Assembly: GCA_009777415.1 (NCBI GenBank)
Contig: WRLX01000004.1
Span: 1-41,226 of the forward strand
Reading direction: 5' to 3'
Source of the DNA: Oscillospiraceae bacterium
Lineage (GTDB): Bacteria; Bacillota; Clostridia; Oscillospirales; Ruminococcaceae
Length of the DNA: 41,226 nucleotides
In this document: positions 1 to 41,226 of the stretch, piece after piece
Position numbering within the stretch: position 1 is the stretch's first letter
Layout of the letters: every line of letters starts with the position of its first letter
Notes under the pieces: generated by a model
Database searches by the model: none
What the model saw: only the letters and a program-made list of their open reading frames with translations
Told to the model about the DNA's origin: nothing
Program-made: the position numbers and the translations under genes

Positions 1-237
1 TACTGTATGCCTTGCCCTGCGGGCGTGAATATTCCGTGGTGTTTCTCGATTTGGAACGGATACGCCATTTATGAGAACCGCGGACATACCAACTGGTCAT
101 GGAGCATGGTTAATGAGGAGAACCGCCCCCATAATTGTAACGGGTGCGGCAAGTGCAACGATATATGCCCGCAGGGGATTGACGTAATCGCTGATTTAAA
201 GTTGGTTGACGGGGATATGGATGCGATTAAGTGGTGA
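1..237 (+). CDS. Aldo/keto reductase with C-terminal 4Fe-4S region, 3' end only (truncated by window start)
   Basis: Open from window edge; YCMPCPAGVNIPWCFSIWN and CNGCGKCNDICPQGIDV motifs typical of ferredoxin-containing aldo/keto reductases. Confidence 0.75.
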   Translation, partial: YCMPCPAGVNIPWCFSIWNGYAIYENRGHTNWSWSMVNEENRPHNCNGCGKCNDICPQGIDVIADLKLVDGDMDAIKW

Positions 238-351
238 AAAACAATCAAATGCACACAAACCCCTTGCAATTTCTTTCAATATGTGGTATGATTATTCCCA
301 TATTTAGGTACAATACTATAAAAAGCAGACAAGAAACTCTAAACAGCACAT

Positions 352-461
352 TTGCGCAGAAATGATATGGGTAAAAGTTTGAAAAATAAGAGAGGGCGAA
401 CCACCATGCCGCAAATTTCATTGAGATTTGTGCAAGGTGGGGCGGCATGGTCATAACGATG
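352..461 (+). promoter_or_regulatory. Leader: family-A hairpin/SD fused to family-B leader; uORF 379-456 MKNKRGRTTMPQISLRFVQGGAAWS*
   Basis: GCACATTTGCGCAG..GGGTAAAAGTTTGAAA, then ACCATGCCGC/GCGGCATGGT 10-bp stem. Confidence 0.8.
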
Positions 462-1124
462 ACAAATATTTTACTGAGCAGGTACGATATAAGTAAGCGT
501 TGGTGCTTAAAAGAACTGAAAAAGTATATCAAGAAAGATGCGCGGGTGGCTGTCGTTGCTTTTTCATTCGGCGATGAGATTTCCAATTCGGGCGAATGGG
601 ACAGGTTTTACGGCGAAAAAGGCGTACTGAGCGTTGCTATTGAAAAATCGCTCAAGCATTACGGGGTTCATCGTGAAAGTATAGAATATGTCGATTATTT
701 CCGCGATACTCCCGCAACGGCAAAACGCAAACTGCAAAACGCGGACATACTCTATTTTCCCGGAGGTGCGGCGGATAAAATCATGGCGCGGGTTATAGAG
801 CTTGAATTATATCACGCAATTGAAAATCACCGAGGTGTAGTAATCGGATTTGGCGCTGGTGCGCAGGTGCAGTTGGCGAATTACCACATTTCGTCGGATG
901 GCAAGCGGATGTGCTACAGCTTGGGATTCCGTTTTGCGGAGGGGTTTGACATCGAGCCTAATTACTCGGGAGATGAATCGCAAAACTATTTTATAGGGCG
1001 AGTTGTTACCGAGACGGGAGTCCCCGTTTACGCAATCGGAGAAGAAGGTGCGATTATTGTCGATAACGGCGCAATGAATGTGCTGGGCGATGTGCATTGC
1101 TTTAGAAAAAGGGAAACAGCTTAA
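447..1124 (+). CDS. Peptidase S51 (peptidase E/cyanophycinase-like) family protein, nucleophile Ser apparently absent
   Basis: MVITMTNILLSRYD..., GGAADKIM, VVIGFGAGAQVQ at the usual GxSAG elbow position; start ATG at 447 or 459. Confidence 0.6.
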   Translation: MVITMTNILLSRYDISKRWCLKELKKYIKKDARVAVVAFSFGDEISNSGEWDRFYGEKGVLSVAIEKSLKHYGVHRESIEYVDYFRDTPATAKRKLQNADILYFPGGAADKIMARVIELELYHAIENHRGVVIGFGAGAQVQLANYHISSDGKRMCYSLGFRFAEGFDIEPNYSGDESQNYFIGRVVTETGVPVYAIGEEGAIIVDNGAMNVLGDVHCFRKRETA

Positions 1125-1128
1125 TAGA

Positions 1129-3501
<2,373 letters not shown>

Positions 3502-3506
3502 TTTTA

Positions 3507-3666
3507 GAACCTGTCTTCATAAGCAAACGCACTGCTAAAACGGCGAATTTTCTGCCATACTGCGTTGATTTTTGCTTAAATATGCACGGATATTCGCACA
3601 AAAATCGCCTTGTCTGACGAAAAATCCCGCTCGTTTTATCAGCACGTCGCTTATGAAGACAGGTTC
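3507..3666 (+). repeat. Family-C long-hairpin MITE-like element C1, TSD TTA
   Basis: GAACCTGTCTTCATAAGC...GCTTATGAAGACAGGTTC flanked by TTA both sides; core CCATACTGCGTTGATTTTTGC...GCACAAAAATCGCCTTGTCTGACGAAAAATC. Confidence 0.88.
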
Positions 3667-3722
3667 TTAGTCTGAGGCAACTAACTTACAAAAAAATAAA
3701 ATGTAATATGGAGATAGAGTAA

Positions 3723-4178
3723 ATGTATACAGATAAGGTTATGGAACACTTTGCAAATCCGAGCAATGTCGGGGAATTACCCGATGCTAACGGAATCGGC
3801 GAAGTAGGCAACGCCAAATGCGGCGATATTATGAAAATGTACTTGAAAATCGAAGGCGGGATTATACAAGATGTTCGATTTAAGACATTCGGGTGTGGCG
3901 CGGCGATTGCGACTTCATCAATTGCCACGGAATTAATAAAAGGCAAGCCGATTGAAGACGCACTTGCCCTTTCAAATAAAACCGTGGTAAAGGAATTAGG
4001 CGGACTTCCCGACGCTAAACTACACTGCTCCGTCTTGGCGGAACAAGCGGTAAAAGCCGCTGTCAGCGATTATTATAAGCGGCAGGGGATTGAGCCGTCG
4101 CTGTTTGTAATAGCAGTAAAAGACGGCACATCCCACGAGGAACACATATGTTGCGGCGAGGGCGGGAATTGTAGTTAA
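3723..4178 (+). CDS. nifU: NifU/IscU-like Fe-S scaffold protein
   Basis: MYTDKVMEHFANPSNVGELPDANGIGEVGNAKCGDIMKMYL. Confidence 0.92.
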   Translation: MYTDKVMEHFANPSNVGELPDANGIGEVGNAKCGDIMKMYLKIEGGIIQDVRFKTFGCGAAIATSSIATELIKGKPIEDALALSNKTVVKELGGLPDAKLHCSVLAEQAVKAAVSDYYKRQGIEPSLFVIAVKDGTSHEEHICCGEGGNCS

Positions 4179-4233
4179 AGCATCGGAACTCGTCCGCAAA
4201 TACCTACCCTCATATACACAATATACACACGGT

Positions 4234-6657
4234 TTACCGCACAACAAAATTCACCAGCTTATCGGGGACAACGATTTCCTTAACAATCGTCTTCCCGTCT
4301 AATGTTGCGCCTAATGCTGATTTGGCGGAGGTGAGCATTGCGGATTTATCACAGCCCGCCCGAATAACCGACTTGGCTCTGACTTTTCCGTTGATTTGAA
4401 TCGCTATTTCAACCTCGTCATCAACGCATAACGCCTCGTCATACTCGGGCAATGACTGTTCGTTGAGGATACCGAAACCCGCCGCCTCAAACATTTCCTC
4501 AGTGATATGCGGCGCGAATGGGTTAAGCAGGATTAAAAACGTCCTGAGTTCCGCTTTGTTAATTGAACCCGCCGCATAAATTTCGTTAATAAGCGACATT
4601 AATGCGGCAATCGCCGTATTAAATTTAAGGTTCTCTATATCATAGGTGACTTTTTTGATTGTTCTGTGAAAAGACGCTCCAAGCCCCTTGCTGTAATCAT
4701 TGACTTCCGCGCAGGGTGTGTCGCTTTCCTTTACAGTCAAGTTCTGCAAAGCCCAAACCCTGTCCAAAAAGCGTTTACAGCCTTTAATCCCTGTGGTACT
4801 CCATGGGGCAACTTTCTCAAAATCCCCCACAAACATCTCATACAGCCTTAATGCGTCCGCACCGTAATCGCGGATTACATCGTCGGGGTTAATGACATTC
4901 CCGCGCGATTTTGACATTTTCTGCATATCCTCGCCGAGAATCATTCCGTGCGAGGTTCGTTTTTGATACGGTTCTTTAGTTGTCACAACTCCTATATCAT
5001 ACAAAAATTTGTGCCAAAACCTTGAGTACAGCAAATGCAGTGTGGTATGCTCCATTCCGCCATTGTACCAATTGATATTCATCCAGTAATCAAGCTTTTC
5101 TTTAGATGCCAATTCATTTTTATTGTGCGGGTCGCAGTAACGCAGGAAATACCACGAACTCCCCGCCCATTGCGGCATTGTATCGGTTTCCCGCTTTGCA
5201 TCGCCGCCGCATTCGGGGCAGGTTGTATTAATAAACCCGTCTAAAGCGGCTAACGGTGATTCGCCTGTATCAGTCGGAATATATGACTCCACCTCAGGCA
5301 GTTTCAGCGGCAACTCACTTTCGGGAATCGCAACCCACCCGCATTTGCCGCAGTTGACAAGCGGGATTGGCTCGCCCCAATAACGCTGACGGCTGAACAC
5401 CCAATCACGCAGTTTATAGTTAATTTTGGGTTCGCCTATCTTATTCTCAAAAAGCCAATCGGTAATTTTAGCCTTTGCCTCCTCAACGCTCAACCCGTCT
5501 AAAAAACCGGAATTTACCATAACCCCTGTGTCACAGTCAACAAAAGCCTCTTTTTCTATATCTCCGCCCTTTACAACTTCCACAACAGGCAACTCGAATT
5601 TCCGCGCAAATTCCCAGTCGCGGGTGTCATGACCGGGGACTGCCATAATCGCGCCTGTGCCATAGCTCATCAAGACATAATCGGAGACAAAAATCGGTAT
5701 TTCCTTGTTGTTCACGGGATTAATTGCCGATACTCCGTCTAATTTTACGCCGGACTTGTCCTTATTCATTTCGCTTCGTTCAAAGTCGGATTTCCGCCCC
5801 GCCGCCGCCTTGTACTCTTCTATTTCAGGTAAATTATTAAGCCTGTCCGCCCACTTTTCTATATAAGGGTGTTCGGGAGAAATAACCATGTAAGTCGCAC
5901 CAAAGAGTGTATCGGGGCGGGTTGTGTATACTCTCATTGTTTCCCCGGCAGTTGTCTTGAAATCAACTTCCGCACCCGTGCTTCTGCCAATCCAGTTAAT
6001 CTGCGATAATCTGACACGCTCCGGGTAATCCACCCCATCCAAGTCGTCAATAAGCCGCTGTGCATACTCGGTAATTTTCAGCATCCACTGGCTCTTGACT
6101 TTCCGCACGACTTCACTGTGGCAACGCTCGCAACTCCCGTCAACGACCTCCTCATTTGCAAGCACGACCTTACAATCTGTACACCAATTTACCGCCATTT
6201 CCTTTTTATAAGCAAGTCCCTTTTTAAACAACTGCAAAAAAATCCACTGTGTCCATTTATAGTATTCGGGGTCAGTGGTATTGACTTCCCTTGACCAGTC
6301 AAACGAAAACCCGATTGCTTTTGATTGTCTTGTGAAATTCTTAATGTTTTCGGCGGTGACTGCCGCAGGGTGGATTTTGTTTTTGATTGCAAAATTTTCG
6401 GTAGGTAGTCCGAACGCATCCCACCCGAACGGATAGAGTACATTATAGCCTTCTAACCTGCGTTTCCTTGCGAGAATATCCATTGCCGTATACGGACGCG
6501 GATGACCTATATGAAGCCCTTGTCCCGATGGGTAGGGAAACTCCACAAGAACGTAGAACTTTTCCTTATTTTTGTCCTCGCTCACCTTAAAGGTTTCATG
6601 CTCGTCCCAATAATTCTGCCACTTTTTTTCGATTGCCGTATAATCATAATTTCCCAT
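4234..6657 (-). CDS. leuS: Leucyl-tRNA synthetase
   Basis: [49 protein letters not shown]; start trimmed to the ATG after the leader module. Confidence 0.97.
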
Positions 6658-6865
6658 TCTTTTACCCTTTCCCCTTCTGCACAAGTGTGCTATATAAATT
6701 CGTTTTCCCATTTAACCGGAGTTTTGATTTCAATCTTTTACCCTTTCCCCCTCTGCACAAGTGTGCTATATAAATTCGTTTTCCCATTTAACCGGAGTTT
6801 TGATTTCAATCTTTTACCCTTTCCCCTTCTGCACAAGTGTGCCACATAAATTTATTTTCCCCGTT
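6658..6865 (-). repeat. Family-A tandem leader array (about 3 units, period 76 bp) upstream of leuS
   Basis: Repeated CTCCGGTTAAATGGGAAAACGAATTTATATAGCACACTTGTGCAG(A/G)GGGGAAAGGGTAAAAG; uORFs 6662-6733 and 6738-6809. Confidence 0.92.
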
Positions 6866-7724
6866 TACCGGAGACTACGGACAGCAACAGCTCACGCAGG
6901 ACTTTTCCCGCAGTTGCCGCACAAACTCCGTTGTTATCATATGGCGGAGAGTATTCCGCTAAATCTGCGCCTACAATGTTCATATTCATCGTAACACAAA
7001 ACTCCTTAATCATTCCCCGCAGGTAATTAAACCGCCATCCACCCGCCTCGGGAGTCCCCGTTGCGGGAAATTCGGACGGGTCAAGTACATCAAGGTCAAT
7101 TGTCATATATACGGGAGTATTTCCCAAGTCTCTCCCCAAATCCCGTTCAAAGTCCCCGTTTATGAATACCCGCTCTTTTGACCACTTAAATTCTTCGCGA
7201 GTTCCCGAGCGTATGCCGAAGCTGTGGATTTTATTATCGCCGACTAATTCCCAAGCCCGCCGCATTACACAAGCGTGGGACAGCTTTTCGCCGAGGTACT
7301 CATCGCGCAAGTCCGTGTGTGCGTCAAAGTGGATTATGTGCAAATCGGGATACTTTTCAAGGCAAGCTTCAACTGCGGGCAATGTTACAAGATGTTCCCC
7401 CCCGAGCATAATCGGGATTTTATTATCGTACACAATATCGCTTGCCCCCGCCTTGACAATACCGAGTACTTTTTCGGTATTACCGAACGGCAACTCTAAC
7501 TCGCCCGAATCAAACACTTTTATATCGCTCAAATCACGCTCTAAATAAGGGCTGTATGTTTCAAGCCCGTAGCTTTCACTGCGGATTACCTTTCCGGCAA
7601 ACCGCGTACCGGGTCGGTAGGATGTGGTCCCGTCAAATCCCGCGCCGAATAAAACAATGTCTGCGGATTCGTAATCACTGTCGCATCCGATAAACCTGTC
7701 GGTAATAATAGATTTGTTTAACAT
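6852..7724 (-). CDS. speB: Agmatinase / ureohydrolase family
   Basis: GGEHLVTLPAVEA, IHFDAHTDLRDEY, DLDVLDPSEFPATGTPEAGG. Confidence 0.92.
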   Translation of the reverse strand: MLNKSIITDRFIGCDSDYESADIVLFGAGFDGTTSYRPGTRFAGKVIRSESYGLETYSPYLERDLSDIKVFDSGELELPFGNTEKVLGIVKAGASDIVYDNKIPIMLGGEHLVTLPAVEACLEKYPDLHIIHFDAHTDLRDEYLGEKLSHACVMRRAWELVGDNKIHSFGIRSGTREEFKWSKERVFINGDFERDLGRDLGNTPVYMTIDLDVLDPSEFPATGTPEAGGWRFNYLRGMIKEFCVTMNMNIVGADLAEYSPPYDNNGVCAATAGKVLRELLLSVVSGKRGK

Positions 7725-7727
7725 ATA

Positions 7728-7806
7728 CTTTTACCCATGCCCTTTCTGCACAAATGTGCCATAAAAATTCGCTTTCCCATTTGCGTAGACTTATTTTCAA
7801 ACTTTT
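7728..7806 (-). repeat. Family-A leader upstream of speB (uORF frame shifted by 1 nt)
   Basis: GTTTGAAAATAAGTCTACGCAAATGGGAAAGCGAATTTTTATGGCACATTTGTGCAGAAAGGGCATGGGTAAAAG. Confidence 0.85.
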
Positions 7807-7819
7807 TAACTCCCGATTT

Positions 7820-8713
7820 TCAACTCTCAACTCTTAAATCCCAACCCTCAACACCCCGCAATAGTTCCTCTACATAAGTCGGCAAGGCAAATGCACCCCT
7901 GTGCAGATTTGTATTGTAATAGCGGCTCTTGATTCCCAAAGCGTTCCACCTTTCGTCTTGTAAATCGTTGGTGGGGTGAATTTTCTTGCTCGCGAATCCG
8001 AAAAGCCAATGCCCCGAAGGATAGGTCGGGATATGCGCCTGATACACTTTGCTAATCGGGAAAGACTCGACTATTCGCTTATGCGCCCGTTGCATTGCTG
8101 CCGCGTCTTTGTGGTAAAACGGGCTTTCGTGCTGATTAACCATGATTCCGTTTTCGGTAAGCGCGTTAAAGCAGTTGCCGTAAAACTCTTTCTTAAACAA
8201 TCCCTCGCCCGGCCCTTGCGGGTCTGTGGAATCGACTATTATTATATCGTAGGCATTTTCACGGCTACGCACGAATTTTAACCCGTCTTGATAGTAAATA
8301 CTAAGTCTCGGGTCATCGAAGCAACAGGCAGTCCCCGGCAAAAACTCTTTACAAGCTTTTACCACAATCTCATCAATTTCAACCATGTCAATTTTTGTAA
8401 TACAACTATAGCGGCACAGCTCGCGGATTGCTCCGCCGTCCCCCGCGCCTATAACCAACACAGAGCCTGTACCTTTATCCGACAAGTGAGGCAATGCTGC
8501 CGCCATGGGTACGTGTACAATCATGTCATGGTAGATGAACTCGTCCCGCTCGCTCAACATCATAAATCCGTCAAGAGTTAAGAACCGCCCGAACTCCTCC
8601 GATTCAAACACGTCTATTCGCTGTATTCCGGATTCCGCCGAAAAAAGTTGTTTTGTGACTTTAATCGAAAGCTTTACCGTTTTTGTGTGACACTCGTTAA
8701 ACCACAAATCCAT
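7820..8713 (-). CDS. speE: Spermidine synthase
   Basis: VLVIGAGDGGAIRELCRY, IIVDSTDPQGPGEGLF, adjacent to speB; start trimmed to MDLWFNE. Confidence 0.95.
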   Translation of the reverse strand: MDLWFNECHTKTVKLSIKVTKQLFSAESGIQRIDVFESEEFGRFLTLDGFMMLSERDEFIYHDMIVHVPMAAALPHLSDKGTGSVLVIGAGDGGAIRELCRYSCITKIDMVEIDEIVVKACKEFLPGTACCFDDPRLSIYYQDGLKFVRSRENAYDIIIVDSTDPQGPGEGLFKKEFYGNCFNALTENGIMVNQHESPFYHKDAAAMQRAHKRIVESFPISKVYQAHIPTYPSGHWLFGFASKKIHPTNDLQDERWNALGIKSRYYNTNLHRGAFALPTYVEELLRGVEGWDLRVES

Positions 8714-8985
8714 GTTTTTACCCTTGTCCTTTCTGACCATGTGAGCTATAAAAGTTTCGTTTTCCGCATTTACGCAGATTTACTTTCAAACTTTTTACCC
8801 TTGCCCTGTCTGACTAAGTGAGCTATAAAAGTTTCGCTTTCCGCATTTACGCAGATTTACTTTCAAACTTTTTACCCTTGCCCTTTCTGACCATGTGAGC
8901 TATAAAAGTTTCGTTTTCCGCATTTACGCAGATTTACTTTCAAACTTTTTACCCTTGCCCTTTCTGACTAAGTGAGCCTCGCATA
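8714..8985 (-). repeat. Family-A tandem leader array (>3 units, exact 77-bp period) upstream of speE
   Basis: ACCC cores at 8721, 8798, 8875, 8952; uORFs 8718-8789, 8795-8866, 8872-8943. Confidence 0.95.
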
Positions 8986-9068
8986 TGCTAATTACTAACT
9001 ATTATACCATGAATTGTCTGGGTTTGCAACAAAAAAATCGGGAATATTATTAATATTAAAAAAAACAC

Positions 9069-9097
9069 TTTACAAATACCAACAAAAGGTATATAAT
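9069..9097 (+). promoter_or_regulatory. Sigma-A promoter for YtxH-like gene
   Basis: TTTACA-N17-TATAAT. Confidence 0.75.
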
Positions 9098-9173
9098 AGA
9101 TATTAAACCTCCGCGGAAACTAACGTACGGTGGTAGTATATTCACTTCTTGCTGAATTTAGCAAGGGAAAGGT

Positions 9174-9701
9174 ATGGGTAAAATTATGAAATTGGCATTG
9201 GCGGCTTTTGGCGTAGCGACTTTAGTAGGAGTCGGCTATATCATTGGTAAAAAAGTAATGGAAAAGAAAAAATCGGAGGAGGATTATTACGAATTCGATG
9301 AAACCGGCGATTCGGGCGAATTTGTCTCAAGTGAACACACAGACGAAGACGGCGGACCGGATGTCGGCGTTTACGCAAAGGAAAAATACGGCGACAAGAT
9401 TCGCAAAGCTTCCCTCTTTGCGGTCGGCGCAATCAAAACCGGGGCGGATAAGCTCGGGGAAACTTTTAACGACATAAAAACGAAGGACATGGTAAAAAAA
9501 GGCGAACAAACATTTGAGGCTGTAAAAGAAACAGGCGGAAACATCAAAAATGATATCAAAAGAGACATTGAGGATTTAAAAAGCATGGTCTCTTCAATTG
9601 AAGACGAGGTGCAGGAATCACAATTGTTTGAAAAAGCCGAAAACACTGCGCGGGAAGTCACCGACGAAGTAAAAGATATTTTCGGCGAGGGCAATAAATA
9701 G
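9174..9701 (+). CDS. YtxH-like membrane-anchored coiled-coil protein
   Basis: N-terminal TM segment then KK-rich region and charged helical C-terminus; good upstream promoter. Confidence 0.5.
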   Translation: MGKIMKLALAAFGVATLVGVGYIIGKKVMEKKKSEEDYYEFDETGDSGEFVSSEHTDEDGGPDVGVYAKEKYGDKIRKASLFAVGAIKTGADKLGETFNDIKTKDMVKKGEQTFEAVKETGGNIKNDIKRDIEDLKSMVSSIEDEVQESQLFEKAENTAREVTDEVKDIFGEGNK

Positions 9702-9711
9702 AAACGAATAT

Positions 9712-9747
9712 TTCAAGCGGCGGGTTATGCAAAACCGCCGCTTATAT
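9712..9747 (+). terminator. Putative intrinsic terminator
   Basis: AAGCGGCGGGTTATGCAAAACCGCCGCTTATATT. Confidence 0.65.
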
Positions 9748-9749
9748 TA

Positions 9750-9908
9750 TTAATCCGCAACAAAACTCTTATACACTTTGCCTTGTATTTTTGCCGCCGT
9801 ACTGCGTTGATTTTTGTTCAAATATAAGCGTATATTCTCGCAAAAATCGCCTTGTCTGCCGACAAAAATTCTGCGGCAAATAGCGTCAAGACTTCCGTTG
9901 CGAATTAA
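9750..9908 (+). repeat. Family-C element C2 (same core, different arms)
   Basis: CCGTACTGCGTTGATTTTTGTTC...GCAAAAATCGCCTTGTCTGCCG; imperfect arms CGCAACAAAACTCTT/AAGACTTCCGTTGCG. Confidence 0.75.
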
Positions 9909-10669
9909 TATTGCGCTATCGCAACCAAATCATTAATGAGCTCTCCGGCGATAATCAAGCCCGCAACAGCTGGAACAAATGAGTTGCTGCCGGGAATCTG
10001 CCGCCTTCGGGTGCATTTTCGAACCGTATTGGGCGGACAGACACAATTTGTCTTACAGCTTGTCAGCACATCTTCTTTAGGCGTGATTACATCTTCCTTA
10101 GAATACACAACTTTCAGTTTCGGAATACCTCGCTTGCGCAATTCGCGCCGCATTACTTTTGCAAGCGGGCATACTGAGGTTTTGTATATATCCGCAACTT
10201 CAAAAGCCGCAGCATTGAGCTTATTCCCCGCCCCCATTGAGCTTATTACGGGAACGCCGCACTCATGTGCTTTTACGGCAAGCTCGATTTTCCCCGACAC
10301 TGTGTCAATCGCATCTATTATATAGTCGTATTTCGATAAATCAACTTGTGCCGATGTATCGGGCAAGTAAAAAATCTTGTACTTTTCCACAACGGCAGCG
10401 GGATTAATTTCAAGTACCCGTGACTTTGCCGCATCAACCTTATACAATCCTACGGTATTTACCGTCGCGTGTAATTGTCGGTTTATATTGGTAATGCAAA
10501 CCCTGTCATCGTCGAACAATGCCAATTTGCCCACCCCGCTTCGGGCAAGCGCCTCAACTGCATATCCGCCGACTCCGCCGATTCCGAACACAGCTACATT
10601 AGCATTGTACAATTTTGACATACCGTCTTTACCGTAGATTAATTCCGTTCTCGAAAACTTATTTAACAT
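9905..10669 (-). CDS. tcdA: tRNA threonylcarbamoyladenosine dehydratase (ThiF/E1-like)
   Basis: VFGIGGVGGYAVEALARSGVGKLALFDDD, SSMGAGNKLNA, RRRQIPGSNSFVPAVAGL; start at MLNKF after a degenerate family-B leader. Confidence 0.9.
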   Translation of the reverse strand: MLNKFSRTELIYGKDGMSKLYNANVAVFGIGGVGGYAVEALARSGVGKLALFDDDRVCITNINRQLHATVNTVGLYKVDAAKSRVLEINPAAVVEKYKIFYLPDTSAQVDLSKYDYIIDAIDTVSGKIELAVKAHECGVPVISSMGAGNKLNAAAFEVADIYKTSVCPLAKVMRRELRKRGIPKLKVVYSKEDVITPKEDVLTSCKTNCVCPPNTVRKCTRRRQIPGSNSFVPAVAGLIIAGELINDLVAIAQY

Positions 10670-10715
10670 TTCCGTGACCACGCTGCCTACTTTCTCGGCA
10701 TGGTGGTACATCCTT
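10670..10715 (-). promoter_or_regulatory. Degenerate family-B leader upstream of tcdA
   Basis: Minus strand TAAGAAAGGATGTACCACCATGCCGAGAAAGTAGGCAGCGTGGTCACGGAAATG. Confidence 0.55.
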
Positions 10716-10738
10716 TCTTAGAAACTGACTGACTATAA

Positions 10739-10926
10739 CTATGCTCTTACATTTAACTTCGCCTGTCTTGGGAAAATCACGCTCCGTAATCCCTGCCTAT
10801 GAGCGGATGTCATTTTCACACCATCTTCTTTAACGATGCCACCGATAATAACATTAGTGTCTCTTGTTGAATCTCCTGTCATCGTTTCTTTATCTTGTAC
10901 AATAAAGTCATAGCTAAATTATACAT
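10739..10926 (-). pseudogene. Possible frameshifted small ORF (…SYDFIVQDKETMTGDSTRDTNVIIGGIVKEDGVKMTSAHRQGLRSVIFPRQAKLNVRA*)
   Basis: SD-like AAGAAAGGGA + ATG at 10926, then coding-like frame offset by one nucleotide ending in TAG at 10739. Confidence 0.25.
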
Positions 10927-11079
10927 TCCCTTTCTTAAAATTTTCTATTCCTTATAATTATAACACATTGTTTTCGGAAAGTCAATGGGTAAATTTGCAC
11001 AAATTTTCCGGAGTTTTTTTGGAACAAAAACAAAAACCCGCTTTTGCGGCAATAAATTCAGAACATTGTAAAAAATGTG

Positions 11080-11108
11080 TTGACAACAACTCCAAATTCT
11101 GTTATACT
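11080..11108 (+). promoter_or_regulatory. Sigma-A promoter upstream of 94-aa gene and nrdG
   Basis: TTGACA-N17-TATACT. Confidence 0.85.
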
Positions 11109-11117
11109 TTTATTTAA

Positions 11118-11156
11118 TGGCACATTTGTGCAGAAAGGCAAGGGTAAAAGTTTGAA
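11118..11156 (+). promoter_or_regulatory. Family-A hairpin/SD at the predicted mRNA 5' end
   Basis: GGCACATTTGTGCAGAAAGGCAAGGGTAAAAGTTTGAA. Confidence 0.85.
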
Positions 11157-11441
11157 ATGGAAAAAAAACAGAAATTTTACACATACAAGGGCTATCACTT
11201 GGTAAGAAAAGGAAATGTGATTTACTACGGGAATATGTCGGGGGATTATGTCACTAAAATTGACATTCAATCAACCCGCAAGGAAAAAGAGCTTGAAATT
11301 GCCAACAAGCTGAGGATTGTGCTTATGCCTACCGACACCGAAAAGCCGCTTGATATAAACAAGATGAAATCAGCGGGCAAGGAAACGCTTTATGAGGCGT
11401 TGCAGGTTGCCCACACATGGCTTGAAAAAGCGAATGGCTAA
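11157..11441 (+). CDS. Small protein of unknown function (94 aa)
   Basis: Clean ORF with consensus promoter and family-A leader directly upstream. Confidence 0.75.
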   Translation: MEKKQKFYTYKGYHLVRKGNVIYYGNMSGDYVTKIDIQSTRKEKELEIANKLRIVLMPTDTEKPLDINKMKSAGKETLYEALQVAHTWLEKANG

Positions 11442-11445
11442 GAAT

Positions 11446-11486
11446 TGTATTTTGTGCAAGGTGGGGCGGCATGGTCATAAAAATGA
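11446..11486 (+). promoter_or_regulatory. Truncated family-B leader upstream of nrdG
   Basis: TTTTGTGCAAGGTGGGGCGGCATGGTCATAAAAATG. Confidence 0.75.
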
Positions 11487-11974
11487 AAATAAGAGTTGCG
11501 GGGATTGTGAAAAATTCAATAGTTGACGGACCGGGGATTCGTTATGTCGTATTTGCCCAAGGTTGTCGCTTTAAATGCAAGGGGTGTCACAATTCCCACA
11601 CCCATGACAAGCTGGGCGGATTGTCGGTCGATGTGCAGCAAATTGCCGCGGAAATAAAGAGCGACCCGCTTTTGGATGGGGTGACATTTTCGGGCGGCGA
11701 GCCTTTTGAGCAAGCTGTGGTATTTGCAAATCTCGCCGCGCTTATTTCAGAACTCGGCTTAAACATTATCTGCTACACAGGATACACCTTTGAGGAGTTG
11801 TACGAAAACCCGGATATGCATATGCTTCTTAATAAGGTTGACGTATTGGTAGACGGGCGGTTCGAACTGAACAGGAAAAACCCGAGGCTGAAATTCAGAG
11901 GGAGCGATAATCAGCGTGTAATCGACGTAAAGGAGAGTTTTAAATGTGAAAAAGCGGTTGAGATTAATTGGTAG
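11471..11974 (+). CDS. nrdG: Anaerobic ribonucleotide reductase activating protein (radical SAM)
   Basis: VDGPGIRYVVFAQGCRFKCKGCHNSHTHD (CxxxCxxC), TFSGGEPFEQ. Confidence 0.9.
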   Translation: MVIKMKIRVAGIVKNSIVDGPGIRYVVFAQGCRFKCKGCHNSHTHDKLGGLSVDVQQIAAEIKSDPLLDGVTFSGGEPFEQAVVFANLAALISELGLNIICYTGYTFEELYENPDMHMLLNKVDVLVDGRFELNRKNPRLKFRGSDNQRVIDVKESFKCEKAVEINW

Positions 11975-13562
11975 CCTTCTGGTGATTGCATCTGTTGCTG
12001 TAATTGCATCGGGATGCCGCAGGGCGGAATCCGATGGGAGCGGTTATATTTTTGTGTACGAGCTTGCCGGGAATCCGCGGACACTTGACCCGCAGACTGC
12101 CACCGATGAGTTTGCGCAGCCGATTATGGCGAATCTTTTTGAGGGACTCTTGCGAATGGATTCGTTGGGGAACATTATCGCAGGGGTTGCAATGGAATAT
12201 GAAATATCCCCCGATTTTAAGACTTATACTTTTTATTTGAGGAATGATGTTTTTTGGAGCGACCGAAACGGCTTCCAAGCGCAATGCACGGCAGCCGATT
12301 TCGTATTTGCATTTAAAAGGCTGTTTAATCCCGCAGTTAAATCCCGTAATGCGGCAGAGTATTATTCTATATTAAACTCAAAGGAAATCCATGAAGCATC
12401 CGGTTCTCGGGAATCGAGTTCGGAAGAACTGACATTGGGGGTGTACTCCGATGGCGATTTTAAGCTTATTATTGAGCTGGAACACCCGGACACGAATTTC
12501 CCGGTTTTGCTCACCGCTCCGCCCGCATTCCCCTGTAATGAGGAATTTTACATAAAGGCTTCGGGGCGTTACGGGCTTGTTGCCGATGCAGTTGCCTCAA
12601 ACGGCGGATTTTATTTGAGAGACTGGGTGTACGACCCGTGGTGGACTGATGAAAACAAAATTACGTTGCGGAGAAACGAACTTAACAGCGGGGCGGAAAC
12701 AGTCTACCCCGCAGGCGTAAACTTCTTAATGGACAGTGGGGGGCGATTGGGCAATTTCACCTCGGGCAAAAGCGATTGCATAATCGTAAATGATGTCGGA
12801 GTTGACGAGATTATGCGGCGGAATTTCCCCTATACAAGTGCCGAAAACTCGGTTTGGGGGATTACTTTCAACGGGCAAGGAGTGTTCGTTGACAGGGATT
12901 TGCGGCTCGCGCTTGCCGTTGCCGCCGATATAAGTGCGGTTGATATTAATCAAATCGGGTATAGGAGGGCGGCGGCAATTGTCCCCGACAGCATTAAAAT
13001 CGAAGGAGAATTTTACCGCGATTTGATTCCCGACAATGACAGGCTCGGATTTGAGAACGGGACTTTCGGCTCAGATGCGGAGAATCGCGGCATTGCGGGA
13101 TTCAGTGAACCACCTGTTTTGATTATGCCCATTACAGCGGAAAGCAACGCGGTGGAATCTTTTGTAAGAACCGTGACACAGCAATGGCAGGAAAAATTGT
13201 CCCTTTTTTGCAAAATAGAGGCATTGTCGCTCCATGAGTATGAGGCGCGGATTGTGAGCGGCGACTATGACATAGCCGTGACACGGATTACAGCACGGTA
13301 TAACAGCCCGCTTGCAGTCCTCGGCAGTCTTTCTCGCGGGGATGCAGAGGTTGCCGAGCTTTTAAAAAAGGCGGAGCGGGCGGAATCCGCCGCAGATACA
13401 GCGCGGCATTTCTTGGCGGCGGAAAAGGCAATATTACAAGCGGCGGAGTTCATCCCGATTTGTTTTATGAGCGAGTATTTCTTCTACGCAAAAAAGAGCG
13501 AGGATTTGATATACAATCCGTTTACAAGAGCGGTAATTTTCAGAAATGCAAAAATGTATTGA
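11946..13562 (+). CDS. ABC transporter family 5 (oligopeptide) substrate-binding lipoprotein
   Basis: Lipobox-like VIASGC; GNPRTLDPQTATDEFAQPIMANLFEGLLRMDS; GTG start. Confidence 0.85.
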   Translation: MKKRLRLIGSLLVIASVAVIASGCRRAESDGSGYIFVYELAGNPRTLDPQTATDEFAQPIMANLFEGLLRMDSLGNIIAGVAMEYEISPDFKTYTFYLRNDVFWSDRNGFQAQCTAADFVFAFKRLFNPAVKSRNAAEYYSILNSKEIHEASGSRESSSEELTLGVYSDGDFKLIIELEHPDTNFPVLLTAPPAFPCNEEFYIKASGRYGLVADAVASNGGFYLRDWVYDPWWTDENKITLRRNELNSGAETVYPAGVNFLMDSGGRLGNFTSGKSDCIIVNDVGVDEIMRRNFPYTSAENSVWGITFNGQGVFVDRDLRLALAVAADISAVDINQIGYRRAAAIVPDSIKIEGEFYRDLIPDNDRLGFENGTFGSDAENRGIAGFSEPPVLIMPITAESNAVESFVRTVTQQWQEKLSLFCKIEALSLHEYEARIVSGDYDIAVTRITARYNSPLAVLGSLSRGDAEVAELLKKAERAESAADTARHFLAAEKAILQAAEFIPICFMSEYFFYAKKSEDLIYNPFTRAVIFRNAKMY

Positions 13563-13587
13563 CATCGGGTGATTATTGTGTTAGAAT
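13559..13587 (+). promoter_or_regulatory. Sigma-A promoter overlapping the stop codon of the solute-binding protein
   Basis: TTGACA-N17-TAGAAT. Confidence 0.7.
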
Positions 13588-13595
13588 GTATATAA

Positions 13596-13759
13596 TATAG
13601 TCGATTAACTTAAGAATCACTAAATCTTTGCGGAAAAATTTCCCGCCATACTGCGTTGAATTTTGCTTAAATATCAGCGGATATTCGCACAAAATTCGCC
13701 TTGTCTGACGAAAAATCTTCACGCAAATTTTCAAGCACTTCTTAAGTTAAACGACTATA
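13596..13759 (+). repeat. Family-C element C3 (same core, arms TATAGTCGwTTAACTTAAGAA)
   Basis: Core CCATACTGCGTTGAATTTTGC...GCACAAAATTCGCCTTGTCTGACGAAAAATC. Confidence 0.85.
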
Positions 13760-13789
13760 CAACAAATAAAGAGTCGGGGGGAACTATTG

Positions 13790-14026
13790 ATGAACGAATT
13801 TACCGAGAAGCAATTGAAAGACTTGGATTATTTCAGCGCGAATGTCGCTCAATTCTTTAAGGATAACAGCCTTAGGTTCAGGCACATTATTATTTCGGAT
13901 GCGAAGATTGTCAAAAGCTTTGACGCGCTTGACAAGGCAGTTGATTACGCGGTGCAAAACCTTAAAAAGGGCGAATATATTATTGAGCAGGTTATTAACG
14001 AAGATGAAATTGTAAATTTTGTGTAG
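13790..14026 (+). CDS. Small protein of unknown function, paired with retropepsin-like gene
   Basis: MNEFTEKQLKDLDYFSANVAQFF...; promoter at 13559-13587. Confidence 0.65.
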   Translation: MNEFTEKQLKDLDYFSANVAQFFKDNSLRFRHIIISDAKIVKSFDALDKAVDYAVQNLKKGEYIIEQVINEDEIVNFV

Positions 14027-14032
14027 AAAGGA

Positions 14033-14545
14033 ATGGTCGTAAAAATGGCACATTTACAGCATTTTAATCCTACTTTCAGTTTTGAGCCGCCTTTGCCGCC
14101 GGAAGCGAAAATCTCATTGAGTGCGTCTTCGTACAATATGTGTATGAAAGGCTTAAACATTCCTGTTCAGATAACGAGTGTTCCGTTAGATAAATCTGAA
14201 CAGCCTAAAAATGTTATTGTGATGGCGCATTTGAGCGTTGGGGCTTTTTCAACTTGCATTGATGAAAAGTTGGCGACCGCACTTGAACTGTTTCCTGTAG
14301 GAAAGTCGCGAATTCAGACAATCGGCGGGTTTAAAAAGGTAAAAAAGTATATAGTCACCGTATCTTTCCCCAATACCAATTTAAGGGGGAATTTGATGTA
14401 CGTTGTCGGCTGTGACTTGGCGTATAAGGGCAATGCCTCAAATTTAGACCCCAATAATTTCAGCGTTTTGATAGGACGCGATATAACCGCAAACTGGAAT
14501 ATAGTCTGGAACGGGCCTACCTCAACTGCGTTTATTTCAGACTAA
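14033..14545 (+). CDS. Retropepsin-like (aspartyl protease fold) protein, active-site Asp apparently lost
   Basis: MAHLSVGAFSTCIDEKLATALEL...SVLIGRDITANWNIVWNG pattern; SVGA where DTGA expected. Confidence 0.6.
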   Translation: MVVKMAHLQHFNPTFSFEPPLPPEAKISLSASSYNMCMKGLNIPVQITSVPLDKSEQPKNVIVMAHLSVGAFSTCIDEKLATALELFPVGKSRIQTIGGFKKVKKYIVTVSFPNTNLRGNLMYVVGCDLAYKGNASNLDPNNFSVLIGRDITANWNIVWNGPTSTAFISD

Positions 14546-14648
14546 CAGGGTTTTACCCCACTCTTTTATGCGTTTATTTCAGACCGGCAGGGTTTTACCC
14601 CACTCTTTTATGCGTTTATTTCAGACTGACAGGGGTTTACCCCATTTG
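14531..14648 (+). repeat. 42-bp tandem repeat (2.8 copies) at the 3' end of the retropepsin-like gene
   Basis: TTTATTTCAGACTAACAGGGTTTTACCCCACTCTTTTATGCG repeated at 14531, 14573, 14615. Confidence 0.93.
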
Positions 14649-14719
14649 TAACACAATTGCCGCCTTTTGAATATACTGTACTGTATTCAAAATAATCTTA
14701 ATGTAGAGGTGGTGTATTT

Positions 14720-14887
14720 ATGAGAAGACGGGGAAATGTGTGTGCCAAGAGGGCGAAAACGCCAATTATTGTGGTGACTTTCGGCGGGGCTTTGCTTTGT
14801 TTTTGTTTTATTTCCTCGACCTTGCTTGTGCTCACTCTCGGTGTTTCTTTGATTGTTTTGGGAATATGGCTTCTTAAAAATAATTAG
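14720..14887 (+). CDS. 55-aa putative membrane protein directly upstream of spoVM
   Basis: MRRRGNVCAKRAKTPIIVVTFGGALLCFCFISSTLLVLTLGVSLIVLGIWLLKNN*; basic N-terminus and hydrophobic segments; RBS AGAGGTGG. Confidence 0.7.
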   Translation: MRRRGNVCAKRAKTPIIVVTFGGALLCFCFISSTLLVLTLGVSLIVLGIWLLKNN

Positions 14888-14903
14888 CGGGAGGGAGTTA
14901 CTT

Positions 14904-14984
14904 ATGAGAATAGTAGTGGTTAAAAGCCCTAAACTGTTGTCGGGAGTTTTGCGTTTTTTTATCGGACTTAAAAGCCGGGCTTAA
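14904..14984 (+). CDS. spoVM: Stage V sporulation protein M (26 aa)
   Basis: MRIVVVKSPKLLSGVLRFFIGLKSRA*; aligns over full length with B. subtilis SpoVM (MKFYTIKLPKFLGGIVRAMLGSFRKD): K7, P9, K10, L12, G14, R17, G21; RBS GGGAGGGAG. Confidence 0.85.
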   Translation: MRIVVVKSPKLLSGVLRFFIGLKSRA

Positions 14985-15040
14985 AGAATTTAGTGAAAAG
15001 ACACGCTTGTGTAAGTGTGAAGAAAGGGAATATGTAAAAA

Positions 15041-15625
15041 ATGAAAAGAATTTTATTGGCAGCATTATTAATTTTGGCGATGACGTGCATTGGCATAGCT
15101 GCTGCGGCGGAAGAACCGGACATTACCGACCCGCCGCAGCCTACCGAGCCACCGCCGCCACCTCCTACCGACCCGCCGCCGCCACCGCCTACCTACCCGC
15201 CGACTGCGGAACCTACCGAGCCGCCACCGCCTTCTACCGAGCCTGAACCCGAGCCTACCGAGCCTCCTACAGAGTGGACACCGGGCGGTCCGCTTGAACC
15301 GCATACCGACCCGACAGTCCCGCCTACAACTACCAGTAATGCGATTGAGACCCCCGAACAGGCTTCATACACTGATGTAAGTTCGACATCATCGAGTGCG
15401 GCAACCGGAGCAACATCTGTGTCATCTGCCGAAACTTCCGTGCCGATAGAATGTGAGGAATGCGATGACGGGACTTGTGATGCCTGTGTCGCCGCCGCGA
15501 GCATTGGCGGAGGCGGAGGTAACAATGTCGCATTTGCAATAGTGGCGATTCTCGCCGCGGGAATGGCGGCATCGTCCCCGTTTATTATCCGTGAAATCAA
15601 ACTGAACAAAATATACAAGTATTAG
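15041..15625 (+). CDS. Secreted Pro/Thr-rich repeat protein with C-terminal TM segment
   Basis: Signal peptide; PTEPPPPPPTDPPPPPPTYPPTAEPTEPP repeats; ECEECDDGTCDAC; hydrophobic segment then basic tail. Confidence 0.7.
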   Translation: MKRILLAALLILAMTCIGIAAAAEEPDITDPPQPTEPPPPPPTDPPPPPPTYPPTAEPTEPPPPSTEPEPEPTEPPTEWTPGGPLEPHTDPTVPPTTTSNAIETPEQASYTDVSSTSSSAATGATSVSSAETSVPIECEECDDGTCDACVAAASIGGGGGNNVAFAIVAILAAGMAASSPFIIREIKLNKIYKY

Positions 15626-15665
15626 ACCCGTTCTCACAGACAATCGCACCGCATAAGCGGCAAAT

Positions 15666-15749
15666 GTAAGGTAACACCGCAGGGCAAGCCCTGCACCCCT
15701 CGCCTACGGCGAGAGAGCCGACGCAAGCGTCGGGGTATTACACCCTTAC
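15666..15749. repeat. Family-D three-hairpin (cloverleaf-like) element D1
   Basis: GTAAGG...CCTTAC outer stem; hairpins GCAGGGC/GCCCTGC, CTCGCC/GGCGAG, CCGACGC/GCGTCGG. Confidence 0.8.
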
Positions 15750-15753
15750 TTTC

Positions 15754-15798
15754 AATAAAACTCTCCCCCGACTGATACAGTCGGGGGAGAGTTTTATT
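15754..15798. terminator. Bidirectional intrinsic terminator between convergent genes
   Basis: AATAAAACTCTCCCCCGACTGATACAGTCGGGGGAGAGTTTTATT, perfect ~20-bp stem. Confidence 0.9.
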
Positions 15799-16558
15799 AA
15801 TCTATACGGCTGATATTGCCGACTCCGATTCTTATTTGATTAACCTCCGGGTTGCCTTTATATCGTATACTGCCTACCCCCGACATTGTTGCTTCGAGCT
15901 TTTCGATACAATAAACTTCGGCAGAACCGACTCCCGAAAGGGTGATAACCATTTCGCGGGAGGCAAGCTCCAAAGCGTTTAAGTGACCGACTCCCGATGA
16001 TTCAACATTTACTTTTTCGGCAGAACCGATAAGATTCAAGCTTCCAACCCCGCTGATATTAACCGTAAGCTCTTTTACATCAAGCTCAAGCGCATCACCG
16101 GAAATGACCCCGCTGTTGCCAAGCGAAAACGTATCCCCGGTAATAGTATCAAAGTTGCCGATTTCTATAACTCCGCTGATAATAAGCAAATCGAGAGATT
16201 GAGCGGAAATGTATACCTGAGGGACACTGTCGCTGTTTCCCCCTGCGCGAAAGTTTCTGTCAGATTCTATAAAAAGGACTTCGTGCATAGTGTGAACATT
16301 GAGATGTTCCGCCAAATTTTCGTGGAGTTCAATCCTAACTCCGCCCGGTTCGCTGTCCGTTTTTATAAAATGAAGTTTTGCGTGTAAATTGATGTTTACT
16401 TTGGTAAATTCGCCTATTTCCGAAACAGGGAAGTCTACTGTTATAATGTCGCCCTTGCCCACCATAATTCCGCTTCCCATGGTATAGCTTACAGTGACAC
16501 AACCTGTCAAAGAAATCATAAGCATGGCAAGCGTAAAAATTAAAATCAGATTTTTCAT
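15797..16558 (-). CDS. Lipoprotein with DUF2807/GIN-like beta-helix domain
   Basis: LTGCVTV lipobox; repeated SGVGSL/SSGVGHL/LSGVGSAEV/MSGVGSI. Confidence 0.75.
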   Translation of the reverse strand: MKNLILIFTLAMLMISLTGCVTVSYTMGSGIMVGKGDIITVDFPVSEIGEFTKVNINLHAKLHFIKTDSEPGGVRIELHENLAEHLNVHTMHEVLFIESDRNFRAGGNSDSVPQVYISAQSLDLLIISGVIEIGNFDTITGDTFSLGNSGVISGDALELDVKELTVNISGVGSLNLIGSAEKVNVESSGVGHLNALELASREMVITLSGVGSAEVYCIEKLEATMSGVGSIRYKGNPEVNQIRIGVGNISRID

Positions 16559-17319
16559 CCGTAATTCATCCTCCTATCCATTAATCTGCTTGTGACAATG
16601 AAAAGTCCCGCAGTTTTTGCCAGTACGAGTATAATGTGTATTGTTATGCCTAATGTGTCGTATAAAGTCAGGTTGAAATGCCAAAACCAATAATTATCTA
16701 CTACGGCAAAAGGCACTAACACAAAATCAACGAGAGATAAAAGCCAAAACAGAACTGCGCTGCTTACAATTGTGAGCAAGGTTTTTAGTTTTTTGTTAAA
16801 GAATATGCTGTTTTTCAGAACATTACAGAAAACTGCGAACATATAAATAAACAAATAATAAATAAAACTTAATAAAAAAGCTTGTGAAATCTCGCTGAGA
16901 TAAATTTGAGTTATATAATCCTGCGCAGCTTTGATTGTCAGCCCGCCGAGATACAATGACAGCCATACAACGCCGAATATGTTCAAAAAGAGGGTGAGCA
17001 TATCTTGAACAACAACCGCCGCTATTCTCGCGAACAAAATCTTGCTGCTTTTTACGGGGACAAGCGCGAATGTATAACCCTGCGGTGAGTCGAGAACCCC
17101 GTTCAGGTTTTGTATACCCGTAATAAGGTTGACAATAAAAACTGCCGCTAACCCCGTTCCCGAAAGGCTCACCGCAGTAATAGCGGCGGCGGTCGGCAAT
17201 CCCCTGAAAAGGGCGATAAGACCGAACACAAGGTTAATCGCAAAGACCAATCCGAAAGTCGTGTACCGCAAAACCGCACCATGCCTTAATGCGTACTTAA
17301 ATTGTTTAGATACTCTCAT
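16555..17319 (-). CDS. ABC transporter membrane (permease) protein
   Basis: Multi-TM protein overlapping ABC ATPase gene; start MRVSKQFKYALRHG. Confidence 0.75.
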   Translation of the reverse strand: MRVSKQFKYALRHGAVLRYTTFGLVFAINLVFGLIALFRGLPTAAAITAVSLSGTGLAAVFIVNLITGIQNLNGVLDSPQGYTFALVPVKSSKILFARIAAVVVQDMLTLFLNIFGVVWLSLYLGGLTIKAAQDYITQIYLSEISQAFLLSFIYYLFIYMFAVFCNVLKNSIFFNKKLKTLLTIVSSAVLFWLLSLVDFVLVPFAVVDNYWFWHFNLTLYDTLGITIHIILVLAKTAGLFIVTSRLMDRRMNYG

Positions 17320-18028
17320 AATCAAACACCTCCAAATACTTTTGTTCGACCGTTTTGCCGCTCTGTTCCCGCATTTCGTCACAGTCGCCCGAAAATGCAA
17401 TATTGCCGTTGGAAATAAAGTACACACCGTCAAAAATACGCTCAATGTCTTTTACTAAGTGAGTCGATATTACTATCGATGAATCATCAAGCTGCATTGT
17501 CAAAATGGCATCCACAATCTTTTTCTTTCCGACAGGGTCAATTCCGCCCAAAGGCTCGTCTAAAAGATACAGTTTGGTTTGACGCGAAAAAGTGAGTGCC
17601 AGTGCCACCCGTTCCTTTTGCCCTTTCGAGAGAGTCTTCAGTTTTGCTTTGGAATTGTCGATATTAAGCAATTCCCGCATTTGCTCAGCGCGTATCTTTG
17701 AATAATCCGGGTACATATCACTGTAAAATCCAAATGCATCGGCAACCGTCATATAACCGGGGAATCTAAGCTCATCCGGCATAAATGATATAGCCGCCTT
17801 TGACTCAACTCCCCGCGCCGCGTTCTCCGGGTAGATTACATAGCCGGATGACGGCTGAAGCAACCCCGCAATAAGTTTCATAAGCGTTGTTTTGCCCGAA
17901 CCGTTCGGCCCTAAAAGTCCGATAATTTTCCCGCTCTCAATTGTCATGTTAATGTCGCTTAACGCCCGTTTGTCGGCGTATTTCATCTCAATTGATTTAG
18001 TTTGAATCAATGTTTTCAAGTTTGTCAC
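17306..18028 (-). CDS. ABC transporter ATP-binding protein
   Basis: GLLGPNGSGKTTLMKLIAG, LSKGQKERVALAL, LYLLDEPLGGID. Confidence 0.95.
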   Translation of the reverse strand: MTNLKTLIQTKSIEMKYADKRALSDINMTIESGKIIGLLGPNGSGKTTLMKLIAGLLQPSSGYVIYPENAARGVESKAAISFMPDELRFPGYMTVADAFGFYSDMYPDYSKIRAEQMRELLNIDNSKAKLKTLSKGQKERVALALTFSRQTKLYLLDEPLGGIDPVGKKKIVDAILTMQLDDSSIVISTHLVKDIERIFDGVYFISNGNIAFSGDCDEMREQSGKTVEQKYLEVFDYESI

Positions 18029-18425
18029 CCTCCTTTACTAATTTAATTTGCTTCGACAATTCAGTCAGAATCTGCTCATCCTTAAACCCGAGTGCGTACA
18101 TTTCCTCCAAGAAATTGCTAACCGCTTCATGAGCCATTTTCACGCTTACTTTTTCGACCATGCTTTCATCCTCCGTAAAAAAATATCCTGTTCCCCGTTT
18201 TGAGTGAATGAGTCCGTCACGCTCAAGCTCCTGATATACTCGCTGCATCGTGTTGGCGTTGACCTTGAGTTGCAGAGCCATATCGCGGATTGACGGAATC
18301 CGCTCGCCCGTTTTGATAATCCCGCGCGCAAACAAGCGTGTAAACAATCTGTAAATCTGCCTGTAAATCGGCGTTTTGTTATCAAAGTCGCTTGTAAAGT
18401 TTTCGACAAAACCCATATAATTCAC
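17997..18425 (-). CDS. GntR family (YtrA subgroup) transcriptional regulator
   Basis: PIYRQIYRLFTRLFARGIIKTGERIPSIRDMALQLKVNANTMQRVYQELERDGLIHSKRGTGYF. Confidence 0.93.
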   Translation of the reverse strand: MNYMGFVENFTSDFDNKTPIYRQIYRLFTRLFARGIIKTGERIPSIRDMALQLKVNANTMQRVYQELERDGLIHSKRGTGYFFTEDESMVEKVSVKMAHEAVSNFLEEMYALGFKDEQILTELSKQIKLVKEGDKLENIDSN

Positions 18426-18441
18426 CCCCTCTTTATTTAAT

Positions 18442-18467
18442 TAGTGTACTATTATACTAACACACTA
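18442..18467 (-). promoter_or_regulatory. Inverted-repeat operator TAGTGT-N14-ACACTA overlapping the gntR promoter
   Basis: TAGTGTACTATTATACTAACACACTA; TTGACA on the minus strand just upstream. Confidence 0.6.
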
Positions 18468-18549
18468 TTTTTGCAATGTCAATAGGTTTTTTGGATTTTT
18501 TCATTTTTGTGCAAATTTAACAAATGTTTTTGTTTATTTTGTTCAAAAA

Positions 18550-18575
18550 GAAAAATCCTGCCGATTTTTCGGCAG
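18550..18575 (-). terminator. Intrinsic terminator after ahcY
   Basis: Minus strand GTCCTGCCGAAAAATCGGCAGGATTTTTC. Confidence 0.85.
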
Positions 18576-18592
18576 GACTATAGCGGTTTAAC

Positions 18593-19843
18593 TTATGTCC
18601 AACTCCCCAAATACTTCTCTTGTTCGGGAGTCAACTTATCTATGTTTACGCCCCAAAATCCCAACTGGCGGGTCGCCACTTCTGTATCTACCTCTTTTGG
18701 TACGCGTATGATTTTATCGTTTAATTTGCCTTTATTGCTCACTAAATAAAGTGCGGACAATGCTTGAATCGCGAACGACATATCCATAATTTCTGCCGGG
18801 TGACCATCGCCCGCCGCAAGATTTACTAACCGACCCTCGGCAATGACGTAAATCCAGTTGTTATTTTTCAGTTTGTAGCCTTGAATATTATTCCGTGCCA
18901 ATTTTTCCTGCACGGCGATTGACTTTAACTCCGCCACATCGACTTCGCAATCGAAATGCCCCGCATTACAGCAAATCGCGCCGTTTTTCATCACGTTAAA
19001 GTCTGCCTCGGTGATGACTTTGTTACAACCGGTCACGGTGACAAAGAAATCGCCGATTTTTGCCGCCTCGTTCATAGGCATGACTTTGAATCCGTCCATG
19101 ACTGCTTCCATTGCTTTAATCGGCTCTATCTCGGTGACAATTACCGATGCACCCAACCCCTTAGCACGCATTGCAACGCCTTTTCCGCACCAACCGTAGC
19201 CCGCAACCACAACATTTTTCCCCGCAACAATCAGGTTAGTCGTGCGGTTAATCCCGTCCCAAACCGATTGCCCCGTGCCGTATCTGTTGTCGAACAAATG
19301 TTTACAGTCGGCATCATTAACCAACACCATAGGGAATTTCAGCTTGTTTTCTTTGTTCATGGAAATAAGCCGCAAAATCCCTGTTGTAGTTTCTTCACAG
19401 CCGCCAATTACGTTTTCAAGCAGGTGTTGATACTTTGTGTGAATAAGCGTTACTAAGTCGCCCCCGTCGTCTATTATTATATTAGGTGCGGCTTCAATTA
19501 CTTTTGCGATATGGCGTTCGTATTCCTCGGCGGAGGCATTGTACCACGCAAAAACGCTCAATCCTTCATGCACAAGTGCCGCCGCTACATCGTCTTGGGT
19601 GGAAAGCGGGTTGCTCCCCGTGATGTACATTTCCGCCCCCCCCGCCGCAAACACTTTGCAGAGATAAGCTGTTTTTGCCTCTAAGTGAACCGACAATGCG
19701 ACTTTTAATCCCGCAAACGGCTTTGTGTTTTCAAACTCTGCTTTAATCCCGCGCAAAAGCGGCATATTTGACTCAACCCAGTCAATCTTACGCTTCCCCG
19801 ACTCCCACAAGTTTATGTCCCTTACTTCACTTTTTGTACCCAT
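18593..19843 (-). CDS. ahcY: Adenosylhomocysteinase
   Basis: VALSVHLEAKTAYL, GSNPLSTQDDVAAAL, GYGWCGKGVAMRAKGLGA, CNAGHFDCE. Confidence 0.95.
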   Translation of the reverse strand: MGTKSEVRDINLWESGKRKIDWVESNMPLLRGIKAEFENTKPFAGLKVALSVHLEAKTAYLCKVFAAGGAEMYITGSNPLSTQDDVAAALVHEGLSVFAWYNASAEEYERHIAKVIEAAPNIIIDDGGDLVTLIHTKYQHLLENVIGGCEETTTGILRLISMNKENKLKFPMVLVNDADCKHLFDNRYGTGQSVWDGINRTTNLIVAGKNVVVAGYGWCGKGVAMRAKGLGASVIVTEIEPIKAMEAVMDGFKVMPMNEAAKIGDFFVTVTGCNKVITEADFNVMKNGAICCNAGHFDCEVDVAELKSIAVQEKLARNNIQGYKLKNNNWIYVIAEGRLVNLAAGDGHPAEIMDMSFAIQALSALYLVSNKGKLNDKIIRVPKEVDTEVATRQLGFWGVNIDKLTPEQEKYLGSWT

Positions 19844-19883
19844 TTTTACCCTTTTACCCTTTCCCTTTCTGAACAAGCTCATT

Positions 19884-20043
19884 ATTACCCCACCAACAAA
19901 GTCTTAGCCTCCGTCGCTTGTCTTTTCGCCGCCATACTTCGTTGATTTTTCATTAAATATCATCAGATATTCGCAGAAAAATCGCCTCGTCTGACGACGA
20001 AAATCCTGCGTGCCAAAAGCCAACACTTTGTTGGTGGGGTAAT
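19884..20043 (+). repeat. Family-C element C4 (same core, arms ATTACCCCACCAACAAAGT), inserted in the ahcY family-A leader
   Basis: Core CCATACTTCGTTGATTTTTCATT...GCAGAAAAATCGCCTCGTCTGACG; flanked by split family-A sequence at 19846-19883 and 20044-20106. Confidence 0.85.
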
Positions 20044-20104
20044 ATAAAAGTTTCGCTTTCCCCGTTTACACGGATTTGCTTCCAAACTTTTACCCTTTCC
20101 CTTT

Positions 20105-21526
20105 CTAATCGCCAACACTAACCAACCAAACCTCATCAACCCCCGACAAATCACCAATCCTGTCCCGCTTCCCGCCGCTAATCACAACCGCACTCCTCGC
20201 CCGAACCACCACAACAGGCAATGCCCACTCAGTCGTCCCGTCAGTCAAGTACAAACCTTTAGTCGAGAAAAACACATTAGCATTGTTGCGGATTTCAACC
20301 TCGCCGCCCACAACATCAACCTCAATCGGCGGCAACTCGGGGAACACTTCAAAACTGCAAACCTTGCAATAAACCGCAACCGTCCAATCGGTTTGCTCGC
20401 CATAATCGTGTACCTCATAATCGCACAATCTCACAAACGCACTCGCAAAGTCGGTTTCATTAACACCGTTCACTTCCTCAACAAAGACCTGCACTTTATC
20501 AGTCGCCGGGTTGTAATCATCGGGCAAAGTCAACTCAACATCAGTGCCGTTTTCGCTTGTACTCTCAACCAATTTCCCGTAATACGCAACCTCGCCGTCA
20601 CGCATTACAACCGCCGACAATGTTTCACCCACGGTCGCGCCGTTGTAGTCGAATGTAATCGTGTCGCCGTCACGCGCAGTCGGTGTAACGCTTGCCAATT
20701 CAAGCGAATCATCCGACATTGTAAATTTTATATTGTTGCTCGTTGTTAATTCTGCAAAGTTGCCGTCTATAGTTGTGGCGGATTTTCCGCCCGTTGCGGA
20801 ATTGGCGGTGGTGAACAGGACAGACTGCTGATTTAGTTGCAAAGCGGGGCGAATATCGCCGCTTGTGGTCAAAAACGCTGTTGGCATCGAAAATGACGGC
20901 ATGGCAATGTACGCGGCGAACCTGCTAAACCCATTGTCGTGGGGCGAGCGAAGCCACCATATCCCGCTCGCAAATGGATGCAATGTTTCGGAAACTATGT
21001 TGACTTCACCCGAACTTAACGCCCATAACCTTGCGTTTTCGACGTTTACATCGGGTAATTCACGCGGAATTATTAAAGCGTTTTCTTTGGGCGGCAACGC
21101 TTTCGCGATTTCATCCATTTTCAGTTGTAACGTACTGCCGCGGTATTCATTGGGTTTTTCCCAGTTTTCCATACCGCTCGGATTGTCAGCGTACCACGCT
21201 GTATCGTTATCATAGGTATTTTGTTTCATGCCTTCGTCCGGGGCTAAATGGTTAGGAAGAGACGTGCGGAACACGGTGTTGCCATAGTTTTGCCCGTCCG
21301 CAAGCAACAGGGTCAGTGTGTCACTTGGCGTGTCATCGCCTACACTGTCGTAGCCGATTACTGCCCATTGTTTGCCACCGAAACCGATTATAGTTGCGTT
21401 GTTGGTGTTGACTGTGAAAGTTGTGCCGGTTGCTGTCGTTTTTGTCAGGATTGCGGTAAGCCCGACCATTAGTGTTATTGTTAGCAGGATTGCTATTGGG
21501 GCTTTTAACACTTTGTACTTTTTCAT
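20105..21526 (-). CDS. Secreted protein with DUF6273-like domain and C-terminal Ig-like region
   Basis: Signal peptide; WWLRSPHDNGFSRFAAYIA...DIRPALQLNQQSVLF. Confidence 0.6.
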   Translation of the reverse strand: MKKYKVLKAPIAILLTITLMVGLTAILTKTTATGTTFTVNTNNATIIGFGGKQWAVIGYDSVGDDTPSDTLTLLLADGQNYGNTVFRTSLPNHLAPDEGMKQNTYDNDTAWYADNPSGMENWEKPNEYRGSTLQLKMDEIAKALPPKENALIIPRELPDVNVENARLWALSSGEVNIVSETLHPFASGIWWLRSPHDNGFSRFAAYIAMPSFSMPTAFLTTSGDIRPALQLNQQSVLFTTANSATGGKSATTIDGNFAELTTSNNIKFTMSDDSLELASVTPTARDGDTITFDYNGATVGETLSAVVMRDGEVAYYGKLVESTSENGTDVELTLPDDYNPATDKVQVFVEEVNGVNETDFASAFVRLCDYEVHDYGEQTDWTVAVYCKVCSFEVFPELPPIEVDVVGGEVEIRNNANVFFSTKGLYLTDGTTEWALPVVVVRARSAVVISGGKRDRIGDLSGVDEVWLVSVGD

Positions 21527-21587
21527 TGTGAGTTTCTCCTACCTCATTTTTTGAAATTTGTCAAGTCCTTTCGTGGTTATTTTTTTG

Positions 21588-21616
21588 ATTTTAGCATACT
21601 TTTTTGTGGTTGTCAA
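21588..21616 (-). promoter_or_regulatory. Sigma-A promoter for the DUF6273-like gene
   Basis: Minus strand TTGACA-N17-TAAAAT. Confidence 0.75.
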
Positions 21617-21664
21617 TGGGGTTGCGGGAATTTTAAAAATTTTAAAATATTTTTAAAATAAGGC

Positions 21665-21693
21665 TTGACAAATCCAAACAAGCGTGATATAAT
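21665..21693 (+). promoter_or_regulatory. Consensus sigma-A promoter of tRNA-Thr
   Basis: TTGACA-N17-TATAAT, exact consensus. Confidence 0.9.
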
Positions 21694-21713
21694 TCATTTT
21701 GTTGTTTGTTTAT

Positions 21714-21786
<73 letters not shown>

Positions 21787-21922
21787 CTCTCAAACCTTTT
21801 CATAATGCGGCTTTTCGGTTTTGGTCTATCGAAGAGTCGCATTCTTTTTATTGGGTTTTTGGTCGTCAAAAAATATTCACCTCCTTGCATATTTATTCGG
21901 TTTTGGCTTCCCGGCTAATATA

Positions 21923-21962
21923 AGCAAGGTGTTCCGGCAAGAAGAACACCTTGCTTTTTTAT
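21923..21962 (+). terminator. Intrinsic terminator downstream of tRNA-Thr
   Basis: AGCAAGGTGTTC-cggcaaga-AGAACACCTTGCTTTTTTA. Confidence 0.85.
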
Positions 21963-22114
21963 TTTTATTTTTTAAAAAAGGCGTTTCAATTCAGCAGTTG
22001 ATTTTATCAGGCTTTTGTGGTATTATTGCAAGTAGAAAAAAATTTTTTTCAACTTCATGTAATATCAATCGAACTTTCTCGTCTACATATACAGAAGCTT
22101 CTAAGAAAGCCGAA

Positions 22115-22258
22115 AGGGGAGAGTTTGAAAAGTAAGAAAGGAAGAACCACCATGCCGCAAAGTCAAAGAAGAGCAACGGTGCAACGGGCTTTGCCCGTTG
22201 GCAGGTTACTTGACATATTGAGTTTTGTACAAGGTGGGGCGGCATGGTCATAATTATG
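22115..22258 (+). promoter_or_regulatory. Family-B leader of sigma gene with 51-nt in-frame insertion; uORF 22125-22253
   Basis: MKSKKGRTTMPQSQRRATVQRALPVGRLLDILSFVQGGAAWS*. Confidence 0.8.
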
Positions 22259-22807
22259 GATGATATAAAAATCATTGAGCTTTACGAAAACCGCGACCAA
22301 CAGGCGGTTGTCGAAAGCCAAATCAAGTATGGTAAGCTCCTTTACAGTATATCGTATGGGGTTTTATCAAATCGCATGGATAGCGAGGAGTGCGTCAATG
22401 ACACGTATCTAAACACATGGAACTCGATTCCGCCGCAAAAGCCGCAGAATCTCATGGCATACTTAGGGCGGATTGTCCGTAACTTATCAATCGACAAATG
22501 GCACAAAGAACGCTCAAAGAAGCGCGGCGGCGGCTATCTGCTTACGGAGTTGTCCGACTGTATTCCGTCAGGCAGTTCAGTTGAGGGGGCTATCGAAAAC
22601 AACAAACTATCCGAAGTCATCGAGAAATGGCTAAATTCTCTGCCTCAAGATGAGCGTGTGTTGTTTATGCGACGGTATTGGTTTGGTGAATCGCTTGACA
22701 GTTTGGCAAAAGAGACAGAAACTCCCGCTAACAATCTTGCAGTACGTATATTTCGTCTGCGAAAAAAACTGAAATTAACTTTAGAAAAGGAAGGTATTTC
22801 GTTATGA
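22244..22807 (+). CDS. ECF-type RNA polymerase sigma factor
   Basis: MDSEECVNDTYLNTWNSIPP, LGRIVRNLSIDKWHKE, LPQDERVLFMRRYW. Confidence 0.9.
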   Translation: MVIIMDDIKIIELYENRDQQAVVESQIKYGKLLYSISYGVLSNRMDSEECVNDTYLNTWNSIPPQKPQNLMAYLGRIVRNLSIDKWHKERSKKRGGGYLLTELSDCIPSGSSVEGAIENNKLSEVIEKWLNSLPQDERVLFMRRYWFGESLDSLAKETETPANNLAVRIFRLRKKLKLTLEKEGISL

Positions 22808-23337
22808 AAAAAGAATGCAAAATCTACAACAGTATTACAGGCGTTTCCGATGATATTGTTCAGGAAGCGAAAGACACAAGGCTGAAAAAAGCGAAGAAAA
22901 TCAAAATAGTAAAGTGGGCAGGAATCGCCGCCGCTCTTGTGTTAATTGCCGTTGTTGCGGTATACGGGCGGAATTTCATCAACAACGGCGGATTTATCAA
23001 TCCTCCCGAAACAGGCACGACTGCTATAACCAATGCCCCGATTGCAACAACTCATCCCGCTGTAACAGAGAGCGGACGCGGCGGTGACAGTTCTCTTACT
23101 CTTGACGAGATTATGGAGTTTCTTAGCAACCCCAATGTGGATAGTGTCGCAGAACTCAGGCAGATTCTGTTAAGCATCAACGAAGTTACCGCGGTACAAG
23201 TCTATAAGAACATTGACGACTTAAACGATTCTCCTAATGGTGAGCTTCAGATTTTCGCGGGTGAGTTGACACTTAGAGAGACTGCCGTGAAAGTGTTCTA
23301 CGGCGAAGGTTCATGGGGTGAGTTTATAATCGGATAG
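22804..23337 (+). CDS. Putative membrane-anchored anti-sigma/partner protein
   Basis: 4-bp overlap (ATGA) with sigma gene; single TM after cytosolic N-terminus. Confidence 0.65.
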   Translation: MKKECKIYNSITGVSDDIVQEAKDTRLKKAKKIKIVKWAGIAAALVLIAVVAVYGRNFINNGGFINPPETGTTAITNAPIATTHPAVTESGRGGDSSLTLDEIMEFLSNPNVDSVAELRQILLSINEVTAVQVYKNIDDLNDSPNGELQIFAGELTLRETAVKVFYGEGSWGEFIIG

Positions 23338-23359
23338 TGTCAACACGCTCTAAAACTTA

Positions 23360-23396
23360 AAAAGGCTGTTATCGTAGGATGACAGCCTTTTATTAA
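23360..23396 (+). terminator. Intrinsic terminator
   Basis: AAAAAGGCTGT...ACAGCCTTTTATTA. Confidence 0.75.
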
Positions 23397-23736
23397 TAAC
23401 TCACTTGATTTTTTCCTTTATATTGTGGTTGGCATAGGTGATTGGCAAAAGCCGTCCGGTTTCACTGTATACCTCATGCCATTTATCCACACAGTGAATT
23501 TCTCTGTAGCAGCCACACCCGCCTTTAAAATTGAAACAAGACGAAGCACACTCTGCTTGTGTAGTTTTGAAATTTTATTTTTAATTACAAAAACACCGCC
23601 CAAACAGGGGCGATGCCTTTGCTAAAATGAAAAACAAAGTAAAACAAAAAGCAAAATTAACTAATAAACGCAAGCTGACAAGGCGCAAACTTATGCGCCG
23701 CACTCCACTCATGCTCAAACCGTTATTAAGCTGTTA

Positions 23737-23922
23737 TCAAGCTTCTTTTACGGCAATTACTTCTCTGCCTTTATAAAATCCGCAAGTTTTGCAGACTCTG
23801 TGCGGGACTTTAAGCGAATTGCACTTGCTGCAAACCGAGAACGCAGGTGCAGACAATCTACTTACTATCGAACGTCTCTTATCCCGTCGCGCCCGCGAAT
23901 GTTTCCTTTTTGGAACCGCCAT
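23737..23922 (-). CDS. rpmF: Ribosomal protein L32
   Basis: MAVPKRKHSRARRDKRRS...CSKCNSLKVPHRVCKTCGFYKGREV. Confidence 0.96.
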   Translation of the reverse strand: MAVPKRKHSRARRDKRRSIVSRLSAPAFSVCSKCNSLKVPHRVCKTCGFYKGREVIAVKEA

Positions 23923-23978
23923 TATTTGCACCCCCCTTTTTACTAACTAATAGCTGATAGTGATTTAACACAAAACCC

Positions 23979-24007
23979 ATTATAACACGCATTTTTGTAT
24001 TTGTCAA
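23979..24007 (-). promoter_or_regulatory. Sigma-A promoter for rpmF
   Basis: Minus strand TTGACA-N17-TATAAT. Confidence 0.85.
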
Positions 24008-24032
24008 TAGGTTTTGTAAATTTTTTTGCATT

Positions 24033-24443
24033 TTAAAGGTATTTTTTTATATTGTCCGGAATTTCGCTTATGTCTGCGGAAAAAGTGAGCGTAACTTCTG
24101 TATCGCGAGAGACTTTGTGTATTTGGTCAAGCATATTCCCAACTTTTTCCAAATTTTCTCTGTCTCCTTTGACAATCCTCAAAATTCCGTCAACAAAAAT
24201 GTGTGTACAATCATAGTCAGATGCCATAATCCCCGCCGCAAATCCATGCATTGCATCACAGCCCGCTATGTCATAATCCTCAATGTTGATTAACCGCACA
24301 TCGTGTTTAATATGCGAGTTAAGGGAATTTCCGATTTGGATTGCCACGACATTTCCTTTGCTTTCAGTTTTTGCCGCACGAATCGCCTCAATTAACAGCT
24401 TAGTTTTGCCCGAACCTCTTTTTCCCAAAATTAGTTTAACCAT
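24033..24443 (-). CDS. P-loop ATP-binding protein of unknown function
   Basis: LILGKRGSGKTKLLIEA Walker A. Confidence 0.65.
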   Translation of the reverse strand: MVKLILGKRGSGKTKLLIEAIRAAKTESKGNVVAIQIGNSLNSHIKHDVRLINIEDYDIAGCDAMHGFAAGIMASDYDCTHIFVDGILRIVKGDRENLEKVGNMLDQIHKVSRDTEVTLTFSADISEIPDNIKKYL

Positions 24444-24499
24444 GTTACCTTCCCCCTATTTTTATAATTAATAATTTTTATAATTAATAATTTATTGCT

Positions 24500-25831
24500 T
24501 TATTGCAATTTCGCCAATAATGCGGCTTTTTCCTCTTCAAAGCCCGGCTTTCCGAGGAGTGCGAACATATTTTTCTTATAAGATTCAACTCCGGGTTGGT
24601 CAAAAGGATTCACCCCGAGTATGTAGCCGGAAACTGCGCAAGCTTTTTCAAAGAAGTAGATTAAATACCCCAACTCAAACTCATCCGGCTTAGGCAATTC
24701 GAGAACAATATTGGGGGTATTCCCCTCTGTATGCGCCAATAGCGTACCTTGAAAAGCCTTTTCGCTTACATTAGACATATTTTGCCCCGAAAGGAAGTTC
24801 AGCCCATCGGAATTACCCGGGTCGTTTTCGAGGAAAAAGTCCGACTCCGTTTCCTTAAACCACAAGACCGTTTCAAATATAATATTCGAGCCGTCTTGGA
24901 TATATTGCCCCAACGAGTGTAAATCCGTTGAAAATATTGCCGAAGCGGGGAACAGCCCCTTGCCGTCCTTGCCCTCGCTCTCTCCGAAGAGTTGTTTAAA
25001 CCATTCATTCATCATCATAAATGAATTTTCATAAGATACGAGCATCTCAATCGCGAAGCCTTTGCGCAACAGTATATTGCGAACAGCAACGTATTTATAG
25101 CAGTCATTACAGTTCAAGTCGGGGTTGGCTGTATCAGCCATGGCAGCACCTGCCCCCGCCATAAGAGCATCAATGTCACATCCCGCAACCGCAATCGGCA
25201 AAAGCCCGACTGCCGTCAAAACCGAGTATCTCCCACCCACATCATCGGGGATTACAAAGGTTTCATAGCCTTTTTCGTCCGCCAATGTCTTGAGAGTCCC
25301 CCTTGATTTATCGGTAATGGCGAATATACGCTCTTTCGCCCCCGCCTCACCGTAACGCTTTTCGATAATCTGCTTAAACACACGAAACGCCAATGCCGTC
25401 TCGGTAGTAGTGCCGGATTTGGAAACTACTATTACAGAAAACTCTTTGTCCTTAACAAGCGACAAAACCTCGTTCATATAAGCGGGCGAAAGGCTGTTCC
25501 CCGCAAAATAGAGTTGCGGAGTTGCGGTTGAGTTGTACAAACTACCTTTGATTGCCTCAATAACTGCCCGTGCGCCTAAGTAAGAACCGCCGATTCCGAG
25601 GACAATGACCACCTCCGAATTCGCTCTTATTTTAGCGGCACTCTCCTTAATTCGCGCAAATTCAGACTTGTCGTAGTTTTGAGGAAGATTAAGCCAACCC
25701 AAAAAATCGTTGCCCGCGCCATTGCCGGAATGAAGCGCGTTATGCGCAAGCTCACAAGCCGGAGCAATGAGGGAAAGCTCATTCTCTTGTATAAACCCCT
25801 TTAAAAAAGCAGAATTGATTTTGACAGCCAT
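24500..25831 (-). CDS. pgi: Glucose-6-phosphate isomerase
   Basis: [48 protein letters not shown]. Confidence 0.96.
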
Positions 25832-25835
25832 ATTT

Positions 25836-25945
25836 TCACCCCATTCCTTTCCGGCTCCGACAAGCCATGAAAATGCATTTTCCGCACAACCTCAGATTTA
25901 TTTTCAAACTTTTTTACCCTTGCCCCTTCTGCACAAACGTGCCGT
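25836..25945 (-). promoter_or_regulatory. Family-A leader of pgi; divergent 24-codon uORF 25836-25907 [23 protein letters not shown]
   Basis: GGCACGTTTGTGCAGAAGGGGCAAGGGTAAAAAAGTTTGAAAATAAATCTGAGG...GTGAAAATATGG. Confidence 0.8.
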
Positions 25946-26045
25946 GAAAAATTATTTAAAAATTTATTTTTTTCTCATTATACAACAAAAGTTTGGAAAA
26001 ATCAAGCGTTTTCATAAAAATTTTTAAACTTATTAAAAATTCATC

Positions 26046-26073
26046 TTGACTTTTTGAATATTTATGGTAAAAT
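26046..26073 (+). promoter_or_regulatory. Promoter for degV-family gene
   Basis: TTGACT-N16-TAAAAT. Confidence 0.6.
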
Positions 26074-26135
26074 GTGAAGACAGTAAGCTAATTAACGAGA
26101 ATAATTTTATGGGGAAGTAAGGAATGGGGTAAAAA

Positions 26136-27011
26136 ATGAAATTTGAAATAATTACCGATACAGCATCGGGGCTGTCCTACAAATATGTCACCAAAAACAA
26201 CGTGAAAATGGTATCTTTTAAATACTATTTCGGTGATAACGAACACGACACCTTTGTACAATCAAACGACGAAGACTGGTTGCGTGAATTTTATGCCAAA
26301 TTAAGGAAAAAGGAATCGGCAAACACCTCAATGATTAACTCCGATGCGTTTATTACAATGTTTACGGATGTACTGAACAAGGGTAAGGATTTTATCTACC
26401 TCGCCTTTTCGTCCGCACTGAGCGGAACTTGCGAGACCGCGCGAGCTGTAATGGAAAAGCTCAAGCCGCTTTATCCGGACAGGAAAATGTATGTTTTTGA
26501 CACCAAATCCGCCGCCCAAGGATTGGGGCTTAATGTCGATTTCGCAGTAAGACAGCGGGATAAAGGTGACTCAATTGAGCAAGTCTATCAGTGGCAGGTT
26601 GATAATACGCTTAAAATTTGTCACTGGTTTACTGTTGACGACTTGTTTTTCTTAAAGCGAGGCGGGCGAATATCGGGGGCGACTGCCGTAGCGGGGACGG
26701 TTTTGGGAATAAAACCTGTCATGCACGTTAATAATGAGGGTAAGCTCATTAAGGTAGGGACAGAACGCGGAAGAAAAGCCGCATTGGATGCACTTGTAAA
26801 AAAATTCGGCGATACAGCGATTTCACCGGAGAATCAGCGGGTCTTCATAGGACACGGCGACTGTGCGGATGACATGAAATATGTCCAAAAACAGCTAAAA
26901 GACAAATTCAATGTCAAAGAGTTTGAGACAGGCTTTGTTAATCCTGTAATCGGGGTTCACTCCGGACCCGGAACAATGACGGTATTTTTCTACGGGAACA
27001 GCAGAGAGTAA
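26136..27011 (+). CDS. DegV family fatty-acid-binding protein
   Basis: EIITDTASGLS, FSSALSGTCETAR, LFFLKRGGRISGATAVAGTVLGIKPVM. Confidence 0.92.
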   Translation: MKFEIITDTASGLSYKYVTKNNVKMVSFKYYFGDNEHDTFVQSNDEDWLREFYAKLRKKESANTSMINSDAFITMFTDVLNKGKDFIYLAFSSALSGTCETARAVMEKLKPLYPDRKMYVFDTKSAAQGLGLNVDFAVRQRDKGDSIEQVYQWQVDNTLKICHWFTVDDLFFLKRGGRISGATAVAGTVLGIKPVMHVNNEGKLIKVGTERGRKAALDALVKKFGDTAISPENQRVFIGHGDCADDMKYVQKQLKDKFNVKEFETGFVNPVIGVHSGPGTMTVFFYGNSRE

Positions 27012-27023
27012 GAGGGAGTTGTT

Positions 27024-28904
27024 TTGGAGCATTTGCAGCAATTGCGGGAAAAGGCGGCAAAACTGCCGTTAGTCCCGGGTGTTTACCTTATGAAGGATAA
27101 GCAGGGCAAAATTATCTATATCGGCAAGGCAAAGCAACTGAAAAACCGCGTATCAACCTATTTTGCCGCCCCCGCTAAACGCGACCGCAAAACCCTTAGG
27201 TTAGTCGAGCGTATACGGGATTTTGATTATATTGTGACTCCGAAGGAGCTTGACGCATTTGTGCTTGAAACATCGCTCATAAAACAACATCGCCCTAAGT
27301 ATAACATCCTCTTAAAGGATGCGAAAGGTTTTAACTACATTAAAATCACCAAAGGGGCATACCCGCGCTTGCTTTACGTACTCTCGGTTGGCGGCAAGGC
27401 GGGAAAAGCGGTAAAAATGAAAAGACGCGGCTCAGGCTCGTCTGATTTATCGGGGTTCGGCGAGAATGAAGAATATCTCGGTCCTTATGTTGGCGGTTTT
27501 TTCGTGAAGCAGTCGGTAGAGGACGCAAACAGGATTTTCATGCTTCCCTCCTGCAACCGCCGATTCCCCGAGGATTTTAATAAGTCAAGAGCCTGCCTCA
27601 ATTACAGGATTAAACGCTGTATGGGTGTTTGCTTAGGCAACATCTCGCAAGAGGAATACAGAGGTGTCATCAACTCGGCGATAGATTACATCAGAAACGG
27701 CAGCAAGGCAAGCGTTGCGGCATTAACAGAAGAAATGGAGCAGGCGGCTGAAAAGTTGGAGTTCGAGAAAGCGGCGCGGCTTCGCGACAGGATTAACGCA
27801 ATGAAAAGGATTGACACCGTCCAAAGTGTTATATCGTCTAAGCAAACCGATTATGACGTGATTGCGGCGGCTTGTGAGCTCGGCAAAACGGTGGCGGCAG
27901 TTATAAAGTATTCGGGGGGGCGGCTGATTGACAAGGAATGCTTTTACCTCGGCGATGATTACGATTTGTCCGATATGGCGGAATGGCTCGGCAGTTTTCT
28001 TAAAGAATATTACTCGGATATTGCCCCGACGGAAATATATGTTGAAACTGAAATTCAAGACAAGGAGCTTTTTGAGGAGTATCTAAAAGGAAAGTTCGCT
28101 CATAAAGTGAAGATAACGGTACCTAAGCGCGGGGAGGGGTTGGCACAGATAATGCTTGCCAAAAGCAACGCCGCCGAATTTTTGTCACTTAAAGTAGGCA
28201 GAAAGTCAAAGGAAATCGCGGTTCTCGAACAATTGGCGGAGTTGCTCGGGCTTAACGCCCCGCCGGAATATATTGAGTGTTATGACATTTCCAACATCGG
28301 CGCGACTACAAAAGTCGGCGGAATGGTAGTCTACCGCAATGGGAAGCCGTTTAAACAGGCATACCGCAAGTTCACGATTAAGGACGTGGACGGGCTTGAC
28401 GACTACGCTTGTATGCGGGAAGTGGTTCGTAGGCGATATTCGGGAACGCTGTCAACAGAAATGCCTTTACCCGATTTGATTCTCATTGACGGCGGAGCAG
28501 CTCATGTTTCGGCAGTCCGAAGCGTTTTGTCCGAGTTGGGATTGGATATAAATCTGTTTGGATTGGTGAAAGATTCGCGGCATAAAACAAGGGCAGTCGT
28601 GTCCTCGGAAGAAGAAATACAAATCAATTCCAACAAAAGCGTTTTTGCATTGCTGACTAAAATCCAAGACGAAGTTCACCGATTTTCGGTGAGTTTTGCC
28701 CGAGAAAAGCACAAAAAAGCTTCTTTCACGCTGTCACTGACGGGGGTTTCGGGAATAGGAGAGAAAAAAGCTGCGGCACTGTTAAACAATTTTAAGACAA
28801 AAAAAGCGTTAAAAGAAGCAAGTGCGGAACAACTCGGCAAAGTCGCAAAAATCAACATTGAGAAGGCAGAAGAACTGAAAAAATTCATAGGTGAGAATTT
28901 ATAA
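27024..28904 (+). CDS. uvrC: Excinuclease ABC subunit C
   Basis: LPLVPGVYLMKDKQGKIIYIGKAKQLKNRV, YECYDISNIGATTKVGGMVVY; TTG start. Confidence 0.96.
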   Translation: MEHLQQLREKAAKLPLVPGVYLMKDKQGKIIYIGKAKQLKNRVSTYFAAPAKRDRKTLRLVERIRDFDYIVTPKELDAFVLETSLIKQHRPKYNILLKDAKGFNYIKITKGAYPRLLYVLSVGGKAGKAVKMKRRGSGSSDLSGFGENEEYLGPYVGGFFVKQSVEDANRIFMLPSCNRRFPEDFNKSRACLNYRIKRCMGVCLGNISQEEYRGVINSAIDYIRNGSKASVAALTEEMEQAAEKLEFEKAARLRDRINAMKRIDTVQSVISSKQTDYDVIAAACELGKTVAAVIKYSGGRLIDKECFYLGDDYDLSDMAEWLGSFLKEYYSDIAPTEIYVETEIQDKELFEEYLKGKFAHKVKITVPKRGEGLAQIMLAKSNAAEFLSLKVGRKSKEIAVLEQLAELLGLNAPPEYIECYDISNIGATTKVGGMVVYRNGKPFKQAYRKFTIKDVDGLDDYACMREVVRRRYSGTLSTEMPLPDLILIDGGAAHVSAVRSVLSELGLDINLFGLVKDSRHKTRAVVSSEEEIQINSNKSVFALLTKIQDEVHRFSVSFAREKHKKASFTLSLTGVSGIGEKKAAALLNNFKTKKALKEASAEQLGKVAKINIEKAEELKKFIGENL

Positions 28905-28923
28905 GCGGAAAGTTTGAAAATAA

Positions 28924-29084
28924 GAACCTGTCTTCATAAGCGACGTGCTGATGAAGTAAGCGATATTTTTCGTCAGACAAGGCAATTTTGACGATAATAT
29001 CCGTTGATATTTGAGGAAAAATTAACGCAGTATGGCGGAAAATATCGCCGATTTAGCAGTGCGTTTGCTTATGAAGACAGGTTC
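28924..29084 (-). repeat. Family-C element C5, TSD TAA, inserted in the rsmD family-B leader
   Basis: Same arms as C1; removing element plus one TAA restores TTTGAAAATAAGAAAGGAAGAACCACCATGCCG. Confidence 0.88.
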
Positions 29085-29087
29085 TAA

Positions 29088-29157
29088 GAAAGGAAGAACC
29101 ACCATGCCGCCAAATTTCATTGGTTTTTGTGCAAGGTCGGGCGGCATGGTCATAAAA
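29088..29157 (+). promoter_or_regulatory. Family-B leader of rsmD (3' part, after family-C insertion)
   Basis: AAAGGAAGAACCACCATGCCGCCAAATTTCATTGG...GGGCGGCATGGTCATAAAAATG. Confidence 0.8.
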
Positions 29158-29724
29158 ATGCGAGTTATTACCGGGACTTCTAAAGGAGTAAACTTAAATG
29201 CGTTGTCGGGAACAGGGACACGACCTACCACCGATAAAGTAAAGGAAGCTGTTTTTTCGGCAATTCAAGCAATCGTTGATATTGAGGGTGCAACAGTCCT
29301 TGATTTATTTGCAGGTTCGGGGCAGCTTGGGATTGAAGCACTAAGCAGAGGGGCAAAAAAAGCTTACTTTAACGACAATAATCCGAAAGCGGCGATGATT
29401 ATCCGCGAAAACTTAAAAAAAACGGGCTTCGGCGACAGTCGATATTCAAGGGTTGGCAGGCTTCCTTATTCCGCGTTCATGCGGTTAGTAAAGGACGAAT
29501 TTGACATTGTGTTTCTTGACCCGCCCTATGAAAAAGGAATTATTGAAAAGGCATTGCCGTTGGCGGTGTCCAAAATGAATACGGGTGATTCGGGCGGCGT
29601 TATAGTATGTGAGCACGAAAAGTCTCTGATTCTGCCGGAAAAAGTCGGGGTGTTCGGGGTCGAAAAAGTGTACCTTTACGGTTCGATTAATGTTACAATA
29701 TATACACCCCTCAACCAATGTTAG
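29158..29724 (+). CDS. rsmD: 16S rRNA (guanine966-N2)-methyltransferase
   Basis: MRVITGTSKGVNLNALSGTGTRPTTDKVKEAVFSAI, VLDLFAGSGQLGIEALSRG, FLDPPY; in-frame ATG also at 29146. Confidence 0.93.
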   Translation: MRVITGTSKGVNLNALSGTGTRPTTDKVKEAVFSAIQAIVDIEGATVLDLFAGSGQLGIEALSRGAKKAYFNDNNPKAAMIIRENLKKTGFGDSRYSRVGRLPYSAFMRLVKDEFDIVFLDPPYEKGIIEKALPLAVSKMNTGDSGGVIVCEHEKSLILPEKVGVFGVEKVYLYGSINVTIYTPLNQC

Positions 29725-29806
29725 GTAACACCGCAGGGCAGAGCCCTGCACCCCTCGCCTGCGGGCGAGAGAGCCGCCCCGGAGGGGCGGGGTATTACAC
29801 CCTAAC
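29720..29806. repeat. Family-D three-hairpin element D2 overlapping the rsmD stop codon
   Basis: GTTAGG...CCTAAC outer stem; hairpins GCAGGGC/GCCCTGC, CTCGCC/GGCGAG, CCGCCCC/GGGGCGG. Confidence 0.8.
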
Positions 29807-29876
29807 TTTCAATAAAATAACAAATAAACGCAAAGTTTAATGGTTCAAGAAGTATATTATATTCGAAGGAGGGCGA

Positions 29877-30359
29877 ATGAAAACTGCGATTTATCCGGGG
29901 AGTTTTGACCCGGTAACCTATGGGCATATTGATATAATAGAAAGGGCGGCAAAGCTTTTCAGTAAGCTAATCGTAGTTGTTTCGATTAATCCGGTTAAGC
30001 CCTCCACCTTTACTACCGAGGAACGTATGGATTTCTTACGCAGGAGTCTTAAATTCCGTCGGAACATTGAAATTGACTGCAATTCGGGGTTGTTCATCGA
30101 CTATTTTAAAAAGCGCGATGCCGATGTAATTGTAAAGGGGTTACGTGCAATGTCGGACTTTGAGTATGAATTTCAAATGGCGTTAATTAACAAGGATATG
30201 CACCACACTGCCGAAACAATATTTTTATCTGCGAACGCGGCGAGTATGTTCCTTTCATCGAGTGCGGTAAAACAGATTGCCATGTTTGGCGGCGATATAA
30301 GCGCGTTTGTGCCTGATTGTATCGCAGGCGATATTATAGAGCGGCTGAAGTGTCGGTAA
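29877..30359 (+). CDS. coaD: Pantetheine-phosphate adenylyltransferase
   Basis: AIYPGSFDPVTYGHIDIIERAA, VKGLRAMSDFEYEFQMA. Confidence 0.97.
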   Translation: MKTAIYPGSFDPVTYGHIDIIERAAKLFSKLIVVVSINPVKPSTFTTEERMDFLRRSLKFRRNIEIDCNSGLFIDYFKKRDADVIVKGLRAMSDFEYEFQMALINKDMHHTAETIFLSANAASMFLSSSAVKQIAMFGGDISAFVPDCIAGDIIERLKCR

Positions 30360-30446
30360 ATGGGGAAAATGAATTTATATAGCACACTCTTGTGTAAGTG
30401 TGCAGAAAGGGCAAGGGTAAAAAACTTGAATATCAATTCTCGGTAA
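30360..30446 (+). CDS. Putative leader ORF 1 of coaD-distal relay (MGKMNLYSTLLCKCAERARVKNLNINSR*)
   Basis: ATG immediately follows coaD stop (TAAATG); ends CGGTAA abutting ORF 2. Confidence 0.45.
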   Translation: MGKMNLYSTLLCKCAERARVKNLNINSR

Positions 30447-30506
30447 ATGGGAAAAATGAATTTATATAGCACACTTAGTGCAGAAAGGGCAAGGGTAAAA
30501 ACTTGA
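30447..30506 (+). CDS. Putative leader ORF 2 of coaD-distal relay (MGKMNLYSTLSAERARVKT*)
   Basis: ATG immediately follows leader ORF 1 stop (TAAATG); TGA overlaps TTG start of next gene (TTGA). Confidence 0.45.
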   Translation: MGKMNLYSTLSAERARVKT

Positions 30507-30970
30507 ATATTGAAGAAATACTTGCGATGATGGATGAAATTCTTGACAGGGCTGTCGCAGTTCCGTTCAGCGGGCGAAAAAGTCTCATTGACGTGGAGGC
30601 GATGAACAATCTAATCCACGACATCCGCATGAACCTGCCGCGCGAGATTGACCAAGCGCGTGGCGTAGTAAACGAGCGTAAACAGTTAATCTCCGACGCA
30701 AGCAGGGAAGCGGACAGAATTATTAAACGGGCTGAAGAGCGAGCAAACCAGATGGTTGCCGCGCAGGAGGTTGTCAGAATGGCTCAAATGCGTGCGGAAG
30801 AATTAATGATAAACGCGCAACAAAGGTCTAAGGAGCTACATCACACAAGCAGAGACCATGTTGACGAAATGCTCGAAAAAACGGAGACTTTGTATTTAAA
30901 AAACCTTGAGGAAATCAGAAAATCACGTATGGCAATCAAAAATGTAGGCAACAAAAACACAGGAAGATGA
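30503..30970 (+). CDS. Coiled-coil (ATPase-like) protein of unknown function
   Basis: Long charged helical ORF downstream of coaD; TTG start. Confidence 0.75.
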   Translation: MNIEEILAMMDEILDRAVAVPFSGRKSLIDVEAMNNLIHDIRMNLPREIDQARGVVNERKQLISDASREADRIIKRAEERANQMVAAQEVVRMAQMRAEELMINAQQRSKELHHTSRDHVDEMLEKTETLYLKNLEEIRKSRMAIKNVGNKNTGR

Positions 30971-30988
30971 GGTTCGTCTGTGAGGTGG

Positions 30989-32068
30989 TTAAGATATTAC
31001 GCCTCCTCCGACTACAATATCATCATCGTACAAAACGACTGCTTGACCTTTTGCAATCGCTCTTTGAGGTTGTTCAAACTTGATGAACACCGTATTTAAA
31101 GAGACGGCATTTGCAGTTGCCCACTGTTCTGTTTGATTATAACGTATTTTTGCCTTAACCCGAATAGGCGTTTTCGGCGGCTTATCACAGGCAATCCAGT
31201 TAAAATCAATTGCGGTAAGTGAATCAGAAAATAACCCTCGATTTTCACAGAGGGTCACGGTATTGTTTTCAACGCTTTTTGAGCGGACATACATTGGCTT
31301 GGAGAACGAAACTCCAAGCCCTTTCCGTTGTCCCACAGTATAACGGATTAGTCCGTTATGCCTGCCTATTACATTGTTGTCTGTATCAATAAAGTCGCCG
31401 CTTGCATAACTTTTTCCTGTATACTGTTCGATAAACTTTGCGTAATCGCCATTGCGGACAAAACAAATATCTTGGCTGTCGCGCTTACTCGCATTGATAA
31501 ACCCCTGCTTTGCGGCAATTTCACGTATTTCACTTTTGCGCAATCCTCCAAGGGGGAGCAGGGTATGAGCCAACTGCTCCTGTGTCATTGCATACAATAC
31601 ATAGCTTTGGTCTTTTGAGTCGTCAACTGCTTTTTTAAGAAGATACCGTCCTTTTTCGGAATCGTACTCGATTCTCGCGTAATGCCCGGTGACGATATAA
31701 TCCATATTAAGCTGTCTGCCCCGCTGAAACAGCTTTTCAAACTTCATATAACGGTTACAGTCGATACATGGGTTGGGAGTTGCTCCGTTTTGGTAAGCCA
31801 CTACAAACCTGTCAATTACCTGCGACTCAAACTCATGCGCGAAATTAAAGACGTAAAACGGCATTCCGAGCGTGTTGGCAACGCTCCTTGCGTCTTCGGA
31901 ATCCTCAAGTGTGCAACAAGCTTTGGGGTTTGGAATGCTTTCGCTCCCGTCAAAGTCAAACAGCTTCATCATCGCCCCTGTACAATCAAGACCTTGCTCT
32001 TTCATTAAGTAAGCGGCGACGGAACTGTCAACTCCGCCGCTCATTGCTATCAATGCCTTTTTTTTCAT
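30989..32068 (-). CDS. mnmA: tRNA-specific 2-thiouridylase
   Basis: ALIAMSGGVDSSVAAYLM, NPCIDCNRYMKF, VTGHYARIE, SQDICFV. Confidence 0.96.
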   Translation of the reverse strand: MKKKALIAMSGGVDSSVAAYLMKEQGLDCTGAMMKLFDFDGSESIPNPKACCTLEDSEDARSVANTLGMPFYVFNFAHEFESQVIDRFVVAYQNGATPNPCIDCNRYMKFEKLFQRGRQLNMDYIVTGHYARIEYDSEKGRYLLKKAVDDSKDQSYVLYAMTQEQLAHTLLPLGGLRKSEIREIAAKQGFINASKRDSQDICFVRNGDYAKFIEQYTGKSYASGDFIDTDNNVIGRHNGLIRYTVGQRKGLGVSFSKPMYVRSKSVENNTVTLCENRGLFSDSLTAIDFNWIACDKPPKTPIRVKAKIRYNQTEQWATANAVSLNTVFIKFEQPQRAIAKGQAVVLYDDDIVVGGGVIS

Positions 32069-32240
32069 TCTTTTACCCTTGCCCTTTTTAAACAAGTACG
32101 TTATAAAAATTTCGTTTTCCGCACTTACGCAGATTTACTTTCAAACTTTTTTACCCTCGCCTTTTTAAACAAGTACGTTATAAAAATTTCGTTTTCCGCA
32201 CTTACGCAGATTTACTTTCAAACTTTTTTACCCTTGCCCC
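32069..32240 (-). repeat. Family-A tandem leader array upstream of mnmA (period 77-78 bp)
   Basis: ACCC cores at 32076, 32154, 32231; uORFs 32088-32144 and 32165-32221 MKVNLRKCGKRNFYNVLV*. Confidence 0.92.
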
Positions 32241-33901
32241 TAAGCTGTCTCAATTGCGGCTTCTTCCTCAAGCTTTAAATTTTCAATCGCCATGTCCCTT
32301 AGAACAAACTTTTGGATTTTTCCACTCGCGGTCAATGGGAATTTTTCAACAAACATAACTCTTTTGGGGACTTTGTGTTTAGCGAGATTTTTATTAACGT
32401 ATGACTTTATTCCGTCTTCGTCTGCTTCCGCACCTTCTTTCAAAACAACAAATGCGCAGACCTCTTCGCCGTATCTTTGCGATGGAATCGCAACAATTGC
32501 AACGTCTTTGACAGCAGGGTGAGTGTAAATAAAATCCTCTATTTCTTTCGGGAAAATGTTTTCGCCGCCGCGGATAATCATGTCTTTAATTCGCCCTGTT
32601 ATTTTGTAATACCCTTCTGCATCAACCGTTGCCAAGTCCCCGGTGTGAAGCCAACCGTCACTGTCAATCGCGGCTTTAGTCGCCTCCTCAAGCTTATAAT
32701 AGCCTTTCATCACGTTGTAGCCTCTTACACAAAACTCGCCTGCAACTCCGATACCGACTTCTTCACCTGTTTCGGGTTCGACAATTTTCGTTTCCATAAA
32801 CGGCAAGGTTTTGCCGACTGTGTGCACTCGCTTTTCCAAGCTGTCCTCAATAGTAGTCTGTGTACACACCGGCGATGCTTCTGTTTGACCGAATGCAATC
32901 GTTATATCTTTCATGTTCATTTTGTTAACAACATCCTGCATAACTTTAATGGGGCAGGGTGAACCCGCCATAATCCCTGTACGCAGCGTTGAGTAATCGT
33001 ATTTGTCAAAGTCCCTATGCTCCAACACCCCTATAAACATAGTAGGCACACCGTGCAATGCAGTGCATCTTTCATACTCGACAACGTGCATTACTTTCAT
33101 CGGCGTATACCAAAGCAGCGGAACCATTGTACTCCCGTGCGTAACACAAGCCATTATTGCAAGCACCATTCCGAAACAATGAAAAAACGGGACGGGGATG
33201 CAAAGTCGGTCTTTCTCGGTAAATCTCATGCAGTCGCCTATTGAAAGCCCGTTGTTGACAATGTTATTATGAGTAAGCATTACGCCTTTCGGAAACCCGG
33301 TAGTACCCGAAGTGTACTGCATATTAATCACGTCATCGGGATGAAGGCTCGCTTTTCTTTCCTTAAATTCGGTCGATGAAACAAGAACGCCAAACGCCTC
33401 AATATCATTCCAGTGATACATACCTTTATAATGGTTGTCAAAAGAAACCACTATTTTTAATTCGGGCAACTTTTCGGATTTTAAATCGCCTTTCCTGCAG
33501 GTTTTAAGCTCGGGGCATATAGAATAGACAATTTTTTCACAGTCTATATCTTTTAAACCGTCGCATATAAACAATGCCTTGGAGTCGGACTGTTTCAAAA
33601 GAAACTCCAGTTCGCTTTCCTTATAATTAGTGTTGACCGTTACAAGCACAACCCCAATTCTCGCAGTCGCAAACATCAACACGAGCCACTGTGGGTAGTT
33701 GGTTGCCCAAACCGCCGCATGGTCACCTTTTTTCAGCCCCATTCCCATAAGCCCTTTGGCAATGCGGTCTACCTTTTGGTTGAACTCGTACCATGTCTTA
33801 TCGAATTCCATTTCAATGTACTTGACCGCTTGATGTGTCGGGAATTTTAACGCTGTTTCCTCCAACGCCTCCCCAATTGTTATGTTCCTTAACCCTTCCA
33901 T
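32240..33901 (-). CDS. AMP-binding acyl-CoA synthetase
   Basis: MQYTSGTTGFPKGVMLTHNNIVNN, GWLHTGDLATVDAEGYYKITGRIKDMIIRGGENIFPKEIE. Confidence 0.93.
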   Translation of the reverse strand: MEGLRNITIGEALEETALKFPTHQAVKYIEMEFDKTWYEFNQKVDRIAKGLMGMGLKKGDHAAVWATNYPQWLVLMFATARIGVVLVTVNTNYKESELEFLLKQSDSKALFICDGLKDIDCEKIVYSICPELKTCRKGDLKSEKLPELKIVVSFDNHYKGMYHWNDIEAFGVLVSSTEFKERKASLHPDDVINMQYTSGTTGFPKGVMLTHNNIVNNGLSIGDCMRFTEKDRLCIPVPFFHCFGMVLAIMACVTHGSTMVPLLWYTPMKVMHVVEYERCTALHGVPTMFIGVLEHRDFDKYDYSTLRTGIMAGSPCPIKVMQDVVNKMNMKDITIAFGQTEASPVCTQTTIEDSLEKRVHTVGKTLPFMETKIVEPETGEEVGIGVAGEFCVRGYNVMKGYYKLEEATKAAIDSDGWLHTGDLATVDAEGYYKITGRIKDMIIRGGENIFPKEIEDFIYTHPAVKDVAIVAIPSQRYGEEVCAFVVLKEGAEADEDGIKSYVNKNLAKHKVPKRVMFVEKFPLTASGKIQKFVLRDMAIENLKLEEEAAIETA

Positions 33902-33960
33902 TTTTACCCTTTTACCCTTTCCCTTTCTGCACAATCGTGCTTTAAAAATTCGTTTTCCAA
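33902..33960 (-). repeat. Family-A leader of acyl-CoA synthetase gene
   Basis: AAATTGGAAAACGAATTTTTAAAGCACGATTGTGCAGAAAGGGAAAGGGTAAAAGG. Confidence 0.85.
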
Positions 33961-33961
33961 T

Positions 33962-34612
33962 TTAGAACCTGTCTTCACAAGCGGCCTCTTCGCCGTTTTC
34001 AGTATTTTCATCGCCGTCATCAAAGCTTATTTCGCAATCGCTCAAAGCGGATTTGAGTTTATTTTGTTGTTCCTCGCTTATTTGGTTTTGACCTAACCAC
34101 AATTGCTTCAGTTCCGTCAATCCTGTAAGCGGGGTAATATCGCTTATTTGGTTGCGCCACAAGTCAAGAGTCTCCAACTTTGTCATTGAGCCGAGCGGCG
34201 AAACATCATCAATTCTGTTGTCGTCAAGTAAAAGCACTGTCAAGTTAGTCAAACCGCTCAATGCCGATACATCAATTATATTGTTTCCGAACAACCACAG
34301 TTCGGTCAAATTAGTCATGTATTGCAATTGCTCTATGTCCGCACTCCTCAAGCTTTTGTAGGACAAATCCAACACTGTTAAATCGGTGCTGTAAGTTTCG
34401 CTTCTGATTGTAATAAACTCGGGGATTTGAGCTTCCGCCGCTATGTCATTTCCCGCCCCCCCCGAATAAGTAATAATCAGCCAAACCGCCGCCGCCAACG
34501 CAACAATGCCGACAGTAATACCGATTATAAGTTTAATCGGTATTATTATTATATCATCATCTTTTTTAGTCATAACACACACCATGTGTGATTTACCGCA
34601 TATGCCGAGCAA
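33962..34612 (-). CDS. Membrane-anchored leucine-rich-repeat (internalin-type) protein
   Basis: TM anchor; LTELWLFGNNIIDVSALSGLTNLTVLLLDDNRIDDVSPLGSMTKLETLDLWRNQISDITPL. Confidence 0.85.
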   Translation of the reverse strand: MLGICGKSHMVCVMTKKDDDIIIIPIKLIIGITVGIVALAAAVWLIITYSGGAGNDIAAEAQIPEFITIRSETYSTDLTVLDLSYKSLRSADIEQLQYMTNLTELWLFGNNIIDVSALSGLTNLTVLLLDDNRIDDVSPLGSMTKLETLDLWRNQISDITPLTGLTELKQLWLGQNQISEEQQNKLKSALSDCEISFDDGDENTENGEEAACEDRF

Positions 34613-34649
34613 TGAACTTTACGGTTTTCACACGTCCCCTTCTTGATTC

Positions 34650-34895
34650 TTAATCAGATGCCGATTTCAAAGCGGCAGCCAATTGCGCGGGGCAAGACGA
34701 CGGTCTCCCGCCGCAACGAATGCTCTCGAGCCGCTCTATAACATCATCCGCTTTCATTCCCTCAACTAACTTGGCAACACCCAATCCGTGTCCGGGGCAA
34801 CCGCCGCTAATCCTGACATCGTTGATTACACCATTGTTTATATCAAATTCAATCTTGTTCGCGCAAACCCCGCGCGGTGTAAATTCATACCTCAT
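34650..34895 (-). CDS. TSCPD domain protein
   Basis: RYEFTPRGVCANKIEFDINNGVINDVRISGGCPGH...RCGGRPSSCPAQLAAAL. Confidence 0.88.
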   Translation of the reverse strand: MRYEFTPRGVCANKIEFDINNGVINDVRISGGCPGHGLGVAKLVEGMKADDVIERLESIRCGGRPSSCPAQLAAALKSASD

Positions 34896-35040
34896 ATTTT
34901 TATCCTTGTCCTTTCTGAACGAACGTAAATTTAAAGTTCGTTTTCCGCACTTACGTATATTTTCTTTTGAAGTTCTTTACCCTTGTCCTTTCTGAACGAA
35001 CGTGCTACTAAAAACTCGTTTTACCCTTGTCCTTTCACAC
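34896..35040 (-). repeat. Family-A leaders (about 2 units) between PHP and TSCPD genes
   Basis: AAAGGACAAGGGTAAAACGAGTTTTTAGTAGCACGTTCGTTCAGAAAGGACAAGGGTAAAG... Confidence 0.85.
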
Positions 35041-35895
35041 TTTTATTTTGCTCTCTTTTTTTCTTAATATTCTGTCAAGTGATTCGGGGGGCGTTGTAAG
35101 ATGACCCATCGGCGTGGCATAATGGTTGTAAAAGCCGTGAAAGTCCGAACCTCCCGTTACAATCAAGTTATGCTTTTCGGCAATTTTAAGCATCCTATCC
35201 CTGTCCTTGTCCTCCTTGCACGAACGGTGAAACACTTCAACACCGTCAATAAGTCCGTCAGCCGCAAGCTCTTCAAGCAAATCAAGGTTGTTATAAACAC
35301 ACGGATGCGCCAAAACCGCAATCCCCCCCGCCGAGCGTATCAATTGTGATACAAACTTGACTTCCGGGTACTCGTTGACTTCATCGCGAACAATATCAGC
35401 ACAAAGCCCGTCGGAAACATCGAACAGCTTGTTATAATCTTCCCCGTACAATTCAGTAGTGTAGCCATAATCCATCAGCGCGTGCATTATATGGCATTTG
35501 TAAATCGCCTTGCTCCCCGCCGCATATTTTACTATGTTTTCAAACGCAATCGGGAAGTTATCGACTACCTTTGTCGCCATAGCCTTACCGCGAACCCTCC
35601 GTATTTCACAAGTACGCAGACAAAGCCCCTCGAGTCGGTCCGGTTTTTGCGGGTTATAGCAAAGCAAATGCGCCTTGGAGTTTCGCTTGCCGTCGCAAGA
35701 CGAAAATTCCACGGCAGGGATTATACCGACATTATAACGCTTACCGAGTACATTTGCCCTTGACATTGAAGAAAGGGTGTCGTGGTCGGTAATCGCAATA
35801 TAATCCAAATTGTTGTGCGTCGCTTGTGCAATCACCTCTTCAATCCCCAGCGAACCATCGGAAAGCGTAGTATGACAATGTAAATCCGCCCTCAT
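35035..35895 (-). CDS. PHP domain metal-dependent phosphoesterase
   Basis: MRADLHCHTTLSDGSLGIEEVI, IAITDHDTLSS, GGSDFHGFY. Confidence 0.93.
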   Translation of the reverse strand: MRADLHCHTTLSDGSLGIEEVIAQATHNNLDYIAITDHDTLSSMSRANVLGKRYNVGIIPAVEFSSCDGKRNSKAHLLCYNPQKPDRLEGLCLRTCEIRRVRGKAMATKVVDNFPIAFENIVKYAAGSKAIYKCHIMHALMDYGYTTELYGEDYNKLFDVSDGLCADIVRDEVNEYPEVKFVSQLIRSAGGIAVLAHPCVYNNLDLLEELAADGLIDGVEVFHRSCKEDKDRDRMLKIAEKHNLIVTGGSDFHGFYNHYATPMGHLTTPPESLDRILRKKESKIKV

Positions 35896-36013
35896 TTTTT
35901 TACCCAAACCCTTTCTGCACACTTAACAACAGCGTGCCACAAAAACTCATTTCCACATTCACTTAAAAATAATTCTAAAATTCATTATACCATACTTTTC
36001 CGTGAAATGCAAT

Positions 36014-36877
36014 CTATTTAATTAATTTTCCTTTAGATTTTACTTTTTTCTTGTCAATAGGGTTCTCTTTGCCGCCTAAATCGGTAAATATTGTATTTGT
36101 CCCGCCTGTTTTCTCGCCGTTTAAACCCGTCTCATCACCGTAATCCGGGAGTTCGGGGTTCTTTTCGCCCTGCGCCTCGTAATAAGGGTTAATTATATAC
36201 CTTTGTATAACGGGATAGGCATTAAACACGCTCACAAACGCCAACTGCGCAAACGGCAACAGCGGGAGCATTATTACCAAAAAAGGCCACGCAAGCAATA
36301 CAACGGTTAAAACCGTAAAAGTCACAATAAAAGCCAAAACAGTTACTACATTCCGTTTAAATCCCGCAATGCACAAGATTCCCGCATTTTTGAGCATGGC
36401 GGGCATTTTTAAGTTAAGGCAGGCGATTTGCGGATAAATATACGAATTCACCATCAACAGTACCACACCCGATGCCATATTCATCGCCAATGTAAAATAA
36501 ACCATGCCGCTCGGCTGAACATTAACTGCGACAACGCTTATAAACATTGAAAAGCCGAATGCGGCAAAGAAAATAAGCGAGAAGATTCCGGTTAATACCG
36601 CGCGCAGATTGAAATTCTTTTTAAACGCCCCGAAAAATTCCGCAAAAACAAATATAGGCTGTTCCAATACAAATTTGCGCATAACCTGCGTAAGCGCGAC
36701 TGTGGCAGGGCCGAGCGTGATTACGGGAATGCAAAGAAATCCATACAGGCAATTCAACTGTACAAGATACCAAAATTTCCTCCCGAATATTTCCCAAAAC
36801 TTGAAAAAAGGTTTCATTTCACTTCGCGCTTGCTCCTTTGAAACACCTTTCCCGGATTTTTGCGGATTATAAAACAT
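36014..36877 (-). CDS. DUF624 (YesL-like) membrane protein
   Basis: KFWEIFGRKFWYLVQLNCLYGFLCIPVITLGPATVAL. Confidence 0.85.
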   Translation of the reverse strand: MFYNPQKSGKGVSKEQARSEMKPFFKFWEIFGRKFWYLVQLNCLYGFLCIPVITLGPATVALTQVMRKFVLEQPIFVFAEFFGAFKKNFNLRAVLTGIFSLIFFAAFGFSMFISVVAVNVQPSGMVYFTLAMNMASGVVLLMVNSYIYPQIACLNLKMPAMLKNAGILCIAGFKRNVVTVLAFIVTFTVLTVVLLAWPFLVIMLPLLPFAQLAFVSVFNAYPVIQRYIINPYYEAQGEKNPELPDYGDETGLNGEKTGGTNTIFTDLGGKENPIDKKKVKSKGKLIK

Positions 36878-36879
36878 CT

Positions 36880-37413
36880 TTACACCATTCCCTTATAATA
36901 ATCTAATGTTTTGAAAGTTTTGCCTAAGTGATACAACAGGTATTTTTCCGAATCTTCTGTTTTCAATTTTGGGTGGTTGATTCCCAAAGCATGAATCAAC
37001 TTCATCTCGAAGGTTGATTTTACTTGCTCGTGAGGGCTTCCGTGTTCTAACTCGGTCAGCGCAATCAGCATTGATTTCAGTGTTTCGCCCGCCGATTGCT
37101 CGGGCAGTTGAGTAAACTTGACTAATTCCGCAAAATACGACGCTAACGATAAAGCCGACAGGTCGCCGCTCAAACTGTGAAACCCATGCTTGCATTTTGC
37201 AGAATTTATAGTATACTTCAAGTTTTTCTTGTTCAAACAAAATGCCGAGTAGGTGAACAGCCCCGTCGGTTGAGCTAACGGGTTGTTCAATTTTTTTACA
37301 CCTTTTGCCGCAACCTCAATAACCCCGTATTCCCCCGTAAAAATATCAACAAAGCAAGAAGAGTCGCCAAAATCCCGCCGCGATATTACAAGCCCGTCCA
37401 CATTAACCAACAT
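36880..37413 (-). CDS. recO: DNA repair protein RecO, short form without obvious zinc finger
   Basis: VDGLVISRRDFGDSSCFVDIFTGEYGVIEVAAKGVKKLNNPLAQPTGLFTYSAF; only 177 aa; next to era. Confidence 0.85.
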   Translation of the reverse strand: MLVNVDGLVISRRDFGDSSCFVDIFTGEYGVIEVAAKGVKKLNNPLAQPTGLFTYSAFCLNKKNLKYTINSAKCKHGFHSLSGDLSALSLASYFAELVKFTQLPEQSAGETLKSMLIALTELEHGSPHEQVKSTFEMKLIHALGINHPKLKTEDSEKYLLYHLGKTFKTLDYYKGMV

Positions 37414-37500
37414 CTTTACCCTTGCCCCTTATACACAAGTATGAATTGAAAAGTTTCGTTTTCCCCGTTTACGTAGATTTATTACTACCTTTTACCCTTT
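37414..37500 (-). repeat. Family-A leader between era and recO
   Basis: AAAGGGTAAAAGGTAGTAATAAATCTACGTAAACGGGGAAAACGAAACTTTTCAATTC... Confidence 0.8.
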
Positions 37501-38388
37501 TTAATCGCTTTTTAATCCGAATTCATGTATAAGGTTTTCGCGATTGCGCCAGTCTTCGGCAACCTTTACCCACAGCTTCAAATGTACTTTGCACTCGAAA
37601 TACTCTTCGGTTTCAATCCTTGCAATGCTCCCGATTTTTTTTAAAGTTGCCCCGCCCTTTCCGATTATCATGCCTTTATGCGACTGTTTGTCACAAATTA
37701 CAGCCGCCGATAAATCAACAATGTCTTCGCCTTTATTAGTTTTGGAATGTTCCAACGCTTCAATTTGCACGGCGATTCCGTGTGGCAGTTCATCGCGCAG
37801 TGCATGGAGCAGTTTTTCGCGGATAATCTCCGACAGCCAAACCTTTTCCGATTGGTCGGTAGGGAGTTCGGGTTCAAAGTAATATTCCCCCTCTTTGGCA
37901 TATCTTTCGAGGATTGGCAGAATTTTGTCGATATTAGTCCCGTCCTTAACGCTTACAGGGATTATCTCAACAAATTCGCGCAGTTTGCTTACATCGTCAA
38001 TAATCGTGAGCAACTCTGCCTTGCTTTTCAATAAGTCAACCTTGTTTAACAACAAAATCACATCATTTTTTTCTTCAATCATCTCCCGGCTTAACACAAT
38101 CCGCCTTGTACAGTCTGCCATTAAAATGATTACATCTACCCCTGCGACCGCGCTTCTTACGCTCTTGTGCATATGCTTTGAGAGTTCGCTCTTTTCCTTA
38201 TGAAACCCGGGAGTATCCACAAATACATACTGTATACCGTCACGAGTCAGTACCCCGTTAATTTGTGTACGCGTAGTCTGCGGCTTCTCGCTTACTATTG
38301 CTACCTTTTCCCCGACAAGCAGATTGACTAACGAAGATTTCCCTGCATTAGTCCGCCCGCATACCGCGGTAAACACCGTTTTCCTCAT
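37501..38388 (-). CDS. era: GTPase Era
   Basis: VCGRTNAGKSSLVNLLVGEKVAIVSEKPQTTRTQINGV, VDTPGFHKEKSELSKHM, KH domain GMIIGKGGATLKKIG. Confidence 0.96.
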   Translation of the reverse strand: MRKTVFTAVCGRTNAGKSSLVNLLVGEKVAIVSEKPQTTRTQINGVLTRDGIQYVFVDTPGFHKEKSELSKHMHKSVRSAVAGVDVIILMADCTRRIVLSREMIEEKNDVILLLNKVDLLKSKAELLTIIDDVSKLREFVEIIPVSVKDGTNIDKILPILERYAKEGEYYFEPELPTDQSEKVWLSEIIREKLLHALRDELPHGIAVQIEALEHSKTNKGEDIVDLSAAVICDKQSHKGMIIGKGGATLKKIGSIARIETEEYFECKVHLKLWVKVAEDWRNRENLIHEFGLKSD

Positions 38389-38489
38389 TGTTATGACCAT
38401 ATCTTTCCGAGGCATAAAAGCCTCTATGAATAAGCCTGTCAAGCGGACTGCCCACCGGCGAAGCCGATGACACCTCCGCTATTATTCAA

Positions 38490-38672
38490 ACTTTTACCCT
38501 TGCCCTTTCTGCACAAACAATTTATTAAAAGTTTCGTTTCCCGCATTACACAAGTTTGATTTCAACCCTTTTTACCCTTGCCCTTTCTGCACAAACAATT
38601 TATTAAAAGTTTCGTTTCCCGCATTACACAAGTTTGATTTCAACCCTTTTTACCCTTGCCCTTTCTGCTTTT
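38490..38672 (-). repeat. Family-A tandem leader array between dgkA and era (period 78 bp)
   Basis: ACCC cores at 38497, 38575, 38653; uORFs 38572-38643 and 38494-38565 MKSNLCNAGNETFNKLFVQKGQG*. Confidence 0.92.
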
Positions 38673-39168
38673 CCTTTTTAATGCCTCGTTTTCGCCGTTC
38701 TTTCCCCGTGAATACAAATATGCAACTCAAAATCATCGAAAGAATCAATGCGATGGATGCATACAGGCTTGCCCCGAAAAACGATGCTATTTCACCAAAT
38801 TTGCCTATGTCCCAAAGCAACACGACACCTATTGCAATCGAAGCCAACGATGACAGCAATACCGCACCCGCCGCCGCATCTTTAGCCGCTTTTGCCAACG
38901 CCGAATATTCGGGCGATGCTTTATCGGTCAATACTTCAATAGCCGTATTGATTATTTCAAGCGACATAACAGAAACACAGGTCAAAATCAAAAGCACCAA
39001 CTCCGCCCGAGGAAGCTCATAAAACTGCAAAGCCGCAAACATTACGTATCCGGTCATGACAATATGAATCCGCATATTACGCTCATACCGAATACAAAAC
39101 ACAATCCCTCTGAACGCATGGGCAAAGCTTTTTCTCAGGTTGTAAAAATCATCTAATTTTATGCTCAT
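38650..39168 (-). CDS. dgkA: Diacylglycerol/undecaprenol kinase family
   Basis: SFAHAFRGIVFCIRYERNMRIH, EIINTAIEVLTDK..AKAAKDAAAGAVLLSS. Confidence 0.92.
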   Translation of the reverse strand: MSIKLDDFYNLRKSFAHAFRGIVFCIRYERNMRIHIVMTGYVMFAALQFYELPRAELVLLILTCVSVMSLEIINTAIEVLTDKASPEYSALAKAAKDAAAGAVLLSSLASIAIGVVLLWDIGKFGEIASFFGASLYASIALILSMILSCIFVFTGKERRKRGIKKEKQKGQG

Positions 39169-39614
39169 CTTATTATACCGAGTTTCTGCAAAATCTGTTC
39201 TTGTTTTGCGAACATGATTTGCTCATCGGATTTGTTAATATGGTCGTAGCCGAGAAGATGCAACATTCCGTGTACAGTCAAAAACGCCATTTCCCGCTCA
39301 AGTGAATGCCCGTATTGGTTAGCCTGTCTGACAGCCGTGGGTACCGAAATAATGACATCTCCAAGCACTACCGACTTGTCCTCATAATTAGGCTCGCCCA
39401 TCAAGAATGACAACACATCGGTAGAACTGTCAATTTTTCTGTACTGTTTGTTAAGCGTGCGTATGTCCTCATCCGATACGAGAGTCATCGACGCTTCCGA
39501 TACATAGGGGTATTTCTCATGCTGTAAAACCTTACAACAGGTTTTGTAGGCAAGTGGGCGGAAATTCAACCCCGATTTTACCTTATCGTCATAGAAAAGC
39601 TTAAAATTCACCAT
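39165..39614 (-). CDS. ybeY: Endoribonuclease YbeY
   Basis: LNKQYRKIDSSTDVLSFLM, LGDVIISVPTA, VHGMLHLLGYDH. Confidence 0.95.
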   Translation of the reverse strand: MVNFKLFYDDKVKSGLNFRPLAYKTCCKVLQHEKYPYVSEASMTLVSDEDIRTLNKQYRKIDSSTDVLSFLMGEPNYEDKSVVLGDVIISVPTAVRQANQYGHSLEREMAFLTVHGMLHLLGYDHINKSDEQIMFAKQEQILQKLGIIR

Positions 39615-39722
39615 TTTTATGACCATGCCGCCCCACCTCGCACAAAACACAATGAAATTTGCGGCATGGCGGTTATTCCTTTCTTGTTTTTCAAACTTTA
39701 CCCTTTTCCCTTCTGCACAGAC
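39615..39722 (-). promoter_or_regulatory. Family-A end plus family-B leader between phoH and ybeY; uORF 39617-39694 MKNKKGITAMPQISLCFVRGGAAWS*
   Basis: GTGCAGAAGGGAAAAGGGTAAAGTTTGAAAAACAAGAAAGGAATAACCGCCATGCCGC...GCGGCATGGTCATAAAAATG. Confidence 0.85.
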
Positions 39723-40741
39723 CTCAGTTTATAAAATCGCTTGACTTCCGTCTTATTTGCCTTAGACGGCTTGCTGTGCCGCTCATATGCTTTTACTATT
39801 TCCTGCACTAATTTATGCCGCACTACGTCCCTGTGTGTGAAATAACAAATTGCGGTGTCGGCGATTCCCTCAAGAACGGTAACCGCTTCCACCAAGCCGG
39901 AGCGTTTTTTATCGGGTAAATCAATCTGCGTAATATCGCCCGTGATTACCATTTTGCTGTTGAACCCCAATCTCGTCAAAAACATTTTCATCTGCTCGGG
40001 AGTTGTGTTTTGCGCCTCGTCAAGTATTATAAAGCTGTCGTCGAGAGTTCGCCCTCTCATATAAGCAAGGGGTGCGACTTCAATCGTGCCGCGTTCCATA
40101 TTTTTGTTAAATGCTTCCGCCCCCATCATATCGAACAGCGCGTCATAGAGCGGCCGAAGATAGGGGTCAACCTTATTTTGCAAATCTCCCGGTAAAAATC
40201 CGAGCTTTTCTCCTGCCTCGACTGCGGGGCGGGTTAAAATAATCCGCTGAACCTCCTTAGCTTTGAACGCGCGGACAGCCTTTGCGACCGCAAGGTAGGT
40301 TTTGCCCGTCCCGGCAGGGCCTACTCCGAAGACAATTGTATTTTTTGCAATTTTTTCAACATATCGTTTTTGCCCGACTGTTTTGGGGCGGACAGGTTTT
40401 CCCGTAAATGTGACACAAACACAATCGCCCGCGCTTGCCGAAAGCTCCTTGAGGGATTCGCCCCGCCCTTCCCCGATAGAGTCAACAATATAGCGGACAA
40501 TCTGCTCACTTAAAGCTTCGCCGCTTGCCGCAATTTCAATCATGCTCTCAATGGCACGCAATGCCGAACCAACCGACTCATCGTCTTCGCCGATAATTTT
40601 AATATCGCCGTTTCTGCCCGTCACAGTCACATTGAACTTATTTTGGATAATTTTTATATTCCCGTCAAAGTCACCGAACACTTCACGAACCTGTTCGGGC
40701 TTGTCCGGAGTGATGAGCTTTTGAGCTTTTTCAGTTTTCAT
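39698..40741 (-). CDS. phoH: PhoH family ATPase
   Basis: VFGVGPAGTGKTYLAVAKAV, RPAVEAGEKLGFLPGDLQNKVDPYLRPLYDAL, FIILDEAQNTTPEQMKMFLTRLG. Confidence 0.96.
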   Translation of the reverse strand: MKTEKAQKLITPDKPEQVREVFGDFDGNIKIIQNKFNVTVTGRNGDIKIIGEDDESVGSALRAIESMIEIAASGEALSEQIVRYIVDSIGEGRGESLKELSASAGDCVCVTFTGKPVRPKTVGQKRYVEKIAKNTIVFGVGPAGTGKTYLAVAKAVRAFKAKEVQRIILTRPAVEAGEKLGFLPGDLQNKVDPYLRPLYDALFDMMGAEAFNKNMERGTIEVAPLAYMRGRTLDDSFIILDEAQNTTPEQMKMFLTRLGFNSKMVITGDITQIDLPDKKRSGLVEAVTVLEGIADTAICYFTHRDVVRHKLVQEIVKAYERHSKPSKANKTEVKRFYKLRSVQKGKG

Positions 40742-40747
40742 GATTTA

Positions 40748-40776
40748 AGTATAGCATATATAATTATCAATGTCAA
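40748..40776 (-). promoter_or_regulatory. Sigma-A promoter for phoH
   Basis: Minus strand TTGACA-N17-TATACT. Confidence 0.85.
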
Positions 40777-40792
40777 CTGTTAATTATTCATA

Positions 40793-41226
40793 TTAATTCG
40801 CAATATTCGCAATCTCAACCTTCACAGCCGCATCCACATGGAACACGTACCGCACAAGTCCCCCTATGCCGTTATCATCGGGGAAATATTCCGCCTGTTT
40901 TTCAATAATTTCAGCCTCCTTTAAAAAATTCGCCTCATACAACTCAATTTGTTTATCGAGTTTTTCCCGCGCGTCCGCCGCCGAGTCTGTCACGTCAACT
41001 CGGTCATGAAAGACATAATGCTGGCTCAAAACGCGAAACGGCATCGGAAACCCTAATACCCTCGGAATAGTCATTGTCTCGGAATAATCTACATGGTCGG
41101 CATATTTGCTGACTCGAACATCCCTCCCTAACCGCTTGCCCAAAAACACAATGGACTTATTGCTTATAGAGTGTCCGTTTTTCGCCCTGTTAAGAGTTGT
41201 GTACGGTTGATAAAAGTCTACCGTCT
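40793..41226 (-). CDS. yqfD: Sporulation protein YqfD, C-terminal part (truncated by window end)
   Basis: Open to window edge (TVDFYQPYTTLNRAKNGHSISNKSIVFLGKRLG...); position upstream of phoH as in Firmicutes. Confidence 0.65.
   Translation of the reverse strand, partial: TVDFYQPYTTLNRAKNGHSISNKSIVFLGKRLGRDVRVSKYADHVDYSETMTIPRVLGFPMPFRVLSQHYVFHDRVDVTDSAADAREKLDKQIELYEANFLKEAEIIEKQAEYFPDDNGIGGLVRYVFHVDAAVKVEIANIAN

Follow-up and report, generated by a model that had tools for sequence, protein, structure and literature searches.

REP and BIME elements, which are mobilised by RAYT proteins (Y1_Tnp), are short palindromic hairpin repeats that are dispersed through genomes and homogenised within species. 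Other small non-autonomous repeats, the bacterial MITEs and the Rickettsia palindromic elements, form RNA stem-loops and carry open frames that can fuse to genes; in the available portion of their description, they lie mainly between or inside genes, and no family confined to the interval between a Shine-Dalgarno sequence (SD) and a start codon appears there (PMC2229807). That interval is occupied by a hairpin in genes 38 and 25 of phage T4, where, with mutational support, the structure cuts the spacing between SD and AUG from 22 to 5 and from 27 to 11 nt, and where destabilisation of the hairpin lowers translation (PMC3014915).

Here we describe a repeated hairpin element (family B) found in a window of 41,226 nucleotides, the whole stretch of DNA analysed, from an Oscillospiraceae bacterium. 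Unlike REP and BIME elements, which generally lie between genes, it stands at start codons and in one orientation. It resembles MITEs and Rickettsia palindromic elements, as far as that portion of their description goes, in being a small repeat with a stem-loop and an open frame able to fuse to a gene, and differs from them in its confinement to the SD-start interval; its inverted repeat is internal, not terminal. Like the split ribosome-binding sites (RBSs) of T4 genes 25 and 38, it has the SD and the start codon on either side of a hairpin and outside its stem, but in contrast to those single loci it is dispersed at dozens of unrelated genes, its residual spacing is longer, and we only infer that the hairpin bridges the gap. 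We propose, with a probability of about one half, that we are dealing with an RNA cassette, copied and dispersed, which has lodged at many unrelated genes between their native SD and their native start codon, where its own SD 5' of the hairpin makes a split RBS. A structured, copied translation-start cassette, and not a peptide attenuator, is in our judgement the best reading of the sequence data.

A covariance model (R1) was built from 30 short copies and searched against the window's genome (G000, 1.78 Mb, 86.84% complete) and 60 congeners (G009, G016, G019 and others). Two short-form copies in the window encode 25-aa peptides exactly as the initial annotation had claimed, MKNKRGRTTMPQISLRFVQGGAAWS at 379-456 from a TTG start and MKNKKGITAMPQISLCFVRGGAAWS at minus 39694-39617. 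The first copy (374..461, plus strand; E=3.5e-21) precedes a peptidase S51-like gene (447/459-1124) and contains, all on the plus strand, the element SD AGAGGG (391-396), the 5' arm of a stem that we call P1 (ACCATGCCGC, 403..412, holding the leader ATG), the 3' arm (GCGGCATGGT, 442..451, holding the first candidate ATG of the gene, at 447) and the tail ATGGTCATAACGATG (447-461). The two arms pair exactly, and the TAA of the leader, whose 25 codons (379..456) are open in this copy, overlaps ATGGTCATAANNATG, both as previously described. The second short copy lies between phoH and ybeY (39612..39699, minus; E=1.8e-21), stacked behind the tail of another repeat family, family A (39696..39717, minus; SD, GGGTAAAG). 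A long-form copy with an extra internal hairpin precedes an ECF sigma factor gene (22120..22258, plus; E=1.5e-9; Sigma70_r2/r4), a copy with a +1 length change and its leader frame fused to the gene precedes rsmD (29072..29160, plus; E=4.3e-15), and a 5'-truncated copy precedes an nrdG-like gene (11444..11485, plus; R1 match 11417-11485, E=0.0096). The element occurs in three length forms, short (ATG to TAA, 51 nt), long (102 nt, as at 22120-22258) and minimal, as well as in 5'-truncated copies. The sigma, rsmD and nrdG-like loci had been listed among the further copies; a fourth, at the start of a ThiF/tcdA-like gene, proved to be only a decayed relative (10667..10728, minus; E=0.057), and the possible copies at era (minus 38402-38391) and 14033 share just an ATGGTC(A/G)TAANNATG tail, and at era this tail closes a repeat of another family.

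The element is copied far beyond chance, since the 3' core GGGGCGGCATGGTCATAANNATG with at most three mismatches occurred at 35 places in G000 and the reversed-pattern control at none. R1 matched 38-39 places in G000, 28 in G009, at least 68 in G019, 11 in G016, two each in G069 and G080, and one each in G070 and G065; G020 and G034 each gave one weak, chance-like match, and by the same search the element was absent from 50 of the 60 congeners. These genome-wide counts, which derive from searches and sampled stretches, bear out the earlier claim of a repeat family. The pattern had no match in 24 genomes from other families of the same order, and the exact 21-nt core occurred in a named GTDB collection in two Oscillospiraceae MAGs of one series (Th196P3). 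At the gathering score, Rfam reported only tRNA in the window, and nothing relevant at E<=1 for six element loci; a search of the open-access literature found no description of such a repeat.

In all of 58 G019 copies, a start codon that begins an ORF of 50 aa or more comes 2-12 nt (mode 10) past the stem, whereas 5.8% of random positions met this criterion with ATG and a further 10.6% with GTG or TTG. Adjacency to gene starts holds likewise in G000 and G009, where the modal junction is TCATAA-NN-ATG and each genome has one clear exception (L023 and L060), so that the location at start codons stands as first claimed; the unplaced matches that remain in these two genomes match the 5' arm in antisense, are unrelated, or are tails with another cassette behind them. 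The element SD is GAAAGG or AAAGGA, followed by P1 of 9-10 bp with a loop of 29-30 nt, then by 7-12 A-rich nt and the start codon, and most of the 58 copies have an AGG-type SD 6-8 nt 5' of P1 and the start 7-12 nt 3' of it. An empty site is available for the copy before ybeY: in G003, G020, G009 and G070, the end of phoH, a purine-rich SD and the ATG lie within about 20 nt and no element is present, whereas in G000 the same junction holds the family A tail, also missing at the empty sites, and the B element. At the rsmD junction, a further repeat precedes the G000 copy, which makes that junction uninformative as a second empty site. Stacking recurs elsewhere: at L059 a B element follows a B tail, others follow family A tails, those at L015 and L021 follow a third family, and L020 holds a nested or stacked copy. 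A direct duplication of 17 nt, AAAATGTCGAAAAATAA, which takes in the start codon of the gene, flanks one copy (L027, around 1430-1545); this is not general.

The hairpin, like its position, is conserved. In alignment A1, 98.6% of the cells of the 10-bp stem were paired, and two of its pairs showed double changes; the test is far stronger in G019 because the loops there are widely diverged, and in its 58 diverged copies 519 of 522 stem base-pair cells were paired. Compensatory changes occurred in six G019 copies (CCACGTCGC/GCGGCGTGG, CCGTGCCGC/GCGGCACGG and CCGCGCCGC/GCGGCGCGG), permutation of the 3' arm never matched the observed pairing (p<=1e-4), and none of 500 shuffles, which kept copy relatedness, gave as many as the seven double-change cells of P1. 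A second, weaker helix within the loop covaries as well (33 double-change cells against 16.6 expected; 0/500 shuffles). Since G-U pairs occur and copies are always sense to the gene, selection most likely acts on a structure in the RNA. In the window copies, a slipped register, CCACC/GGUGG, excludes P1; in the predicted ensemble it competes with P1, which takes up about half, and for 392-461 it is the minimum-energy fold. The slipped helix covaries across G000, G009 and G016 (C-G, U-A, A-U), a comparison between species that involves few events, and shows no covariation within G019. We rejected it as a general structure on the G019 result, but a two-state hairpin is possible in the lineage of the window.

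The SDs also speak for the proposed cassette. Near-consensus, presumably young copies in G019 have a strong native SD upstream (mean anti-SD energy -4.0 kcal/mol at -39 from the stem), whereas in diverged, older copies this energy is -1.4 (rank correlation rho=-0.44, p=6e-4), so that the cassette seems to have supplanted it. The element's own SD is retained in the diverged copies, yet becomes somewhat weaker with divergence. We suggest that a cassette lands downstream of the native SD and upstream of the native start codon, that the folded hairpin may hold the element SD near the start codon and let ribosomes initiate there, and that the gene would survive the insertion while the element SD takes over and the old upstream SD decays; insertion would be aimed at initiation regions, not merely tolerated there. 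Bridging of SD and start by the hairpin is our preferred but unproven explanation. The hairpin does lie between SD and start, as in a split RBS, but with it excised the SD-to-start distance is a median of 17 nt in G019 and, read from the sequence, about 13 nt in G000 and G009, longer than the effective 5-11 nt of T4 genes 25 and 38, which counts against bridging. The half share of P1 in the predicted ensemble and the covarying alternative helix in G000, G009 and G016 also speak against bridging, as do the weakening of the element SD and its position 8 nt from the leader ATG, an ideal distance for initiating the leader instead.

This last observation leads to the main rival, in which ribosomes would initiate on the TTG or ATG of the leader, melt the hairpin, terminate at the TAA or TGA beside the gene start and reinitiate at the gene, the hairpin otherwise keeping the gene off. 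We consider it unlikely as the general function; it might be at work in young copies for as long as they keep the native SD. Both window copies, and most young copies of G000, G009, G016, G069, G070 and G019, have a genuine leader frame that is open and has its stop beside the gene start, and it may matter there; such copies resemble the minicistron of bicistronic leaders, its stop overlapping the next start, as far as the available part of that account describes translational coupling (PMC12548453). A possible two-state pairing of the kind that an attenuator would need, with a helix that covaries across G000, G009 and G016 but not within G019, agrees with coupling, as does the 23-codon ORF that family A cassettes often carry and that ends at the next SD. 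However, unlike such bicistronic leaders, the frame and its start are lost as copies diverge, and it is not the frame that persists. In the 35 G019 copies with 29-nt loops, the first, second and third codon positions had substitution rates of 0.30, 0.27 and 0.29, and in G000 and G009 synonymous and non-synonymous variants were proportional to opportunity (5/23 and 10/64; 3/20 and 10/66). Loop lengths other than 29 nt, all of them frame-breaking, were found in 23 of the 58 G019 copies (about 40%), compensatory stem changes convert the leader ATG to GTG, ACG, GCG or ATA, and three G009 copies (L045, L047 and L061) have an in-frame TAG. In 20 of the 58, neither plausible frame gives a leader ending near the gene start, and the 31 copies without a usable stem-ATG leader match the 27 with one in stem pairs (8.97 against 8.93 of 9), SD (87% against 81%) and start offset (9.0 against 9.2 nt).

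The conserved leader peptide of the initial annotation is rejected on these grounds as the unit of selection, and translation of a conserved leader as the function of the element thereby loses its support: coding constraint was not found in G000, G009 or G019, the window leader at 379..456 included, whose peptide is not conserved and whose pattern of change is neutral. A universal TTG-started frame was likewise discarded, the TTG and ATG frames of G019 differing and the 5' part varying in length. From the attenuation-like design that had been suggested, the stem, the location at start codons and a possible two-state pairing survive. Of the two signs that the initial annotation had named as speaking against its proposal, random frameshifts across the genome are partly present, in G000 copies as well as in the G019 loops, whereas a lack of stem conservation is clearly contradicted by the covariation. 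In addition, a leader-peptide attenuator would be expected to serve targets with a shared pathway or signal, and among the window targets examined (peptidase S51-like, NrdG-like radical SAM, ECF sigma, RsmD and YbeY) no common pathway was found.

A selfish, MITE- or REP-like repeat with no role in translation, its palindrome needed for copying and its copies persisting where harmless, would account for sequences homogenised in each species, for the perfect inverted repeat, and for truncated and nested or stacked copies (L059, L020, 39696-39717). Yet random insertion predicts many neutral intergenic copies in both orientations, and almost none are seen; P1, SD and start distance are kept even in highly diverged copies that presumably no longer move; and the native SD decays. 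We regard this alternative as improbable. Nor does a mobiliser of the RAYT or reverse-transcriptase type survive, as neither gene was found in G000 or G009: Y1_Tnp had no match in G000 (87% complete), G009 (98%) or G016 and one weak match in G019, and the usual reverse-transcriptase families gave no match in G009 or in the incomplete G000. The negative results in G000 and G009 also speak against a selfish repeat. An origin from viruses was rejected on the absence of the exact core from a viral contig collection.

The proposed cassette is not alone at start codons. With up to three mismatches, family A (SD core TGCAGAAAGGGCAAGGGTAAAA) occurs at 485 sites in G000, at eight in G019 and at no more than two in any other searched congener. 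In 404 kb sampled with four mismatches allowed, 109 of 212 sites adjoin a gene start and 62 a short ORF, against 16% and 17% of random positions, and 31 of these 62 ORFs are exactly 23 codons long. A different element in G016 (L087, L091, L188-L191) and G080 (L083), with the stem GACCATGCC/GGCATGGTC, ends in ATGGTCATAANNATG at gene starts, and a 5' end like AAGTTTGAAAA is common to several cassette families. The start-site bias of family A and the common 5' ends suggest that a general process is directed at start codons and that the B element may be one of its products. More tentatively, the sequences could represent a class of mobile RNA-structured cassettes actively targeted to initiation sites, each replacing the RBS and open to being overlaid by the next; that unrelated families (B, A and the G016/G019 forms) share the target and the AAGTTTGAAAA-like 5' end would imply a common, undescribed insertion machinery, a reading that we hold possible but do not favour. 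If the cassette reading is correct, a spreading RNA cassette has overwritten the RBSs of many genes in some bacteria. Such a family would be unusual among repeats in that its insertion site is a functional address, the SD-start gap, and its dozens of split RBSs would form a natural library for testing how ribosomes initiate over a hairpin. It would also counsel caution, as a leader ORF can be open and repeated and yet incidental to RNA structure.

Several further repeats were recorded in the window. Family A forms repeats of 76-78 nt, often in tandem, that end in the SD AAAGGGCAAGGGTAAAA right before a start codon or a TTG-started 23-aa ORF; they occupy 6647-6882, 7716-7799, 8703-9001, 19840-19876, 20043-20112, 30348-30500, 32058-32240, 33897-33980, 34885-35016 and 38480-38669. 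At 30401-30513, the sequence past an internal family A SD (AACTTGAATATCAA) is similar to the start of the downstream gene (ACTTGAATATTGAA), as if the start region had been duplicated. The third family (GTTTGAATAATAGCGGAGGTGTC..., with a G+C-rich hairpin) lies at minus 38513-38391 and ends in GGAAAGATATGGTCATAACAATG before era; it is also present at L015, L021 and L308. An 80-nt dispersed repeat (CCGCCATACTGCGTTGATTTTTG...), with no evident tie to the cassettes, occurs at 3546-3626, 9788-9868, 13637-13717 and 19923-20003 and, inverted, at 28965-29050, and three tandem 42-nt units (14527-14652) overlap the end of the ORF at 14033-14545.

Follow-up and report, generated by a model that had tools for sequence, protein, structure and literature searches.

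The window, meaning the whole 41,226-nt stretch analysed here, forms contig C4 of an assembly (1.78 Mb, 162 contigs) that is 87% complete. The closest named relatives of its LeuS are found in Oscillospiraceae MAGs, several of which carry isolate names from a termite-gut MAG series, and these names together with PMC7024585 link the genome to the termite gut. On the minus strand of the window, a tandem array lies between a sigma-70-type promoter and the spermidine synthase gene speE.

7820-8713, minus strand: speE, spermidine synthase (Pfam Spermine_synth, E 5.7e-56)
8715-8791, minus strand: unit 3 of the speE array (gene-proximal); 2 nt separate its end, AGAAAGGACAAGGGTAAAA, from the speE ATG (8713)
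8792-8868, minus strand: unit 2 of the speE array
8869-8945, minus strand: unit 1 of the speE array (promoter-proximal full unit)
8946-8977, minus strand: partial unit of 32 nt in the speE array, with the first SD segment GCTCACTTAGTCAGAAAGGGCAAGGGTAAAA
9001-9029, minus strand: sigma-70-type promoter TTGCAA-17-TATAAT, upstream of the speE array

TRF places the array at 8715-8977, directly before speE, with a period of 77, 3.4 copies and 94% matches. The exact 77-bp period that the first-pass annotation had described upstream of speE is thereby confirmed. The 77-nt spacing of its ACCC landmarks is also exact, although their positions were one base off and are actually 8720, 8797, 8874 and 8951. 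When the window was shuffled 50 times with its dinucleotide content preserved, no array with a period of 55-110 arose. The other arrays named earlier, of 76, 77 and 78 bp, are likewise present, and the identities of speE, leuS, mnmA and era were confirmed by Pfam. Single and double units occur elsewhere in the window.

6658-6873, minus strand: 76-bp array of 2.8 copies directly before leuS (start 6657) (TRF, Pfam)
7728-7802, minus strand: single unit before the agmatinase/arginase gene (6852-7724)
11106-11149, plus strand: single unit with its 5' part lost and the SD-bearing 3' part kept, preceded by a promoter-like TTGACA..TATACT
25833-25985, minus strand: two units before ORF 24500-25831
30354-30501, plus strand: two units before ORF 30503-30970
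32071-32238, minus strand: 77-bp array of 2.2 copies before mnmA (TRF, Pfam)
33909-33964, minus strand: 5'-truncated single unit before the AMP-binding gene 32240-33934 (gene by Pfam)
34897-35036, minus strand: two units
37415-37489, minus strand: single unit before ORF 36880-37413
38492-38668, minus strand: 78-bp array of 2.3 copies upstream of era, with a different leader insert in between (TRF)

The 78-bp array had been assigned to era and does lie upstream of it, but it does not directly adjoin the gene, from which it is separated by another repeat (AAGTTTGAATAATAGCGGAGGTG...). The leuS array extends into the arginase-family gene at its 3' end (6852-6873, minus strand); the product of that gene ends in ..LLLSVVSGKRGK before the stop here and in ..LLLSI before the stop in G020.

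Several other repeats share the window. A second leader family (376-470, 11436-11494, 22122-22267 and 29074-29169 on the plus strand, 39603-39699 on the minus strand) has the anatomy AAGTTTGAAAAATAAGAAAGGN..GAACCACCATGCCGC...TTTGTGCAAGGTGGGGCGGCATGGTCATAA-NN-ATG with a long inverted repeat. Its left end, AAGTTTGAA, is common to the main family, and 22 of its 35 sample tails end exactly 2 nt before an ORF start. A third leader family, AAGTTTGAATAATAGCGGAGGTGTCACCGGCTTCGCCGGTGAGCAGTCCGCTTGACAGGCTTATTCATGGAG..., is located at ~38400-38492 (minus strand) and also in L133, L138, L139 and L020; it often directly follows a GGGTAAAA tail and has its own end before the start codon. A dispersed repeat of ~120-180 bp with MITE-like inverted ends (TTAGAACCTGTCTTCATAAGC / GCTTATGAAGACAGGTTCTAA) occupies 3504-3669, 9746-9875, 13595-13724, 19881-20010 and 28913-29043, and main-family units sometimes abut it. 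Finally, a 42-bp tandem array of 2.8 copies, TGCGTTTATTTCAGACTGACAGGGTTTTACCCCACTCTTTTA, is present between genes at 14527-14652 (minus strand).

Unit family and its position at translation starts

An iterated HMM was applied to 806 kb of stretches chosen regardless of the repeat, and it detected 296 units at 183 sites, of which 110 are single, 43 double, 21 triple, 8 quadruple and 1 quintuple. Extrapolation to the whole genome gives roughly 400 sites. The sample contains 644 genes of 120 aa or more, and 145 of them (22%) have a unit. An ATG-initiated ORF of at least 60 aa starts within -5 to +13 of the site end at 143 of the 183 sites in the sense orientation, compared with 2 of 183 in the antisense control and 7.9% of random positions. 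When ORFs of at least 40 aa with any start are considered, 172 of the 183 sites abut one, and the spacing from unit to start is exactly 2 nt in 110 of these 172.

The sense consensus of the unit is AAGTTTGAAAGTAAATCTGCGTAAATGCGGAAAACGAAACTTTTATAGCACACTTGTGCAGAAAGGGCAAGGGTAAAA-NN-ATG, with the least variation in TTGAAA, GGAAAAC, the CTTT block and GTGCAGAAAGG. The 3' end consists of a Shine-Dalgarno-like AGAAAGG, 14 nt from the start codon, followed by ..GGGTAAAA, which usually leaves 2 nt to the start codon. Truncations at the 5' end are common, and the 3' end is almost always kept. Judged by motif ranking, AGAAAGG is very probably the SD, because in the relative G026, too, it is the upstream motif found most often, and other relatives have AGAAAGG/GAAAGGA among their high-ranking motifs. 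The 16S gene, sought for its anti-SD tail, was not found in the assembly and MAGs searched.

An additional SD-like match, resident at the gene, lies 4-20 nt upstream of the first full unit at 95% of sites (match of at least 5 nt at 65%), compared with 44% (at least 5 nt, 10%) in a control region further upstream. In flanks free of family sequence the proportion is still 94% (at least 5 nt, 60%), and the strongly diverged version of the unit in G026 shows the same tendency (84%; at least 5 nt, 44%). The order is therefore resident SD, unit or units, unit SD and start codon. The first-pass annotation had missed this arrangement: the unit is placed between two ribosome-binding sites, and the SD that adjoins the start codon is its own.

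Array homogeneity and distribution among relatives

The suggestion that one module has been locally duplicated or homogenised at many genes holds, because mean unit identity is 94.6% within arrays and 73.7% between arrays (95% versus 74%), and for 115 of 129 array units the most similar unit belongs to the same array. Partial units at the left ends of arrays cluster at 20-35 nt, which corresponds to the SD-bearing segment. TRF periods show a sharp peak at 76-77; arrays of period 73-79 number 63 in 806 kb, or 63 of the 72 with a period of 55-110. Arrays with periods of 76-79 also occur outside the main family (L131:5518-5863, L015:2899-3050, L026:11966-12265 and L131:1-225). The third of these (plus strand) is a 76-bp array of 4 copies at a gene with an SMC-like N-terminus; its unit is unrelated in sequence to the main family and includes the ATG of the gene itself together with the first ~10 codons, and the units of L131:1-225 similarly contain their own start codon and a short ORF. 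Near-identical 76-bp arrays stand at two contig ends, L014:1-170 and L131:1-225; arrays therefore probably break the assembly, so that the longest are under-counted.

Empty sites were surveyed in G020, the closest element-free relative, over 400 kb and three loci, and 29 orthologous genes were compared. No match to the family was found in the G020 genome, and no array of 73-79 bp in the 400 kb. The clearest of the 29 orthologues is L013, which here reads ...GAAAAGATAAGGGGGATGA, two units, TAATGCCGAA, against ...GAAAAGATAAGGGGGATGATGTAATGCCGAA in G020; in short form, the junctions are GATAAGGGGGATGA, 2 units, TAATGCCG against GATAAGGGGGATGATGTAATGCCG. At speE, TTGCAA-17-TATAAT (9029-9001) is followed by the array and then by ATGGATTTGTGG. 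The promoter is similar in G020, where the -35/-10 pair TTGCAAAC..TAAAAT is followed by a short leader, GCAGGGCTTTAAGAAAGGATATAAAC-ATGGATTTATGG (also given as GCTTTAAGAAAGGATATAAAC-ATGGATTTATGG), which is ordinary, ~30 nt long and without a unit. The rplS gene of G019 has a unit where its relatives have GAAAGGAA..ATG, and leuS has one unit in L093 and none in its relative L096. Insertion at these sites is suggested by comparison with relatives at ~75% protein identity, not with near-identical genomes, and unit loss in G020 may be the alternative. No clean target-site duplication could be defined at the inserts compared with relatives.

In the genus, 54 of 59 relatives are without the unit. Copies number hundreds in this genome and G026, tens in G019 and few in G011, G069 and G080, with none in the rest of the genus genomes searched, and in the low-copy genomes the unit likewise lies directly before starts. 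Between this genome and G026, 4 orthologues share occupancy, 9 and 8 are private and 51 are occupied in neither (Fisher p 0.21); occupancy is close to independent and is not conserved between the species. Copy numbers of orthologue pairs, compared at the species level, were 4 versus 2, 3 versus 1 and 2 versus 4. An exact-pattern scan of a named genome collection gave no match outside this genome, which is consistent with a lineage-specific sequence. Among viral contigs, only IMGVR_UViG_3300031673_011394 matched the exact GAAAGGGCAAGGGTAAAA tail (L265:1059-1076), and it possibly represents a phage of a host having this leader; the G026-type core had no match in the viral contigs searched.

Proposed origin and alternative explanations

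The position, orientation and SD content of the units, the double SD, the homogeneity of the arrays and the absence from the relative were all observed directly. We consider it probable, though well short of certain, that the unit is a short interspersed sense leader repeat that settles between the original SD and the start codon, supplies a new SD and amplifies in tandem. This leader-insert reading is based on the position, the SD pairs, the array homogeneity and the element-free leader of G020 at speE. In the proposed mechanism, an SD-bearing segment R of ~20-30 bp would flank the body on both sides (R-body-R), and slippage or unequal recombination between R copies would produce R-(body-R)n arrays that are homogeneous locus by locus. 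In the mRNA, the SD of the last copy would serve the gene. The upstream copies may act as a chain of SD/NTG mini-ORFs that load ribosomes early and pass them on through termination and reinitiation; translation or mRNA stability could thereby change with copy number. An NTG is present at 173 of 197 unit starts (88%) and the frame is open for at least 20 codons in 69%, but about a quarter have early stops; in G026, TTA replaces TTG at the start position in 18 of 43 flank-tested copies.

If this is right, a spreading repeat has come to occupy the translation start of about a fifth of the genes of one bacterium; this would have happened within a single genus, largely independently in at least two species and with no conserved target genes. 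The 5' leaders and ribosome-binding sites of genes would be replaceable wholesale by a repeat, and the arrays would offer a natural series of 1 to 5 SD copies for studying the effects of tandem SDs and reinitiation. One would then have to ask by what process DNA comes to be placed between an SD and a start codon.

The repeat may instead be neutral or selfish, with copies arising anywhere and persisting mainly where the SD has become indispensable, and with copy number having no regulatory role. The patchy spread (two species with hundreds of copies, four with few and most with none), the near-independent occupancy of orthologues and the frequent 5' truncation with retention of the SD end are all in line with such an origin. 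However, neutral copies should accumulate antisense or away from starts, where almost none are found, and bodies that are dispensable for the SD are often full-length and near-identical. We regard this explanation as possible but doubtful.

Somewhat less likely still is a mobile SD cassette, inserted 2 nt before starts by a dedicated, start-codon-directed process and then amplified at a period of ~76-78 bp; in a few species it would have rewritten translation initiation at hundreds of genes. In such a cassette, several unrelated middles would have the left end AAGTTTGAA in common, as well as an SD-bearing right end that closes with TAA(AA)NN-ATG. The exact 2-nt spacing could come from selection on SD spacing, not from targeted insertion. 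As for candidate movers, a Y1 transposase (PF01797), and hence a RAYT, is absent from this assembly (87% complete) and G026, and a reverse transcriptase (PF00078) is absent from this assembly, G026 and G019.

A structured cis-regulatory RNA at many genes, either riboswitch-like or a protein-binding leader, appears improbable. Hairpins can be drawn (TTTGAAAGT/ACTTTCAAC, CUGCG-UAAA-UGCGG and GCAC-GUGC), and CUUUC is complementary to the GAAAG of the SD. For 106 sites, RNAalifold gives a structure (-11.5) with an inner hairpin and, covering the SD, a CUUUC..GAAAG helix; short forms such as those of L012 and L019 have lost the loop while keeping the outer stem. The top covariation, however, is driven by subfamily structure and not by pairs, and the GCAC/GUGC stem is only slightly in excess (124 versus 112 +/- 3.5 in shuffles), with no excess at sites without the consensus arm. 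Rfam covariance models gave no match at the gathering score and none at E <= 5, and neither the gene set nor the occupancy is conserved. A uORF for a conserved leader peptide that acts through its amino-acid sequence, for example in attenuation, is the least credible of the alternatives: many units do read MKVNLRKCGKRNF..QKGQG-stop, in keeping with the open frames and NTG starts given above, but there is no third-position excess and no frame-specific synonymous excess between or within arrays, the frame changes from one subfamily to the next with unit length (72-75 nt, NTG to end), and the sequence is different in G026.

Two further candidates were rejected. Promoter-like pairs occur in 3% of elements versus 21% of 75-nt upstream flanks, which is not expected of a promoter inside the unit, and the spacers that a CRISPR array would require to be unique are near-identical within arrays.

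Comparison with known systems

Searches of open-licence papers gave no description of such an SD-carrying repeat between SD and start codon. By analogy, the unit would work like a small interspersed repeat of the MIRU or BOX type and be placed like the TAACTGA repeats of Beggiatoaceae. MIRU units contain small ORFs that overlap adjacent genes. In Mycobacterium tuberculosis, 77-bp MIRU repeats lie between senX3 and regX3, with 2 versus 3 copies in BCG strains (PMC9392950). The likeness, one of arrangement, lies in short tandem units of ~77 bp in intergenic or operonic positions with variable copy number, and the dispersed, locus-specific units found here, with 2-5 copies at 73 of 183 sites, form an arrangement of the MIRU type. 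The lineages are unrelated, however, and here a single unit family stands before ~22% of genes, downstream of the resident SD and upstream of the start codon.

BOX elements of Streptococcus pneumoniae are modular, with a variable tandem boxB, and can affect downstream genes and create ORFs; they are found in intergenic regions of many kinds, with an excess between convergent genes (PMC3049150). Both are modular interspersed repeats with a tandemly variable middle, but BOX elements are built as boxA-(boxB)n-boxC in mixed orientations and positions, whereas the units here would be R-(body-R)n and are found in the sense orientation only, at start codons. REP/BIME elements with RAYT also have hundreds of short dispersed copies, some of them in tandem; here, by contrast, no Y1 transposase was found in this genome or G026, and the position of the unit is fixed at start codons. 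The TAACTGA direct repeats of marine Beggiatoaceae are forward tandem repeats that lie a few nt before many start codons and are patchy between relatives (PMC4679880). They resemble the present arrays in being forward and tandem, in ending just before starts and in their patchy occurrence. Their units, however, are 7 nt long, have little SD character and overlap the place of the SD, whereas those described here are ~77 nt long and carry an SD.
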